Positions 1-53,680 of a DNA stretch of 53,680 bases are shown here, piece after piece. Each line of letters begins with the position of its first letter. The first letter of the stretch is position 1. The stretch spans positions 46,490 through 100,169 of the forward strand of contig NZ_AOMD01000027.1 in the NCBI RefSeq assembly GCF_000336915.1, written 5' to 3'. The notes under the pieces were generated by a model that saw nothing but the letters and a program-made list of their open reading frames with translations, had not been told where the DNA came from and did not search any database. The DNA is from Halococcus saccharolyticus DSM 5350. GTDB taxonomy: Archaea; Halobacteriota; Halobacteria; Halobacteriales; Halococcaceae. The position numbers were made by a program, and so were the translations under genes.

Positions 1-492
1 GACCGATCCGCGCTCGTCGAGACGGTCGACGAGTCGCTCGATCAGCGTCACGAAGTGCTCGCCATACGAATCACAGCAGCCGAAGGGGTCCGGAATCGCG
101 GTGTAGGGTTTTCCGAGGTTTCGGCCGAGCGCGCCGGCGTTGACGTCGCCGAGATCCACGACGTTGCCGTCGAGGTCGGCGAGCTTTCGAGGAAGTTTGC
201 GGAGCGGATCGCGGTCGTCGGCGGTGAACACCTGCCGAACCGTATGCCCCCGTTCGCGCAGCGCTTCGGCCACGAAGTACCCCCGCGCGATCTCGTTCAT
301 GTTTCCGAGATGAGGAACTCCCGACGGCGAGATCCCACCCTTGATGACGATGGGATCGTCGGGGTCACGTTCGAGGATCCGATCGGCGACCGACTCGGCC
401 CAGAAGTCGTGAGACTGCGAGCCGCTGAGGACGTACGGGTCGTCGATGGCGTCGTCGGCCGTTTCGTTTCCGGTTGGCCTCTCGTCAGTCAT
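1..492 (-). CDS. lysS: Lysyl-tRNA synthetase, class I (N-terminal part)
   Basis: Charges tRNA-Lys with lysine in the cytoplasm. The 164 N-terminal codons are present and the gene runs off the left edge. Residues around 50-62 read GGISPSGVPHLGN, the HIGH-type ATP-binding signature of the archaeal class I enzyme, followed by a catalytic-core stretch with TADDRDPLRK. The ATG lies inside the end of pyrH, overlapping it by 8 bases, so the two are probably one transcript with coupled translation. Identification rests on the N-terminal Rossmann region only; the KMSKS part is outside the window. Confidence 0.9.
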   Translation of the reverse strand, partial: MTDERPTGNETADDAIDDPYVLSGSQSHDFWAESVADRILERDPDDPIVIKGGISPSGVPHLGNMNEIARGYFVAEALRERGHTVRQVFTADDRDPLRKLPRKLADLDGNVVDLGDVNAGALGRNLGKPYTAIPDPFGCCDSYGEHFVTLIERLVDRLDERGSV

Positions 493-1201
493 TCATCGCC
501 CAGTAGGTCGGTTCGTCCGCGGCCGCTGGGATGATGTCGGTACCGTCGTGGCTGCCGGATTCGACGACCTCCGCGACTCGGTCGGGGTCGGTACCGTCGA
601 GGACGACAGTACGAACGCCCGAGCGTTCGATGATCTTCGCCGCGAGCAGGTCGACAGGAGCGCTCGCGCCGGCGGTCATCTCGATGTCGGCGATCACGTC
701 GACGAGCTCGGTGGCCGAGAGCTCGTCGTAGCGGTGTGCGCCGTCGTTTTCGGCGGGATCGGCGTCGAACACGCCCGGAACGCTGGTGGCATAGACGAGA
801 AGATCCGCACCGGCGTACTCCGCGAGCGCGGCGCTCACCGCGTCGGTGGTCTGGCCCGGTGCGACGCCGCCCATGACCGCGATCTCGCCGCGCCTGAGTG
901 CCGCGCCCGCTGTCTCGTAATCCCGGGCGGGGCGGGTCGCCGCACGCTCGGAGAGCGCCGCGATCAGCAGGCGGGCGTTGAGCCGGGTGGTGTCGACGCC
1001 GAGCTGGTCGAGTTCGATCTCGTTCGCGCCGAGTTCGCGGGCGGTGTGGATATACTCTCTCGCAACGGTTCCGCCGCCGACGACCGCACCGACGGTGTGG
1101 CCCGCTTCGACGAGGTTCTCGATGACGGCTGCGTGCGCGCCGACGCGTTCGGGATCCCTGGGTGCGAGAACGCTCCCGCCGAGCGAGAGAACGAGTTTCA
1201 T
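485..1201 (-). CDS. pyrH: UMP kinase
   Basis: Phosphorylates UMP to UDP in pyrimidine nucleotide synthesis. The 238-aa protein has the amino-acid-kinase fold signatures: KLVLSLGGSV at the N-terminus (phosphate-binding Lys and Gly-rich loop), the AVVGGGTVAREYI loop near residue 45, and ATSVPGVFDADP near 150. Length fits archaeal PyrH. The ATG giving MKLVLSLGGS is preferred over an upstream in-frame start that would add eight residues not seen in the family. It overlaps the downstream lysS start by 8 bases. Confidence 0.95.
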   Translation of the reverse strand: MKLVLSLGGSVLAPRDPERVGAHAAVIENLVEAGHTVGAVVGGGTVAREYIHTARELGANEIELDQLGVDTTRLNARLLIAALSERAATRPARDYETAGAALRRGEIAVMGGVAPGQTTDAVSAALAEYAGADLLVYATSVPGVFDADPAENDGAHRYDELSATELVDVIADIEMTAGASAPVDLLAAKIIERSGVRTVVLDGTDPDRVAEVVESGSHDGTDIIPAAADEPTYWAMND

Positions 1202-1283
1202 TGCTGCCGGATTGCCCGGACGCACGCATAAGGGTTATCAACGCCGTCGAAGGGTACAAGCACATTGCGGCCCCCTTTCAGAT

Positions 1284-2111
1284 ATGAAGGCTCTCGCCGT
1301 CGTCGGTGCCTCGGAAACGGGGAAGACGACGCTGATCGAGCGACTCGTCGACCGTCTCGACGAGCGCGGATCGGTCGCCACGATCAAGCACCTCGATCAC
1401 GCACCCGACATCGATACCCACGGCAAGGACACCGCTCGCCACCGTGACGCCGGCGCAGCAGTCACCTACGGCGTCGACGACGAGGGCTGGTTCGCCACCG
1501 GCGACGCGCGCGATCTCGACGAGATCCTCGACGATCTCGCTCCCGACCACGACTACGCGATCGTCGAAGGCTTTTCCGGCCGCCACCTCCCGGCGGTGGT
1601 TCTCGGCGACCGCGACCACGCCGGCCGCGAGCTCGCTTCGGCCGACGATGCCGACGGGATCGATCTCGATGCGGTGTGTACGGCGATCGACGACCTCGAA
1701 CCCCGCGTCACGCTCGAATCGCTGGTCGAGAAGGTCAAATCAGCCCCAAACGCGGATCGCTCGGGCGCGATCGCCACCTTCACGGGTCGCGTCCGGACGA
1801 AAGACGCCGACGACGACGCGCCGACCGAGCACCTCGAGTTCGAGACCTACGAGGGCGTCGCCGAGGAGCGCCTCGCGGCCATCATCGACGACCTCGAAGC
1901 CCGCGAGGGCGTCCAGCGCGTGCTCGCCCACCACCGCACGGGCGTCATCACCTCGGGCGAGGATATCGTGTTCGTCGTGGTGCTCGCGGGCCACCGCGAG
2001 GAGGCGTTCGCGACGGTCTCGGACGGTATCGACCGACTCAAAGACGAAGTCCCGATCTTCAAAAAGGAAGTGACGGCCGACGAGCAGTTCTGGCTCCACG
2101 AGCGCGCGTGA
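1284..2111 (+). CDS. MobB-MoaE fusion, molybdopterin cofactor synthesis
   Basis: A 275-aa two-domain protein. Residues 1-135 resemble MobB, the P-loop GTP-binding protein of molybdopterin-guanine dinucleotide synthesis, with the P-loop GASETGKTTL near residue 8. From about residue 145 the sequence matches MoaE, the large subunit of molybdopterin synthase, which converts precursor Z to molybdopterin: GAIATFTGRVR, HLEFETYEG, and the C-terminal PIFKKEV with the catalytic lysines and QFWLHE. Two steps of one pathway are thus joined in one chain. The start is the ATG after a short gap from the divergent pyrH. No other moa or moe gene is in the window. Confidence 0.9.
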   Translation: MKALAVVGASETGKTTLIERLVDRLDERGSVATIKHLDHAPDIDTHGKDTARHRDAGAAVTYGVDDEGWFATGDARDLDEILDDLAPDHDYAIVEGFSGRHLPAVVLGDRDHAGRELASADDADGIDLDAVCTAIDDLEPRVTLESLVEKVKSAPNADRSGAIATFTGRVRTKDADDDAPTEHLEFETYEGVAEERLAAIIDDLEAREGVQRVLAHHRTGVITSGEDIVFVVVLAGHREEAFATVSDGIDRLKDEVPIFKKEVTADEQFWLHERA

Positions 2112-2136
2112 GCCATCGCGACGCATACCACTAGCC

Positions 2137-2156
2137 ATTACCCGGTAATTATATCC
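2137..2156 (+). promoter_or_regulatory. Palindrome overlapping a TATA box
   Basis: A 13-base palindrome, ATTACC-C-GGTAAT (2137-2149), runs directly into the TATA-like AATTATATCC (2147-2156). The TATA centre is about 27 bases before the GTG at 2179, the spacing expected for a leaderless transcript. The palindrome overlaps the BRE/TATA position, where an archaeal repressor or activator would bind. Both elements are seen in the sequence; their function is inferred. Confidence 0.45.
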
Positions 2157-2178
2157 GCTACTTAGCCAGGCGAGTCGT

Positions 2179-2310
2179 GTGACGCGCTCCCGAACTGTGG
2201 AGGACGACGAGTGCGCGGAAGAGGAAATAAGAAACGCAGCGCGGTCGATAAAACGTCTAGGCTCCTCTCGAAGCGTCGTGAAACGAGCGTGGGAAGCGAC
2301 CACATCGTGA
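2179..2310 (+). CDS. Small leaderless ORF, 43 aa, unknown
   Basis: This GTG-started frame encodes 43 residues, beginning MTRSRTVEDDECAEEEIRNA and ending VVKRAWEATTS. It has an acidic first half and a basic, probably helical second half, like small haloarchaeal regulatory proteins. Support for coding: a TATA box at the right distance for a leaderless start at 2179, no competing gene in the 273-base gap, and a clean stop before the next promoter. I recognise no family. A later in-frame GTG at 2197 would give 37 aa. It could be a chance ORF. Confidence 0.5.
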   Translation: MTRSRTVEDDECAEEEIRNAARSIKRLGSSRSVVKRAWEATTS

Positions 2311-2341
2311 AAGGGCCCAAAGCTACGCGAAGCATCTGTCG

Positions 2342-2378
2342 GCTATAATACATTGGGGTTGTACATCCCGAGTGGAGG
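2342..2378 (+). promoter_or_regulatory. TATA box and Shine-Dalgarno for the 2385 gene
   Basis: CTATAATAC at 2342-2350 is a TATA-like box. GGAGG at 2374-2378 lies six bases before the ATG at 2385, matching the haloarchaeal anti-SD. The small gene therefore probably has its own short-leadered transcript. Confidence 0.55.
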
Positions 2379-2384
2379 CCGACA

Positions 2385-2627
2385 ATGAGCACGACACAGC
2401 CCACGGTCGATGCGAACGCCAAGGAACAGCGGCTGAAGACGTATCTCGAACGCAACGCTGCCGACGGCGAGCTCTACTTCAAGAGCAAGTTCATCGCGGA
2501 CGAGGTGGGGCTCTCGCCGAAGGAGATCGGCGCACTGATGTGCAAGCTCAGCGACGCGGCGACCGATCTCGAGATCGAGAAGTGGTCGTACACCAGCGCG
2601 ACGACGTGGCGCGTCGAGCCGGCGTAA
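2385..2627 (+). CDS. DUF7123-type small protein
   Basis: This 80-aa acidic soluble protein matches my recollection of a widespread haloarchaeal family of unknown function annotated DUF7123. A central stretch, FIADEVGLSPKEIGALMCKL (about residues 38-57), looks like a winged-helix recognition segment, and the C-terminus ends WSYTSATTWRVEP. A DNA-binding role is plausible but only inferred. It has its own TATA box and a good Shine-Dalgarno. It lies upstream of, and codirectional with, a membrane protease gene. Confidence 0.8.
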   Translation: MSTTQPTVDANAKEQRLKTYLERNAADGELYFKSKFIADEVGLSPKEIGALMCKLSDAATDLEIEKWSYTSATTWRVEPA

Positions 2628-2733
2628 TCGTCCGAGTGGGCTGTTCGCGCTCCCGTCCTGAATCGGGTCCCCGTTGGCGCATCCCGCTCGACGAACGGTC
2701 TGTAGGCTTATCCCTGCCCGCCACCAGCAATGG

Positions 2734-3867
2734 ATGATGGACGACAGCGAACCGCGCGCCGAGGGACCTCCACCCGAGGCGTTCGCGGGACTCTTTCGCG
2801 TCGCCGAAGTCACCGTCGACGACGGGCAACTCCGATACTACGGCGAACCACTCGTCTCGGGGGAACGACTCGAACGTCGGCTTTGGCCGGTGTTCCGTGA
2901 TCGGGGCTACGAGGTCCGGCTGACGAACGAACCCCGGCGAGACCCGCTAACCGGCGTCGAGACTGGCGGCAGACGGTACGTCCTCGTCGCCACGCCGCGC
3001 TCGACCGGGATCGACGGGATACCGTGGACCAACCTCCTGTTTGCGGCGCTCACGGTGCTCTCGACGCTCGTTGCGGGCAGTCGGTGGTACGGGGCCGATC
3101 TCAGCGATCCCACGAACCTGCTGGCCGGGTGGCCGTTTGCGCTCGCGGTGCTCTCGGTACTCGGGGTTCACGAACTCGGTCACTACGCACTGAGCCGGTA
3201 TCACGGCGTCGACGCGAGTCTGCCCTACTTCATCCCGCTGCCGAACGTGATCGGAACGATGGGTGCGGTGATCCGGATGCGCGGCCGAATGCCCGACCGG
3301 AAGAGTCTGTTCGATATCGGGGTCGCTGGGCCGCTCGCCGGCCTGGTTGCGACCTGTGTCGTCACGGTCGTCGGGCTGTATCTCGACCCGGTTCCCGAAC
3401 CGGCGATCCCGATCACGTTCAACTACCCACCGCTGGTCCAGATACTCGCCGATCTCACCGGGCAGCCACTCACGTATTCGGGCGGCGAAGTCGTCAATCC
3501 CGTGGTGTTCGCGGGCTGGGTCGGGATGTTCGTCACCTTCCTCAACCTGATCCCGGTTGGTCAGCTCGACGGCGGCCACCTCGTGCGCGCGATGGTCGGC
3601 AAGCGCCACGAGACCGTCGGCGCGCTGGTGCCGGCTGCGCTGTTCGGGCTCGCTGCCTATCTCTACTACGTCCGCGAGGCCGCGTTCAACGCCGTCTTCC
3701 TCTGGGTGCTCTGGGGCGTGTTCACCCTCGGCTTTGCGTACGCCGGCCCCGCGACCCCGATCTACGAGGACGGACTCGACGCGAAACGGACCGCACTCGG
3801 CATCGTCACGTTCGGCCTCGGCGCGCTCTGTTTCACGCCGGTGCCGTTCGAACTCGTCATGCCGTGA
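2734..3867 (+). CDS. Site-2 protease family membrane metalloprotease (M50)
   Basis: Intramembrane zinc metalloprotease of the S2P family, 377 aa. The zinc site HELGH lies at residues 146-150 within a hydrophobic helix, and the second conserved site NLIPVGQLDGGH supplies the Asp ligand. About 95 N-terminal residues are cytosolic, and several membrane helices follow. The adjacent ATGs at 2734 and 2737 are the likely starts; an upstream in-frame extension lacks haloarchaeal composition. The substrate is unknown. A second M50 protein with CBS domains is encoded at 21000. Confidence 0.88.
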   Translation: MMDDSEPRAEGPPPEAFAGLFRVAEVTVDDGQLRYYGEPLVSGERLERRLWPVFRDRGYEVRLTNEPRRDPLTGVETGGRRYVLVATPRSTGIDGIPWTNLLFAALTVLSTLVAGSRWYGADLSDPTNLLAGWPFALAVLSVLGVHELGHYALSRYHGVDASLPYFIPLPNVIGTMGAVIRMRGRMPDRKSLFDIGVAGPLAGLVATCVVTVVGLYLDPVPEPAIPITFNYPPLVQILADLTGQPLTYSGGEVVNPVVFAGWVGMFVTFLNLIPVGQLDGGHLVRAMVGKRHETVGALVPAALFGLAAYLYYVREAAFNAVFLWVLWGVFTLGFAYAGPATPIYEDGLDAKRTALGIVTFGLGALCFTPVPFELVMP

Positions 3868-3927
3868 AGCGGCCACCGACCGCCCGCACGCCGGAACGCT
3901 TTCGACGGTCGGCAGTCGTGTTCGCTC

Positions 3928-4764
3928 ATGAGCAGCATCGACGAGAAGCGGGTGTACGGGCCGGACAGTGAGGAGGTGGCGCTGTTCGTCGCGAGCGAGA
4001 CGGGCCTCGCTCGCGTCGCAGTCGTCGGCGCACGGATCGGTGAGATCGAACTCGTCGACCGTGCCACGGCCCACGATCTCGCGGTCCACGACGGTCGGAT
4101 CGCGGTGGCCACCGACGAGGACGTGGTCCTTGGCACCGACGAAGACGCCGAATCGACCGGTTTCGGTCGGGCAGCAGCTATCGGCTCGGACGGAACGCTC
4201 CTCGCCGCCGCTCCCGACGGAACCGTAGCGCGCCGCATCGACGGCGAATGGACACCGGTTAGCACCGTCACGGAGCCGCAGGCGATCGATGGTGAGCTCG
4301 TGGCGGCCGCCGATGGCGTCTATCGGTGTTCCAACACCGACTGCCAGCACGTCGGACTCGATGCCGCCAGCGACGTCGCCGCCGCGGGAACGCCCCACGC
4401 GACGACCGCCGACGGCCTCTATCGACTCGGTAACGGCTGGCTGCCAGTTCTCGATGGGATGTTTTCGATGATGAGCACGGATCGCGGGACGGCCGAGCCG
4501 GGGGCGATCGGCCGGGCACACGCAGCAACCGATGAAACGCTGTATCGCCACGCCGATGGCGAATGGACGACTGTGGATGACGTCGATCGGGAGGTTGTCG
4601 ATGTCGCATACGGCGGAGCAGAATCGGAATCCGAAGGTGGTGTTTACGCCGTCACAGCGGACGGAACGTTGCTCTCGGAAACCGACGACGGCTGGCGTGA
4701 TCACCCGCTCGGGCTACGCGGCGTTCGGGCGCTCGTCGCACGGCCGGATCGAAAATCGCGATAG
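3928..4764 (+). CDS. HVO_0234-like beta-propeller protein
   Basis: A 278-aa soluble acidic protein with repeated blade-like segments, each with the pattern of a short strand, a Asp-Gly turn and 'vy/lyr' (for example GVYRC, GLYRLGNGW, TLYRHADGEW, GVYAVTADG). It resembles the haloarchaeal family named after HVO_0234, whose function is not established. No signal peptide or catalytic motif is visible. It follows the M50 gene by 60 bases in the same direction, possibly as one operon. Confidence 0.75.
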   Translation: MSSIDEKRVYGPDSEEVALFVASETGLARVAVVGARIGEIELVDRATAHDLAVHDGRIAVATDEDVVLGTDEDAESTGFGRAAAIGSDGTLLAAAPDGTVARRIDGEWTPVSTVTEPQAIDGELVAAADGVYRCSNTDCQHVGLDAASDVAAAGTPHATTADGLYRLGNGWLPVLDGMFSMMSTDRGTAEPGAIGRAHAATDETLYRHADGEWTTVDDVDREVVDVAYGGAESESEGGVYAVTADGTLLSETDDGWRDHPLGLRGVRALVARPDRKSR

Positions 4765-4937
4765 CAGACGTGAAACACACCAGATCGTCTCCGCCAAAAT
4801 CCCCTCAACGTCATCAACGACCTCTTCAATAGCCTGAGCAGATAACTCCGTGGCCTTCCGTTTTGAGAATTCGAGGAGTCAGGTAGCACCCACTGCGGCA
4901 GTGCTGCGACGATAGCAGGCTAGTACTTCTGCGGCAT

Positions 4938-5801
4938 TCAGAGAATTGGTGTTGCACCGGCGACGACGAGGCCGACAGCGACGAGGATGAAGACGACGCC
5001 TCCAGCGAGGAAAAAGCGATACGTGCCGCCGAGGTCGTCGGTCAGCTCGGCTTCAGTCTGGTCGGAAATGATGAATTTTTCCCCCTCATCGGGAGTGACG
5101 ACGACGTCCTCTGGGTGGAGCGGCATCGTGGCACCCTCGTTGGCCCGTACGTGACCGAGCACGTAGGTATCGTTGCCCTTCCGCAGTGTCTGCTCGTGGT
5201 AGCGCCGGTCGCCGTGTGCGTTGCCGACATCGATGAGGTTCGTGATCGAGCCCGTCTGCTCCGAGACGCTCGTTTCGCCCTCGACGAACTCACGGATGTG
5301 CTGGGGTGGTTCGGATTCGGCGTCGATTGTGACCGAGGGAAACTCTTCGAACTCACACACCACTCCGTCGACGGCAGTTCCCTCGCTCGCGAGACCCCGA
5401 TCCGATGGCATCCAATCGGTTCCGCCGTCCGCACGGTCTTCGATCGCCACTCGAACGCTGTCCGTACCGTCGTCGATCAGAAACGGGACGGAGTGAACTC
5501 CTGATGCCATGATGTTCCACTCGCTGTGATCCCCGTGCTCCGACCACTCCTGTATCTCCCACGCGGCGAGGAGCGTGCCGTCTTCGTTACTGATCGGTGC
5601 GACGAATCCCTCCTCGTCGTCCGCTGGTCCGGTCACAGTACCTTTCAGTTCGACCCGGCCCTCGTCGTCGATGCTCCTGATCTCCGTAGTGGGGGTTTCG
5701 GTAACCAACTGATGTTGCCTGCGTTTCTTCCAGCCCTGGTACGCCACTCCGATACCGAGCAGCCCCAGCACGAGGCCAGCGCCGATCATGTCCGTACTCA
5801 T
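4938..5801 (-). CDS. Membrane protein with GIDE-like domain
   Basis: A 287-aa protein with an N-terminal helix (IGAGLVLGLLGIGVAYQGW), a large soluble part and a C-terminal helix (FFLAGGVVFILVAVGLVVAG). The central region, with a segment reading FLIDDGTDSVRVAIED, resembles the GIDE domain found next to RING fingers in eukaryotic membrane E3 ligases and alone in many prokaryotic membrane proteins. No RING domain is present, so an E3 function should not be assumed. The start chosen is MSTDMIGAG; the open frame continues far upstream only as a shadow of prs. Confidence 0.7.
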   Translation of the reverse strand: MSTDMIGAGLVLGLLGIGVAYQGWKKRRQHQLVTETPTTEIRSIDDEGRVELKGTVTGPADDEEGFVAPISNEDGTLLAAWEIQEWSEHGDHSEWNIMASGVHSVPFLIDDGTDSVRVAIEDRADGGTDWMPSDRGLASEGTAVDGVVCEFEEFPSVTIDAESEPPQHIREFVEGETSVSEQTGSITNLIDVGNAHGDRRYHEQTLRKGNDTYVLGHVRANEGATMPLHPEDVVVTPDEGEKFIISDQTEAELTDDLGGTYRFFLAGGVVFILVAVGLVVAGATPIL

Positions 5802-5888
5802 TTTCGTTATCGTTGCCACAGCAATGCATAATCCTATCGCCTGGCACGACTCGAAAGAGGGGTGCTCTCGGCTCGTTACCGAAAACCG

Positions 5889-5898
5889 GTTTAGGCGG
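5889..5898 (+). promoter_or_regulatory. TATA box of prs
   Basis: A GGTTTAGGC-type element sits about 24-27 bases before the prs ATG, consistent with leaderless transcription. Confidence 0.4.
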
Positions 5899-5915
5899 CC
5901 CGCGAACACACGCGC

Positions 5916-6767
5916 ATGATCGTTAGCGCCTCGACGTCCCAATCGCTCGCGAGTTCGCTCGCCGCCGAACTCGACGAGCCGCTCGCGGCCACCGAGTACG
6001 AGCGATTTCCCGACGGCGAGCTCTGTGCCTCGGTCCCGGAGTTCGACGCCGACAGCGCCGTCGTGGTCTGTGCAACCACTACGAGCGACGCCCATCTCGA
6101 AGCCCTCCAGCTCCAGGACGCGGTCCGCGAGGCGGGCGCTCGCGAGGTCACGACGATACTCCCGTACATGGGGTACGCCCGCCAGGACAGCGCGTTCGCG
6201 GCGGGCCACCCCGTCTCGGCTCGTGCGGTCGCCCGCGCCCTGAGTACGGGAACTGACCGCGTACTCACCGTGAATCCCCACGAGGAGAGCGTCAGCGGGT
6301 TCTTCGAGGTGCCCTGTGAAACCGTCGACGCCGCCGGCCAGCTCGCGGCTCCCCTGCCCGATCTCGACAATCCTGTGTTCCTCGCCCCCGACGCCGGTGC
6401 GCGTGAACTCGCGACGACCGTTCGCGACGCACACGGCGAGGGCTCGGTGGATTACTTCGAGAAGACGCGCCACAGCGCCACCGAAGTCGAAATCGAACCC
6501 CACGCGACCGACGTCGGCGGCCGCGACGCGGTGCTCGTCGACGACATCGTGGCCACCGGCTCGACGATGGCGACCGCTGTTTCCCATCTCCGCGACCGCG
6601 ATGCGGCCCGCGCGTTCGTTACCTGCGTCCACCCGGTGCTCGCGGGCACCGCTCGAACTCGCCTCGCCCGCGCGGGCGTCGAAGCCGTCTACGGAACCGA
6701 TACGATCGAGCGCGCCGAGAGCAACGTGAGCGTCGCGCCCGCGATCGCCGACGTACTTTCGAAATAG
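5916..6767 (+). CDS. prs: Ribose-phosphate diphosphokinase (PRPP synthetase)
   Basis: Makes 5-phosphoribosyl-1-diphosphate from ribose 5-phosphate and ATP, feeding nucleotide, His and Trp synthesis. The 283-aa archaeal-length enzyme shows ERFPDGELC near residue 29, the flexible-loop region LPYMGYARQDSAF near residue 85, and the PRPP-binding loop AVLVDDIVATGSTM near 207. It is convergent with ileS; the two stop codons are separated by only six bases, so the transcripts must overlap or terminate within the neighbouring gene. Confidence 0.95.
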   Translation: MIVSASTSQSLASSLAAELDEPLAATEYERFPDGELCASVPEFDADSAVVVCATTTSDAHLEALQLQDAVREAGAREVTTILPYMGYARQDSAFAAGHPVSARAVARALSTGTDRVLTVNPHEESVSGFFEVPCETVDAAGQLAAPLPDLDNPVFLAPDAGARELATTVRDAHGEGSVDYFEKTRHSATEVEIEPHATDVGGRDAVLVDDIVATGSTMATAVSHLRDRDAARAFVTCVHPVLAGTARTRLARAGVEAVYGTDTIERAESNVSVAPAIADVLSK

Positions 6768-6773
6768 TCCGAG

Positions 6774-9700
6774 CTACGCTCGCGCGCCGGCGAGCGGCTC
6801 GATGGCGATCTCCACCGTGGTGTCCTCGACATCCCACTCGCGTCGGTGGCCGTCCTCGACGGCCCCGAACTCGTCGGCGCGGACCTCCTCGGCGATCAGG
6901 GCCTCGTGCTCGCGGACGAGATCGCCGATCCGGTCGTCCGCGACGGCGAACTCGACTCGGATCCGTTCTTCGAGATCGAGATCGAGCTCCTTGCGCATCT
7001 CCTGGACACGACGGACTACATCGCGGGCGTAGCCCTCGCTCTCGATGTCCTCGGTCAGGGCGGTATCGACGTAGACTGTGCCGCCACCTTCTTCGCCGAA
7101 TCCGGCTGCGGCGACCGCGTCGGGCGTCTCGGTCACGATCGTCACCATCTCCTCGGAGAGATCGACCGACTCGCCGGTACGGTCCTCGACGGCGGCTTCG
7201 AGCGCCGCGAGCGTCGGCTCCTCGACCCGAGCTTCGTTGAGTGCAGTCATCACCTCACCCGCGCGATCGCCGAATTCCGGGCCAAGTAAGCTCATGTCGG
7301 CCTCGCCGCTGTAGGCGAGCTCGTCCCACCGGTCGTCGGGGTCGATCAGCTCGACGCGGCGAGCGTTCAGCCGGTCGGCGACGAGGTCGCGCTGGTCGTC
7401 GACCGCGCTCGCGACCGCCTCGCTCTCGGCGTCGACCACGACGCGCGTGACGGGCCACCGGAGCTTGCGTTCGGCCTGCTGGCGGGCGGCCGAACCGGCC
7501 TCCTCGACCGCGCGCGCGACCGCCACCGCGCGTTCGAGATCGGGGTCGCGGAGCGCCGCGTCGGGTTCGGGCCAGTCACACATGTGGACGGTGTCGAAAC
7601 CCGAATCACCGGTGAGCGTACCGTAGATCTCTTCCGCGACGAACGGCGCGTACGGCGCGAGCAGCGCGACTACCTCTTCCAGTACCCGGTAGAACGTGGC
7701 GTACGCCGCGCGCTTCGAGTCGCTATCCGATTCCTCCCACATCCGCTCGCGGACGCCCTGGACGTAGAACCGGGAGACGTCCTCGACGACGAAATCGAGG
7801 AGAGCGTCGAGCGCGCGGTCCTGGCGGAAGTCAGCCCACGCGTCGGCCATCTCTGCCTCCACGGTCTGGAGCCGCGAGAGCACCCACCGATCCTCGCGTT
7901 CGAGGGCGTTCTCGACATCGTCAAGAGTCGTCTCCTGGGGATCGAACCCGTCGAGGCGCATGTACGGCAGCGGGAACCGGAAGACGTTCCAGAGGATGTT
8001 GAGCGTGCGCTCCATCTCCTCGGTCTCGTCCCACGAGAAGCGCATGTCGTCGCCCTGTGGCGTGACCGACAAGAGGAATAACCGCATCGCGTCGGCCCCG
8101 TGGCGCTCGACGATCTCGCCGGGCTCGATCGTGATACCCTTCGACTTCGACATGCCTCGCCCGTCGGGCATGTTGGCGTAGCCGTGCATCAGCACCTCCT
8201 CGTACGGAACTTCGCCGAGCGCTGCGGTGCCCATTCCCAACTGTGACCAGAACCAGCCGCGGGTCTGGTCGTGGGCCTCCATGATGAGATCGGCGGGCCA
8301 GAGTTCATCGAACGCCTCCGTCTCGCCCGGATAGTCGAGGGTTCCCCACGACGCCACCGACGAGTCGAGCCAGACGTCGAACACGTCCGGGACCCGGGTG
8401 TACGTAGTGCCGTCCTCGGTGATGGTCAGGTCGTCGACCGTCGGCCGATGGAGATCGATCGTGTCGGGATCGACGTCCTGGTCGACCCGCTCGGCGAGTT
8501 CCTCTCGTGTGCCGACGACGACCATCTCCTCGGCGTCGACAGTCGATCCGTCGTCGGTCGTTCCGTTCTCCAAGCGGTCCTCGTCACCTTCAGGCGTCCA
8601 GATCGGGACGGGGATGCCCCAGTAGCGCTGCCGGGAGACGTTCCAGTCGGGCGAGTCCTCGACGAAGTTCCGGAAGCGCTCGTCGCGCGCTTCCGGAGGA
8701 TGCCACTCGCTGTCCTCGATGTTGGCGAGCAGTTCCTCTTTGATGTCGGTGACCGTGATGAACCACTGATCGGTGGCGAGGAAGACGATGTCCGTGTCGC
8801 ATCGCCAGCACTGGCCGTAGTCGTGGACGTAGGTTTCCTCGGCGAGCAGCAGTCCCTTCTCGTCGAGGTCCGCGATGATCCCGTCGTTGGCGTCGCGGAC
8901 GAACTCGCCGGCGTACTTTCCAGCCTCGTCGGTGTAGACGCCGTCGCCCTCGACGGGACAGAACACGTCGAGGCCGAGTTCCTGGCCCCGCTCGAAGTCC
9001 TCCTGACCGTGACCGGGTGCGGAGTGGACGAGCCCCGTCCTGTCGACCTCGACATAGTCGGCGTGGTACACCTGTCCCGCACCGTCACCATCGGCGTGGT
9101 CGGGTACTTCCTCGGCCAGCGGATGGTCGTACTCCCAGCCGAGCATCTCGCTCCCGTCGAACTCGTCGAGTACCTCGTAGTCCTCGTACCGGCCCTTCTT
9201 CAGGACCTCCTCGACCACGTCGGCCGCGAGGTAGAGCACCTCGCTCTCGCCGTCTCTTTCGGCACGAACCTGCTGGTAGGTCACGTCCTCGTCGACCGCG
9301 ACGAACGCGTTCGCGGGCACCGTCCACGGCGTCGTGGTCCAGATGACGAGATTCCCCTCTCGCTCGCGGAGCGGGAACTGCACGTAGATCGAGGGGTCCT
9401 CGACTTCGTGGTACTCGACCTCGTTTTTGGCGATCGCAGTCTCGCACCGCGGACACTGGGTGATCGAACGCTTCCCCTGCTCAACGAGGCTCCGGTCTGC
9501 GGCCTGGGCGAACCCCCACCACGCCGCCTCCATATACACCGGTGAGACGGTTTTGTAGGGGTTCTCCCAGTCCATCCAAACGCCGAACGACTCGAAGTCC
9601 GACTGGAGCCCCTCTAACTGGGCCTCGGCGTACGATTTGCACTCCTCGATGAACGGCTCCATCCCGAACGCCTCGATGTCCTTCTTGTTCTCGAACCCGA

Positions 9701-10004
9701 GGTTCTCCTCGACCCGAGTCTCGATCGGGAGCCCGTGCATGTCGAAGCCGGGACGGTCGGTCACGTCGTAGCCACACATCCGGTGATACCGAATGTAGGC
9801 GTCCTTCAGCGTCTTGTTCCACGTCGTGCCGAGATGAGCTGCACCCGAAGTGTAGGGGGGGCCATCGACGAAGAAAAACGGCTCCTCGTCCGCGCGGTGG
9901 TCTTTCGTCTGCTGGTAGGCGTCGGTTTCGTCCCAGTGGTCGAACACCCGCTCCTCGACCGCGTCGGGATCGTATCGATCCGCGACGTCCTCGAACCTGC
10001 TCAT
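6774..10004 (-). CDS. ileS: Isoleucyl-tRNA synthetase
   Basis: Class I synthetase, 1076 aa, charging tRNA-Ile. The HIGH-type motif is HLGT (residues 57-60, after PPYTSGAA) and the KMSKS-type loop is GMSKSKG near residue 618. Between them lies the editing domain, including TTTPWTVPANAF, and a CWRC motif. The anticodon-binding region follows with the archaeal C-terminal extension. Length and motifs fit the archaeal/eukaryal-type enzyme. The start MSRFEDVADRYDP is typical. It is complete and apparently transcribed alone. Confidence 0.96.
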   Translation of the reverse strand: MSRFEDVADRYDPDAVEERVFDHWDETDAYQQTKDHRADEEPFFFVDGPPYTSGAAHLGTTWNKTLKDAYIRYHRMCGYDVTDRPGFDMHGLPIETRVEENLGFENKKDIEAFGMEPFIEECKSYAEAQLEGLQSDFESFGVWMDWENPYKTVSPVYMEAAWWGFAQAADRSLVEQGKRSITQCPRCETAIAKNEVEYHEVEDPSIYVQFPLREREGNLVIWTTTPWTVPANAFVAVDEDVTYQQVRAERDGESEVLYLAADVVEEVLKKGRYEDYEVLDEFDGSEMLGWEYDHPLAEEVPDHADGDGAGQVYHADYVEVDRTGLVHSAPGHGQEDFERGQELGLDVFCPVEGDGVYTDEAGKYAGEFVRDANDGIIADLDEKGLLLAEETYVHDYGQCWRCDTDIVFLATDQWFITVTDIKEELLANIEDSEWHPPEARDERFRNFVEDSPDWNVSRQRYWGIPVPIWTPEGDEDRLENGTTDDGSTVDAEEMVVVGTREELAERVDQDVDPDTIDLHRPTVDDLTITEDGTTYTRVPDVFDVWLDSSVASWGTLDYPGETEAFDELWPADLIMEAHDQTRGWFWSQLGMGTAALGEVPYEEVLMHGYANMPDGRGMSKSKGITIEPGEIVERHGADAMRLFLLSVTPQGDDMRFSWDETEEMERTLNILWNVFRFPLPYMRLDGFDPQETTLDDVENALEREDRWVLSRLQTVEAEMADAWADFRQDRALDALLDFVVEDVSRFYVQGVRERMWEESDSDSKRAAYATFYRVLEEVVALLAPYAPFVAEEIYGTLTGDSGFDTVHMCDWPEPDAALRDPDLERAVAVARAVEEAGSAARQQAERKLRWPVTRVVVDAESEAVASAVDDQRDLVADRLNARRVELIDPDDRWDELAYSGEADMSLLGPEFGDRAGEVMTALNEARVEEPTLAALEAAVEDRTGESVDLSEEMVTIVTETPDAVAAAGFGEEGGGTVYVDTALTEDIESEGYARDVVRRVQEMRKELDLDLEERIRVEFAVADDRIGDLVREHEALIAEEVRADEFGAVEDGHRREWDVEDTTVEIAIEPLAGARA

Positions 10005-10428
10005 GGCAGTGGTATCCGTCCCGGGGACTAAAGCAGCCTCGGTTGGGCAGACCGACCAGCGAGATCACGATCGATAGTAGAGGAGTCATTGGAGGATTCA
10101 GTAGTTTTGCGCGAACCCTTCCCAGCAGTTGAGATATACAGCGTACGAGATGCAGGGTGCGTATCTTGCATATCGCCCGCGCTCAATGGTGAGACGAAGA
10201 AGGGAATGAGGCTGGTCAGCATGAGATGTAATTTTTCCATACACGCTCTGGTCGGGTGACAGAGACACTAGCGGTCCCAACAGCACTCTCAGTGCCAGAT
10301 TCGGAGCGACTCTCCTTCAGTGTGCAGCTCCCGTGCAGTCAAATAGAATCAGCATTCGGCCCATTCAGCACTCAGGGGGCGGCATCGCAGAACATCGGAC
10401 AACAAAGCGGCGACAGCTACGTTGTCTG
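10005..10428. other. Gene-free stretch, possible insertion-sequence relic
   Basis: About 460 bases separate ileS from the next gene. No convincing gene is seen. Composition is less GC-rich than the flanks. CAGTAGTTTTGCGCGAACC at 10109 and a minus-strand frame ending YISTAGKGSRKTTES recall the terminal region of degraded haloarchaeal transposons. I found no matching second terminus, so this is a weak inference. Confidence 0.25.
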
Positions 10429-10447
10429 TCGAGTCGCTTCGACTCGA
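10429..10447 (-). terminator. Stem-loop downstream of the 10467 gene
   Basis: TCGAGTCG and CGACTCGA form an 8-bp stem with a 3-base loop, 20 bases past the stop of the minus-strand membrane protein gene. No T-tract follows, so it may be an mRNA 3' end structure rather than a terminator. Confidence 0.35.
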
Positions 10448-10466
10448 ATGCTGAAATCAAGAGATT

Positions 10467-11468
10467 CTACGTCAGAACGAGTGGCCCCACGGTCAGCGTC
10501 TGCTTCGCGAGCGTTGCGATCCGCAGCACGTACGACGTGAACACCAGGAAGGGTGTGACCGAGATCGTGAACGCGATGCTCACGACCCAGAGCATGGTTT
10601 CGAGTCCCAGCAAAGTACCCGAAAAGGTGCCCGGGTCGACGAAGACCACCATGCCGCCGGCCACGATGAGTGCCGGGATCGCAGCGTAGAGGATCGCTCG
10701 CGAGAGTTTCACCAACCCCCACTGGATGTACAGCACCTTCACGTACTCGCGCACCGGCCCGAACATCGTCACCGCCTCCAGCATCTCCCGGAACGCCGTG
10801 CGCTCCTCGATGCTGAGGTCGTCTTCGTGCTCCTCGCCGAGACGCCGGATGTCATGCATCTTCTGTGCATAGTTGAAATTCAGAGCGGGGGAAACGACCG
10901 CGAACGTCCCGAAATCCGCGCCGTCGAGTTCGTCGAGCGCCGTGTCCGCGTTCTCTTCGAGGTCCTCGACGTACTCGTTCACGCGGTCGCGGAGATCGTC
11001 GTTCTCGTTCCCGGCGATGGCCTCACGGAGCGCAACTGCTCGTTTCTCGCAGGTCTCGATGAGCCGTGCGAGGAAGACGGGGGGATCGCTCGGTGTGGTG
11101 GTTTCGAGCAGTTCGTCGGTGTTCTGGTAGAAATCCATCGTCGTGTCCATCCGGCTGCGCTGGGTGCCGAGCGAGCCGATTTCTTGTGAGAGCACGAGCT
11201 GGTTGATCGAGACCACGAGTGTCGTACTCGTGATGATCGCACCGAGTAGTGCCGAAAACACCGTCTCGACCATATCGCTCGATTCCATCATCGATGCCAG
11301 CAAGAGTGGTTTGAATAGGCCGAACAGCATGAACGCGACGAAGACGACGAGCGCGAATCCCCCGACGACTGCCCACCGGTTCGCCTCGAGGAGCACCCAG
11401 AAGAGGGCCTTGTTCACGTCGGTCCGCTCGCGGAGGGTGTTGGCCGACGAGAGATCGTTCTCACTCAT
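10467..11468 (-). CDS. Four-helix membrane protein, module copy A
   Basis: A 333-aa membrane protein of unknown function. Two hydrophobic helices lie at about residues 28-50 and 68-95, then a long soluble helical region, then two more helices near 245-270 and 280-310. The loop after helix 2 carries NQLVLSQEIGSLGTQRSRM. It is a paralogue of the protein at 12206-13249; shared blocks include LVLSQE-G-LG-QR-RM, LDGA-FGTF, MFGP-RE-VK-LY and ILYAAIPAL. Its ATG overlaps the end of the upstream DUF4177-like gene by 8 bases, so the pair is translationally coupled. Confidence 0.75.
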   Translation of the reverse strand: MSENDLSSANTLRERTDVNKALFWVLLEANRWAVVGGFALVVFVAFMLFGLFKPLLLASMMESSDMVETVFSALLGAIITSTTLVVSINQLVLSQEIGSLGTQRSRMDTTMDFYQNTDELLETTTPSDPPVFLARLIETCEKRAVALREAIAGNENDDLRDRVNEYVEDLEENADTALDELDGADFGTFAVVSPALNFNYAQKMHDIRRLGEEHEDDLSIEERTAFREMLEAVTMFGPVREYVKVLYIQWGLVKLSRAILYAAIPALIVAGGMVVFVDPGTFSGTLLGLETMLWVVSIAFTISVTPFLVFTSYVLRIATLAKQTLTVGPLVLT

Positions 11469-11658
11469 CGTACACAGGCCGTTTGAGCAGTAGCAGCTTC
11501 GTGCCACCTTTGTCGTAGTCGATCGTCGCCGTGAGCTCCCAGCCCTCCTCGCCGAGTTCGTTGAGCTGGTCGCTCGGGTCGATCGTCTCGCGCTTGGTCA
11601 ACCCCTTCGGTGGTTCGAGCGTCTTGTACTCCCACTTCACCGGCCGATTGCCGACCAT
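11461..11658 (-). CDS. DUF4177-like small protein, module copy A
   Basis: This 65-aa protein has the DUF4177 pattern: WEYKTLEPP at the start, then LNELGEEGWELTATIDYDKGGTKLLLLKRP. The family is a short alpha/beta protein of unknown function. It is directly upstream of, and overlaps, the membrane protein gene; the same gene order occurs in copy B, so the two products probably act together. ATG start. Confidence 0.8.
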   Translation of the reverse strand: MVGNRPVKWEYKTLEPPKGLTKRETIDPSDQLNELGEEGWELTATIDYDKGGTKLLLLKRPVYDE

Positions 11659-11786
11659 ACGGTACGGACTGGTGGCGCTCAGTTAAGTGGGGGCCTTGCG
11701 CCCTGTCCGCAGGTTCTCGCCGACCATGTCGTCGTGAGCACTGCCGCAGGCAGAACCGTTTTTCTCACTCCCCGTGTCGGGTAGCT

Positions 11787-12182
11787 ATGCCGAAAACATC
11801 GTGGCGACACGTTCTCGTGGCGGCGATGGTCGTCCTCGTATTCGCATTCGGCGGCTGTCTCACGCTCGAGCCATCGATCACGACCGAAACAAGCGATTCG
11901 AGCGTGTTCGACGGCCTCTCAGCGACGGAGCCGTGGACTGGTTCTGGTGTTCGGGTGAATGCGACGCTTCGTTCCACTGGGGATGCTGGCAACGTGACCC
12001 AAATCACCGTCATCAAGGCGAACGGACGATCGTTCCAAACGATACCTGTCGATCCCGGCCAAACGACGGTCATCTTCACGGTCCCCGCGAATCAGAACTC
12101 GTCGATCGTCGCGAGCAACACCGCCAACTCGACCACGATCGAGACGGTGAACGTAACCGCCGACGGGAACGAAGTCCTATGA
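11787..12182 (+). CDS. Putative lipoprotein, 131 aa
   Basis: A secreted small protein. The N-terminus has a basic-hydrophobic signal peptide (residues 1-22) ending FAFGGC, a lipobox, so Cys23 is probably lipid-anchored on the outer face. The remainder is Thr/Asn/Ser-rich with many NxT/S sequons (NATL, NVT, NSS, NST), which suggests a glycosylated beta-sandwich. Function unknown. It sits on the opposite strand between the two copies of the DUF4177/membrane module, with its stop 24 bases from the stop of copy B, and may be part of the same locus. Confidence 0.65.
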   Translation: MPKTSWRHVLVAAMVVLVFAFGGCLTLEPSITTETSDSSVFDGLSATEPWTGSGVRVNATLRSTGDAGNVTQITVIKANGRSFQTIPVDPGQTTVIFTVPANQNSSIVASNTANSTTIETVNVTADGNEVL

Positions 12183-12205
12183 ACTCGCCGAGGCGGAGGA
12201 TCGGA

Positions 12206-13249
12206 CTATCGCTGTGAGTCCCGGAGGATCAACGGTTCGATCGCAAGCGTCCGCTTCGCGACGGTCACGATCCGCGAGACGTACGACGCGAACAAGAGGA
12301 ACGGGGTCAACGTGACAGTAAACGCCGCGCCGATCAGGAACGTGATGTTTTCGATACCGAACGTCGCTCCCGAGGCTGTTCCGGGTTCGGCGACAGTAAG
12401 CATGATCCCCGCGACGGCGAGCGCTGGGATCGCGGCGTAGAGAATCAACTGTGAGAGTGTGACCAGTGCCCACTCGAAATAGAGGGTTTTGACGTGTTCG
12501 CGCGCCGGCCCGAACATCGACAGCGATGACTTCAACTCGTTGAGAAGGTCGTTTTCGGGCTGGCCGAGATCCTCTTCGTGGTCGTGGAGGAGGCGCTCGA
12601 CCTGGTAGATCTTCCAGCCGTAGTTGTAGTTCAGGGCGGCGAACAGCACGTCGAACGTGCCGAACTTTGCGCCATCGAGCTGGTCGCGCACGGTTTCTGA
12701 GTTGCCGATCAGGCTTTCAGTAAACTCTTCAGTTTCCCACTGGAGCTGGTCGCTATCGATGTCGCTGAGGCCATCGCGCACCGCCTCGGCGCGGTCCTGT
12801 GACAGATCGACGAGGCCACGCAGGAACGCCGACGGGTCTGCGGGGCTTGGGGTACCGATCAACTCCTCAGTGTAATCCCGGAAGTCCATGGAGTTCTCCA
12901 TCCGCTCGCGCTGTTCGCCGAGCGGGCCGTTTTCCTGGGAGAGCACGAGCTGACCGATGGTGACAACAAGCGTGGTGCCGGTGATGACTGCGCCAATCAT
13001 CGTCGAGAACATCGTCTCGATCGTGTCGCCGGACTCCAGTTGGGGGACCAACGGCGGCGGGAGCACCGTCACTGCGACGACGAACACGACGAACATCGTA
13101 ACCGCGAGAACACCGGTCACGACGAGGCGATTCGCGCTCAACAGGATCCAGAGTTTGAGCCGGCTCTCGCCAGCCCGCTCACGCATCGTGTTCGCCGTAC
13201 TGACATCCATGTCAGTGTCGACGTTCGACTCGTCGATGTCGGTACTCAC
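12206..13249 (-). CDS. Four-helix membrane protein, module copy B
   Basis: A 347-aa paralogue of the membrane protein at 10467-11468. It has the same architecture: short N-terminal tail, two helices, the signature QLVLSQENGPLGEQRERM, a long soluble helical part, and two C-terminal helices ending in RIVTVAKRTLAIEPLIL. I chose the GTG at 13249 because it forms a GTGA overlap with the stop of the DUF4177-like gene. An ATG 13 codons in (13210), just before STANTMRER, aligns better with copy A and is the alternative. Function unknown. Confidence 0.75.
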   Translation of the reverse strand: MSTDIDESNVDTDMDVSTANTMRERAGESRLKLWILLSANRLVVTGVLAVTMFVVFVVAVTVLPPPLVPQLESGDTIETMFSTMIGAVITGTTLVVTIGQLVLSQENGPLGEQRERMENSMDFRDYTEELIGTPSPADPSAFLRGLVDLSQDRAEAVRDGLSDIDSDQLQWETEEFTESLIGNSETVRDQLDGAKFGTFDVLFAALNYNYGWKIYQVERLLHDHEEDLGQPENDLLNELKSSLSMFGPAREHVKTLYFEWALVTLSQLILYAAIPALAVAGIMLTVAEPGTASGATFGIENITFLIGAAFTVTLTPFLLFASYVSRIVTVAKRTLAIEPLILRDSQR

Positions 13250-13485
13250 GACGAATCCTCGTCCGTAGCATCGTCTTCGTCCGACCGAGCAGGCCGCTCG
13301 AAGACGAGATACTTGGTTCCACCGCCAGTGTAGTCGATGGTTTCGACGAGTCGCCAACCTTCGGCAGCGAGTTCATTCATTTCTGCCTTCGGGTCCTCTG
13401 ACTCCTTTCTGGTCTCGCCCCTCGGCGGTCGAAGGGTTTCGTACTCCCACAGCGTATCGGTCGACGCGGATCGATGAGAGCTCAC
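13246..13485 (-). CDS. DUF4177-like small protein, module copy B
   Basis: Paralogue of the 65-aa protein at 11461: LWEYETLRPPRGETRKESEDP, then MNELAAEGWRLVETIDYTGGGTKYLVFERP, with an acidic tail. The GTG at 13485 gives 79 aa and places WEYETL close to the N-terminus, as in copy A. A longer version from an ATG at 13545 (99 aa) is possible. It overlaps the membrane protein gene by four bases. Confidence 0.7.
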   Translation of the reverse strand: MSSHRSASTDTLWEYETLRPPRGETRKESEDPKAEMNELAAEGWRLVETIDYTGGGTKYLVFERPARSDEDDATDEDSS

Positions 13486-13607
13486 AACACAAGTGCGGCT
13501 ATCAGAGCCAAAAACCCTCGCTGGATCCATGCGTTCGCTCAGCACCGAGAGTTAGGGACCACGAGAGAGGGAGCAGACTCAAGCCCACGTCGACCAGTAG
13601 TCCGACC

Positions 13608-14237
13608 GTGTCCGAGTTCCCGAACCCGGAATCGAGGAACGCTCTCGTCGCCGACTGCCGGCGGTGTCCCGCACTCGTCGAGTCTCGTGCGTGCATTTCG
13701 TGGGGCAACGGCGCACTCGACGCCGATCTCGTCGTGGTCGGCGAAGCGCCCGGTGCCGGTACGCCGGAGGCCGACCGCTGGCAGGGCGGCAACTGGACCG
13801 GGATGGCCTACACCACGCGTCACTCCGGCCGGAAGATCAGGGAGCTGTTCGCCGACCTCGGCTACGACTCCGACGAGTGCTACTTCACGAACGGCGTCAA
13901 GTGTTTCCCCGAAGGTGAGGACGGCTCGAACCGCGAACCCACGGCCGAGGAACGCGCGAACTGCCGACCGTACCTCGAACGAGAGATCGAAGACGTCGAG
14001 CCACGGGCCGTGGTCGCGACCGGCAAACACGCGACAGAGAGCCTGCTGGCGACCGAAGACCGCGATCTCGACGGGTTCATCGACGCGGTGCTCGAACCCG
14101 TTTCACTCGCCAGTCTCGACACTACGCTGGTGCGGATACTTCATCCATCGTACCAGGAAGTCTGGGTGTCACGACTCGACTATACCCGCGAATCGTATCT
14201 CGACGCCATCGGGGAGACGCTCGCTGAGATCGACTGA
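13608..14237 (+). CDS. Uracil-DNA glycosylase, Fe-S family
   Basis: Base-excision repair enzyme that removes uracil from DNA. The 209-aa protein has the Fe-S UDG layout: CRRC near residue 17, the catalytic GEAPG loop near 46, a second pair of cysteines (NGVKC near 102 and NCRPYL near 121), and the C-terminal RILHPSY motif. The usual spacing after GEAPG is enlarged by PEADRWQGGNWTG, so it may belong to a divergent haloarchaeal subfamily. It starts with GTG. It precedes a HIT hydrolase gene. Confidence 0.8.
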   Translation: MSEFPNPESRNALVADCRRCPALVESRACISWGNGALDADLVVVGEAPGAGTPEADRWQGGNWTGMAYTTRHSGRKIRELFADLGYDSDECYFTNGVKCFPEGEDGSNREPTAEERANCRPYLEREIEDVEPRAVVATGKHATESLLATEDRDLDGFIDAVLEPVSLASLDTTLVRILHPSYQEVWVSRLDYTRESYLDAIGETLAEID

Positions 14238-14283
14238 GGCGCGAAAGACGATCACGGCAGAACGTTCTTGCCTCACCCGCGCG

Positions 14284-14721
14284 ATGGATCAGACCATGTC
14301 CACCGACTGTCCGTTCTGCGGGATCATCGCCGGCGAGATCCCTGGCCGCATCGTCCACGAAACCGACACCGTGACCGCGTTCCTCGACGCGAACCCGCTC
14401 GCACCTGGCCACACGCTCGTGGTGCCGAACGACCACCACGAGCGCCTCGACGAGCTCCCCGAAGAGCTTGCAAGCGACGTCTTCGCCGCACTCCACCGGC
14501 TGACGCCAGCGATCGAGGCGGCGGTCGACGCCGATGCCACCACGGTGGCGTTCAACAACGGCTCGGCCGCCGGTCAGGAGGTGCCCCACGTCCACGGCCA
14601 CGTAATCCCACGGTTCGAGGACGACGGCGGCGCGCCGATCCACGTCGTTGCCGGCGATCGACCCGACCTCGCCGACGACGATCTCGATCGGATCGCTGAC
14701 GACGTTCGCGACGCTCAGTGA
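14284..14721 (+). CDS. HIT family hydrolase
   Basis: Histidine-triad nucleotide-binding protein, probably hydrolysing nucleoside phosphoramidates or dinucleoside polyphosphates. The catalytic triad HVHGHVIPR lies near residue 104, and an N-terminal CPFC suggests the zinc-binding HIT subtype. ATGs at 14284 and 14296 are both possible (145 or 141 aa); the second gives MSTDCPFCGII, the usual family start. It stands 46 bases after the glycosylase gene in the same direction. Confidence 0.9.
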   Translation: MDQTMSTDCPFCGIIAGEIPGRIVHETDTVTAFLDANPLAPGHTLVVPNDHHERLDELPEELASDVFAALHRLTPAIEAAVDADATTVAFNNGSAAGQEVPHVHGHVIPRFEDDGGAPIHVVAGDRPDLADDDLDRIADDVRDAQ

Positions 14722-14749
14722 CTGGCCACAGAACGCCTCGGAGAAACAA

Positions 14750-14770
14750 AACACAAATTCTTAAGTGTAT
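14750..14770 (+). promoter_or_regulatory. BRE/TATA of the TFB gene
   Basis: An A-rich tract followed by TTCTTAAGTG near 14758-14767 lies 25-34 bases before the ATG at 14792. This is the best core promoter match in this part of the window and predicts an almost leaderless mRNA. Confidence 0.6.
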
Positions 14771-14791
14771 AGAATGTAGTCAACTCTAGCT

Positions 14792-15643
14792 ATGAAATCA
14801 AGCGGTAGCTGTCCGGAATGCAACGGGCAGCTAGTCGCTGTCGACGAGGAGACGGCCTGCGACGAGTGTGGTCTCGTCGTCGCGGCCGACGAGATCGACC
14901 GTGGCCCCGAGTGGCGGTCGTTCGAGCGCGAGACGCGCAAGCGAACCGGCGCACCGCTGACGCGCTCGCGTCACGACCGTGGCCTCTCGACCGAAATCGG
15001 TCGCTCGACCAGACTGACCGGACGGAAGCGCCGACTGTTCGCGCGGCTCCGCCGCCAGCACTCCCGTTCGCGGATCGCCTCGAAAGCCGAGCGCAACAAA
15101 GTGTATGCGTTCACCGAGATCAGACGTCAAGTGTGCGCGCTCGGGCTGTCGGACAGCGTCCGAGATCGGGCCTGCGTGCTGTTCGAGTCGGCCCAAGACG
15201 CCGACCTTCTCCGAGGGCGCTCGTTGGAGGGGTTCGCCGCCGCCACGATCTACGCGGTCTGTCGAACCGACGGCGTCTCACGCACGCTCGCGGAGATCGT
15301 TACGGTCGCGAAGGCGTCGCGAGACGAACTCACTGCAGCCTACGATGCCTTGAATCGCGACCTCGGTCTCCCAACGGGGCCAATCGATCCCACGGAGTAT
15401 CTCGCGCGGTTCGCCAGCCAGCTCGGCCTCCCACACGGAGTCGAGGCGCGAGCGCGAGAACTCGTCGCCGAGGGTCGCGACCGCGGCCTCGTCAGCGGCC
15501 GGAATCCGAGCGGGGTGGCTGCGGCCTGTCTCTACACCGCGGCAACCGAAACCGGCCATGGCCTCACCCAGCAGGCGGCCGCCGAGGTCGCGGACGTGAC
15601 GCCGGTGACGCTCCGGGCGACCTACCAAGAGCTACGCGCGTGA
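14792..15643 (+). CDS. tfb: Transcription initiation factor TFB
   Basis: Archaeal TFIIB homologue that bridges TBP-bound promoter DNA and RNA polymerase. The 283-aa protein has an N-terminal zinc ribbon (CPEC at 8-11 and CDEC at about 28-31), the B-reader/linker with WRSFERE and RTGAPLT, and two cyclin-like repeats (from about 100 and 195). It is shorter and more divergent than the main haloarchaeal TFBs, with an Arg-rich linker (TGRKRRLFARLRRQHSR), so it is probably one of several specialised TFBs. It is convergent with mcm. Confidence 0.9.
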   Translation: MKSSGSCPECNGQLVAVDEETACDECGLVVAADEIDRGPEWRSFERETRKRTGAPLTRSRHDRGLSTEIGRSTRLTGRKRRLFARLRRQHSRSRIASKAERNKVYAFTEIRRQVCALGLSDSVRDRACVLFESAQDADLLRGRSLEGFAAATIYAVCRTDGVSRTLAEIVTVAKASRDELTAAYDALNRDLGLPTGPIDPTEYLARFASQLGLPHGVEARARELVAEGRDRGLVSGRNPSGVAAACLYTAATETGHGLTQQAAAEVADVTPVTLRATYQELRA

Positions 15644-15670
15644 TTCGGTCCGCGACTCACGCCGCCGGTC

Positions 15671-17767
15671 TCAGGTCGTCCGGAGATGATCGGTCTGCGG
15701 TTCGTACACCTCGCCCTGCCGTCGCAGTTTTTCGAGTTCGTGTTCGGCCTTCGAGCGCTCGGTTCCAGTCTCCTCGGCGCGGTCGAGCACCTCCTCGATC
15801 GGTGCGCCCGCGTCGTACTCCTCCTCGATCTCCGCGATCAGCGCCTTCACGTTCTTGATTCGGTCGCGCTGGGTCTTCGAGGTCCCGGTCTCGACGATGT
15901 CGGCGTCGAACTCGCCGGTTTCGGGATCGACGCCGATATCCTGGAGCTGGGTGCGGACGACCTCGATGACGCGTTCGGCGTCCTCCAGTTCGACCGTATC
16001 CGCGAGCCTGACCCGCGCCGACGCCTCCGCGAGCCGGACGAGCGCCTCCAGTTTCCGTGCCGTGACGGGGATCGGCGCGTCCTCGTCGGCCCCCTTCGAT
16101 CGGAGGTCGACGTAGAAATCGCTGATCGCCTCTTTGGCCTCCTCGGTCATCGTCGGGAAGCAGTTGCGCTGGGCGTAGGCGACGTACTTCCGGAGGAGAT
16201 CGGGCTCGATCGCGGGTGCGACCGTATCAGTAACCGCATCGACCTCCGATTGGGTGACGTTCGCCGCGGTCTGTTCGGTTCGCTGGGTGTTGAGCTCGCC
16301 CGCGTAGTTCGTCCGGAGGATGTGTTCGGCGAGCTCCCTGTCCCGGTCGGGGTCGGGATCGTCGGTGACGGTGAATATCAGGTCGAACCGCGAAATGAGG
16401 GCGGGTTCGAGGTCGATCTGCTCGCCGATCGACTCGTACTGGTCGAACCGTCCGTACTTGGGGTTCGCCGCACCCAGCAGCGAACACCGCGACTTGAGGG
16501 TGGCGTTGATCCCCGCTTTGCTGATGCTGATGGTCTGCTGTTCGAGCGCCTCGTGCATCGCCGACCGGTCGCCCGCCTCCATCTTGTCGAGTTCGTCAAC
16601 CGCCGCGATGCCCTGATCGGCGAGCACCAATGCCCCTGCTTCGAGGGTCCACTGCTGGCCCTCGCCGAAGTCGTCCTGGACCGCGCTCGCCGTCAGCCCC
16701 GCCGAGCTGCTCCCCTTCCCCGAGGTGTACACCGATCGAGGCGCTATCTGTCGGATATATTGGAGGAGCTGGGACTTCCCAGTACCGGGATCACCGATCA
16801 AGAGCATATGCAGGTCACCACGGATCCGCGATCCGTCGGGGAGGTGTTTGGCGACGCCCGAAAAGAGCTGGAGCGTCATGGCGAGTTTGGCCTGCTCGTA
16901 GCCGTAGATCGAGGGCGCGATCGAGGCGATCATCTGGTCGTAGATGTCGTCGGCGGTCGAGAGGTCGACGATCGCGCGCTTGTCGGCCTCGTCGATGTCC
17001 ATGTCCTCGAACTGCTCGTCCTCGATCTCGACCGACACGCCGTCCATGTACACGTCGAACATCGCCGTGGCCTCCCGGCCCGACTCCTGTTGGTCGAGGT
17101 GGAGCACGCCGGTCACGCGAACGTGGTCGCCAGCAGTCACCGCCCCGGTGATGTCGTCCTCGATGTGGACGTCGATGTCCTGAGGCGTCTCGCCGCCGCG
17201 CAGTCCCTCGGGACTCTCCTGGACCCGGATCTTCTGGGCATCGACGAACTCCGACTGGTCGAAGTTGATGTCGAAGGGGCCCTGGCGCTCACACCCCTGG
17301 CACTCGTGGGGTTCCTGGAAATCGCCACCCGTCTGTGGAATTCGAGAGAGCGTCCCGCAACGCTGGCACTCGAAGGCGGCCTCGGTGATCTTTGGACGGA
17401 CATCGGTCGCCTTCTGGACTGTACCCTGTACTGAAAGGAGCTGTCCGCGGTGGCGCGCCCGGATCTCCCGGATCTCGGTGGTCTCCTGAAGTCCCCTGAT
17501 CCGGACGTGTGCGCGCCCGAGGCCCACGTCCACAGGGAGGTCATACAGTCGAAGCGCCTCCTCGGCGTACTCCTGGAGCTGACCCGGTTGCGAGCGGTAG
17601 TCGTCCGCGAGATCCGAATCGAACCGATAGAGATCGTCCCAGTCGATGAACAGCGACCGCTGCTCGTTGGGGTACTGTCGGGCGAGTTCGCCGATCTCGT
17701 TCCGGTAGTAGTTGCGGTAGAACTCCTCGAAGTCGTCGATCAGTTCGGTGTTCTCCGCACGAGCCAT
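15671..17767 (-). CDS. mcm: Replicative helicase MCM
   Basis: Minichromosome maintenance helicase, 698 aa, which forms the hexamer that unwinds DNA at the replication fork. It has an N-terminal DNA-binding part with a zinc finger (CQRC and CQGC, about residues 135-160), an AAA+ core with Walker A GDPGTGKSQLL near residue 328, Walker B region ADQGIAAVDELDKM, the arginine finger SRFDLIF, and a C-terminal winged-helix. No intein interrupts the Walker A loop, a site often occupied in haloarchaeal mcm genes. It appears intact and single-copy here. Confidence 0.96.
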   Translation of the reverse strand: MARAENTELIDDFEEFYRNYYRNEIGELARQYPNEQRSLFIDWDDLYRFDSDLADDYRSQPGQLQEYAEEALRLYDLPVDVGLGRAHVRIRGLQETTEIREIRARHRGQLLSVQGTVQKATDVRPKITEAAFECQRCGTLSRIPQTGGDFQEPHECQGCERQGPFDINFDQSEFVDAQKIRVQESPEGLRGGETPQDIDVHIEDDITGAVTAGDHVRVTGVLHLDQQESGREATAMFDVYMDGVSVEIEDEQFEDMDIDEADKRAIVDLSTADDIYDQMIASIAPSIYGYEQAKLAMTLQLFSGVAKHLPDGSRIRGDLHMLLIGDPGTGKSQLLQYIRQIAPRSVYTSGKGSSSAGLTASAVQDDFGEGQQWTLEAGALVLADQGIAAVDELDKMEAGDRSAMHEALEQQTISISKAGINATLKSRCSLLGAANPKYGRFDQYESIGEQIDLEPALISRFDLIFTVTDDPDPDRDRELAEHILRTNYAGELNTQRTEQTAANVTQSEVDAVTDTVAPAIEPDLLRKYVAYAQRNCFPTMTEEAKEAISDFYVDLRSKGADEDAPIPVTARKLEALVRLAEASARVRLADTVELEDAERVIEVVRTQLQDIGVDPETGEFDADIVETGTSKTQRDRIKNVKALIAEIEEEYDAGAPIEEVLDRAEETGTERSKAEHELEKLRRQGEVYEPQTDHLRTT

Positions 17768-17849
17768 CCTTGTTTCTGGATTGTTCGCTTCCGGGTAAGA
17801 ACCTTCGCAACGTGGAGAGTGAAAGTGAACGTCGAACGTTCTCGAAGAG

Positions 17850-17922
17850 TGGGACCGCCCGGATTTGAACCGGGGTCACGGGCACCCAAGGCCCGAAGTA
17901 TACCAGGCTAACCCACGGTCCC
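17850..17922 (-). tRNA. tRNA-Pro (UGG)
   Basis: A 73-base cloverleaf on the minus strand. The acceptor stem is GGGACCG/CGGTCCC with discriminator A. The anticodon stem CGGGC/GCCCG encloses a loop CTTGGGT, anticodon TGG. The T arm has GGTTCAAAT. CCA is not encoded and no intron is seen. It lies 82 bases upstream of mcm on the same strand. No integrase or duplicated tRNA end is nearby. Confidence 0.95.
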
Positions 17923-18003
17923 GCGTCTCCTCTACCGCCCGGTCGCGAATAAACCCTTCCGTTCGATCGCAGAAGGGATACGTCACGGCCGCGGAGTCGC
18001 GGT

Positions 18004-18282
18004 ATGGTTACGGGAATCGAGATCGCGGCGCTCGCGCTCGCGGTCGTCTTCCTCCTCGGTGCGGCGCGGATCGTTCAGGCCGCCCGACCACTGTTGATCA
18101 ACGCGGTGGTTGGTCTGCTGGTCTTCCTCGTCGCGGAGTGGCTCGGCGTCGGGGTTCAGATCGACTGGCTCACGCTCGTGATCGTCGCGATCGGCGGGCT
18201 ACCGGGCGCGGTCCTCGTGGTCCTCCTTTCGGTGCTCGGGGTCGCGTTCGTCCCGGCGATCCTCGCAAGTCCGTTCGTCTGA
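18004..18282 (+). CDS. BofA-like small membrane protein
   Basis: A 92-aa protein, almost wholly hydrophobic, with about three membrane segments: residues 5-22, 33-50 and 55-85. The composition and the Asn-containing second helix (LLINAVVGLLVFLV) fit the family annotated as pro-sigmaK processing inhibitor BofA, a regulator of site-2 protease in spore formers. Archaea have no sigma-K, so the role here is unknown; regulation of an M50 protease is a guess, though two are encoded in this window. Confidence 0.7.
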   Translation: MVTGIEIAALALAVVFLLGAARIVQAARPLLINAVVGLLVFLVAEWLGVGVQIDWLTLVIVAIGGLPGAVLVVLLSVLGVAFVPAILASPFV

Positions 18283-18290
18283 ATCCCGAA

Positions 18291-20351
18291 CTACTCCTCC
18301 TCGTCGCGGAGCTCGACATCCGCCACCACATCGTAGGGATCAACCCCTTTCCGGATCCCGTCGAGCATCGTGAACGCCACACCGGGTTCGAGGAAGTGGC
18401 GCGTCACCGCGCGGCCGAGGGGTGTGGGTTCGAGACCGTCGATGAACCCGTAATCGAGCAGTTTGCCGACTGCGTGTTTCAACGGCACCTCGCCAACCAT
18501 CCGGCCGGTGAGCCCCTTCGCGCCCCCGCCCGCCACGGTGATGTTCGCGAGGACCTCCTCCACCGCGCTGGTTTCGTCGTAGCGCATCGCAACCGGTTCC
18601 ATCTCGCCTTTGAGAAGCTTGAAAGCGATCTCGTCCTCGGAGCCAGGCATGCTCGAATGGTAGCTCCCGTCGGGTTCGACGAGGACGTAGACCACGCCGC
18701 GGTCGTGATAGTCCGGCCGGCCCGCACGCCCGAGCATCTGGTGGAACTCCTGTACTGTCAGCCATTCGATCCCCATCGCCAGCGAGTCGAAGATCACCTG
18801 GGAGGCCGGGAAGTCGACGCCGGCCGCGAGCGCCGCCGTCGTCACGACCGCCGCGAGGTCCTGGTCGGCGAACTGGCGTTCGACCGCCTTCCGGCGCGAG
18901 TAATCGAGCCCGGCGTGATAGGGCGCGGCGTCGTACTCCAGCTTTCGGCTGAGTTCGTGACACCGCCGCCGGGAGTTGGTGAACACGATCGTCTGGCCGC
19001 GATACCCCTTCGAGGACTCGCGGTCGAACTCCCGGCGGACGAGCTTGTTCGCCACGCGGGCTTTCTCCTGGCTGTCGGCGAAGGTGACGTGGCGCTCGAT
19101 CGGCACCGGTCGTTCCTCGAACTCCACGAGGTTCGCGTCGAGCCGCCCCGCCAGCCAGCGCGGGTTGCCGACCGTCGCCGAGAGGTAGAGCCACTGCGTT
19201 CCGGCTGTTCCGTCGCTGCGGTGACTGCTGCTGGCGCGACTCTCGCAGTAGCCTTTGAGCCTGGCGATCAGTCCGTCGAGACGGTGGCCCCGATCGTCGT
19301 CCTCCAAGGTATGGACCTCGTCGATCACCACCGTCCCGATGTCGCCGAGATCCTGGCCGACCCGGAGCGCGTGGTCGATCCCCTCGTAGGTGCCGACCAC
19401 GATGTCGGCGTCGGGATCGAACCGCTCGCCGTCGCCCCGTACCCGGCTCGCTCCCACCCGGATGGTGACGTCGGCGAGGTGGCCGTACTCGTCGCTGAAG
19501 TCCTCGTATTTCTGGTTCGCGAGCGCCACGAGCGGCACGAGAAACAGCATTTTCCCCTCCCCACGGAGGAGTCGGTCGAGCCCGGCCATCTCGCCGATCA
19601 GCGTCTTTCCGGTAGCTGTGGCGCTCACCACCAGTTGATCGTCGCCGTCGAGCGCGCCGCCGTGGACCGCGAGGCTCTGCACCGGAAGGAGGGTCTCGAA
19701 GCGGTCGTCGAGCAGTTCCTGCATGCCGGGATGGAGATCGAGATCGCCCACCGGAACCGGGTCCACAGCTTCAGTAGTGGCGCTCATCTCGTCGAACTTC
19801 GTGAGGTCGGGATCGAGATGGCCCGAGAGCAGGTTCGTGACCCGGTCGAGATCCTGGACCTCGAGGAGCAGCTCTTCCAGCCGATCGCCCGCAGTCGCGC
19901 TCACGTCGTGGTGAGCGAGTTCGCGTTCGAGTTCGGTCCGCGCGCAGTCGGGACAGATGGTCTCGCCGTCGGCTTCGATCGCGGTTTCGCTCGTGATCGG
20001 CGAGTACCGCCCGGCCGACGCGCAGTACCGACAGGTTCTGACCGTTTTCGCGTCGAGCTGGTAGCCCGACAGCATCTCGGAGATCGCGTCGCGGTCGTGG
20101 CGACTCGTCTGTTCGGAAATCCGGATGCGACCGGCGCGGCGCGCGATCTCGACGAACTGGTCGGGACTGCGCGGCTCCTCGCCCGATCCCTCCTTGATCC
20201 GGAAGGCCGCGGGCCGCGGTCCGGCGTCGGTCGATCCGAGTTCGAGGCGCGCGCGAAAGAGTCGCGTCCCGTCGCGGATCGCGCTGACGAGATACTCGTC
20301 GCCGACGCCGTGGACGAACAGCGTCTCGACCCGCCCGACCTGCTGTGACAC
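18291..20351 (-). CDS. DEAD/DEAH-box helicase, Ski2-like, with zinc ribbon
   Basis: A 686-aa superfamily 2 helicase. The N-terminal 200 residues include a four-Cys zinc ribbon (CRYC near 107, CPDC near 134). The helicase core has motif I SATATGKTLIGE near residue 245, motif II DEVH, motif III SAT, motif Ia-like LVPLVALANQKY and motif VI QMLGRAGRP, and a C-terminal winged-helix-like part. The order resembles Ski2/Hel308-type RNA or DNA helicases, but the N-terminal domain is the haloarchaeal type. The substrate is unknown. Its stop lies 8 bases from that of the convergent BofA-like gene. Confidence 0.88.
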   Translation of the reverse strand: MSQQVGRVETLFVHGVGDEYLVSAIRDGTRLFRARLELGSTDAGPRPAAFRIKEGSGEEPRSPDQFVEIARRAGRIRISEQTSRHDRDAISEMLSGYQLDAKTVRTCRYCASAGRYSPITSETAIEADGETICPDCARTELERELAHHDVSATAGDRLEELLLEVQDLDRVTNLLSGHLDPDLTKFDEMSATTEAVDPVPVGDLDLHPGMQELLDDRFETLLPVQSLAVHGGALDGDDQLVVSATATGKTLIGEMAGLDRLLRGEGKMLFLVPLVALANQKYEDFSDEYGHLADVTIRVGASRVRGDGERFDPDADIVVGTYEGIDHALRVGQDLGDIGTVVIDEVHTLEDDDRGHRLDGLIARLKGYCESRASSSHRSDGTAGTQWLYLSATVGNPRWLAGRLDANLVEFEERPVPIERHVTFADSQEKARVANKLVRREFDRESSKGYRGQTIVFTNSRRRCHELSRKLEYDAAPYHAGLDYSRRKAVERQFADQDLAAVVTTAALAAGVDFPASQVIFDSLAMGIEWLTVQEFHQMLGRAGRPDYHDRGVVYVLVEPDGSYHSSMPGSEDEIAFKLLKGEMEPVAMRYDETSAVEEVLANITVAGGGAKGLTGRMVGEVPLKHAVGKLLDYGFIDGLEPTPLGRAVTRHFLEPGVAFTMLDGIRKGVDPYDVVADVELRDEEE

Positions 20352-20400
20352 GCATGGAGGTATGAGAGAGAGGTATTTCAGTCGCTCGAACGATCGGCGT

Positions 20401-20419
20401 GACTCCGGTGGTCGGAGTC
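20401..20419 (-). terminator. Stem-loop after the cupin gene
   Basis: GACTCCG and CGGAGTC form a 7-bp stem with a 5-base loop, just beyond the cupin stop codon and upstream of the helicase gene. No T-tract follows. Confidence 0.35.
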
Positions 20420-20423
20420 CACG

Positions 20424-20921
20424 CTACTCGACGAGTTCGATCGCGTCGTCACCGTTCGGCACCGCGCAGATGAACGCCCCTTCCTCGTCTCCCTCGTTGC
20501 GATACCAGTGGACCGTTCCTGCCGGGATCAACAGCGAGTCGCCGGCGCTCACGGTGTGTTCCTCGTCGTCGTCGACGGCTTCTGCTCGCGGGCCTTGCCC
20601 GCTCGCACGGCCCGAGGCACAGTGTGCCTCGCTGTCGCCGTCTTCCCGAGGCGTCTTCGACGCCTCGCTGATACCGACCACGTACTCCCCCTCCAGAACG
20701 TACTGCTCGTGTTCGACTTCGTTGGTGTGTTTCGGGACCTCGGCCCCGGGAGCGAGCGTGAACCGCCGGATGGCGAAGTTTGGCGCACCGCGAGCTTCGT
20801 CGACAAGCACGCCCTTTTCGAGGCCGTCGGCTGCATCGACGGGCTCGTACGCGACATCGTCGGCTCGTCGCACGACCGGCGACGGCTCGGATGACTGGGA
20901 CGGTTCGGGTGACTCGCTCAT
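20424..20921 (-). CDS. Cupin-domain protein with a hairpin-coded insertion
   Basis: A 165-aa single-domain cupin, probably a metal-binding beta-barrel. Cupin motif 1 is PKHTNEVEHEQYVLEGEYVV (His and Glu ligands) and motif 2 is GDSLLIPAGTVHWYRN. Between them is an unusually long hydrophilic insertion of about 38 residues (from about SEASKTPRED to VDDDEE). The DNA of this insertion consists largely of three consecutive hairpins (see 20588-20667), so the loop seems to come from inserted palindromic DNA that kept the frame. The enzymatic activity is unknown. Confidence 0.85.
   Translation of the reverse strand: MSESPEPSQSSEPSPVVRRADDVAYEPVDAADGLEKGVLVDEARGAPNFAIRRFTLAPGAEVPKHTNEVEHEQYVLEGEYVVGISEASKTPREDGDSEAHCASGRASGQGPRAEAVDDDEEHTVSAGDSLLIPAGTVHWYRNEGDEEGAFICAVPNGDDAIELVE
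20588..20667. repeat. Three tandem hairpins inside the cupin gene
   Basis: Three perfect stems follow each other: GCGGGC-CTT-GCCCGC (20588-20602), CGAGGCAC-AGT-GTGCCTCG (20613-20631) and CGAGGCGTC-TTC-GACGCCTCG (20647-20667). Each has a 3-base loop. The last two share the ends CGAGG/CCTCG but differ inside, with both arms changed together. The third codes for part of the cupin loop without a frameshift. Confidence 0.75.
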
Positions 20922-20999
20922 GCGACCGCCACGATCGGCGCGGTCAAAAACGTTCGCGGGCGGGGGCGGGCTTAAGATGCCGCCAGCCCTACTCGGGGT

Positions 21000-22178
21000 A
21001 TGCCCAGCTTTCGGATCGGCCGCATCGCCGGGATCCCCATCAAGGTCGGTCTGTCGTTCTTGCTCGTGCTCCCCCTGTTCGCGTGGCTCATCGCCGCCGA
21101 CGTGAATCGGTGGACCGGCATCATGAACGACGTCGTGGGGGCAAACCTCCCAGTGGCGTCGCTGTCGGCGGGCTCGACGCCGCTCGTGCTCGGCAGCGTC
21201 GCCGCGATCGGGCTGTTCGTCGGGGTCGTGCTCCACGAGCTCGGCCACTCGCTCGTGGCGATGCGCTATGGCTACCCGATCGACTCGATCACGCTCTGGT
21301 TTCTTGGCGGGATCGCCCAGTTGACGGAGATGCCCGAGGACTGGCGACAGGAGTTCGCCGTCGCGGTCGCCGGGCCGATCGTGAGCATCGCGGTCGGTGC
21401 GGTGTCGTATCTCGGCTTCCTCGCACTCCCCGAGTCGTTCGGGGCCGCCCGATTCGTGCTCGCGTATCTCGCGCTGGCGAACGTCGTGCTCGCGGGGTTC
21501 AATCTCCTCCCCGGCTTCCCGATGGACGGCGGTCGCGTCCTGCGTGCGCTGCTCGCGCGCAATCGCACCCACGCTCGGGCGACGCAGCTCGCCGCCGAGG
21601 TCGGCAAGGGGTTCGCGTTCCTGCTCGGCCTCGCGGGGCTGCTCTCTGGCGGAATCGTGCTGATCGCGATCGCCTTTTTCATCTACATGAGTGCCGCCGG
21701 TGAGGCCCAGCAGGCCACCACGAAGGCCGCTCTGGAGGGGGTTGCAATCGAGCGGGTCATGACGCCTGCCAACGAGATCCACGCCGTCGCACCGGAGACC
21801 TCGGTCGCCGAACTGATCGATCGGATGCTGACCGAGCGCCACACCGGCTATCCCGTCCTCGACGATGGCAAGCTCGTCGGGCTGGTCACGCTGTCGGACG
21901 CCCGCGAAGTTCGGGAGGTCGAACGCGACGCCTATCGGGTCGAGGAGGTGATGACCCGCGAACTCACGACGATCCCAGCGGATGCCGACGCGATGACCGC
22001 GCTCTCGACGATGCAATCCGAAGGCGTCGGCCGACTCCCGGTCGTCGATCTCCGCGGGGAGTTCACCGGTCTCGTCTCCCGAACCGATCTGATGACCGCG
22101 CTGACGATCCTCCAGTCGAGCGAGAGCGCGGCGTCCACACCGGACACACCACGATCGGCCGACGAGACGGTCCGGTGA
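21000..22178 (+). CDS. Site-2 protease (M50) with CBS domain pair
   Basis: Intramembrane metalloprotease, 392 aa, with the zinc site HELGH at residues 79-83 and the second site LLPGFPMDGGR near 175. Six or so membrane helices occupy residues 15-240. From about residue 250 to 380 there are two CBS motifs (starting VMTPANEIHAV and VMTRELTTIPA), which usually sense adenine nucleotides and control activity. It may cleave membrane-bound regulators; the substrate is unknown. It is convergent with the CinA-like gene, with 13 bases between the stops. Confidence 0.92.
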   Translation: MPSFRIGRIAGIPIKVGLSFLLVLPLFAWLIAADVNRWTGIMNDVVGANLPVASLSAGSTPLVLGSVAAIGLFVGVVLHELGHSLVAMRYGYPIDSITLWFLGGIAQLTEMPEDWRQEFAVAVAGPIVSIAVGAVSYLGFLALPESFGAARFVLAYLALANVVLAGFNLLPGFPMDGGRVLRALLARNRTHARATQLAAEVGKGFAFLLGLAGLLSGGIVLIAIAFFIYMSAAGEAQQATTKAALEGVAIERVMTPANEIHAVAPETSVAELIDRMLTERHTGYPVLDDGKLVGLVTLSDAREVREVERDAYRVEEVMTRELTTIPADADAMTALSTMQSEGVGRLPVVDLRGEFTGLVSRTDLMTALTILQSSESAASTPDTPRSADETVR

Positions 22179-22191
22179 GCGCGATGGCCCC

Positions 22192-22914
22192 TCACTCCGT
22201 CGGCGTCGTCACCTCGACGCGGGCTTCGAGCCACTCCGCTGCTCTGTCGAGTTCGGTAGGGTCCTCGCCGGTGAGTTTGATCCGGTTGTGGCGGACTGCG
22301 GGATCGGGATAGCACCCGACGGCGACGTCGAACTGTTCGCCGGCGGCTTCGAGGTCGGCGACGAGATCGGCCTCCGGGGTCGCGGTGTGGAACGTCCGTG
22401 ACTCGACATCGCCCCCGAACGAGTCCGCAACCGACTCGAACATCGCCTTCATCTCACCGGGAACGCCGGGGAGCACGTAGGTATTCTCGATCACGCAGCC
22501 CGGTGCGAGACCCGGCTCGTTCAGCAGCGGTCGACTTCCGTCAGGGATCGAGGCCTCGGCCTCGTGGTCGAGATCGATGTCGGGGAACTCCTCGCGAACC
22601 GCCTTGACCGTGGCCTCGACGTCGGCGAGCGCACGGTCGTCGGGCGCGAGCGGGCGGTCGAACGCCGCTGCAACCGCAGCCATCGTGACGTCGTCGGGCG
22701 TGCCACCGAGCCCACCCGTCACGATCACGGCGTCGAAACGCTCGGCGAACTCGCACACCTTCCGGGCGATCAGGTCGCGGTCGTCGGGCACCACGAGAAC
22801 TCTCGCGACCGTCGCGCCACGATCAGTGAGCTGCCCCGCGAGCCACGTCGCGTTGGTGTTCTGGGTGTCGCCCGCGAGAAGCTCGTCGCCGACGGTGAGA
22901 AGCGCGACCTGCAT
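22192..22914 (-). CDS. CinA-like molybdopterin-binding domain protein
   Basis: A 240-aa protein of the CinA N-terminal/MoCF family. The signature includes LLTVGDELLAGDTQNTNATW near the N-terminus and VIVTGGLGGTPDDVT near residue 65, then LLNEPGLAPG and LPGVPGEMKAMF. In bacteria such domains carry NMN deamidase partners or ADP-ribose pyrophosphatase activity; only the MoCF-like part is present here, as in most archaea. The start MQVALLTVGDE is preferred over an ATG seven codons upstream. Confidence 0.88.
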   Translation of the reverse strand: MQVALLTVGDELLAGDTQNTNATWLAGQLTDRGATVARVLVVPDDRDLIARKVCEFAERFDAVIVTGGLGGTPDDVTMAAVAAAFDRPLAPDDRALADVEATVKAVREEFPDIDLDHEAEASIPDGSRPLLNEPGLAPGCVIENTYVLPGVPGEMKAMFESVADSFGGDVESRTFHTATPEADLVADLEAAGEQFDVAVGCYPDPAVRHNRIKLTGEDPTELDRAAEWLEARVEVTTPTE

Positions 22915-23002
22915 TCGCCCGAACCGACGAGCCACGGACGGATAACCCGTTCGCGTGCGGCGCTCGGCTCACGATCCGGCACAGCCGGCAGCGGGGACAG
23001 GA

Positions 23003-23665
23003 TCAAAAGGAGAGGTCGTTTTCCATCCCGTCGGTGGCGTCGTCGAGACCGTCGCGGGTGACGTCCTCGGTGAGCGAGGCGAGATCGGCGTCCGAAAGGA
23101 TCTCGTCGAACTCCTCGCGGAAGCGGTCGCCGACGCGACGACGTTCGGCCTGGGTTTCGAGCACTCGGTGATAGCGCCGGACGGTCGATTCGGCGACGTC
23201 GAGAGCGTCGGCGATCTCGGCGATCGGCTCGTCGTTCGTGAGGCGGTCCCGGAGGTCGCCGAGGGCGAACGGAGCGTCGGTGTCGGCCTCGCGGACGAGA
23301 TGAAGGTCCATCCGCACGCGGAAGACGTCGCGACGGGAGAGATCGAAGGTTTCGGGATCTGACGCATCGGAACTCGTCCCCTCGTCAGCGTCATCCTCGT
23401 CTACTGAATCCGCCGCACGTTCCGCGAGGGCGGCATCGCCCAACCCGTCGTAGAACCCCTCGACCAGATCGGCGAGCGCCGCATCCGGGAGATCGGTGTC
23501 GAAGTCGTAGCGCTCGCGCATCGAGGCCACGACCGCTTCGACGCGCTCGGCCGCCGACTCGTCGCGCGCGAGCGACCCGGGGGTGTCCTCCTGGCGCTCG
23601 GTGACCGTCGACTCGTCGGTAACGTCGACGAAGATATCACGGAGTTCTTCAGTTTTTTCGTCCAT
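23003..23665 (-). CDS. Conditioned medium-induced protein 4-like regulator
   Basis: A 220-aa acidic soluble protein resembling the haloarchaeal family called conditioned medium-induced protein 4. A helix-turn-helix-like stretch, EPIAEIADALDVAESTVRRYHRVLE, lies near residues 150-175, so DNA binding is likely. The N-terminal half contains RMDLHLVREAD and long acidic runs. The function is not established; the family name points to density-dependent induction. On the minus strand TTTTTACGG near 23697-23706 is a candidate TATA element. Divergent from bioY. Confidence 0.75.
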   Translation of the reverse strand: MDEKTEELRDIFVDVTDESTVTERQEDTPGSLARDESAAERVEAVVASMRERYDFDTDLPDAALADLVEGFYDGLGDAALAERAADSVDEDDADEGTSSDASDPETFDLSRRDVFRVRMDLHLVREADTDAPFALGDLRDRLTNDEPIAEIADALDVAESTVRRYHRVLETQAERRRVGDRFREEFDEILSDADLASLTEDVTRDGLDDATDGMENDLSF

Positions 23666-23773
23666 CGTCGCGCGAACGAAGCGTCTGACACCGATCCGTA
23701 AAAATCTGCCGGCGGTGTAAACGGCCCGTCGACCGACGAGGCTAAGAGAGTTGACGGCTGGAAGGACGTATCG

Positions 23774-23815
23774 ATGACCGAACCACGCGACGATCGACGA
23801 GGGAGGGGACGATGA
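23774..23815 (+). CDS. 13-codon ORF coupled to bioY
   Basis: An ATG at 23774 opens a 13-residue frame (MTEPRDDRRGRGR) whose TGA overlaps the bioY ATG as ATGA. It contains the Shine-Dalgarno GGAGGGG used by bioY, at 23802-23808. It may be a leader peptide that couples ribosomes into bioY, or a by-product of the SD sequence. The second explanation is as likely. Confidence 0.3.
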   Translation: MTEPRDDRRGRGR

Positions 23816-24396
23816 GCGCCGAAACCGGCGACGTGGAGCTCGTTGGCGACGCAGCCGCGAGCAACCTCGCGCGCGCAGCACTGTTCGCCGCCCTGATCGG
23901 CGCGTTCGCCTACGTCAGCTTCCCGAACCCCGTCTCACCCGCCCCGGTCACGCTCCAGGTGCTCGGCGTCTTTCTCGCGGGAATCCTGCTCGGCCCGGTG
24001 TGGGGTGGAGCGGCCTGCGGGCTCTACCTGCTCGCTGGCGCGCTCGGCGCACCGGTGTTCGCCGGCGGATCGGCGGGGCTCGGTGTCCTCGTCGGCCCGA
24101 CCGCGGGCTACCTCTGGTCGTACCCGTTCGCGGCCGCCGCGATCGGCGTCGTCGTCCACGGCGGCACCTCGCTCGTCGATCCGAAATCGGTCGGCCTCGC
24201 CCGACTCGTCGGTGCGATGGTTCTCGGCGTAATCGTAATCTACACGTTCGGGGTGGTGGGGCTAATGGTGGTCCAAAATCTCGGTCCCGTCGAGGCGTTC
24301 GTTGGCGGTGCGGCCGCGTTCATCCCGGCCGAGGCGCTGAAGATCGCGGCCGGGGTGGGGATCGTCCGGAGCGACGCGATCGCCGCCACGGCATGA
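23812..24396 (+). CDS. bioY: Biotin transporter substrate-binding subunit BioY
   Basis: S-component of an energy-coupling factor transporter that captures biotin at the membrane. The 194-aa protein has six predicted helices and the BioY signatures FPNPVSPAPVTLQVLGV near residue 42 and LYLLAGALGAPVFAGG near 68. A strong Shine-Dalgarno lies five bases upstream. Its stop overlaps the next ATG (ATGA), and the third gene overlaps the second, so bioY-bioM-bioN is one translationally coupled operon. Confidence 0.93.
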   Translation: MSAETGDVELVGDAAASNLARAALFAALIGAFAYVSFPNPVSPAPVTLQVLGVFLAGILLGPVWGGAACGLYLLAGALGAPVFAGGSAGLGVLVGPTAGYLWSYPFAAAAIGVVVHGGTSLVDPKSVGLARLVGAMVLGVIVIYTFGVVGLMVVQNLGPVEAFVGGAAAFIPAEALKIAAGVGIVRSDAIAATA

Positions 24397-25163
24397 TCGA
24401 GGTCCGCAATCTCGTCCATCGCTACAACGGCACCGGCGGATCGTCGAAATCGGGTCAGGAGTCCACCGCCGACCGGGACGACGCGACCGAAACGAAGCCA
24501 CGACCGGCGGTCGACGGTGTCTCGCTCACCATCGACGATGGCTCGTTCGTCGTGCTCGCGGGGCCGAACGGTTCGGGAAAGACGACCCTTGTCCGGCAGT
24601 TCAACGGCCTGCTCGACCCCGATGCGGGTACCGTATCGGTGAACGGCCAGCCGGTCACGACGGACGTCGTGGCCGCACGAACCGCGGTCGCGATGACGTT
24701 CCAGGACCCGCGCGACGGGTTCGTGGCCGCGACCATCGGCGCAGATGTGGCGTTCGGGCCCGAAAACCTCGGTCTCGATAGGAATGAAATCGACCGTCGG
24801 GTGGCCGACGCGCTCGCAGCGGTGCGGCTGGACGACCGCGAGAACGAGCGCATCGACCGGCTGTCGGGCGGCGAGCGGGCGCGGGTCGCGATCGCTGGCG
24901 CGCTCGCGATGGCACCCGATCACCTCGTGCTCGACGAGCCGTTCGCGGGCCTCGACGAGCCAGCACGCCAGTCGGTGCTGGACAGAATCCGGGCGCTCCA
25001 CGCCGACGGCACCGGGATCGTGGTCGTGACCCACGATCTCCGTGATCTCGTCGATCCCGCCGATCGCGTGCTCGTGATGAACGAGGGTCGGGTCGCGCTC
25101 GACGCACCGCCCGCTGCAGCGATCGGTCGCCTTCCGGACCTCGGCGTGCGCGCGCCGTGCTGA
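24393..25163 (+). CDS. bioM: ECF transporter ATPase for biotin (BioM type)
   Basis: ATP-binding subunit that powers the biotin ECF transporter, 256 aa. Walker A GPNGSGKT lies at residues 57-64, the Q-loop at TFQDPRDGF, the ABC signature at LSGGERARVAIAGAL, Walker B at HLVLDEPFAGLD and the H-loop at VVTHDL. An insertion of about 25 hydrophilic residues (13-38) separates the first strand from the usual VDGVSL, longer than in most homologues. The role as BioM is assigned from the bioY-bioN context. Confidence 0.9.
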   Translation: MIEVRNLVHRYNGTGGSSKSGQESTADRDDATETKPRPAVDGVSLTIDDGSFVVLAGPNGSGKTTLVRQFNGLLDPDAGTVSVNGQPVTTDVVAARTAVAMTFQDPRDGFVAATIGADVAFGPENLGLDRNEIDRRVADALAAVRLDDRENERIDRLSGGERARVAIAGALAMAPDHLVLDEPFAGLDEPARQSVLDRIRALHADGTGIVVVTHDLRDLVDPADRVLVMNEGRVALDAPPAAAIGRLPDLGVRAPC

Positions 25164-25861
25164 GCTACGAGCCGGGCGACTCGTTCGTCCACCGACTCGA
25201 TCCGCGGGCGAAGCTCGCAGTGCAGGTCGGGTTCGCGCTCGCGGCGTTCGCTCACACCACGCCGCGCGGTCTCGTGATCCTGACCGCGCTCGCGGGGTGC
25301 GTCCTCGCGGCGGCGAGACTGTCGCCGATCGCCGCTCTTGCCGAGGCGCGCTACGCGCTCCCCTTCCTGCTCGCCGGGCCGGCGATCGCCGCCTTCACCC
25401 TGGGTCCGCCGTGGATCGCTCTCTCACAGGCGGTCGCGCCGGCGCTCGCGAGCTATCGCGTCCTGCTCGTGCTCGCCGTGAGCGTCGTCTACGTTCGGAC
25501 GACGCGCGTGCGTGACTCGCGGGCGGCGATTCAGCGGCTCGTCCCCGGCCGTCCGGGTCGTTTCCTCGGCGTCGGCGTGGCGCTCGTCTTCCGCTTTCTC
25601 CCCGTACTGCTGGCCGATCTCTCGCGGACGCGCGCGGCGATGCGCGCGCGGCTCGGGAGCGAGCGTGGACTCATCGAACGAATGGGGATCGTTACGAGCG
25701 CAGGGATCCAGCGGGCGTTCGGGCGGGCCGATCGGCTGGGCGTGGCGCTCCGCGCCCGGTGTTTCGCGTGGAACCCGACCCTGCCGGCGCTCCGGTTCAC
25801 GCGTCACGACCTGCCGGCGCTCGGTCTGGCTGCGGCGCTCGTCGGCTGGGCGTTCGTCTGA
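25157..25861 (+). CDS. bioN: ECF transporter transmembrane subunit (BioN type)
   Basis: EcfT-family membrane subunit, 234 aa, that couples ATP hydrolysis to the BioY subunit. It starts with GTG overlapping the end of bioM. The N-terminal SFVHRLDPRAKL is the family's opening motif, followed by four to five helices. The coupling helices carry the Ala-Arg-Gly-type motifs as RTRAAMRARLGSE and LGVALRARCFAW (the first more degenerate than usual). It completes the biotin importer. Confidence 0.88.
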   Translation: MLSYEPGDSFVHRLDPRAKLAVQVGFALAAFAHTTPRGLVILTALAGCVLAAARLSPIAALAEARYALPFLLAGPAIAAFTLGPPWIALSQAVAPALASYRVLLVLAVSVVYVRTTRVRDSRAAIQRLVPGRPGRFLGVGVALVFRFLPVLLADLSRTRAAMRARLGSERGLIERMGIVTSAGIQRAFGRADRLGVALRARCFAWNPTLPALRFTRHDLPALGLAAALVGWAFV

Positions 25862-26040
25862 GCCGAGATCGACCACCCCACGTCCACGCTCGCGCCGCAA
25901 GGATTGAAACGGGGTCCCGTGGGGTGCCGGAGCGCACCGGTAGAAACGGGAAACTTGTTGTTGATTTCCAACCAACGTCGGCCCGATCGTCGACGGTGGA
26001 CAAGACTTAACGCTGCCCGCCGGCTCTACGACGATAATCG

Positions 26041-28212
26041 ATGACACTCGTGCTCCAGGCAGGTGAGACCGTCACCCGAGAGACGTTCTGGCTGATCGGT
26101 CCCGTCGGGAAGGCCCTGTTCTATTTCCTCACGGCGCTTGCAGTCACGGTCTTCCTGTATGGGGTCTACGAACGGTTCGCGCGGTACACCCGAGGAACCG
26201 AGGACGCTTTCTCGCGGCTCGACGACCTCCCGAATCGGATCGTGAGCGCCGCGAAGACCGTCATCACCAACGAGAACCAGTTCAATCGCGACCTCTACGG
26301 TGGGCTGATGCACGCCTTCATCATGTGGGGTTTCCTCACGCTTCTGATCGGCACCACCATTCTCGCGATCGACATGGACGGCTACCAGCTCGTCACAGGG
26401 CTGCTGGGCGAGACGCAGTCGTTCTTCGTCGGCGATTTCTACCTGTCCTACTCGCTCGTGATGGACGCGATGGGCTTTCTGTTCGTCATCGGGCTCGGAA
26501 TGGCGATCTACCGGCGGTACGTCGTCCGGAACGAGCGGCTGTGGGGCAAACACACCAGCGTCGAAGACGGGCTGTTCGTCTGGACGCTCTTCCTCCTCGC
26601 TGCCGGCGGCTATCTCGTCGAAGGAGTGCGGATCCTCGCGACCGGCTTTCCCGAGTTCGAGACCGTGAGCTTCGTGGGCTGGTTCGTCGCGCTCGTCCTC
26701 CAGGGAATCGGCGTCTCCGAAGGGTTCGCGACCACGCTCTACCCGGCGGCGTGGTGGTCGCACTCGCTGCTCGCGCTCGGCTTCGTGGCGTGGGTGCCCT
26801 ACGCCAAGCCGTTCCACATGCTGTCGAGTTTCGCCAACGTCGTCACGCGCGACGAGAAGGCCGGCACCCGGCTGCCCGGCGTCCCCGCCGACGCCGATCC
26901 CGACGAGATCGGCTTTACTGGGATCGAGGACATGTCGTGGCGACAGATGCTCGATCAGGACGCCTGCACCAAATGTGGCCGGTGTTCGTCGGTGTGTCCC
27001 GCGAAGGCGTCGGGCCGGCCGCTCGACCCGCGCGACGTGATCCTCGATCTCAAGAGCTACCGCGAGTCGGTGAACGCTGGCGGCGAAACCAAGGAAATCG
27101 TCGCCGACGGTGGCACGAGCGTGATCAATCCGCGCACGATGGAGTCGTGTATGTCCTGCATGGCCTGCATGGACGCCTGTCCCGTCGACATCGAGCACGT
27201 CCCGCAGTTCACCGAGATGAATCGCCGGCTCACCGAATCCGGCGAGATGGACGAGAACGTCCAGGAGACCATGATGGACATCTTCGGCCAGGGGAACTCG
27301 TTCGGGGACCCCGAGCGCAAACGTCCCGAGTGGACCGAAGAGCTCGACTTCGAGGTGCCCGACGCGCGCGATGAACCCGTCGAATACCTCTGGTACGTCG
27401 GTGACTACCCCTCCTACGACGAGCGAAACCGGCGAGTCGCCCGGTCGCTCGCCACCATCTTCGAGCACGCGGGCGTCGACTACGGCATCCTCTACGAGGA
27501 CGAACAGAACGACGGCAACGACGTCCGGCGAGTGGGCGAGGAGGGGCTCTACGAGATGCTCGCCGAGGACAACGTCGACGCCTTCGAGAGCTGCGAGTTC
27601 GACACCATCGTCTGCACCGACCCGCACAGCTACAACACCTTCTCGAACGAGTACCCCGAACTCGACGGCGTGGAGTGGAATCAGGATGGGGAAATCGACG
27701 TCCACCACTACACGCAGGTCGTTCAGGAGCTCGCGGACAGCGGCGCGCTCGATCTCAGAGGCACCGAACTCGATCACACCGTCACCTACCACGATCCCTG
27801 CCACCTCGGTCGGATGAACGACGAGTACGAGGCCCCCCGAAATCTCGTCCGGCGCACGGGCTGTGACCTGAACGAGATGCCCAGGAATCGTGCGAACTCC
27901 TTCTGCTGTGGTGGCGGTGGCGGCGGGCTCTGGATGGACTTCGACGAGGAGCCAAAACCCAGCGAGGAACGCCTCCGCGAAGCCTTGGAGGACACCGACG
28001 CGGGGGCTGCGGTCGAGAAGTTCGTCGTCGCCTGCCCGATGTGCATGACGATGTACGAGGACGGCCGCAAGACGGGAAGCTTCGAGGACGAGATCGAGAT
28101 CGTCGGGCTCTCGGAACTCCTTGCGGAGGCGATCGATGCGGGCGGGGCGGCAGGAGCAACGGCGGACGCAGACGCGGATGCAGAGACGGGCGCGGCTCCG
28201 GCGGACGATTGA
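26041..28212 (+). CDS. Membrane heterodisulfide reductase-like Fe-S oxidoreductase
   Basis: A 723-aa fusion of a membrane b-type cytochrome-like domain (residues 1-270, several helices with conserved His) to a soluble Fe-S part. Two ferredoxin-type clusters are seen: CTKCGRCSSVCP near 310 and CMSCMACMDACP near 371. Two CCG-type half-motifs follow, CHLGR near 590 and SFCCGGGGGGLW near 625. The layout is that of HdrD/GlpC-type proteins joined to an HdrE/NarI-like subunit. It probably passes electrons between the quinone pool and a soluble donor, perhaps beta-oxidation flavoproteins; the partner is not known. The C-terminal tail is a low-complexity Ala/Asp/Gly run. Confidence 0.85.
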   Translation: MTLVLQAGETVTRETFWLIGPVGKALFYFLTALAVTVFLYGVYERFARYTRGTEDAFSRLDDLPNRIVSAAKTVITNENQFNRDLYGGLMHAFIMWGFLTLLIGTTILAIDMDGYQLVTGLLGETQSFFVGDFYLSYSLVMDAMGFLFVIGLGMAIYRRYVVRNERLWGKHTSVEDGLFVWTLFLLAAGGYLVEGVRILATGFPEFETVSFVGWFVALVLQGIGVSEGFATTLYPAAWWSHSLLALGFVAWVPYAKPFHMLSSFANVVTRDEKAGTRLPGVPADADPDEIGFTGIEDMSWRQMLDQDACTKCGRCSSVCPAKASGRPLDPRDVILDLKSYRESVNAGGETKEIVADGGTSVINPRTMESCMSCMACMDACPVDIEHVPQFTEMNRRLTESGEMDENVQETMMDIFGQGNSFGDPERKRPEWTEELDFEVPDARDEPVEYLWYVGDYPSYDERNRRVARSLATIFEHAGVDYGILYEDEQNDGNDVRRVGEEGLYEMLAEDNVDAFESCEFDTIVCTDPHSYNTFSNEYPELDGVEWNQDGEIDVHHYTQVVQELADSGALDLRGTELDHTVTYHDPCHLGRMNDEYEAPRNLVRRTGCDLNEMPRNRANSFCCGGGGGGLWMDFDEEPKPSEERLREALEDTDAGAAVEKFVVACPMCMTMYEDGRKTGSFEDEIEIVGLSELLAEAIDAGGAAGATADADADAETGAAPADD

Positions 28213-28276
28213 GGCTGGTGACGGCGATCCACCGGACGGCCTGAAAGTATTTGCCGCGCGATGCCCCCGGATCGGT

Positions 28277-29479
28277 ATGATCGAGTATCGTCCCATCCCC
28301 GAAGCGGCCGAAGAGCGCCATCGGGCGATCACGGGCTACGCGTTCGACGCCGGGTCGGGACCGTACGACCCGGATGAACCGATCGACGAACGACGTCAAC
28401 GACGGTGGGCGTTCGGCGAGGATCGAGGGGTCTTCGACGGCGACGACCTCGTTGCTTGCGGGACCCACATCGAGTTCACCGTCCGACTGCGCGGCGAGTG
28501 GCTCCCGATGGCCGGTCTCTCGGGAGTGGCCTCGCCGCCGGACCGTCGACGTCAGGGGTTCGTCGGGGAACTCCTCGAAGCCTCGCTCCGGGAGTATCGC
28601 GATCGAGATTGGCCGATTGCCGCTCTCTGGCCGTTCAAACACGACTTCTACGCGCGCTACGGCTGGGCGACCGGTTGTCGGTATCGGACCGCGACCGTCG
28701 ATCCCGCGGCGCTGTCGACGGTGCGATCCGCCGCGGCCGGCGAGTTCCGGCGGATCGAACCCGAGGAGTACGCCACCTTGGAACCGGTCTTCGAGGCGTG
28801 GCTCGACGGCGTGAACCTCGCGACCCGCCGGAGCGACGACTGGTGGCGCGATCGAGTGTTTCAGAGCGACGATACGGAGCGATACTGCTACGTGTGGCTC
28901 CGCGAGGACGAGCCACGGGGCTACCTGCTGTACCGGATCCGGAATGACGACGACGGCCGACGCCTAGTCGTCGACGAAATGGCGTCCGCCGACCACGAGG
29001 CGTATCTGAATCTCCTGCGCTTCTGCCACGATCACGACTCCCAGGTGAACACGGTCGAGCTGTACGGCCACGATCACGACCGTCTTCTGGACGTCGTCAC
29101 CGACCGGGACGCGATCGAGGTCGAGATGGCTGCCGGCCAGATGGTTCGGATCGTCGACGTCCCGACAGCGCTCGAAGCCGTCCCGTACCCCGGTGTCGAG
29201 GACGCCACCGTCACCGTCGACGTCGACGATCCACACGCGCCGTGGAACGATGCGACGTTCGCGATTCGGGTCGAAGACAACGTGGCGTCCGTCGAACGCG
29301 TCGACGCCGAACCGGATGCGACGACCGACATCGGGACGCTCTCACAGCTCCTCGTCGGCTACTGCTCGGCCGAACATGCCAGAGTGGTCGGCGATCTCGA
29401 CGTGGATACCTCAGGGACCGCCGACGTGCTGGATCGGCTGTTTCCCGAGCACGAGGTGTTCCTCCCGGAACAGTTCTGA
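28277..29479 (+). CDS. Eis-like GNAT acetyltransferase
   Basis: A 400-aa protein with the Eis layout: an N-terminal GNAT domain (GLSGVASPPDRRRQGFVGELL near residue 78, the acetyl-CoA loop), a second divergent GNAT domain (about 140-280), and a C-terminal sterol-carrier-like domain. Eis enzymes acetylate amines, including aminoglycosides in mycobacteria; the natural substrate here is unknown. The start MIEYRPIPEAAEERH fits the family. An upstream open extension overlapping the Fe-S gene is not used. Confidence 0.85.
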   Translation: MIEYRPIPEAAEERHRAITGYAFDAGSGPYDPDEPIDERRQRRWAFGEDRGVFDGDDLVACGTHIEFTVRLRGEWLPMAGLSGVASPPDRRRQGFVGELLEASLREYRDRDWPIAALWPFKHDFYARYGWATGCRYRTATVDPAALSTVRSAAAGEFRRIEPEEYATLEPVFEAWLDGVNLATRRSDDWWRDRVFQSDDTERYCYVWLREDEPRGYLLYRIRNDDDGRRLVVDEMASADHEAYLNLLRFCHDHDSQVNTVELYGHDHDRLLDVVTDRDAIEVEMAAGQMVRIVDVPTALEAVPYPGVEDATVTVDVDDPHAPWNDATFAIRVEDNVASVERVDAEPDATTDIGTLSQLLVGYCSAEHARVVGDLDVDTSGTADVLDRLFPEHEVFLPEQF

Positions 29480-29611
29480 GAGGTGCGCCAATCACGACCG
29501 TCTCACTCCACGCGCACTGATCGGACGTGGTCGACACCACCGATTCCGACGATGGGTGCTCACGTGAGATCGATCGACACCCAATATCGTGGCAACTGGT
29601 AACAAGAGCTA
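29480..29611. other. Non-coding stretch before the RNA candidate
   Basis: Part of the 354-base gap between the acetyltransferase and the MuF-like gene. The open frames here lack haloarchaeal codon character. The only element seen is a CAATATCG sequence near 29580, a possible TATA box for the downstream RNA candidate. Confidence 0.4.
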
Positions 29612-29737
29612 AGCAAGTCGGCCGACATAGTGGCTCGTGCAGGCGTGTTGCCTGTGCTACGCTCGGCCAACACGGGACCACCGAGCGTGGGAGCATACGC
29701 GAACCATGGGCCGGGGGAGGGCGACCGGCCCATTTTC
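29612..29737 (+). ncRNA. Candidate structured RNA with terminator-like 3' end
   Basis: Within about 125 bases there are four consecutive foldable elements: GTCGGCCGAC near 29617; CAGGC/GCCTG near 29640-29654; a long stem ACGCTCGG/CCGAGCGT (29659-29666 with 29681-29688), extended by GTGCT/AGCAT after a 3-base bulge; and ATGGGCCGG/CCGGCCCAT (29706-29714 with 29725-29733) followed by a T run. The last resembles a hairpin terminator. A TATA-like element lies about 26-30 bases before the proposed 5' end. No known RNA family is recognised. Confidence 0.35.
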
Positions 29738-29833
29738 ATCGTTGAGTCCGGAGTCATTGATCCCATATTGAGATTCAGTACGGAGATGTCGAGAGCATCT
29801 ACAGGCTGCACGTCTGAGTCTCCACAGAACGGA

Positions 29834-30382
29834 TTAACTATCTGAAGAAGGGACTATCGTATGGGTACAATGCGGGTGTTCAGGGATCTTTACCTTTCCA
29901 TGGTAATCTGCTTGCCCGTACGTTCGTTCGAGTCTATCGAGCATGACTTCCACCTCAGCCTCGTCTCCTGCTAACCTGATCGTGCAGGATGAGTCCTTAT
30001 CCTCTTCGTCGGAATGAGGAATGAAGCAGCTCTCTTGCCCGTCTTCTTCCAATGCATGGAGAACAGCTTGATTGTAAAATCGACTAGCCTGCGTGCGCAC
30101 CAGCCTTTCGTCCCACCCCTTCGCGAACACCCGATTGTCATGAGCGTGAGGGGATTTCCCCTGTGGAAGCTCCGTGGAAACAGCTTTGAACGACTCTTCT
30201 AGGCCGATCTGTCCCTCAAAGAACTCACTAAGGATATCTCGTAGAGACTCTGTTCGACCATTGCCTTCGAGGGCCTTCCCATGGATAGAGTCGGTGTCGA
30301 CTAAGTCCAGAACTCTCCCTCTAAGATCTGGATTTTCGTCTACGGCATCTTGGATCTCATAGAAATTTTGTGCCCATCTCAT
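29834..30382 (-). CDS. Orphan MuF/gp7-like head morphogenesis protein
   Basis: A 182-aa protein on lower-GC DNA. The C-terminal half has the layout of the SPP1 gp7/Mu F family, minor capsid proteins that act in head assembly of tailed viruses: RTQASRFYNQA (Arg96-Thr97), two spaced cysteines (Cys119, Cys133), and a final PEHPHCTHTIVP (169-174), matching the family's RTE helix, Cys pair and P-x-HPxC-x-C/H ending. The N-terminal part, with LSEFFEGQIGLEESFKAV, also fits. The family assignment is my inference from motifs. No portal, terminase or capsid gene is adjacent, so this is probably a viral remnant. Confidence 0.5.
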   Translation of the reverse strand: MRWAQNFYEIQDAVDENPDLRGRVLDLVDTDSIHGKALEGNGRTESLRDILSEFFEGQIGLEESFKAVSTELPQGKSPHAHDNRVFAKGWDERLVRTQASRFYNQAVLHALEEDGQESCFIPHSDEEDKDSSCTIRLAGDEAEVEVMLDRLERTYGQADYHGKVKIPEHPHCTHTIVPSSDS

Positions 30383-30412
30383 ACTACTGTTCTATCTGTC
30401 AATATGAAACTC

Positions 30413-30426
30413 AGTAATTTATATCT
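30413..30426 (-). promoter_or_regulatory. TATA box of the MuF-like gene
   Basis: On the minus strand the sequence reads GATATAAATTACTG, a strong TATA box about 35 bases before the ATG at 30382. The promoter region is markedly AT-rich compared with the chromosome. Confidence 0.55.
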
Positions 30427-30508
30427 TGTGCTGAAATTTCATTCGATAGAGGCAGTGGCAGAGCCATCGCATCGAAATGGCTGTTGGCTATTAGTAGATC
30501 TCCGCTTT

Positions 30509-30527
30509 AGATCGCCAGGAGCGATCT
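30509..30527 (-). terminator. Stem-loop downstream of the 30579 gene
   Basis: AGATCGC/GCGATCT form a 7-bp stem with a 5-base loop, about 50 bases past the stop of the RarA-C-like gene and before the MuF-like promoter. Confidence 0.35.
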
Positions 30528-30578
30528 CAGGAAACCACGCGCATCATCAGGTCGTTCGGCTTGATCAGAGCCAGGTCG

Positions 30579-31367
30579 TCAGTCCTCGTCGTTAGTCGAG
30601 TCGTCGGGACCGGGTTGCTCGGGTTCGGCCCAGCGGTCGTCGGGATCGACCGGCGCAAGCGCGTGCGATCGCTCGGCGTCGCTGTACGACCGATCGGCGA
30701 GCGCCAAGCTCCGGCGTCGCCACCGCTTGCTCAGCTCCGGCTCGCCCGTCGGGCCGACGCGCGCGCCGTGGACGGTGAAGTACCGGCCGTCGCGGCCCAT
30801 CTTCTTGCCGTCGTAGGTGTGCTGGTCGAAGATCACGTCGAACGTGTCGCCGGGTTCGAGGTCATCGACCGGAAAGTCGTGGGCCGGCTCGCGGCCCGCT
30901 TCGCGCGCTGCGGCCCGTTCCTCGGCGACCCGCTCGAAGTACTCGTTGGCGTAGGTGGCCTCACGGGTCGAGGTGGCCCGGGCGGCGGCGAGCGCCGCGT
31001 GGATCCCGCAGAGTCGCCCCTCCCAGCCGTCGTCGTCCCAGCGTTCGGTCGCGAGTCGCTCGTAGCGATCGATAGTGAGGACGACGTCCGCGCCCGCTCG
31101 CAGGTCTTCGACGACGTAGAGCGCGAGCCGGTCCCAGAGGTTCCACGCGTATCCCGAGCGGACGAGTTCCCACGCCGCCCACGCCGCACACTCCTCGTCC
31201 GAGCGCCGCACAGCCTTCTGGAGCAGGCTCGTGACGTCGTATCGGTTGTACCCACCTTTGGTTTCGTGCTCGCCGAGTTCGTCACCGAAATCGTTGGTCG
31301 CGTGCTCGTCCGGATCGCGCGTGTCGGCCTCGCTGCCGCCGAGCGTGGCCTGTTTCCCGTCGCCCAT
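30579..31367 (-). CDS. RarA/MgsA C-terminal-domain-like protein without ATPase
   Basis: A 262-aa acidic protein. Residues about 32-100, GGYNRYDVTSLLQKAVRRSD followed by a helical stretch to YVVEDL, resemble the tetramerisation/helical domain at the C-terminus of RarA/MgsA (WRNIP1), where the motif is YDLISALHKSVRGS. The AAA+ motor is missing. The C-terminal half is hydrophilic with DQHTYDGKKMGRDGRYF. It may bind DNA clamp-loader-like partners or be a domain-only derivative; this is inferred. The ATG at 31367 (MGDGKQATL) is chosen over a longer frame. Confidence 0.6.
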   Translation of the reverse strand: MGDGKQATLGGSEADTRDPDEHATNDFGDELGEHETKGGYNRYDVTSLLQKAVRRSDEECAAWAAWELVRSGYAWNLWDRLALYVVEDLRAGADVVLTIDRYERLATERWDDDGWEGRLCGIHAALAAARATSTREATYANEYFERVAEERAAAREAGREPAHDFPVDDLEPGDTFDVIFDQHTYDGKKMGRDGRYFTVHGARVGPTGEPELSKRWRRRSLALADRSYSDAERSHALAPVDPDDRWAEPEQPGPDDSTNDED

Positions 31368-31465
31368 GACCGTAGCGGAGGCACGGCGCACACATGTGCG
31401 TACCCATCCGAAGCTGTCACGTGCAGTAGATTGAAGGTACTCCCCGTTCGAACACAACTATTCAG

Positions 31466-31735
31466 ATGGCGGACGACGTGCTCATCGCGGCCGATCATCC
31501 GTGTCCGGACTGCGGCTCGACCACGGCGACCGACCGCGAAACCGAGGAGTACGTGCTCGAAGACGGCACCCAGCGTCGCATGACGTTCTGTACGGCGTGT
31601 GCCACCGAGGACAGCGACGGCACGCTTCGGTACGAAGTCATCGCCGAGGAGTTCGTTCGCACTGAGATCGGCCGAGCGATGTGCGACGACTCACGGACCG
31701 GACAGTCCGCTGCCGACCGCACTGACGGACGGTAG
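31466..31735 (+). CDS. Small zinc-ribbon protein, 89 aa
   Basis: The N-terminal half holds CPDC (13-16) and CTAC (about 42-45), a four-Cys zinc ribbon around GSTTATDRETEEYVL. The C-terminus is hydrophilic with an additional Cys. There is no further recognisable domain. It is divergent from the RarA-C-like gene with a 98-base shared upstream region containing the palindromes CACATGTG and CACGTG. Function unknown. Confidence 0.6.
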   Translation: MADDVLIAADHPCPDCGSTTATDRETEEYVLEDGTQRRMTFCTACATEDSDGTLRYEVIAEEFVRTEIGRAMCDDSRTGQSAADRTDGR

Positions 31736-31902
31736 CGCTGGCCGTCGGCGAACGATCGCGGTCGAAAGGCGTCCGGTCGATCGTTTGGACCCCACACGCA
31801 CAGACAGCAACGGCTACGCCGAGACTGTTACCGAGGTTCAAGTGAGGGGTTCGTCCACGACAGACGGAGAGCGAACAGCACGTCGAGAGTAAGTCATATG
31901 AT

Positions 31903-31931
31903 AACGCCCGACATATCTTGCAAAGGGCGTT
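31903..31931. other. Inverted repeat upstream of the Tat-protein gene
   Basis: AACGCCC and GGGCGTT are separated by 15 bases, followed by a pyrimidine-rich TCTTTC. This could be a terminator for the 31466 gene or an operator for the 31996 gene. Little else is visible in the 260-base gap. Confidence 0.3.
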
Positions 31932-31995
31932 CTTTCAACAAGAATCTAGATGACTAGCCCTGAGAGATACAACCTCAGAAGAGTTGTTGAGATGT

Positions 31996-32637
31996 ATGAC
32001 GGAAAGCGACGATAGCGGCAATCGAATCGATCGGCGTGGACTGCTCCGACGGATCGGGGCGCTCGGCGTCACCGGTGTGGTCGGGGTCGGTGGGTTCCAG
32101 TTCTTCGCAACGGAGCCGGTCTTTGCGCTCGAAAAGGAGACGTTCACGGCAGCCGACGTGAGCATCGACTCGGCGGACGGGACGATCGACGACATCTGGT
32201 TCCAGCCCGAACTCACCTACTCGTGGGGCGACCTCGACTCGTCGCCACACACGCTGAAGTTTACCCTCTCGACGGAGGGCCCCGATGGCGGGTACTTCGA
32301 GAAGGTCGGCAGCGAGTCCAAGTACAACGAGGCGCTGGAGGACGGGAAATCGGCATCGGGTAGCTATGATTTCCAGAACGAACTCAGCCTGATCGAGAAC
32401 ACGTCGTGGTACAAATCCGCCTTCAGTGCCGATGGAGACGGTGAGAGCAAGGTGGTCGATCTGACGGTCCAAGTGAAAGCCGAGCTCGCCACGAACGACG
32501 GAACCACCCACACGGACACCAAGGAAGCCCCGTTCAGCATCAACGTCACCAATAGACAGGTGAAGTTCGGCAACCAAGGGGGAAGTGGCTCCGGCAGCGG
32601 CGGCGTCGGCGGGATCGCCGGCACTGGCGGTAACTGA
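31996..32637 (+). CDS. Tat-exported protein of unknown function
   Basis: A 213-aa secreted protein. The N-terminus has a twin-arginine signal (DRRGLLRRIGALGVTG, then a hydrophobic stretch to about residue 40), so it is exported folded. No lipobox Cys follows. The body is beta-rich and acidic with a pattern suggesting an immunoglobulin-like fold, and the C-terminus is a Gly/Ser tail (GGSGSGSGGVGGIAGTGG). I recognise no family. The ATG at 31996 is preferred to a TTG four codons upstream. Confidence 0.7.
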   Translation: MTESDDSGNRIDRRGLLRRIGALGVTGVVGVGGFQFFATEPVFALEKETFTAADVSIDSADGTIDDIWFQPELTYSWGDLDSSPHTLKFTLSTEGPDGGYFEKVGSESKYNEALEDGKSASGSYDFQNELSLIENTSWYKSAFSADGDGESKVVDLTVQVKAELATNDGTTHTDTKEAPFSINVTNRQVKFGNQGGSGSGSGGVGGIAGTGGN

Positions 32638-32736
32638 TCGCGTTCGGCGAGGTCGTTGTCACCGCCGTGAATCGTTTCGATCGACTGGATCATCGCGAGG
32701 TTTCCGGGCTCTGAAACGATCTGCGCCCGAACTGCC

Positions 32737-33264
32737 TCAGAACGCGATTTCGATCACGCCGAGCGCGATCGCCGCGAGCGCCGTCTCGAACACCACCGTA
32801 CCGGCAGCCGAGAGGACGACGAACGTCCGGGTCCGCATCTCGGCGAACCCAGCGGGGACGGTGAGCATCCCCCGGGTAAAGAGAAGGGCGTTGCTCACCG
32901 GAACGACGATCGGGCCCCAGCGGTCGAACCAGCCGTCGAAGGTGGCGAGGCGCTCGTCGCTCACCCGGAACCACCGCTTTTCGAGGAGCCACTCCCGGCC
33001 GCCGCGCTTCGCGAGCACGAACAGCGCGACCTGGCCGATCGTCGCGCCGATCACCGCGACACCGATGATGGCGGCGACGTCCGTCACTGTGCTCCCCATG
33101 AGGCCGATCGAGACCGGGACGATCGCCTCGCTCGGCATGAAGTACATCAGCATGGCTCCTTCGAGCACGAACACACAGAGGAGGGCGAGTAGCGCGTACT
33201 CCGAGTCGAGCAGGTCCCGGAGGGTAGCGGGCATCTCCGCGATCTGGAGGACCGGAGCGGACAT
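32737..33264 (-). CDS. DedA/SNARE-associated family membrane protein
   Basis: A 175-aa membrane protein of the DedA (VTT domain) family, implicated in lipid transport across membranes. The motif FMPSEAIVPVSIGL near residue 43 (usual E-x-P), the GATIGQ region near 75, and R-x-G as FTRGMLTVPAG near 130 support this. It is shorter than the bacterial 200-220 aa because the N-terminus is compact. It is divergent from hemB. Confidence 0.85.
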   Translation of the reverse strand: MSAPVLQIAEMPATLRDLLDSEYALLALLCVFVLEGAMLMYFMPSEAIVPVSIGLMGSTVTDVAAIIGVAVIGATIGQVALFVLAKRGGREWLLEKRWFRVSDERLATFDGWFDRWGPIVVPVSNALLFTRGMLTVPAGFAEMRTRTFVVLSAAGTVVFETALAAIALGVIEIAF

Positions 33265-33354
33265 CGGCAGGGAGTTTGCCGGTAGCTCCTAAATCGTTTG
33301 CGTCACGCGTCGCTCACGAGAAGAGGTTTTGACGCTCGCGACCCCAGTCGGGGT

Positions 33355-34395
33355 ATGGATCTCACCCGCCGCCCGCGACGGCTCCGCCGCGACGGGCTCC
33401 GCGATCTCGTCAGCGAGACCACCCTGGCGGCGAGCGACCTGATCGCGCCGGTGTTCGTCGACGCCACCACGGAGGAGCGCATTCCGATCGAGTCGATGCC
33501 GGGCCACGAGCGCGTTCCCGTAAACGAGGCGGCTACGCGCGTCGAGGAGATCGCCGCAACGGGCGTCGAGAGCGTCATCGTCTTCGGCATCCCCGAGTCG
33601 AAGGACGCCCGCGGCACGCGCGCGTGGGCCGACGACGGCGTGGTCCAGCGCGCGCTCCGACGGATCACCGACGAAACCGATGTCTTCTGCATCACCGACG
33701 TCTGCCTCTGCGAGTACACCGATCACGGCCACTGCGGAGTACTCGCGGATGAGGCACGAGATCGGTGGGAGGACGGCCGTGCGGAGGCCGACGGCGGTGC
33801 GGCGGGGCTGCACGCACATCGCGAAACGGGGCTGACGGTCGACAACGACGCGACGCTCGACCTCCTCGGGAAGACCGCGACGAGCCACGCCGCCGCGGGC
33901 GCAGATATGGTCGCGCCGAGCAGCGCGACCGACGGGATGGTGGGCGCGATCCGGGCAGCGCTCGACGACGTGGAGCACACGGACGTACCAATCATGAGCT
34001 ACGCCGCGAAGTACGAGAGCGCCTTCTACGGGCCGTTCCGCGACGCGGCCGACGGCGCGCCCGCCTTCGGTGATCGCCGCCACTACCAGATGGACCCCGC
34101 GAACGCCGACGAAGCCCTTCGAGAAGTGGATCTCGACGTCGATCAGGGGGCTGACGTGCTGATGGTCAAGCCCGCGCTACCCTACCTCGACGTCGTCAGC
34201 GCGGTCGACGATCGGACCGACCACCCCGTGGCGGCGTACAACGTCTCTGGGGAGTACGCGATGCTCCACGCCGCCGCCGAGAAGGGCTGGCTCGATCTCG
34301 ACGCTGTGGCTCACGAGTCGCTGCTCTCGATCAAGCGCGCCGGCGCGGATCTAATTCTGACGTACTTCGCCGAGGACGTCGCCAAGCAGCTCTGA
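33355..34395 (+). CDS. hemB: Delta-aminolevulinic acid dehydratase
   Basis: Condenses two 5-aminolevulinate molecules to porphobilinogen in tetrapyrrole synthesis. The 346-aa enzyme has the metal-site cysteines DVCLCEYTDHGHC near residue 118, the Schiff-base lysines at YAAKYESAFYGPF near 222 and LMVKPALPYLD near 270. An insertion of about 25 residues (EARDRWEDGRAEADGGAAGL) follows GHCGVLAD, where most homologues pass directly to VDNDATL. The start is the ATG giving MDLTRRPRRLR. hemL lies 4 kb downstream. Confidence 0.95.
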   Translation: MDLTRRPRRLRRDGLRDLVSETTLAASDLIAPVFVDATTEERIPIESMPGHERVPVNEAATRVEEIAATGVESVIVFGIPESKDARGTRAWADDGVVQRALRRITDETDVFCITDVCLCEYTDHGHCGVLADEARDRWEDGRAEADGGAAGLHAHRETGLTVDNDATLDLLGKTATSHAAAGADMVAPSSATDGMVGAIRAALDDVEHTDVPIMSYAAKYESAFYGPFRDAADGAPAFGDRRHYQMDPANADEALREVDLDVDQGADVLMVKPALPYLDVVSAVDDRTDHPVAAYNVSGEYAMLHAAAEKGWLDLDAVAHESLLSIKRAGADLILTYFAEDVAKQL

Positions 34396-34457
34396 ACCCA
34401 GTGCGGGCCGACCGCGGCGGACCGAGCAGTTATGCCGCGAGCGACGATTGGGACGGT

Positions 34458-36239
34458 ATGACACGCGAGGCCATCGACTACGGGCAATGGGAGGCTGGCC
34501 GCGACGTGAACTACTGGGAACTCGATCGCACGCTCCAGTACGAGGCGCGACGGACGTACCCGGACGAGGAGTTCGCGTGGGCCGAACCCCGGCTGGAAGC
34601 GTTCGGCGATGTCGTCGGCTCTACCGTCGCCGACAACGCCGACCGGATCGACCGCCACGGCCCGGAACTCCACACCTACGACGAGCACGGCGAGATCCGC
34701 AACGAAGTCGAGTACCATCCCAAACAGCACGAGAACGAGCGGATCGCCTATGGGGAATTTGGGCTGACCCACGACGCCTTCCATGCGCCACCAGGCCGCG
34801 ACGCTCCCCTCGGACTCACGCACACCCTGACCCAGCAGGCGCTGCTCTCGTACGCCGACCCGGGGTTCGTCTGTCCGGTGTCGATGACAACCGGCGTCGC
34901 GCTCGTGCTCGACGCGTTCGACGACGGGAGTCTCGACGGCTACTTCGAGCGCCTCACCAGCCGCGACGCCGACGAGCACATCGAGGGCGCGATGTTCCTC
35001 ACCGAGAAACAGGGCGGCAGCGATGTCGGCGCGAACGAGACGATTGCCGAGGAGGCCCCTGATGGCAGCTACCGCCTCACCGGCGAGAAGTGGTTCTGCT
35101 CGAACATCGACGCCGAGGGCGCGCTCGCGCTGGCCCGCCGGCCCGACGCGCCCGACGGGACCGCGGGGCTCTCGCTGTTTTTGGTCCCGCACACCAAATC
35201 CGATGGAACGGTCAACGACGCCCTGTTTCGCCGGCTGAAGGACAAGCTCGGGACGATCTCGGTCCCCACCGGGGAGATCGAGTTCCGGGGCGCGGAGGCG
35301 TATCTGGTCGGCGAGCCCGAGAACGGGTTCCGACAGATGACCGAGATGCTCAACTTCGAACGCCTCTCGAACGCCAGCGCCGCGGTCGGGATCATGGGCC
35401 GCGCGCTGCTCGAATCGAAGGTTCAGGCCGCGAACCGCGAGGCGTTCGGGGAGGTCATTCAGGAGTATCCGCTGATGCGCCGCGACCTCGTCGACATGAC
35501 CGTCGACTACGAGGCCGCCGCCGCGTTCACTTTCGACGGCGCACGCATGCTCGACCGCTACCGGCGCGAGGGACGGGAGACCGAGGCCGGCGAGCGGGCG
35601 TTCAAACTCGTGCGCGCGCTCGTGCCGGTGGCGAAGCACGTCACCGCTCGGATGGCGGTCGAGACCGCCTCGTACGCCGGCGAGGTGCTCGGCGGCAACG
35701 GCTACGTCCGGTCGTTCGTCACGCCGCGCCTGCTCCGAGACGCCCAGGTTCTCCCGATCTGGGAGGGCACATCGAACGTGCTCTCGCTCGATCTGCTCCG
35801 GGCGCTCGACCGCGAGGACGCCCACGAGGCGCTCCTGCCCGCGATCCGCGCCAACCTCGACGCGGCCGAACATCCCTGCCTCGACGAGCCGACCGCGGCG
35901 ATCAAGGACGCGTTCGCCGGCCTCCAGAAGGCGCTGGTCCACCTCGCCGAGGCTGACGGGGAGTACGCCCAGCTGCAGGCGAAGGAGCTCGCGAACTACG
36001 TCTTCGACGTCTACACCGCCGCGCTCCTCGTCAGGGAGGCCCAAGACCGGATCGACAGCGCGGACGACGCCCGGAAGGCCCTGATTGCAAAGCGGTTCGT
36101 CGATACCCGCCTTCGCGAGTCCGATACACGTGGCATCACCGATGACGACCGATTCTCGATCGAACAGTTCGACGCGGTCGTGCGATACGCCCCTGTCGAG
36201 CCGGCGACACTCGCCGAACCCGCGTCGGCCGACGACTGA
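34458..36239 (+). CDS. Acyl-CoA dehydrogenase family protein (AidB-like)
   Basis: A 593-aa FAD-dependent enzyme. Signatures are MFLTEKQGGSDVGAN near residue 180 (flavin contact), EKWFCSNIDAEG, NFERLSNASAAVG near 300, and GEVLGGNGYVRSF followed by LPIWEGTSNVLSLD near 430 (C-terminal FAD-binding block). The length and layout match the AidB/IBR3-type branch rather than short-chain dehydrogenases. The substrate is unknown. The ATG at 34458 (MTREAIDYGQW) is preferred over an upstream GTG. It follows hemB by 62 bases. Confidence 0.88.
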   Translation: MTREAIDYGQWEAGRDVNYWELDRTLQYEARRTYPDEEFAWAEPRLEAFGDVVGSTVADNADRIDRHGPELHTYDEHGEIRNEVEYHPKQHENERIAYGEFGLTHDAFHAPPGRDAPLGLTHTLTQQALLSYADPGFVCPVSMTTGVALVLDAFDDGSLDGYFERLTSRDADEHIEGAMFLTEKQGGSDVGANETIAEEAPDGSYRLTGEKWFCSNIDAEGALALARRPDAPDGTAGLSLFLVPHTKSDGTVNDALFRRLKDKLGTISVPTGEIEFRGAEAYLVGEPENGFRQMTEMLNFERLSNASAAVGIMGRALLESKVQAANREAFGEVIQEYPLMRRDLVDMTVDYEAAAAFTFDGARMLDRYRREGRETEAGERAFKLVRALVPVAKHVTARMAVETASYAGEVLGGNGYVRSFVTPRLLRDAQVLPIWEGTSNVLSLDLLRALDREDAHEALLPAIRANLDAAEHPCLDEPTAAIKDAFAGLQKALVHLAEADGEYAQLQAKELANYVFDVYTAALLVREAQDRIDSADDARKALIAKRFVDTRLRESDTRGITDDDRFSIEQFDAVVRYAPVEPATLAEPASADD

Positions 36240-36292
36240 TCGTCGTCGAACTCGGGCGCGAACGCCGTCCTCGCGCAATACCTGCCGGAACC

Positions 36293-36316
36293 AAAATCGA
36301 CGAACGTTCGATTTTT
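36293..36316. terminator. Hairpin with flanking A and T tracts after the dehydrogenase
   Basis: AAAATCGA and TCGATTTT form an 8-bp stem around a 7-base loop, followed by a further T, 54 bases past the dehydrogenase stop. It looks like a terminator and could work in both directions. Confidence 0.5.
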
Positions 36317-36317
36317 A

Positions 36318-36371
36318 TCCGAAACTACGCCGCTTTCGGACGGAATACAGCCTTATACAGATAATACTGTA
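36318..36371 (+). promoter_or_regulatory. Inverted repeats upstream of the Amt operon
   Basis: TCCGAAA/TTTCGGA (36318-36340) and TACAG/CTGTA (36356-36371) are two inverted repeats in an AT-rich stretch 60-120 bases before the core promoter. They could bind a nitrogen-responsive regulator. The 308-base gap contains no gene longer than the small ORF at 36462. Confidence 0.35.
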
Positions 36372-36423
36372 CCGCAAATCGGACATATCCATGCCAATGC
36401 CGTCGAAAATATACAAATGTCAA

Positions 36424-36440
36424 CCCAACAGTTATATGAT
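36424..36440 (+). promoter_or_regulatory. BRE/TATA of the Amt-PII operon
   Basis: CCCAACAGTTATATGAT has a TATA box at 36431-36438. The expected start of transcription, about 26 bases on, coincides with the GTG at 36462, so the mRNA would be leaderless and begin with the small ORF. Confidence 0.6.
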
Positions 36441-36461
36441 CGCACTTCCTGCGTCCCCAGC

Positions 36462-36551
36462 GTGAAACGGATGACGAATACGGTCGAAAAATACGAAAAC
36501 ATCGACAGTTACGTAGAAATAGCGGAAGGAATCTTCGAGGTGGGAGAATGA
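36462..36551 (+). CDS. 29-aa ORF coupled to the Amt-PII gene
   Basis: A GTG-started frame encodes 29 residues, [20 protein letters not shown] then AEGIFEVGE, acidic and likely helical. Its TGA overlaps the Amt ATG as ATGA. It is placed exactly at the predicted transcription start of a good TATA promoter, so ribosomes would have to read it before amt. It may be a real microprotein or a translation-coupling leader. An internal ATG at 36471 would give 26 aa. No family is recognised. Confidence 0.55.
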
Positions 36552-38266
36552 TTGGGGGTGCGATGATTCCGCTCCAGGCGGGCGGGATGGAAGCGGTCGT
36601 CGAGAGCGTCAACCTCGTGTGGGTGCTCACGGTCACGTTCCTGATCTTCTTCATGCACGCGGGGTTCGCCATGTTGGAGGCGGGCCAGGTCCGCGCGAAG
36701 AACGTCGCCAACCAGCTCACGAAGAACATGCTGACGTGGTCGATCGGCGTCGTAGCGTTCTTCCTCGTGGGCGCGGGCGTCTCGTCGGTCGTCGGCGGGC
36801 TCACGAGCGGCAGCGGGGCCGCGCTCGCCGACCTGACCGCGGTCTGGAGCGGCGACTCGGCCGCGTGGGTGAGCTGGCTGTTCGGCGCGGTCTTTGCGAT
36901 GACCGCCGCCACCATCGTGAGCGGCGCGGTCGCGGGGCGGTGCAAGCTCCGGGCGTACGTCGGCTACACGATCCTGCTCGCGGCGATCATCTACCCGGTG
37001 GTCACGGGCTTCACGTGGGCCGGTGGCTTTCTCGCCGACGTTCTCGGCGTGGGCTTTCACGACTTCGCCGGCGGGATGATCGTCCACGGGATGGGCGGGA
37101 TCGCGGGCCTGACGGCGGCGTGGGTGCTCGGCCCGCGAATCGGTCGCTACGGGACGGACGGCTCGGTGAACGTGATCCCCGGCCACTCGATGTCGTTCGC
37201 GGTGCTCGGCACGCTGATCCTCTGCTTCGGGTGGTACGGGTTCAACGTCGGCACCGCGGCCGCGCCGCTCGCGATGACCGATGGTGCGGCCGAACTCGGC
37301 TCGTTCAGCTACGTTGGTCGGGTCGCGCTCACGACCACGCTCGGCATGGCCGCGGGCGCGATCGGGGCCGCCGGAGCCTCGTTCGCGAAGAACCGGAAGG
37401 TCGACACGCTGTACGTCGCCAACGGGATGCTCGCCGGACTGGTCTCGATCACTTCGATCACCGACGCGATCGTCTGGCCTGGTGCACTGGTCGTCGGCCT
37501 GCTCGCGGGCATCCAGCTCCCGCTGGTCTTCGAGTTCGTCGAGAAGCGCCTCCGGATCGACGACGTCTGTGCGGTGTTCCCGGTCCACGGCTCGGCGGGC
37601 ATACTCGGCGCGCTCGCCTTCCCGTTCGTCGCGGTCGACGGGTTCGCGGTCGACGTGCTCGCTGCCCAGGTCATCGGCGTCGCCGTGATCGCGGGCTGGA
37701 CGATCGTCGCGACCGCTGCGGTGTTCGGCGCGCTGAAGGCGGTCGGCCAGGCGCGCGTCACGCCCGAACACGAACGCGACGGGCTCGACAGCGCGGAACA
37801 CGGCGTCGATACCTACCCCGAGTTCGGCCTCGGCGATTCGGGTGGGCCGGTCGCCGACGGTGGCGCAGTCTACGCGGCCGCCGACGAGGAGGTCCGGACC
37901 GATGGAGGGCTTCCGAACGACGGCGGCATCAAGATGGTCACGGCCGTCGTCCGGCCGGACAAACTCGGTGCGGTGAAAAGCGCGCTCGCGGAGGTCGGCG
38001 CGCCCTCGCTCACGGTGACGAACGTCTCCGGGCGGGGCAGCCAGCCCGTGAAGAAGGGCCAGTGGCGCGGCGAGGAGTACACCGTCGACCTCCATCAGAA
38101 GGTCAAAGTCGAGTGCGTGGTAGCCGATATCGCCGCCGACGACGTGGTCGAAGCGATCGTCGAGCGCGCCGCGACCGGCCAGCCGGGCGACGGCAAGGTG
38201 TTCGTCACGCCGATCGAGGACGCCGCCCAGATCCGGACTGGGACTCGGGGACGGGAGGCTGTCTAA
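36548..38266 (+). CDS. Ammonium transporter fused to a PII protein
   Basis: A 572-aa fusion. Residues 1-410 are a full Amt channel with about 11 helices, including the pore motif [15 protein letters not shown] (first pore His) and [12 protein letters not shown] (second pore His). After a linker of about 50 residues, residues 460-572 form a complete PII/GlnK domain: [20 protein letters not shown], a T-loop with [20 protein letters not shown] (Tyr511 in the position that is uridylylated in bacterial PII), and the C-loop [12 protein letters not shown]. In most organisms GlnK is a separate protein that plugs Amt; here regulator and channel are one chain. A small ORF precedes it with ATGA overlap. 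Confidence 0.92.
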
Positions 38267-38271
38267 CGCCC

Positions 38272-38475
38272 ACTTTTTTACAGAGAGTCCTCCCTCGCGC
38301 TCGCTGCGCTCGCGCTCAGTCGAACCCCCTCCAAAAACCTGGACTAAAAACACCCGCTCGCTCACTTCGTTCGCTCGCGGTGGGATCGCTGGCACGTTCC
38401 GCAACCGCAGCCGCACCGCCGAAGCCCTCGGCCACTCGCTACGCTCGTGGCCTCGCCCTTCATCCGCCAGGCCCG
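38272..38475 (+). repeat. Dispersed structured repeat, copy 1
   Basis: A non-coding 200-base unit between the Amt-PII gene and hemL, with order: T-tract, a CTCGCGCTCGC-type run, a 21-base block CCAAAAA-N-C-N-GGAC-N-AAAAAC (38331-38351), TGGGATCGCTGGC, GCACCGCCGAAGCCCTCG (38413-38430), a hairpin GGCCAC/GTGGCC (38430-38452), and TCGCCCTTCATCCGCCAGG (38453-38471). Copies 2 and 3 have the same order. Orientation follows the gene upstream of it. Confidence 0.8.
38274..38280 (+). terminator. T-tract terminator of the Amt-PII gene
   Basis: A run of six T residues lies 8 bases past the stop codon, the typical archaeal terminator. The dispersed repeat copy 1 begins here. Confidence 0.5.
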
Positions 38476-38519
38476 CTCCACTACCCCCGGCGCTCACTCC
38501 AACCACCAGAGCGTATCAC

Positions 38520-39860
38520 TCACTCGAAGTAAGCTTTGTACGCTTCGAGGGTTTCCTCGACGTCCTCGTCAGTATGAGCGTGGCTAACGAACTGGGATTC
38601 CAGCTGGTTCGCGGTCAGGAAGATCCCGTCGTCGAGCATCGCGGGCCGGAACAGCCGCTCCCAGCGCTCGGTCTCGCTTTGCTCGACATCCGCGCCAGTT
38701 TTGGGACAGCGGTCGAATCGGTCACAGTCAGGGTCCTGACGACAGCCGGCCCCGCACTCCGGACCAGGGGCGGCGGCGTCGCCGCGGGTGAACACGAGTT
38801 TGAACATGCTGTCGGTGCCGAGAACGGTGTAGCCAGGCGCGCGATCTTCGGTGATCTCGGTCAATCCTTGCCGAAGTTTCTCACCGAGCCGGTTCACGTG
38901 ATCGTAGACGTCGTTTTCGGCAGCGTAGCGCAGGGTTTCGAGTCCGGCGGCCATCGCGACCGGGTGGCCCGAGAACGTGCCCGACTGGAACACGTCGCCA
39001 GCGGGCGTGAACGACTCGACGATCTCGGCGGGGCCACCGATCGCGCCCGCCGGGAACCCACCGCCGACGATCTTCGCAAAGGTGGTGAGGTCGGGCGTCA
39101 CGCCGAGCTTTCCCTGGGCGCACTGGAGTCCACCGACTCGAAAGCCCGTCATCACCTCGTCGAAGATCAGGAGCGCGCCGGACTCGTCGCACAGCTCGCG
39201 CAGGCGCTCGTGATAGCCCTCGACCGGGAGCACGCCCGCGGTGTTCCCGAGGAGGGGTTCGGTCAGCACACCCGCGATCTCGTCGCCATGGGCCTCGAAA
39301 ATCGCCTCGATGGCCTCCGTGTCGTTGAACGGAACAGGAATAGTGTGTTCGGCGAACGACTGCGGAACACCAGGTGAGGACGGACGCGGATCGTCTGGCG
39401 ATCCCTCGACCAGCGTGGACTCCTGCGCGCCGTGATACCCGCCCTGCATCACGACGATCTTCTCGCGGCCGGTGTACCCGCGGGCGAGTCGAACGGCGGA
39501 GACGGTGGCTTCGGTCCCGCTGTTGACGAACCGGCACATCTCGACGCTTGGCACGTGGCGGGCGACGAACTCCGCGAGTTCGACCTCGATCTCGGTGGGT
39601 GCGCCGTACATCGGTCCCTCGCTCAGCGTCGACTGGACCGCCGCCCGGACCGACTCGGGCAGATCGTGGCCGAGCAGCAGCGGCCCGTAGCCCATCACGT
39701 AGTCGATATAGCGGTTGCCGTCGGCGTCGATGACGTGGGCACCGTCGCCGCGCTCGATGAACGCCGGGTAGGGGCGGGTCGCCCGCACTGAAGAATTCAC
39801 GCCGCCAGGGAGCACGTCGAGCGCGCGGTCGTAGAGATCGCGCGAGGTCGAGCGGTTCAT
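38520..39860 (-). CDS. hemL: Glutamate-1-semialdehyde 2,1-aminomutase
   Basis: PLP enzyme that makes 5-aminolevulinate from glutamate-1-semialdehyde, the substrate of HemB. The 446-aa protein has the start [16 protein letters not shown], the MNSGTEA-type loop [27 protein letters not shown], and the PLP lysine at Lys263 in [16 protein letters not shown]. An odd feature is a Cys-rich insertion near the C-terminus, [20 protein letters not shown] (Cys369, 373, 379, 385), spaced like a metal site, just before the conserved [15 protein letters not shown]. Confidence 0.95.
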
Positions 39861-39953
39861 GCGCCGGATTGGGGTGTCGGGCTGAAAGACGTTACTGAGC
39901 GACGGTGGCGGTGCGGCCGGCGGCCGCGGAGCGGCAGCGGTCGCGGGGCGGTT
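39861..39953. other. GC-rich spacer upstream of hemL
   Basis: This part of the 309-base gap between hemL and the HTH regulator gene has a GCGGCCGCCGGCCGC-type palindrome and no gene. The remainder of the gap is repeat copy 2. Confidence 0.4.
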
Positions 39954-40160
39954 CCTGGCGGATGAAGGGCGAAACCCGCTTCGCGGGTCGAGGGCTTCGG
40001 CGGTGCTGTTGGGAGATAGTCGTGGAGAACGGCAGCGTCTGCGCGAACGCAGTGAGCACGGTTCACCGCGAGTGCCGAAGGCACGAGCGGCCGTTTTTGG
40101 TCCGGATTTTTGGCCGGGGTTGAGCGCGAGCGGAGCGAGCGCGAGGCCTCGGTGAAAAAA
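39954..40160 (-). repeat. Dispersed structured repeat, copy 2
   Basis: Same module order as copy 1, on the minus strand, downstream of the HTH regulator. It contains the 21-base block with two A5 tracts (40093-40113), the GCACCGCCGAAGCCCTCG core (39989-40006), a hairpin ACCCGC/GCGGGT with a 3-base loop (39974-39988), and CGCCCTTCATCCGCCAGG (39954-39971). A further hairpin GTGCC-TTC-GGCAC lies near 40072-40084. It starts at the regulator's T-tract. Confidence 0.8.
40155..40160 (-). terminator. T-tract terminator of the HTH regulator gene
   Basis: Six T residues on the minus strand, about 10 bases past the stop codon, matching the position of the T-tract after the Amt-PII gene. Confidence 0.45.
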
Positions 40161-40169
40161 GGTGGGTGT

Positions 40170-41129
40170 TTAGGCGGAGGATTTCGCGCGTTCGCGGATC
40201 AGATCACGGAGGGCGTCGGGATCGTCGATCGCCGCGATCTCCTCGTGTTCGATCAGCGCGGTGTCGTCGACGGCGTCACGCGAGGCGTCGTCGACGACGT
40301 ACACCGAGCGGGTGCGGGTCACCGTGCCGAGCGAACTCATGATCCGGGCGCGTTTCTCCGCGGTTCGCGTGAAGGCGGAGTGACCAGTCAGCACGTTCTC
40401 GGCTCCACCGTCGTCCTCGCTGACGGCTTTAAATGGCGCACGGGTCGTCGGATGGACGTCGAAGCCGACCCGCGTCAGCACCGCGACGAGGCCCTCGTCG
40501 TCGGTTTCGGGGGCGTCGGTCGCATCGGTCGAATCCTCCTCTGTGATCTCGTCCGCGCCGTCGAGCACGTCGACCGGGTTCGCGAGCGGCGCGTCGAGGA
40601 GGTCTTCCATTCGTGCGGCGACCTCGACCGAGGCGTTCATTCCGTCCTCGTACTTCGAGACCGTGCGCCGTGAAACACCCAGTTCGTCGGCAAGCCGCCC
40701 GAGGCTCCAGTCGCGATCCTCGCGCTCGTCGGCGAGCACCTCGCCGTCGATGTTGACGTAGAGCCCGCCGGGTGCAGCGTAGATCATCGGCGGGACCTGC
40801 TCGACGAACAGATCGAGGGCGGTGTCGGGACTGAGCACGGGCACGCCGTGGCGGAGATACATCACGCCCGGTTTCAGTTCCTCGTCCCGCGTCCGGAGTC
40901 CGATGACCAGTGGCGTCGCATTGAGGAAGCTGCCGAGTCGGCGCATCTCGATCCCGGTGGTGCCGTCGAACGCGTCGATGTTGCCGAGGATCTTCACGAG
41001 GAGGAGCTCGTCACCGCGACGCGCGGCGACATCGAAGCTCTTCGGGCGGACCGCACACCGGTCGCTGACGAGGAACCCCGCGTCCTCCAGCATCGCGGTC
41101 ACGTTGCCGACCAGTGCGGACCGTGACAT
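40170..41129 (-). CDS. Archaeal HTH-type transcriptional regulator
   Basis: A 319-aa regulator of the archaeal family annotated as putative HTH-type transcriptional regulatory protein. A Cro/C1-type [22 protein letters not shown], lies near residues 143-162. The N-terminal domain (1-120) is a nuclease-like alpha/beta fold with [15 protein letters not shown], and the C-terminal domain is similar to it (from [13 protein letters not shown]). The ATG is 26 bases downstream of a TATA box, so the mRNA is leaderless. Target genes are unknown; the divergent tiaS gene and itself are candidates. Confidence 0.85.
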
Positions 41130-41149
41130 GGGTGTACGTAAGTAGCGCC

Positions 41150-41160
41150 ACGTATATAGT
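41150..41160 (-). promoter_or_regulatory. TATA box of the HTH regulator
   Basis: On the minus strand ACTATATACG is centred 26 bases before the ATG at 41129, which fits a leaderless start exactly. Confidence 0.65.
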
Positions 41161-41216
41161 GGTTGTGCCGTCGCTATATCCCTCTCTTCCGGCGATTACT
41201 GCCACGCTCGTCGGTA

Positions 41217-41227
41217 GATTTATATAT
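41217..41227 (+). promoter_or_regulatory. TATA box of tiaS
   Basis: ATTTATATATG lies about 26 bases before position 41249, so transcription should start between the two candidate GTG codons of tiaS (41245 and 41275). Confidence 0.6.
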
Positions 41228-41274
41228 GAGATTCGAGCCGGAACGTGGTTGTCCGGCGAACGCGTGGGACGGAT

Positions 41275-42537
41275 GTGACGGTCATCGGTATCGACGACAC
41301 CGACTCGCGCGAGCGGGGGATGTGTACGACGTATCTCGCCGCGCGAGTGGCAGCACGTATTCGTGAGGAGGGTGGTGCCGTCGATCGCCAGATGCTGGTC
41401 AGACTGAACCCCGCGATCGAGCACAAGACGCGAGGGAACGCGGCACTTGCGGTCCATACAGACCTCTCGCCCGACCGGGCGCTCGCCATTGCCCGCGAGG
41501 CGGTCGAAGCGCTGGCGGCGACCGACGATCCACGGACGAACCCGGGAGTCGTGGTCGCGCCCGACGAAGCGGTGCCGGAGTCGGTGATGGGGTTCTCCCG
41601 TCGAGCCGTCCGCGAGCGCCTCACGCTCGACGAGGCACGCCAACTGATCGAGACCAGGGAGTATCGCCACGCCGGCTGGAAGGAATCGAGAGGACTGATC
41701 GGCGCACTCGCCGCAGTTGGGTCGTGGGCGGCGTTCGACGAGTGGACCTACGAGTATATCGCCTATCGCGAGGCTCACAGGAGAGGGACGCCGCGCGAGG
41801 TCGATCACGAATCGGTGTTCGCGGCCGCCGACCGGGGGTATCCGGCGGCGTGGGACACCGTCGATCACGGCGAGGACAGTTCAGTATGCGTTCCCCACGC
41901 ACCAGGACCGATCCTCTACGGTATCCGGGGCGACGATCCCGACGTCGTCCGTGCCGTCGCCGACCGGATCGAGAGCGAACCGGTCGAGCGCACAGGGATC
42001 TTCGTCACGAATCAGGGCACCGATGCCCATCTCCGCGAGGGAAGCATGGGCGAACTCCGCGACGGGCGGTCCTACCGGGTTTCGGGAACGGTTTCGACGC
42101 AGCCTGAGACCAAGCGGGGCGGACACGTCTTCTTCGACCTCGAAAACGGCGACGCGGCGCTCGCGTGTGCCGCGTTCGAGCCGACGAAGCGGTTCCGCGA
42201 GCGCGTTCGCGCGCTCCGTGTCGGGGATCGACTCACCGTCTGCGGTGAGGTTTCGGATAGCACCCTCAAACTCGAGAAGTTCGCCGTCCGCGACCTCGTG
42301 GAAACCGAACTTACGGTACCGTTGTGTCCGGACTGCGGACGGTCGATGGAGAGTGCGGGTCGCGACCAGGGATATCGGTGTCGGGACTGCGGAACGGGCG
42401 AGCCGGGAAAGGTCGAGCGCACGATCGAGCGCGACCTCGAACTCGGTTGGTACGAGGTACCGCCGTGCGCACGCCGCCACATCGCGAAACCGCTGGTCCG
42501 GGGCGGGTTCGACGCGCCGACTCACCCCGAGCGGTGA
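41275..42537 (+). CDS. tiaS: tRNA(Ile2) agmatinylcytidine synthetase TiaS
   Basis: Attaches agmatine to C34 of tRNA-Ile2 so that it reads AUA, an essential archaeal modification. The 420-aa enzyme has an N-terminal IGIDDTDSRERGMCTTYLA kinase-like signature, KESRGLIGALAAVG near 145, an OB-fold (YRVSGTVSTQPETKRGGHVF) and a C-terminal zinc ribbon (CPDC and CRDC). I chose the GTG at 41275 because the family begins VIGIDDTD; a GTG at 41245 adds ten residues. Confidence 0.92.
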   Translation: MTVIGIDDTDSRERGMCTTYLAARVAARIREEGGAVDRQMLVRLNPAIEHKTRGNAALAVHTDLSPDRALAIAREAVEALAATDDPRTNPGVVVAPDEAVPESVMGFSRRAVRERLTLDEARQLIETREYRHAGWKESRGLIGALAAVGSWAAFDEWTYEYIAYREAHRRGTPREVDHESVFAAADRGYPAAWDTVDHGEDSSVCVPHAPGPILYGIRGDDPDVVRAVADRIESEPVERTGIFVTNQGTDAHLREGSMGELRDGRSYRVSGTVSTQPETKRGGHVFFDLENGDAALACAAFEPTKRFRERVRALRVGDRLTVCGEVSDSTLKLEKFAVRDLVETELTVPLCPDCGRSMESAGRDQGYRCRDCGTGEPGKVERTIERDLELGWYEVPPCARRHIAKPLVRGGFDAPTHPER

Positions 42538-42598
42538 CGGAAAGGCTCTCTTATCACACCCCGAGAGCGGTTAAGAAGGAGCGTCACGTAGACACGGT

Positions 42599-43378
42599 AT
42601 GAACGCGATCCGTCGGGGCTTCGTCACCCAGGTCGGGATGGGGTACGAGGAAGCGTTCGAGCACGCCGAGGCGTTCGGGCTCGACTACGTCGAAGTAATG
42701 ATGGACGGGACACACGAGCGCACCGCGCTCGCCGACGAAACCGATCGGGTGCTCGCGCTCGCGGACGAGCGTGGTCTCGATCTCGCGGTGCATCTCCCCT
42801 TCCGACTCGACATCGCCTCGCCGTTCGAGCACGTCCGCGAGGGCGCGCTCCGCGAACTCCTCGCGGCGATCGAGACCGCCATCGAATGCGGGGCGGAGAA
42901 AGGTGTGGTTCACGCGAGCACCGACGCGTGGCCGCCGGCGTGGGAGAACGATTCCCTCCACGGAAACCTGTTCTCGTCGATCCGCGACCTCGACGCGTTC
43001 GGGCGCGATCGTGACTTCGAGCTCTGTGTCGAGAACGTCGCCGGCGACTTCTTTCCTGCCGCATCGTTCCCACGACTGTTCGACGAAACCGACGCGAGCA
43101 TGACGTTCGACACCGGCCACGCACGAATGAACGGCATGGATTCGGCGGCGATGGCCGAGTTCCTCGACGAACACGGCGATCGGGTGGGCCACCTCCATCT
43201 GAACGACACCCGGATGCCGAAGGACGAACACCTGCCGTTCGGGGCGGGCACCATCGATTTCGATCGGTTGTTCGAGCCGCTGCGCGACGGCTGGACCGGC
43301 ACGCTCTCGCTCGAAGCGTTTACCGACGACTGGGGTTACATCGAGACCAGCGTGGACCGGCTCGACGACCTGCTCTGA
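42599..43378 (+). CDS. Xylose isomerase-like TIM-barrel protein
   Basis: A 259-aa protein of the sugar-phosphate isomerase/epimerase (AP endonuclease 2) superfamily. Metal-ligand positions of the barrel are visible: HLPFRLDIASP near 61, HASTD near 101, CVENVAGDFF near 141 (Glu), FDTGHARM near 170, HLHLNDTR near 199 and LSLEAFTDD near 239. This pattern could serve an isomerase or an endonuclease IV-like enzyme; the context does not decide. It starts 61 bases after tiaS and may share its transcript. Confidence 0.82.
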   Translation: MNAIRRGFVTQVGMGYEEAFEHAEAFGLDYVEVMMDGTHERTALADETDRVLALADERGLDLAVHLPFRLDIASPFEHVREGALRELLAAIETAIECGAEKGVVHASTDAWPPAWENDSLHGNLFSSIRDLDAFGRDRDFELCVENVAGDFFPAASFPRLFDETDASMTFDTGHARMNGMDSAAMAEFLDEHGDRVGHLHLNDTRMPKDEHLPFGAGTIDFDRLFEPLRDGWTGTLSLEAFTDDWGYIETSVDRLDDLL

Positions 43379-43399
43379 GGTCGGCGGTCGATAGCCGCG

Positions 43400-44545
43400 T
43401 TACGCGTTCGATCCCGCCCCCGTCAGCGGAACGACTACATGATCGGTGTCGGCCACGATCCCGCGCTCGCGGTATTTGCGGAGGGCAGCCGGTGCGACCG
43501 CACACGTCGGCTCGACGTCGAACCCCGCTCGACCGAGTCGCTCGTGTTCCTCGCGCGTGGTTTCGGTGTCGATCGCGATGGCGTCGCCGCCGGTGGTCTG
43601 AATCGCGTCGACGATCGCCTTGATTCGGACGGGGTCGCGAATCTGGATGCCGTCGGCGAGATCGTTCTGGTCGTCGGAATCGTTGGCGTCGTTGCGTTCG
43701 GCGCGGCCGTCGAGCCTGTCGACGACCGGTGCGTAGCCAGCGGCCTGGGCACCGAGCAGTCGGGGTATCTCGTCGATCCAGCCGGCCGTGTGGAGTGCGC
43801 GGAACCCGCGGTACGCGCCCAGAAAGAGGGTGCCGTGGCCGAGCGGACAGACGACCGCCTCCGGCACCTGCCAGTCGCACTGGGCGGCGAGTTCGAGCGC
43901 GAACGTCGCGGTGCCGGCGAAGAAGGCGGGATTCCAGGCGTGACTCGCGTACCAGCCCGCACCGTCCCCGACGGCCTCGATCGCGGCCGCTGTGACGTCC
44001 GCCCTCGTCCCTTCGATTCGCACTACGTCGGCCCCCGTGCGCTCGATCGCCCGGAGTTTCGCCGATTTGGCGTCGGCAGGGACGTAGATCGTGGCGTCGA
44101 GTCCCGCACGGGCGGCGTAGGTCGCGATCGCGGTGCCGGCGTTGCCCGAGGAGTCCTCGATCACGCGGTCGGCCCCACACTCGATCGCGCGTGCGATCGT
44201 CGTCGCCGCGCCGCGATCCTTGAAACTACCCGTCGGCGAGACGTACTCGAGTTTGAACGTCGCGTCCCAGTCGAGCGCATCGCCAGCCGATGGCCGGCTT
44301 TCCGAGGGACGTTGTCCCTCGCTATCAACGATCGGGGCCCAACCCGCACCGAGAGCCACCGCTCGTTCAACGGGCAGGAAGTCCGCGAACGCCCAGAGTC
44401 CGTCGCGAGTGTCGAGATCGGCGAACGCGGGTGCGGGGCCGTCCGGCAGCGGTTGGGTGGCGAAATCGAGCGGCTGGCCGCACTCGCAGCACCAGCGGTC
44501 AGCGTAGGTGTTGCCGCAGGCAGGGCAGCGGAGATCGGCGGACAT
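43400..44545 (-). CDS. Threonine synthase-like PLP enzyme
   Basis: A 381-aa fold-type II PLP enzyme. The N-terminus has a zinc ribbon (CPAC and CCEC), the PLP lysine is in SPTGSFKDRGA near residue 107, and the phosphate loop is DSSGNAGTAIATYA near 130. This is the archaeal threonine synthase layout, which converts phosphohomoserine to threonine, but related enzymes share it. A short stretch, SEGQRPSESRPS near residues 75-86, is coded by a perfect hairpin and looks inserted. No other threonine genes are nearby. Confidence 0.82.
   Translation of the reverse strand: MSADLRCPACGNTYADRWCCECGQPLDFATQPLPDGPAPAFADLDTRDGLWAFADFLPVERAVALGAGWAPIVDSEGQRPSESRPSAGDALDWDATFKLEYVSPTGSFKDRGAATTIARAIECGADRVIEDSSGNAGTAIATYAARAGLDATIYVPADAKSAKLRAIERTGADVVRIEGTRADVTAAAIEAVGDGAGWYASHAWNPAFFAGTATFALELAAQCDWQVPEAVVCPLGHGTLFLGAYRGFRALHTAGWIDEIPRLLGAQAAGYAPVVDRLDGRAERNDANDSDDQNDLADGIQIRDPVRIKAIVDAIQTTGGDAIAIDTETTREEHERLGRAGFDVEPTCAVAPAALRKYRERGIVADTDHVVVPLTGAGSNA
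44303..44321. repeat. Hairpin inside the threonine synthase-like gene
   Basis: CGAGGGAC-GTT-GTCCCTCG is a perfect 8-bp stem with a 3-base loop. It has the same CGAGG/CCTCG ends as the hairpins inside the cupin gene. It encodes part of a Ser/Arg/Glu-rich insertion without disturbing the frame. Confidence 0.65.
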
Positions 44546-44614
44546 GGTTGGGAAAGCGGGCGCGGCGAACCAGTAGGTGACGGTTGCGGGGCGGTGGCGG
44601 TGCGGTCCTGGCGT

Positions 44615-44661
44615 CCTGCGGTCGCTCTGCGACCACAGGGCTCAGGAGAGCAAGCTCTCCT
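44615..44661. repeat. Two hairpins at the far end of repeat copy 3
   Basis: CCTGCGGTCGC/GCGACCACAGG (44615-44639, one mismatch, 3-base loop) and AGGAGAGC-AA-GCTCTCCT (44644-44661). They extend copy 3 towards the threonine synthase-like gene start and are absent from copies 1 and 2. Confidence 0.65.
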
Positions 44662-44807
44662 GGCGGATGAAGGGCGAGGCCCGTGGAGCGGGCCGAGGGC
44701 TTCGGCGGTGCTGTGCGGTGGGCGGTTGCGGAGAGCGCCAGCGATCCCACCGTGAACGAGGCCGCAGGCCGAGTGAGCGGGTGTTTTTAGTCCAGGTTTT
44801 TGGAAGG
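44659..44807 (-). repeat. Dispersed structured repeat, copy 3
   Basis: On the minus strand, downstream of the aspartoacylase-like gene. It holds the 21-base A5/A5 block (44783-44803), TGGGATCGCTGGC, GCACCGCCGAAGCCCTCGG (about 44693-44711), a hairpin GGCCCG/CGGGCC (44678-44694) and CGCCCTTCATCCGCCAGG (44659-44676). It is the closest relative of copy 1, with long identical stretches outside the hairpins. Confidence 0.8.
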
Positions 44808-44809
44808 GG

Positions 44810-45766
44810 TTAGTAGTGATCGATGTCGGTTCCGACCGAGCAGACGTACTCGCCGGTAGCGACCTGTGGCAGCCGGCGGGTTCGCCAGAACACGCCGTCG
44901 GCATCGGCGGTGGTCTCGGCTTTCACCGTCCCGAACGCGTCGGTGACGTGAAAGAGTCTGTCTCCCTGCTCGACGCTGTCGCCGAGCTCGGGCGCGAAGT
45001 CGACGAGGCCACCGGCGGGCGCACCGTACTGTTCGAACCCGGTCGCACGGACCTGGTCGTCGGGGTCGACATCACCATCGAGGAACCCGTACGCCGTGAG
45101 CACGTTGAAGATCCCCTCGACGCCGATCGCGACGCTCTCGGGATCGAGTCCGACCGCACCGCCGAGCTCGGGATCGATGGTCGGGACACCTTCGTCGGGG
45201 GCGGCACGGGCGAGCTGGCCGTCGGGACCCTTCTGATCGAGGACGTGGCCGCAGTCGAAGGTTTTGGCGAGTTCGAGACACTCGCTGTGGAGGTGGTGGC
45301 GCGGACCACATCGGACTCTGGTCTCGTGGATCATCCGACTCGTCGAGCCCTGGTGGAGATCGAGCACGAGGTCAGCGCCGGTGGCGGCCTCGAACGCGGC
45401 GGCGGCGATGCGTTCGGAGGAGGAGCCGTGCTCGTCGCCCGGAAAGGCCCGATTGAGCTTGGTGTCGTCGATCGGGTTGCGGTGTTCGGCCACCTGGAAG
45501 GCGTGGAGGTTGACGATCCCGACGATCAAAACTGTGCCGGCGAGGTCGTCGGGATCGAGCTGCGGAACCAGCGATCGAACGACGCCGACGCCGTTGAGTT
45601 CGTCGCCGTCGCTCGCGGCCTGAATGTAGAGCGTATCGCCCTCGGCTGCGCCGTTGACGACACAGACCGGCAGTCCCAGCGGGCTCCCGTCGCGGGTCTC
45701 GCCGACCGACAGCCGCCCGGTGTCGATCTCACCGGGAGCCGCGTTCGCGGTTCCGAGGCTCGTCAT
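44810..45766 (-). CDS. Succinylglutamate desuccinylase/aspartoacylase-like protein
   Basis: A 318-aa carboxypeptidase-like zinc hydrolase that should deacylate an N-acyl amino acid. The family's first zinc motif, usually HGDE-x-NG, reads SDGDELNG near residue 53, so Asp replaces the ligand His. Other sites are normal: HRNPIDDTKLNRAFPG near 95 and LDLHQGS near 125 (second His). A C-terminal lipoyl-like beta domain follows, with LGDSVEQGDRLFHV. The substrate is unknown. The Asp for His change may be a subfamily trait. Start MTSLGTANAAPGE. Confidence 0.82.
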   Translation of the reverse strand: MTSLGTANAAPGEIDTGRLSVGETRDGSPLGLPVCVVNGAAEGDTLYIQAASDGDELNGVGVVRSLVPQLDPDDLAGTVLIVGIVNLHAFQVAEHRNPIDDTKLNRAFPGDEHGSSSERIAAAAFEAATGADLVLDLHQGSTSRMIHETRVRCGPRHHLHSECLELAKTFDCGHVLDQKGPDGQLARAAPDEGVPTIDPELGGAVGLDPESVAIGVEGIFNVLTAYGFLDGDVDPDDQVRATGFEQYGAPAGGLVDFAPELGDSVEQGDRLFHVTDAFGTVKAETTADADGVFWRTRRLPQVATGEYVCSVGTDIDHY

Positions 45767-45855
45767 CGTTCGATGACGACCGCCGAACGTTCTTGAGGCG
45801 TTCGATATCCGTGTCGAATCAACGGGAATTTGGGGTCGCGAGTCGTAGTGAGTGC

Positions 45856-46131
45856 GTGTCGAACGACGCTCCGGAGCGCCCACCCAGCGCGGAGTTCGCC
45901 GCGGCACTGTCGGTCCCGCGCAACGCGAAGATCGGGGTCGCGGCCGGCGTCGCGGTCGCGGTCCTCGCCTACGCCTATCGGGTACTCGAACTCGCGGGGC
46001 CAGCGGCCGACACGCGCGGGTCACCTCTCCTCTTTGCCGTTCTCGCCGTGACGCTCGCGTTCGGCAGCGCGGCACTCGTGACGGTGGCGCTGACCTTAGT
46101 ATCCGCCTACCGACTCGCCCGGGAGCGATAA
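45856..46131 (+). CDS. Small membrane protein, 91 aa, unknown
   Basis: Two membrane helices at about residues 25-42 (GVAAGVAVAVLAYAYRVL) and 57-82 (LLFAVLAVTLAFGSAALVTVAL) after a short acidic N-terminus. It resembles small haloarchaeal DUF membrane proteins, but I cannot name the family securely. A GTG at 45856 is chosen; an ATG at 45793 adds 21 residues with unlike composition. It is divergent from the aspartoacylase-like gene. Confidence 0.55.
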   Translation: MSNDAPERPPSAEFAAALSVPRNAKIGVAAGVAVAVLAYAYRVLELAGPAADTRGSPLLFAVLAVTLAFGSAALVTVALTLVSAYRLARER

Positions 46132-46253
46132 CCACCACGACGACGCGAATACGGCCAACGCCTGCGTATACTCGGCATCGATCCGTCCTCACAATAGTCA
46201 ACGAAAGCGTCATGTGTCGGTTTCTTTTCAGCCCGTGGAGCGAACGACGAAGT

Positions 46254-46448
46254 ATGCCGGAGCCGATACTGTTCGGGCTGGTAGCCGTCGGTCTCCTCAG
46301 TGGCAGCCTCGTTCACACCCTCGTCGACTGGCGATCAGTGCTTCCGTTCGTCGGTGATCCGGACGGAGATGACGACGATGCGGACGACGATGACCACGAT
46401 ACGGACGATCGGGACGATCCGGACGAGGACAACGAGGATCGGGACTGA
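46254..46448 (+). CDS. Membrane-anchored protein with Asp-rich tail, 64 aa
   Basis: One N-terminal hydrophobic helix (ILFGLVAVGLLSGSLVHTLV) is followed by a tail of about 28 residues made almost only of Asp and Glu with a few His and Arg. Such tails could bind divalent cations or counter-ions. Function unknown. The stop codon directly abuts the stop of the convergent PhoU-like gene. Confidence 0.6.
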   Translation: MPEPILFGLVAVGLLSGSLVHTLVDWRSVLPFVGDPDGDDDDADDDDHDTDDRDDPDEDNEDRD

Positions 46449-47693
46449 TTACGGTGCCGCGCCGGCGAGCGCCCGGAGTCGTTCGGCCGCCGTCTGCGGC
46501 CCCTTCGCGAGCAGCACGTCCCCGGCAGCGAGTTCGGTGTCCGGACCGGGCGACACGACCCAGTCGTCCCGCAGTTCGGTCACTGACTCGTCGGTCACCG
46601 ATTCGACGGTGACGGCCTCACGGGTCGCCCGCCGGACCGCGATCACACCCATGCCGGTCTCGGTCCGAACCATCCGACCGCCGAGCGTCGCGCCGTCGAG
46701 ATCGCTGTCGGGCGCGACAGTCAGTCGGACGATGACCTCGTCGGATTCCTTGACGGCCTCCGCGATCACCGGATGCGAGCCGAGTCCTCGGAGCACGCCC
46801 TCGCTGATCTCGACCGCGGCATCCGAGATGACCTCGGTGCTCCGGGCGAGGTGGACGAGTCCACGAAGTGACACCGGATCATCGATCTTCGCGGCCGCTT
46901 GCAGCGTCCACGCCTCGAAACGAGACTGGAGCTGGTCGACCTCGGCCTCCAGACTCACTACCTCGCGCGCGAGATCCTCACTGTCGAACAGCACCGCGCC
47001 GTAGGCGAGATCGACCCCGAGTTCGCTCATGTTTTTCATCAGTACCACCGAATCCATCGCCCGATCGAGGTCCGCAATGGTGGGCTCGGGGGCCTCGGGC
47101 GGCGTGTAGTGCTCGCCGGTGGTACTCCGATAGACGCCCGCGACCCCTTCCTCGGGCCCACGAAAGAACACGGCGTCGTCCGGGCGGAGATGCGTCTCGC
47201 GATCGGGGTTCATCAGCCACTCGTCGCCGCGCCGGATCGCGATCGCACGCACGCCGGTCTCGCTTTCGAGATCGATCTCCCCGAGGGTCGCGTCGGCAAA
47301 GCGCGCGTCGGGTGCGACGCGGGCGCGAACCAGCGTCTCGACCGCCGCGGGGAGCGCGGCAGCCATTGCGGGCGGCAACCCGATGTCCTCAACGACGACT
47401 TTCGCGATATCGCCGGTCGCGTCGCTAATCTTCTCGGCCGCCCCCACGATCCCGAGTACAGGTGCGAGCGCTTCGGCGTCGTCGGTGCTCCGGGCGGCCA
47501 TCAGCAGGCTCATCCGCGTCCGGAGCTGGAGCACGTCCATTTCGGCTTCGAGTTCGAGAACGGCCTCCGCGACCGCATCGCTCCGCAGCAGGACGGCGGA
47601 GTACGAGAGGTCGATCATCAGCTCCGCGATGTCTTTCATCTCCGCGAGGAGCTGTTTGACGCTCCGAGGCTCGTACCCAACCGCCCGTGTCAT
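46449..47693 (-). CDS. Tandem PhoU/TrkA-C domain regulator
   Basis: A 414-aa soluble protein made of two similar halves, each a PhoU-like helical bundle followed by a TrkA-C (RCK-C) ligand-binding domain. The first half has LLAEMKDIAELMIDLSYSAVL and ATLGEIDLESETGVRAIAIRRG; the second has MKNMSELGVDLAYGAVLF and ATLGGRMVRTETGMGVIAVRRA. Such proteins regulate potassium or phosphate uptake; a transporter partner is not adjacent. The start MTRAVGYEPRSVKQL fits; 21 upstream codons are unlike the family. Confidence 0.88.
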   Translation of the reverse strand: MTRAVGYEPRSVKQLLAEMKDIAELMIDLSYSAVLLRSDAVAEAVLELEAEMDVLQLRTRMSLLMAARSTDDAEALAPVLGIVGAAEKISDATGDIAKVVVEDIGLPPAMAAALPAAVETLVRARVAPDARFADATLGEIDLESETGVRAIAIRRGDEWLMNPDRETHLRPDDAVFFRGPEEGVAGVYRSTTGEHYTPPEAPEPTIADLDRAMDSVVLMKNMSELGVDLAYGAVLFDSEDLAREVVSLEAEVDQLQSRFEAWTLQAAAKIDDPVSLRGLVHLARSTEVISDAAVEISEGVLRGLGSHPVIAEAVKESDEVIVRLTVAPDSDLDGATLGGRMVRTETGMGVIAVRRATREAVTVESVTDESVTELRDDWVVSPGPDTELAAGDVLLAKGPQTAAERLRALAGAAP

Positions 47694-48294
47694 ATCGTGA
47701 GATTCGTCCAAGCCGACAAAAGGGTTCGTGCGTCGCGGCCGATCGGGTCCGGCCATCCTCCAATCGATCCAGGAAACGCTCAGCCCGACGGATTTTCCAT
47801 ATAGTGCTTTGGGATTTATTGAGTGGTTCTATCGTTCTATCCGAGGATGTAGCGAAATCACCGCCCACGCAGTGATCGAGATGGATAGCGCCGTCAAATG
47901 CCAGTGGCTACCGTGGCTAGCAGTTAGCTTTGAAAGATTCACCATATAGGCCGCTGGGCTCCGGGTCGAGGTAAAGTCTTATCGCGCAGTCATAGACATC
48001 TCCCAAACCGATTCGGTGCCGGCCATACGTTTGCTGGCAGGATTCTTGCCGTTGGAATAGTGAGCTATCTTCGATGAGAAGTCACGTTCACAACTGGGCA
48101 GCTCACCGAAATCGATCCCAGGGACGGTATCAAGCTGTGAGATCACGACGGTCACGTTCCAATAAACCACATCCCACGATAGTAATTCGGTCGTCGATTC
48201 GTGGATCAGCAATCGATCCGATGCGTTGACTCTAGCGAAAACGGTCGAAAGAGGCGGCTTCAGTCTGGTTTGAGAAGAACAGCTATCACGCAGG
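47694..48294. other. 600-base low-GC gap without recognisable gene
   Basis: Composition is near 50% GC, unlike the flanks. Short frames exist (47728-47949 on plus, 47979-48212 on minus) but are not acidic and match nothing I know. An imperfect 14-base direct repeat, GATT-CCATATAG type, occurs at 47791-47804 and 47936-47949, framing a 131-base segment. It may be a decayed mobile or viral insertion, or a regulatory region of the PhoU-like gene. Confidence 0.4.
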
Positions 48295-48978
48295 TCAGTC
48301 GGCGGCCGTCGCGCGGGTCGCCGTCGCCTTGAACGACGTGACGACCGAATCGCCGGTCACGAGGTCGAGTGCCGCGAGCGCGTCGTGGGTCACGAGCACG
48401 GCCAGCGACTCCCTAGCTCCGATATCAACACCGACGCGAACGATCGTCTCACCGTGGTCGAGGTCGACCACAGTACCGCGAAATCGGTTGCGTGCGCTCA
48501 TCTCGCCCGTTTCTGGAATGTCGTCCGGTGCGTGGAGCGTGACGGCGTCGGCCCGCAGCGTCACCTGAACTCGTTCGGAAGCCTCGGGAGCCAGCGCGCG
48601 CACCGTTCCGGCAGCCGTCTCGACGGTCGCCAGCTCGCCGTCCCGGTCGACGATCCGTCCGCGGAGAACAGTCTCCTCGACCGTCGCAGTGCCGGTGTAC
48701 GCCGTTTGGAGCCGATCGAAGCGTGCGATCAGGTCGTGTGCAGCGTCGGTGAGTTCGCTGCCGCCTCCGCCGACCCCGCCGCGCTGGCGCTCGACGAGTT
48801 CGCCGAACTCGTCTTCGAGGACCGTGATTCGCTTGTGAGCGCGTGAGAACGACCGTCCGAGCGCGTCGGCAGCCGCGTTGAGTGACCGGTGTTCGTCGAC
48901 GGCGCGCAGCAGTGCCGCATCCGCCGCCTCGAACGACGCCCCGTCGGTCTGCAGCCGTGCCTCGAACCCCGCGTCCAT
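48295..48978 (-). CDS. ModE-like HTH regulator with TOBE domains
   Basis: A 227-aa regulator. Residues 15-90 form a LysR-like winged HTH of the ModE type (AADAALLRAVDEHRSLNAAADALGRSFSRAHKRI). From about 100 there are two TOBE/molbindin-like domains (VEETVLRGRIVDRDGELATVETAAG and SARNRFRGTVVDLDHGETIVRV) that bind molybdate or tungstate. It is divergent from the tungstate/molybdate ABC operon, with 58 bases between the starts, and very probably controls it and itself by oxyanion level. Confidence 0.88.
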   Translation of the reverse strand: MDAGFEARLQTDGASFEAADAALLRAVDEHRSLNAAADALGRSFSRAHKRITVLEDEFGELVERQRGGVGGGGSELTDAAHDLIARFDRLQTAYTGTATVEETVLRGRIVDRDGELATVETAAGTVRALAPEASERVQVTLRADAVTLHAPDDIPETGEMSARNRFRGTVVDLDHGETIVRVGVDIGARESLAVLVTHDALAALDLVTGDSVVTSFKATATRATAAD

Positions 48979-49004
48979 ACTCCTCCCTCGTGATCCGCGA
49001 GCAA

Positions 49005-49016
49005 GAGCTTTATGTC
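49005..49016 (+). promoter_or_regulatory. TATA box of the Mo/W transporter operon
   Basis: GAGCTTTATGTC is centred about 26 bases before the GTG at 49037, so the operon mRNA is probably leaderless. It falls in the 58-base region shared with the divergent ModE-like gene, where the regulator should bind. Confidence 0.55.
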
Positions 49017-49036
49017 CAGGTCGCAATAACGGAGTT

Positions 49037-50122
49037 GTGTCCACGTCGGAACAACGCTCGCAGAGGTGTTCGCGGCGAGCGTTCCTCGGGAGCGTCGGAG
49101 CGATGGGGTTCACCGGAGTGGCCGGCTGTGTCGGGAGCGGTCGCGAAAGCGGCGGTGGTGGCACGTCCGCATCGATCGCGATCCTCTCGGCGGGGAGCTT
49201 GCAGAACGCACTGGCGAACGGTCTCAAACCCACAGTCGATGTCCCAGTAACGATCGAATCGCACGGTTCGACGACCGTGGCCCGCATGATCGCCGAAGGC
49301 AAGCGCGACCCCGACATCGTGAGCGTCGCCGACGTGGCGCTGTTCGACGAGCCGCTTTCCCCGTCGTGGCACTCGGTGTTCACGAGCAACGCCGTCGTGC
49401 TCGCGTACAATCCGAACACGGAGGGCGGCCAACGCCTTGCCGACGCGGGAAGAGAACGCTGGTACGAGCCGCTGGCAAAGGGAGCGATCGATCTCGGACG
49501 TACCGACCCGAAACAGGACCCACTGGGCTATCGGACACTGTTCGCCCTCGAACTCGCCTCGCGGTACTACGACGACGCGTCAAACCTCAAAGACAGGATA
49601 CTCGAGAACGACCAGCTCTATCCCGAGACCGCGCTGATCAGCCAGTTCGAGACCGGCTCGATCGACGCCGCGATCGCCTACCGCAGCATGGCCGTCGAAC
49701 GCGGGTACGAGTACATCGACCTCCCCAACGAGATCGACCTCAGCAACCCACAGTACGACGAGGAGTGGTACTCGACGGTCTCGTACAGCCTCCCGAGCGG
49801 ACAGGAGATTCAGGGTGGCCCCATCAGCTACGGGTCGACCATCCGCAGGATGAGCGACGCTGCCCTAGAGGTGTTCGACGCCCACACAACCGGCAGCTAT
49901 CTCGACGAACACGGCTTCCTCCGGCGCGAACAGTTCCCGACGTTCGAGGGAGCGGTCCCCGAGCGCGTCACGAGGGCGGTCGGTCGGACGAGCGGAGCCA
50001 GCGCGAGCGCGAACCAACCCGACAATCGATCGGGCGCGACTCAGTCGGTGAACCAGTCACGGCAGCGCACAGCACCAGTGAAACTGTCCTCCGCGGTGTC
50101 GGATATCACGGTCTTGCACTGA
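49037..50122 (+). CDS. wtpA: Tungstate/molybdate ABC transporter binding protein
   Basis: Periplasmic-type lipoprotein, 361 aa, that captures tungstate or molybdate outside the membrane. The N-terminus has a twin-arginine signal RRAFLGSVGAMGFTGVAGC with the lipobox Cys. WtpA/ModA-type signatures follow: LSAGSLQNAL, ESHGSTTVARMIAEG, PDIVSVADVALF and LGRTDPKQDPLGYRTLFA. WtpA is the better match because of the DP-x-QDP-GYR motif; tungstate preference is inferred. A polar Ser/Asn/Gln tail ends the protein. GTG start. Confidence 0.88.
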   Translation: MSTSEQRSQRCSRRAFLGSVGAMGFTGVAGCVGSGRESGGGGTSASIAILSAGSLQNALANGLKPTVDVPVTIESHGSTTVARMIAEGKRDPDIVSVADVALFDEPLSPSWHSVFTSNAVVLAYNPNTEGGQRLADAGRERWYEPLAKGAIDLGRTDPKQDPLGYRTLFALELASRYYDDASNLKDRILENDQLYPETALISQFETGSIDAAIAYRSMAVERGYEYIDLPNEIDLSNPQYDEEWYSTVSYSLPSGQEIQGGPISYGSTIRRMSDAALEVFDAHTTGSYLDEHGFLRREQFPTFEGAVPERVTRAVGRTSGASASANQPDNRSGATQSVNQSRQRTAPVKLSSAVSDITVLH

Positions 50123-50123
50123 G

Positions 50124-50933
50124 ATGGCGACGAGCTCTACAGAATCAGAGACGGCAACGCCGACGGTCGATTGGCTCACCGTTGCGCTGGTGCTCGGCGG
50201 TGTCCTCTGTCTCTACTACCTCGCACCGCTGGTGTCGCTGTTGCTGTCGGTTCCCATCGGGGAGATCGTCGGCCGAATGGGCGATCCGACGGTGGTGAAC
50301 GCGGCGACCACCTCGCTGCTGTCGGCCTCGATCAGCGCGGTCATCGCGACGGTGTTCGGGCTGCCGCTCGCGTACTGGCTCGCCCGGAGCGAGGCGCGGT
50401 GGACGAACGCGGTGCTCGCGGTCGTGATCCTGCCGCTGGTGCTCCCACCGACGGTGAGCGGGATCGTCCTGCTGACCGTGTTCGGACCGAACGCGCCGAT
50501 CGGCGCGGCCGCGAGCGCCGCCGGATTCCCGCTCACGCGGTCGCTCGCCGGGGTGGTGCTCGCCCAGACGTTCGTCGCCTCGCCGTTCGTGGTGGTGACG
50601 GCGAAGGCGGCCTTCGAGAGCGTCGATCGAACCCTCGAACACGCCTCGCGCTCGCTCGGGAAGAGTCAGTGGACGACCGCTCGCCGGGTGACGCTGCCGC
50701 TCGCCGCGCCGGGCATCCTCGCCGGGGTTACGCTCGCGTTCGCGCGTGCGATGGGGGAGTTCGGTGCGACCATGATGCTGGCGTACTACCCACGGACGAT
50801 GCCGGTCCAGATCTGGGTCTCGTTCGTCTCGCTCGGCCTGGATGGGGCCTACCCAGTTGCAATCATCCTCGTCGTCATCGCAGTCGCGGCGCTCGTGATC
50901 CTCAACACCGTCGCGGCGAACCCCTGGGACTGA
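50124..50933 (+). CDS. wtpB: Tungstate/molybdate ABC transporter permease
   Basis: Inner-membrane permease, 269 aa, with about six helices. The EAA loop, which docks the ATPase, is ASRSLGKSQWTTARRVTLPLAAPGI near residues 175-200, followed by AFARAMGEFGATMMLAY. This fits ModB/WtpB/CysU permeases. It begins one base after the stop of the binding-protein gene and ends one base before the ATPase gene, so the three genes form a tight operon. Confidence 0.9.
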   Translation: MATSSTESETATPTVDWLTVALVLGGVLCLYYLAPLVSLLLSVPIGEIVGRMGDPTVVNAATTSLLSASISAVIATVFGLPLAYWLARSEARWTNAVLAVVILPLVLPPTVSGIVLLTVFGPNAPIGAAASAAGFPLTRSLAGVVLAQTFVASPFVVVTAKAAFESVDRTLEHASRSLGKSQWTTARRVTLPLAAPGILAGVTLAFARAMGEFGATMMLAYYPRTMPVQIWVSFVSLGLDGAYPVAIILVVIAVAALVILNTVAANPWD

Positions 50934-50934
50934 A

Positions 50935-51993
50935 ATGCTCGCTATCGACGGCCTCACGAAGTCCTACGGCGCGTTCGATCTCGGACCGATCGATCTCGCG
51001 GTCGACGAGGAGGTGCTCGCGGTGCTCGGGCCGTCGGGATGTGGGAAAACGACGCTGCTTGCGGCGATCGCCGGCGTCACCGACACCGACGCCGGGACGA
51101 TCACGTTGAACGGCAGGGATCTCACCGACCGCGCACCCGAGGATCGCGGGACGGTGCTCGTGTTTCAGGACGGGGCGCTCTTCCCGCATATGACCGCCCG
51201 AGAGAACGTCGCGTACGCCGCGGCGTCCACAGGAAAAATCGACGAACTCGCCGCCACACTCGAGATCGGCGACGTGCTCGATCAGCGGGCAGCGACGCTT
51301 TCGGGGGGCGAGCGCCAGCGGGTCGCGCTCGCGCGCTCGCTTGCCGCCGACCCCTCGGCACTGTTGCTCGACGAGCCGCTCGCCAATCTCGACGCCCCGA
51401 TCAAGCGCCGGCTCCGCGACGAACTCCGGCCGCTGCTGTCGTCGCTTTCGATCCCGGTCGTGTACGTCACTCACGACCAGCACGAGGCGACGGCGATCGG
51501 CGACCGACTCGCCGTCGTGAACGACGGCGTGATACAGCAACTCGACACGCCAAGCGAGGTGTTCGCCCGGCCCGCGACGCCGTTCGTCGCGTCCTTCACC
51601 GGCAGCACCAACCTGTTCCAGGCACGGGTCGCGGAGGAAGAGGGAAATCCCGTTCTCGAATGGGCCGACCATCGGTTCGACGTTGCCGACGACGAGTACC
51701 CGGTCGGCGTGGACATCTGGTTCTGCATCCGTCCCGAGTACGTCACGGTGGTCGACGATCTCGCCGTCGAAGGGCGGAACAATCTGGATGGACACGTACG
51801 GCGTCGGGTGTTCGAGGGCGACGGCTACCGCATCGATGTCACGCCGGAAGGCGCAGACGACGTGCTCCAAGTCACGCTGTCGCCGCCGGACTACGACTGG
51901 CTGGACCTCGACGACCGCGATCGAGTTCGGCTATCGCTGCCGCAGGACGCGATTCACATCGTCGGCGAGTGCGACCGGACCGACGCCGACTGA
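50935..51993 (+). CDS. wtpC: Tungstate/molybdate ABC transporter ATPase
   Basis: ATP-binding subunit, 352 aa. Walker A GPSGCGKT lies at residues 32-39, the Q-loop at VFQDGALFPHMT, the signature at LSGGERQRVALARSLA, Walker B at LLLDEPLANLD and the H-loop at YVTHDQHEA. The C-terminal third is a TOBE-like regulatory domain (CIRPEYVTVVDD), which may sense the oxyanion and inhibit uptake when the cell is replete. Third gene of the operon. Confidence 0.92.
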   Translation: MLAIDGLTKSYGAFDLGPIDLAVDEEVLAVLGPSGCGKTTLLAAIAGVTDTDAGTITLNGRDLTDRAPEDRGTVLVFQDGALFPHMTARENVAYAAASTGKIDELAATLEIGDVLDQRAATLSGGERQRVALARSLAADPSALLLDEPLANLDAPIKRRLRDELRPLLSSLSIPVVYVTHDQHEATAIGDRLAVVNDGVIQQLDTPSEVFARPATPFVASFTGSTNLFQARVAEEEGNPVLEWADHRFDVADDEYPVGVDIWFCIRPEYVTVVDDLAVEGRNNLDGHVRRRVFEGDGYRIDVTPEGADDVLQVTLSPPDYDWLDLDDRDRVRLSLPQDAIHIVGECDRTDAD

Positions 51994-52083
51994 ATTTCGG
52001 AGGGTGGTAGAATCAGGCACGTTCGTCAAAGAGACAGCTCTCGGTAGGACGGAAACCGAGAGGTACGCGAAGCGGTGTTTCGC

Positions 52084-53346
52084 TCAGAATTCGCCGGCGA
52101 ACTCGGCGTCGGTCAGCAGGGGCGGGTAGTCGGTCAGCGCACCCAGGAAGTCGTCGCCGGAAACAGTCCGATTGTAGGCGGCGTACGCGGCGTACTCCGT
52201 GCCCGAGACCGACGCCTGTTCGGTGCCGCGTTCGCTGCCGAACACCGCCCAGTCGGCCTCGTCGGCCCCAGCCTTGTCGACGTTGAACCAGCAGGTCATC
52301 TTGATATCGTTCGCGGCGACGTACTCGTAGGCCGCCTCGATCCAGTCGGCTTTTCGCGCGGGTCGGTACTCGCCGTCGCCTTCCGAGCCCGTGAACGAAC
52401 TCGACGCGAACTCGGTCAGCGCCACCGGCTTGTCGGTCAGTTCGCGCAGCCGTCCGAGTATCGGATCGAACAGTTCCTGGGGGGTACGCCAGCTCGAATA
52501 CGACTGACTCCCGCCGAAGTTGAACCCGTCGAGGCCGACCCAGTCGGTGTACTCGTCGCCCGGGTAGTACCGTTCCATCCGAATCCCGCCGACCTCGTCG
52601 GCGTTGACCGCCCAAACCCACTGAATGTTCGTCGCGTCGAGATCGGTCGTCCCGAACGCGTCGTACAGCCGCCGCCACATCTCGACGTACTCTTCGGGTG
52701 TTCCGGCTGCGGGGTTCTCGCCGCCGGTGGCGTTCGTGGTTCGGGAGCCGTTCTGGACAGGGGTGACGGTCGAATCGATGCGACTCGACTCGACCGCGCT
52801 CCACGGGAACCAGTCGCCGTTCATCTCGTGGGCGGGTCGGAAGTAAAAGCGCCGTCCACGTGTCCGTTCGCCGTACGGCCGGGCCCACGCATCGAGCAGC
52901 GTCGCCCACGACGACAGGTGGTCGTCGTGTTCGCCTGCGGCGATCTCACGCTCGACGGTCTCGCTCGTCTGCTGTTTTTCCTGTGCGAACGGCTGCCACG
53001 TGATCATCGGAACGTGGCCCGCGTTCCAGATGTCGGTCAGCGGGCCCTCGACGAACCCCTGCTTCGCGCCGTCGGGGATCAGCCCGTCGACGAACACGAC
53101 CGCGACCGCGGGCGGCCGGTCGAGCCACTCCGTGTACAGTTCGAGGTTCGCGATCGCGTCCTCGCGGTTCGGCCCGCCGGGATACATCCCGGTGAGCGCC
53201 GTTCCCGCACGGGTTGCTGGCGGTTCGGGCGTCGGCGTGAGCTCCGGCGTCGGCGTTTCGGCAACCGGGTTGAGCTGTGCCGCACAGCCGCTCGTCCCGA
53301 CAGCGCCGACCAGCCCGATCGATCGAAGAAACGTCCGGCGGTTCAT
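52084..53346 (-). CDS. GH26-like glycoside hydrolase lipoprotein
   Basis: A 420-aa secreted enzyme. The N-terminus is a twin-arginine lipoprotein signal (NRRTFLRSIGLVGAVGTSGC), followed by a Pro/Thr linker (TPTPELTPTPEPPATR). The catalytic domain has the GH26 hallmarks RPAHEMNGDWFPW near residue 170 (Glu as acid/base) and LTEFASSS near 315 (Glu nucleophile), with WVGLDGFNFGG between. GH26 enzymes cut beta-mannans or related polysaccharides; the target here is unknown, perhaps the cell's own exopolysaccharide. It is probably anchored on the outer surface. Confidence 0.82.
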   Translation of the reverse strand: MNRRTFLRSIGLVGAVGTSGCAAQLNPVAETPTPELTPTPEPPATRAGTALTGMYPGGPNREDAIANLELYTEWLDRPPAVAVVFVDGLIPDGAKQGFVEGPLTDIWNAGHVPMITWQPFAQEKQQTSETVEREIAAGEHDDHLSSWATLLDAWARPYGERTRGRRFYFRPAHEMNGDWFPWSAVESSRIDSTVTPVQNGSRTTNATGGENPAAGTPEEYVEMWRRLYDAFGTTDLDATNIQWVWAVNADEVGGIRMERYYPGDEYTDWVGLDGFNFGGSQSYSSWRTPQELFDPILGRLRELTDKPVALTEFASSSFTGSEGDGEYRPARKADWIEAAYEYVAANDIKMTCWFNVDKAGADEADWAVFGSERGTEQASVSGTEYAAYAAYNRTVSGDDFLGALTDYPPLLTDAEFAGEF

Positions 53347-53604
53347 CGGCTGTGGTGGGAGGGGGTGACGGTTCGATCGCCGGATGGCCGATCGATGATC
53401 GTCGAGAGGGGTGTCTGGATGGCGGACATCGGTGGGTTCGGGGACGGTTGGACGGGAGAGCGTCGGTTACCGTTCGTCTCGGAGTGGACGACGGATATAC
53501 GTACTGGATTCGACGGGGGCGTGGCCGTCAGGGGTCACGATCGAGCCGATTTCGCCTCGAATCGTGTCCGTGATCCGTTGAAAGCGGTTCTGGACGACGG
53601 TTCG
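53347..53604. other. Intergenic region upstream of the GH26-like gene
   Basis: This 258-base gap holds no gene I can support. A short GATATACGT near 53490 could be a TATA element, though it is too far from the GH26-like start to serve as its core promoter. Confidence 0.4.
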
Positions 53605-53680
53605 TCAGTCGAGGCGTGCGATCTGGTTGAGCGCGTAGACGACTCGGAGGATCTCGGCGGCATCGCCCTGATCGTAGACG
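53605..53680 (-). CDS. C-terminal end of an unidentified protein
   Basis: Reading in from the right edge on the minus strand, the last 24 codons give VYDQGDAAEILRVVYALNQI ARLD before a TGA. The composition fits a real haloarchaeal gene whose body is outside the window. The product cannot be identified from this fragment. Confidence 0.5.
   Translation of the reverse strand, partial: VYDQGDAAEILRVVYALNQIARLD

Follow-up and report, generated by a model that had tools for sequence, protein, structure and literature searches.

The window, the whole stretch of 53,680 nucleotides from Halococcus saccharolyticus that was analyzed, contains a cupin-domain gene whose reading frame runs through 99 nt of hairpin-forming DNA (Table 1). 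The outer edges of this insert (20572 and 20670) were placed from the alignment with orthologues and from the unit ends. A sequence-only reading of the locus had described three perfect stems with 3-nt loops in a cupin gene, two of them sharing CGAGG/CCTCG ends, with the frame kept throughout. The stems are found at 20588-20602, 20613-20631, and 20647-20667, the latter two have the identical ends, the Pfam match agrees with the cupin assignment, and translation of the gene shows that the frame is kept. The same reading gave a loop of ∼38 residues; the inserted stretch is instead about 33 residues. It had also called the hairpins a tandem array. Three hairpins are indeed present, but a fourth, outer stem (20574-20579 with 20637-20642) had been missed, which makes the arrangement nested instead of purely tandem.

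Table 1. Coordinates of the cupin locus, its insert, and the second unit-bearing gene of the window
Feature	Position	Strand	Description
Cupin-domain gene holding the insert	20424..20921	(-)	PF07883, E 1.1e-16; 165 aa from predicted start ATG at 20921
Whole in-frame insert, 99 nt	20572..20670	(-)	45-nt layer 1 interrupted by the 54-nt layer 2
Layer 1, 45 nt	20635-20670 + 20572-20580	(-)	Hairpin 1 + GACGGC-GAA-GCCGTC hairpin
Hairpin 1	20647..20667	(-)	9-bp stem, loop GAA on coding strand
Outer stem GACGGC (20637-20642) / GCCGTC (20574-20579)	20574..20642	(-)	Split between GA and A here
Layer 2, 54-nt dispersed two-hairpin unit CAGCGAGG...GAGCAGA	20581..20634	(-)	Model R1, E 4.9e-10
Hairpin 2, first hairpin of the 54-nt unit	20613..20631	(-)	Perfect stem
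Hairpin 3, second hairpin of the 54-nt unit	20588..20602	(-)	GCGGGC-CTT-GCCCGC, 6-bp stem
PALP-family gene with second unit	43403..44641	(-)	PF00291, E 7.9e-64
Diverged second unit (SEGQRPSESRPSAGDA)	44275..44322	(-)	Same direction and frame; R1 E 0.19, weak alone

On the coding strand, the order is hairpin 1 (20667-20647), GACGGC followed by GA (20642-20635), hairpin 2 (20631-20613), hairpin 3 (20602-20588), and A followed by GCCGTC (20580-20574); the outer stem thus encloses hairpins 2 and 3, and the fold of the insert is nested. Hairpin 2 can be drawn as 8 bp with a 3-nt loop or as 9 bp with a one-base loop, and the stem of hairpin 3, only 6 bp, is extended by tandem G.A mismatches and an outer stem of 3 bp.

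When positions 20570-20668 (99 nt) were folded as single-stranded DNA, the z score was -6.35, and when they were folded as RNA it was -5.41; in each case, 0 of 200 shuffles folded as well. Three stems of ≥8 bp within 80 nt occurred in 0 of 60 third-order Markov copies of the window, a strict cut-off at which the real cupin site itself has only two such stems. Across the whole window, there are 11 stems of ≥8 bp, near the Markov mean of 8.25. The insert region (residues 88-116) has a pLDDT under 50 and is predicted to be disordered, lying between two strands, which is consistent with the earlier proposal that the hairpins occupy a tolerant protein loop.

Two layers of insertion among cupin orthologues

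Cupin orthologues were present in 44 of the 60 genomes, H. saccharolyticus included. Of 30 loci given, 26 were parsed, and in 21 of these 26, a set that includes the H. saccharolyticus locus, the stretch between the first and second cupin motifs measures 27 residues (the short form). The longer loops among the 26 measure 33 residues in L030, 42 in G008 and G039, and 60 in H. saccharolyticus and G003. Of the four loci not parsed, three (L014, L028, and L034) have a short loop by eye, and in L036 (G007) the orthologue appears disrupted after the first motif. Among named haloarchaeal cupin loci (80 given; L232 and L262 not parsed), the loop is short in 72 of the 78 parsed, the six longer ones being L226 from Natrinema ejinorense, L225 from Halobonum, L228, L237, L239, and L252. 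Because most orthologues have the short loop, the extra residues are insertions; distant orthologues with a loop of the same length and no hairpins were not seen among these loci.

Several of the longer loops carry one layer. In G039, L225, and L228, hairpin 1, or a hairpin related to it, is accompanied by the GAA-closed hairpin GACGGCGAAGCCGTC, with the outer GACGGC/GCCGTC stem closed by GAA and unsplit. G008 has hairpin 1 or a relative followed by the GAA-closed hairpin GGCGGTGAAACCGCC, its loop also empty, and L239 retains GACGGCGAAGCCGCC. In H. saccharolyticus and G003, 54 nt sits between the GA and the A of this GAA loop, and in N. ejinorense (L226) another 54-nt unit, identical to that of H. 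saccharolyticus at 37 of 54 positions, lies at the same base. The comparison of orthologues at the DNA level that had been proposed for this site therefore finds most loci without hairpins, some with layer 1 only, and H. saccharolyticus and G003 with both layers. The earlier suggestion of repeated insertion or copying gains support from these layer-1-only intermediates and from the recurrence of the 54-nt unit in the genome and in other genes. Two parts of that suggestion change: the palindromic unit does repeat, but what repeats is a pair of hairpins, 45 or 54 nt long, rather than a single hairpin, and the second event is real, but its unit entered the hairpin loop of the first. The 45-nt unit is the older and the 54-nt unit the younger in the H. 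saccharolyticus cupin.

The cupin tree (101 rows, 103 columns) is poorly resolved and was used only for two starred groupings, the pair L226 and G039 and the genus clade; L029, L232, L245, L255, L262, L293, L301, and L302 were left out, as was L036. In this tree, the filled L226 pairs with G039, in which the loop is empty (support 100/96), and the H. saccharolyticus cupin falls in the genus clade (99/90) together with G008, whose loop is empty; H. saccharolyticus and G003 are not sisters within that clade. The simplest reading of these sequences would be two separate fillings of one GAA loop, one in the H. saccharolyticus lineage and one in N. ejinorense. Alternatively, the loop alone could have been transferred between species.

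Hairpin 1 varies as well. Its loop is GAA in H. saccharolyticus and TTC in G003 on the same stem, and the GAGGCGTC/GACGCCTC pairing of H. saccharolyticus is replaced by GATGCGCC/GGCGCATC in G039 and L228, paired changes under which the stem stays perfect. Compared with window positions 20647-20667, L011, L228, and L225 have a hairpin 1 altered by paired changes with its stem perfect, and the hairpin is broken in L226 and L012.

A dispersed two-hairpin family inside and between genes

A covariance model (R1) built on the core of two hairpins located the 54-nt unit at 28 places in the H. saccharolyticus genome at E≤0.01. A refined model (R2) gave at least 48 places in G002, at least 47 in G003, and at least 97 in G017, with family matches at E≤0.001 in at least 40 of the 60 genomes, H. 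saccharolyticus included; all of these counts are lower bounds, as only part of the first-look candidates was scored. In an even sample of 80 phylum genomes, H. saccharolyticus and 7 of 10 others of its order matched. None of the 69 phylum genomes outside the order did, a zero to which base composition may contribute.

In four genomes, 149 matches were merged into 142 places, a set without loci L047, L054, L058, L059, L061, L063, and L068, of which some duplicate other loci and some are weak; flanks were taken for the listed G002 and G003 copies and for only 25 loci of G017. The unit is about 45-58 nt long and consists of two different hairpins that keep one order, direct and not inverted, usually starting with [T/C]AGCG and ending with AGA. 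The commonest start is GAGTAGCGAGG (21/142), others being of the CGACAG, CGATAG, CCGAG, and CCACG types, and GTAG is frequent before hairpin 1, with many copies lacking it. Intergenic copies such as L040, L041, L044, and L043 have the core embedded in longer repeats with T-runs at their borders (GTTTTTGCGAG... and ...AAGTAAAAAGG), which might serve convergent genes as terminators. The flanks of intergenic copies are themselves part of larger repeats, and pairing orthologous copies by their flanks was unhelpful.

Host genes in the H. saccharolyticus genome belong to the FAD-oxidase, radical SAM/Mob_synth_C (MoaA-like), topoisomerase (TopoI), GNAT acetyltransferase, SBP56, nitroreductase, and chlorite-dismutase (HemQ-like) families. 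In orthologues of these first seven host genes from nine other genomes of the genus, the insert position is mostly gapped. Alignment of 24 chosen stretches gave extra DNA relative to orthologues of 51 nt in SBP56, 51 nt in nitroreductase, 45 nt in HemQ, and 99 nt in GNAT; gaps were wider in MoaA, FAD oxidase, and TopoI, and the insert ends are ill-defined in these three and in GNAT. The SBP56 copy is common to H. saccharolyticus and G003, and the nitroreductase copy to H. saccharolyticus and G002. The PALP gene of the window carries a further, diverged copy, whose G003 orthologue scores 34.4 bits; this unit, 15 residues, is present in H. saccharolyticus, G003, G002, G001, G009, and G004 and absent from G008, G006, and G005. 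G003 has two units in one GatB/GatE-family gene (L168, 1201-1252 and 1495-1546) and further copies in PaaA/PaaC and PALP genes, and G017 and G002 have one copy each, in an FAD-binding and a radical SAM gene. From these alignments, short repeats appear able to provide archaeal proteins with additional peptide loops.

The MoaA genes show some variation at the loop that bears the unit in H. saccharolyticus. This loop is shorter in G002 and G003, and in the orthologue of G007 (L107) it has GACGCGAGCAAAGCGAGC in place of the unit, perhaps a remnant left when a unit was lost.

Reading frame, triloops, and a proposed target site

A strict coding test (same best frame in both flanks, no stop, codon score above threshold) was passed by 11 of the 142 places and failed by 131. 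All 11 copies are read in sense and in the same phase. They correspond to about ten events, the SBP56 copies of H. saccharolyticus and G003 being one. The used frame is stop-free in 113 copies, which is 0.163 of all stop-free frames, and the probability of nine further frame agreements by chance is about 8e-8. The other five frames are also stop-free in most copies. Six coding copies outside the strict list, identified through Pfam or orthologues (both cupins, GNAT, nitroreductase, L197, and the PALP gene of the window), agree in frame; the exception is a 45-nt unit nested in the GNAT copy, which is read in another frame. Among the six possible peptides, the one from the used frame (like SEARSASDRSSGQSPRED) is the least basic, with an acid-minus-base value of -1.95 compared with -2.60 to -3.70 for the others, and it is polar (GRAVY -1.04), with two sense frames still more polar; one copy with N was skipped in these figures. 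We infer that halophile proteins tolerate the used-frame peptide best.

The loops of the hairpins are also biased. Among 129 distinct elements, there are 189 hairpins with a 3-nt loop and a stem of ≥5 bp, a count made without elements over 70 nt, and 186 of them are closed by C-G. The triloop is GNA in 66, TNC in 88, and another sequence in 35, so that GNA or TNC accounts for 154 of 189 hairpins, which are not independent since copies share ancestry. Outside the insert, 1 of the 30 window hairpins (stem ≥6 bp) has such a loop, a TNC. GAA, GGA, TTC, and TCC are all found in otherwise identical stems, and on the coding strand of the strictly coding copies GNA occurs 10 times, TNC 2 times, and other loops 7 times. 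A TNC loop on one strand is a GNA loop on the other. Because both GNA and its complement are common as loops, the folded form that matters is probably DNA rather than RNA. The C-GNA-G sequence is described as a motif of very stable DNA mini-hairpins (PMC6479982).

When the unit was removed in silico, 7 of 139 places were left with a 5-9-bp hairpin whose loop is GA^A (the caret marking the joint); shuffled flanks gave a mean of 0.50 such hairpins and never more than 3 in 2000 shuffles. These seven places represent perhaps 4-5 independent events, with N. ejinorense counted besides about four: the H. saccharolyticus and G003 cupins count once, and the pairs L180/L207 and L142/L208 are apparently orthologues or duplicates. 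At only 7 of 139 places, the GA^A target is not a general rule. Nesting was also found by eye in two other genes: the GNAT copy has a 45-nt unit inside its second hairpin, and in FAD oxidase an older element has itself received an insertion.

Proposed mobilization of the unit and its relation to known systems

Taking these results together, we consider it probable that the cupin site arose by two successive insertions of a dispersed haloarchaeal two-hairpin DNA element into a disordered turn. The dispersed family, the presence and absence of the units among orthologues, their single direction and frame, the nesting, and the loop bias are the observations that support this, and movement is read from comparison between species. 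In the course that we propose, a two-hairpin unit with triloops that are mainly C-GNA-G or its complement would be copied to new places and could insert into the GAA loop of a hairpin already present, including one of its own kind. Copies that land in genes would persist only if the frame is kept. Folded single-stranded DNA would serve as target as well as moving form, and an enzyme acting in trans would recognize the unit ends. Recombination between species could be another route by which loop alleles spread.

The alternative that comes closest, which we regard as unlikely yet serious, is replication template switching, in which the polymerase would jump from one hairpin to another with the same GCGA/AGC microhomology, so that the hairpin pair is copied into a different loop. 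Such jumps have been documented (PMC8794818, PMC8604942), would keep stems perfect and flip loops, and need no element enzyme; the GAA and TTC loops of hairpin 1 in H. saccharolyticus and G003 and its compensated stems in G039 and L228 fit this process, as does the absence of Y1_Tnp from G000, G003, and G017. However, the unit ends recur in independent insertions (SBP56, nitroreductase, and both cupins), which random jumps would not produce, and reverse-complement loop pairs in identical stems make up 18 of 110 (0.16) where 0.163 is expected for independent loops. Loop inversion was accordingly rejected as a statistical signal, the GAA/TTC pair being the one orthologous case. Because the unit ends recur, an enzyme acting in trans on folded single-stranded DNA seems likelier than template switching, which fits the loop interchange and the compensated stems. 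It is improbable that the units act as RNA, as transcription or mRNA-processing signals of which the genic copies are by-products. The 131 places that fail the coding test, several of them between T-runs, and the strong RNA fold of the cupin insert would agree with such a role, but GNA and its complement are both common, giving no overall strand preference, and copies lie in unrelated enzyme genes with no evident RNA role. Rfam 15 gave 0 matches at the gathering score in eight loci, and a further Rfam search gave only one match at chance level, which lies outside the insert.

A search for Y1_Tnp (PF01797) found none in the element-rich genomes G000, G003, and G017, the last of which has the most copies and is only 77% complete; control genomes were positive as expected. 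The domain occurs in 25 of the 60 genomes, and its presence does not track copy number. These results, together with the direct rather than inverted order of the hairpins and the many copies without GTAG, make it quite improbable that the units are REP/RAYT-type palindromes moved by a Y1 (HUH) transposase, despite their small size, high copy number, and frequent GTAG before hairpin 1 and despite the occurrence of bacterial REPs within ORFs (PMC3733652); RAYT/IS200-type mobilization was rejected for lack of Y1_Tnp in those three genomes. Least credible of all is chance, whereby GC-rich coding DNA would have formed hairpins in an ancestral long loop: the number of long stems in the window is near the Markov rate, but orthologues lack the loop, the unit recurs in the genome, and the DNA fold is far stronger than that of shuffles, and we take the empty orthologues and dispersed copies to refute it. 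A tRNA-type bulge-helix-bulge intron was dropped on paper, as no more than a 3-nt loop is present once the site is joined.

IS1397 enters the REP loop. Like IS621 and ISKpn1, it is described as mobile DNA that inserts into palindromic repeats (PMC1525189), but these are full insertion sequences with transposases, whereas the guest here is a gene-less two-hairpin unit. Template-switch hairpins (PMC8794818) and the coding palindromes of Nematomorpha mitochondria (PMC6649704) resemble our case in perfect stems despite sequence change, in loop inversion, and in palindromes that lie within coding sequence; as described, they are not dispersed units with a shared linker and ends, and the palindrome arms of Nematomorpha code for conserved residues, not for a loop that has been added. 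The GTAG/CGTC-tagged bacterial REPs are small palindromes, mostly extragenic and some intragenic, and many haloarchaeal units start with GTAG; the accessible text names such REPs for bacterial phyla only (PMC3733652). The haloarchaeal unit differs in having two hairpins in direct order, a tag that is not constant, and no Y1 transposase in three element-rich genomes.

The closest likeness is to the Rickettsia palindromic elements, short palindromic units found in frame in unrelated protein genes and absent from orthologues (PMC10969869, PMC3733652). The haloarchaeal units likewise lie in frame in unrelated protein genes and are missing in orthologues, and by this analogy the family appears to resemble the Rickettsia elements in kind. 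It differs, in a comparison by description only, in its archaeal host, in its 45-58-nt two-hairpin unit compared with about 150 bp, and in inserting into hairpin loops, nesting, and having GNA/TNC loops. Housekeeping genes with palindromic inserts that keep the frame have been described in Rickettsia and for some bacterial REP families (PMC10969869, PMC3733652), and in the accessible passages of a MITE review, archaeal MITEs include those of Halobacterium and Haloquadratum, with frequent in-frame palindromes described only for Rickettsia. No report of archaeal in-frame palindromic elements was found in the open-licence PMC literature.

More tentatively, the family might be a gene-less mobile DNA of haloarchaea whose paired, folded mini-hairpins home on the GNA triloops of other DNA hairpins, those of the family among them, build nested trees, and supply a stock disordered peptide in a single frame to housekeeping proteins, a picture that we hold as a real possibility at somewhat less than even chances. 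With empty sites, a near-constant frame, and a recognizable GAA-triloop target, the movement of such units is testable in culturable haloarchaea. Some of the lineage-specific disordered loops of haloarchaeal proteins may also be explained by this family, which bears on annotation and on structure prediction.

Follow-up and report, generated by a model that had tools for sequence, protein, structure and literature searches.

Ammonium transporters fused to a PII protein are common in Halobacteriales and may act as self-gating channels

Results

The fused gene and its surroundings

The window, which is the whole 53,680-nt stretch of Halococcus saccharolyticus DSM 5350 DNA that was analysed, carries on its forward strand at 36548..38266 a single open frame of 572 aa, in which an ammonium transporter (Amt) is followed by a PII protein. 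The stop-to-stop frame measures 608 aa, and the translation comprises the 572 residues and one terminal stop. ATG codons 1, 6 and 14 are all start candidates (the two alternatives lie at 36563 and 36587); homologues align from about residue 3–19, and the exact start is possibly any of the three. Its neighbours are an acyl-CoA dehydrogenase-like frame on one side and, on the other, a convergent frame resembling glutamate-1-semialdehyde aminomutase, both named by inspecting their translations; the gene stands by itself between them.

A single Amt and a single PII were detected in the genome, which is 99.6 % complete and comprises 3.45 Mb in 36 contigs, and both are the fused gene. The original prediction had proposed a search for separate glnK genes; no second PII or Amt was detected elsewhere in the genome, so that the only detected PII is the fused one. 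There is one glutamine synthetase gene, and the profile of the GlnD domain (PF08335) is absent from the genome.

The window also contains several repeats. A 41-nt inverted repeat (95 %; 38323–38363 and 44771–44811) and a 57-nt direct repeat (88 %; 39953–40009 and 44658–44714) are both intergenic, lie beside several genes and are probably pieces of a dispersed short repeat of the H. saccharolyticus genome. The left arm of a perfect 49-nt inverted repeat (1–49 and 1328–1376) starts with the first nucleotide of the window and may continue outside it.

Transporter domain, linker and PII domain

The ammonium transporter domain spans residues 24–423 (36617..37816, forward strand; PF00909, E=3e-91, 306.5 bits against a curated cut-off of 23.2). 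TIGR00836 (amt), a model of one subfamily, also matched over its full length, with a score of 323.4 bits that falls slightly short of the curated cut-off of 343.3. The equivalents of the Phe gate, Trp148, Asp160 and the twin His are present; among 99 fused homologues the pore residues F107, W148, D160, H168, F215 and H318 are identical in 98–99, and the position of the selectivity residue Ser219 is occupied by Thr in the fusions. The fold of the domain was matched by Foldseek to AmtB and Af-Amt1, including the AmtB–GlnK complex entries 2ns1 and 2nuu. It ends in a C-terminal tail (residues 403–427, 37754..37828, forward strand), whose counterpart region in E. coli AmtB binds GlnK. In 48 fused proteins R403, V404, H408, E409, G412, L413, D414, E417, H418, G419, T422, Y423, P424 and E425 are invariant and, judged from these residues, the tail that contacts GlnK in E. 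coli is intact in the fusion.

The two domains are joined by an acidic, Gly/Asp-rich linker of about 33 residues (428–459, 37829..37924, forward strand; pLDDT<50). Across 75 relatives it is 21–54 residues long (median 30), with 24 % Gly, 15 % Asp and a mean net charge of -4.6. It includes an RTDGG motif (residues 450–454, 37895..37909, forward strand) in which Asp452 and Gly453 are invariant, and R-x-D-G is present in 73 of the 75 linkers. A fusion-specific protease site at this motif was ruled out, since RxDGG also occurs in the Amt tails of unfused pairs, both Amt1 and Amt2. In the linkers of four loci from several genera (L024, L040, L066 and L080) we noticed similar inserts of about 17 residues (ERLxESRSSxELRSDGG). 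A palindrome in the linker DNA of L080, CGTCAGAGCTTCGCTCTGACG, may represent a small palindromic element within coding sequence.

The PII (GlnK-type) domain occupies residues 462–565 (37931..38242, forward strand; PF00543, E=6e-27, 94.5 bits against a cut-off of 25). Its ferredoxin-like core fold matches GlnK2 of Haloferax mediterranei (4ozn; Foldseek, 72 % identity), and its residue numbers are those of E. coli GlnK plus 460. The T-loop (residues 497–515, 38036..38092, forward strand) carries Gln499 (Q39), Arg507 (R47) and Tyr511 (Y51), and is followed by Lys518, the K58 equivalent. In E. coli numbering Arg9, Gln39, Arg47, Lys58, Gly87-Asp88-Gly89-Lys90 and Arg103 are invariant in 99 of 99 fused PII domains; at position 101 Gln replaces Arg in all 99, and the ATP/2-oxoglutarate ligands are otherwise conserved. 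In the AlphaFold2 model, which is of the monomer and gives no interface, the Amt helices and the PII core are confident, and the linker and the T-loop are disordered. With both Pfam domains far above their cut-offs and Tyr511 in place, the claim that a complete Amt and a complete PII lie in one 572-aa chain was borne out.

Tyr51 is kept in 92 of the 99 fused homologues. The remaining 7 have Phe; most of these are Halorubrum, including all Halorubrum sampled, and the genus-mates have only fused PII (the link to the genus is made through the shared T-loop and the tree position of L180). In E. coli, Y51A GlnK still regulates AmtB (PMC4274968). Given this and the Phe51 of the Halorubrum fusions, the tyrosine is unnecessary for gating, and in Halorubrum gating cannot need modification of a residue that is Phe. 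The original prediction had stressed that the T-loop tyrosine was retained although GlnD is usually lacking in archaea; the second half agrees with the lack of PF08335 in this genome, whereas retention is not general. The protein therefore does not fit a GlnD-modified PII: the GlnD domain is absent from the genome, and Tyr51 is present here yet Phe in Halorubrum. A uridylylation-type modification of Haloferax mediterranei PII is reported by work cited in PMC3831643, and a review states that no PII modification had been reported in archaea (PMC4285133).

Distribution of the fusion in haloarchaea

A scan of the genome collection kept 80 loci, and the first 82 loci include this genome's own gene (L001 and L002). 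Of these 82 loci, which come mostly from separate haloarchaeal species and include complete isolate genomes, 75 have Amt and PII within a single stop-to-stop frame. A sequencing or assembly error that joined two genes is therefore hardly conceivable; it is refuted by the same frame recurring in 75 loci, closed isolate chromosomes among them. The result likewise disposes of what had been named as fatal to the original prediction, namely such an error or a stop codon between residues 410 and 460. Because the same joined gene is found in most haloarchaeal families, the fusion is real and widespread.

PII was found in 279 of 293 Halobacteriales genomes. Classed by frame length (fused, at least 548 aa in these genomes; Amt fusion was checked directly in 106 loci), the 85 PII-containing genomes of family f2 comprise 26 with only a fused PII, 15 with both forms and 44 with only a free one, and the 96 of family f3 comprise 37, 11 and 48, respectively. 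In families f1, f4, f5 and f11 a single-copy fused PII predominates among the matches listed. By the same classes, the fused protein is the only detected PII in at least 122 Halobacteriales genomes. Elsewhere in the phylum, no fusion was seen among the PII frames listed by length, and one 343-aa frame that was fetched proved to be an unfused pair. The Amt–PII fusion is thus common in Halobacteriales and no one-off.

Fused and split genes in the Amt tree

Haloarchaeal Amt proteins fall into two clades, Amt1 with 97 fused and 31 split entries and Amt2 with 43 split entries and 2 fusions. Two loci, L095 and L178, are fusions within the otherwise unfused Amt2 clade and have long repeated ADGGEVKTDGGEIRTDGG-like linkers; they are at least two further independent Amt–PII fusions. 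In most split pairs the two genes are out of frame with each other and share 4 or 8 nt. The amt1/glnK1 genes of Haloferax and of the Halogeometricum type are in phase with exactly one stop codon between them (L012, L019, L021, L022, L028, L034, L063 and L156), which leaves them one codon short of a fusion. About 12 changes between the fused and the split state were counted on the Amt1 tree. A single origin within Amt1 of either state was rejected, as neither set forms a clade in the AU test. Repeated fusion, repeated fission or recombination between both operons may each account for this pattern.

Joint retention and loss of PII and Amt

In a draw of 96 genomes the two families agreed without exception: 88 genomes had both, 8 had neither and none was mixed. 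The 8 belong to a set of 16 PII-less genomes from nine genera and five families, and Amt was absent from all 16. Several genera (g1, g17, g26, g31, g44 and g54, among others) include genomes with and genomes without Amt and PII, and because such genera hold both kinds of genome, Amt and PII must have been lost jointly several times. In two genomes, G043 and G020, the Amt frames were broken and the PII matches weak, which suggests a shared decay of the two genes.

In the genomes tested PII was never kept without Amt, which argues that the selected job of haloarchaeal PII is control of Amt; an additional role that depends on Amt would be compatible with this. PII thus appears to be dedicated to Amt in Halobacteriales, and for a protein so dedicated tethering would be affordable, as the loss of a free pool costs little.

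Discussion

In this protein PII is tied to the channel, in place of shuttling on and off it. The fusion keeps the same working residues, so that intramolecular gating by a tethered PII trimer is the simplest reading. We propose that Amt–PII is a self-gating channel in which three tethered PII domains shut three pores at low 2-oxoglutarate, and we give this a probability of roughly 0.6. Three Amt subunits would form the usual trimer, and their three PII domains the usual PII trimer on its cytoplasmic face; the original prediction of a trimeric Amt with a built-in PII trimer is thus a reasonable one. In the PII fold beta-1 begins on the T-loop side, and the N-terminus, where the linker enters, is thus expected to face the membrane. 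With ample nitrogen, when 2-oxoglutarate is low and ADP is bound, the T-loops would stand up and Arg507 would enter each pore and shut it; with scarce nitrogen, when Mg-ATP and 2-oxoglutarate are bound, they would withdraw and the channel would conduct, PII staying attached through the flexible acidic linker. Since PII would not diffuse away, rebinding should be fast and the stoichiometry fixed at 1:1, and a modification enzyme would be unnecessary. From the homologous systems we infer that the subunits assemble as a trimer, that the tethered T-loop closes the pore and that the effectors act in this way. E. coli GlnK inserts its T-loop tip in the AmtB pore when ADP is bound and withdraws it with Mg-ATP and 2-oxoglutarate (PMC4285133), and in Haloferax GlnK, there unfused, binds AmtB1 after ammonium shock (PMC3831643).

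As the genome has no other PII, the channel finds no free PII to sequester, and classical membrane sequestration of GlnK cannot run in its usual form. The original prediction had held that such control cannot work as in bacteria; this is upheld for the present genome, where no free PII was detected, but the contrast was drawn too broadly, as Bacillota also fuse Amt to PII.

Three other explanations deserve to be weighed against the self-gating channel. The fusion may be neutral: two co-operonic genes, their products being binding partners already, would have lost their overlap in frame, and the outcome would be tolerated and reversible with no functional effect. The 4- or 8-nt overlaps of unfused pairs, the single stop in a shared frame in Haloferax and Halogeometricum, the roughly 12 state changes on the Amt1 tree and the rejection of both the fused and the split sets as clades are what would be expected of it. 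We nevertheless hold it to be unlikely, because at least 122 genomes have no detected PII other than the fused protein, which has persisted over many families, with linker length and one Asp-Gly kept within limits. It is also conceivable that the gene yields two products, the fusion and a free soluble PII, through an internal start at Met463 or proteolysis of the linker, and that GlnK shuttling persists. An ATG at the first PII beta-strand, where E. coli GlnK has its residue 3, is present in 54 of 74 homologues, and the linker is disordered in the model and has one invariant Asp-Gly. This ATG is missing, however, in the other 20, and in 4 of the 74 there is no ATG, GTG or TTG from the linker into beta-1; no conserved start lies upstream in the linker, and RxDGG, being shared with unfused Amt tails, offers no fusion-specific cleavage site. 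We thus consider two products distinctly improbable. Neither a second PII gene nor a conserved internal start was found, as a pair of Amt and free soluble GlnK would have it; by sequence, a minor free form from Met463 may be possible in some species, and a conserved free form is not supported.

The third explanation is that the main task of the tethered PII is to signal to other proteins, for instance glutamine synthetase, which would be held at the pore exit, and so to couple ammonium entry to assimilation. GlnK1 of M. mazei binds and activates glutamine synthetase, and an interaction of GlnK with glutamine synthetase has been reported for Haloferax mediterranei (PMC10651883), and PII may accordingly be more than a gate of Amt; the genome has its one glutamine synthetase gene, the linker could let PII bind other partners too, and other Amt fusions are sensors, such as the histidine kinase Ks-Amt5 (PMC5764959). 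A PII serving mainly glutamine synthetase, an enzyme of essential chemistry, would hardly be expected to vanish whenever Amt does, yet it was never retained without Amt in the genomes tested. Moreover, the T-loop has the consensus sequence found in free GlnK, and the Amt has kept its pore residues and its GlnK-contact tail, as for a PII-gated transporter. We therefore think it distinctly improbable that reporting is the main role. A further idea, which we offer very tentatively, is that haloarchaeal PII no longer serves as a mobile signal of nitrogen status but as a fixed gate, which at one time plugs the pore and at another keeps glutamine synthetase at its exit; if this were true, ammonium entry and assimilation would be switched by one covalently built machine.

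PII is usually regarded as a diffusible integrator with many targets, and in a large group of organisms the one PII detected is bound to a channel. That PII and Amt are kept or lost together makes it testable whether controlling Amt was the original task of PII and suffices as its function, and whether the T-loop has to be modified at all. For structural biology, the self-gating channel would provide a natural 1:1 Amt–PII complex that does not dissociate. Since databases label the fusions simply 'ammonium transporter', inventories of free glnK genes will miss the regulator. In the open literature, as distinct from subscription papers, we found no paper describing Amt–PII fusions; the architecture is probably already contained in domain databases. 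The Amt–histidine kinase fusion Ks-Amt5 has been described in a paper that mentions earlier sightings of Amt fusions and cites a 2009 review of them by Tremblay and Hallenbeck (PMC5764959).

The closest known systems resemble the fusion in part. The E. coli AmtB–GlnK complex (2ns1, 2nuu) consists of the same two families, with the same pore and T-loop residues and Amt C-terminal tail, and its GlnK T-loop blocks the pore; E. coli GlnK, however, is a free protein that shuttles and that GlnD uridylylates, whereas here PII is covalently part of the channel and the GlnD domain was not found. The amt1-glnK1 and amt2-glnK2 operons of Haloferax include an orthologue of this Amt1, an adjacent PII and the same tail motifs, but as two genes. 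Ks-Amt5 of Kuenenia (6eu6) and Sd-Amt1 of Shewanella denitrificans (8qj3) likewise combine an Amt module with a cytoplasmic fusion or extension; in Ks-Amt5 this is a histidine kinase and transport has been lost (PMC5764959), while the domain added here is PII, normally an inhibitor of the channel. A restriction of the fusion to archaea is ruled out by proteins of Bacillota, sampled through plasmid records only, which have the same order of Amt and P-II in 570–601 aa (Ruminococcus albus WP_013483901.1, Enterococcus raffinosus WP_222227351.1 and Monoglobus WP_320691151.1). Three Bacillota fusions (L186, L187 and L188) are annotated merely as 'ammonium transporter'. The Bacillota proteins differ from the haloarchaeal ones in their independent origin in the Amt tree, in having no Tyr51 and in another linker sequence, which has no RTDGG.
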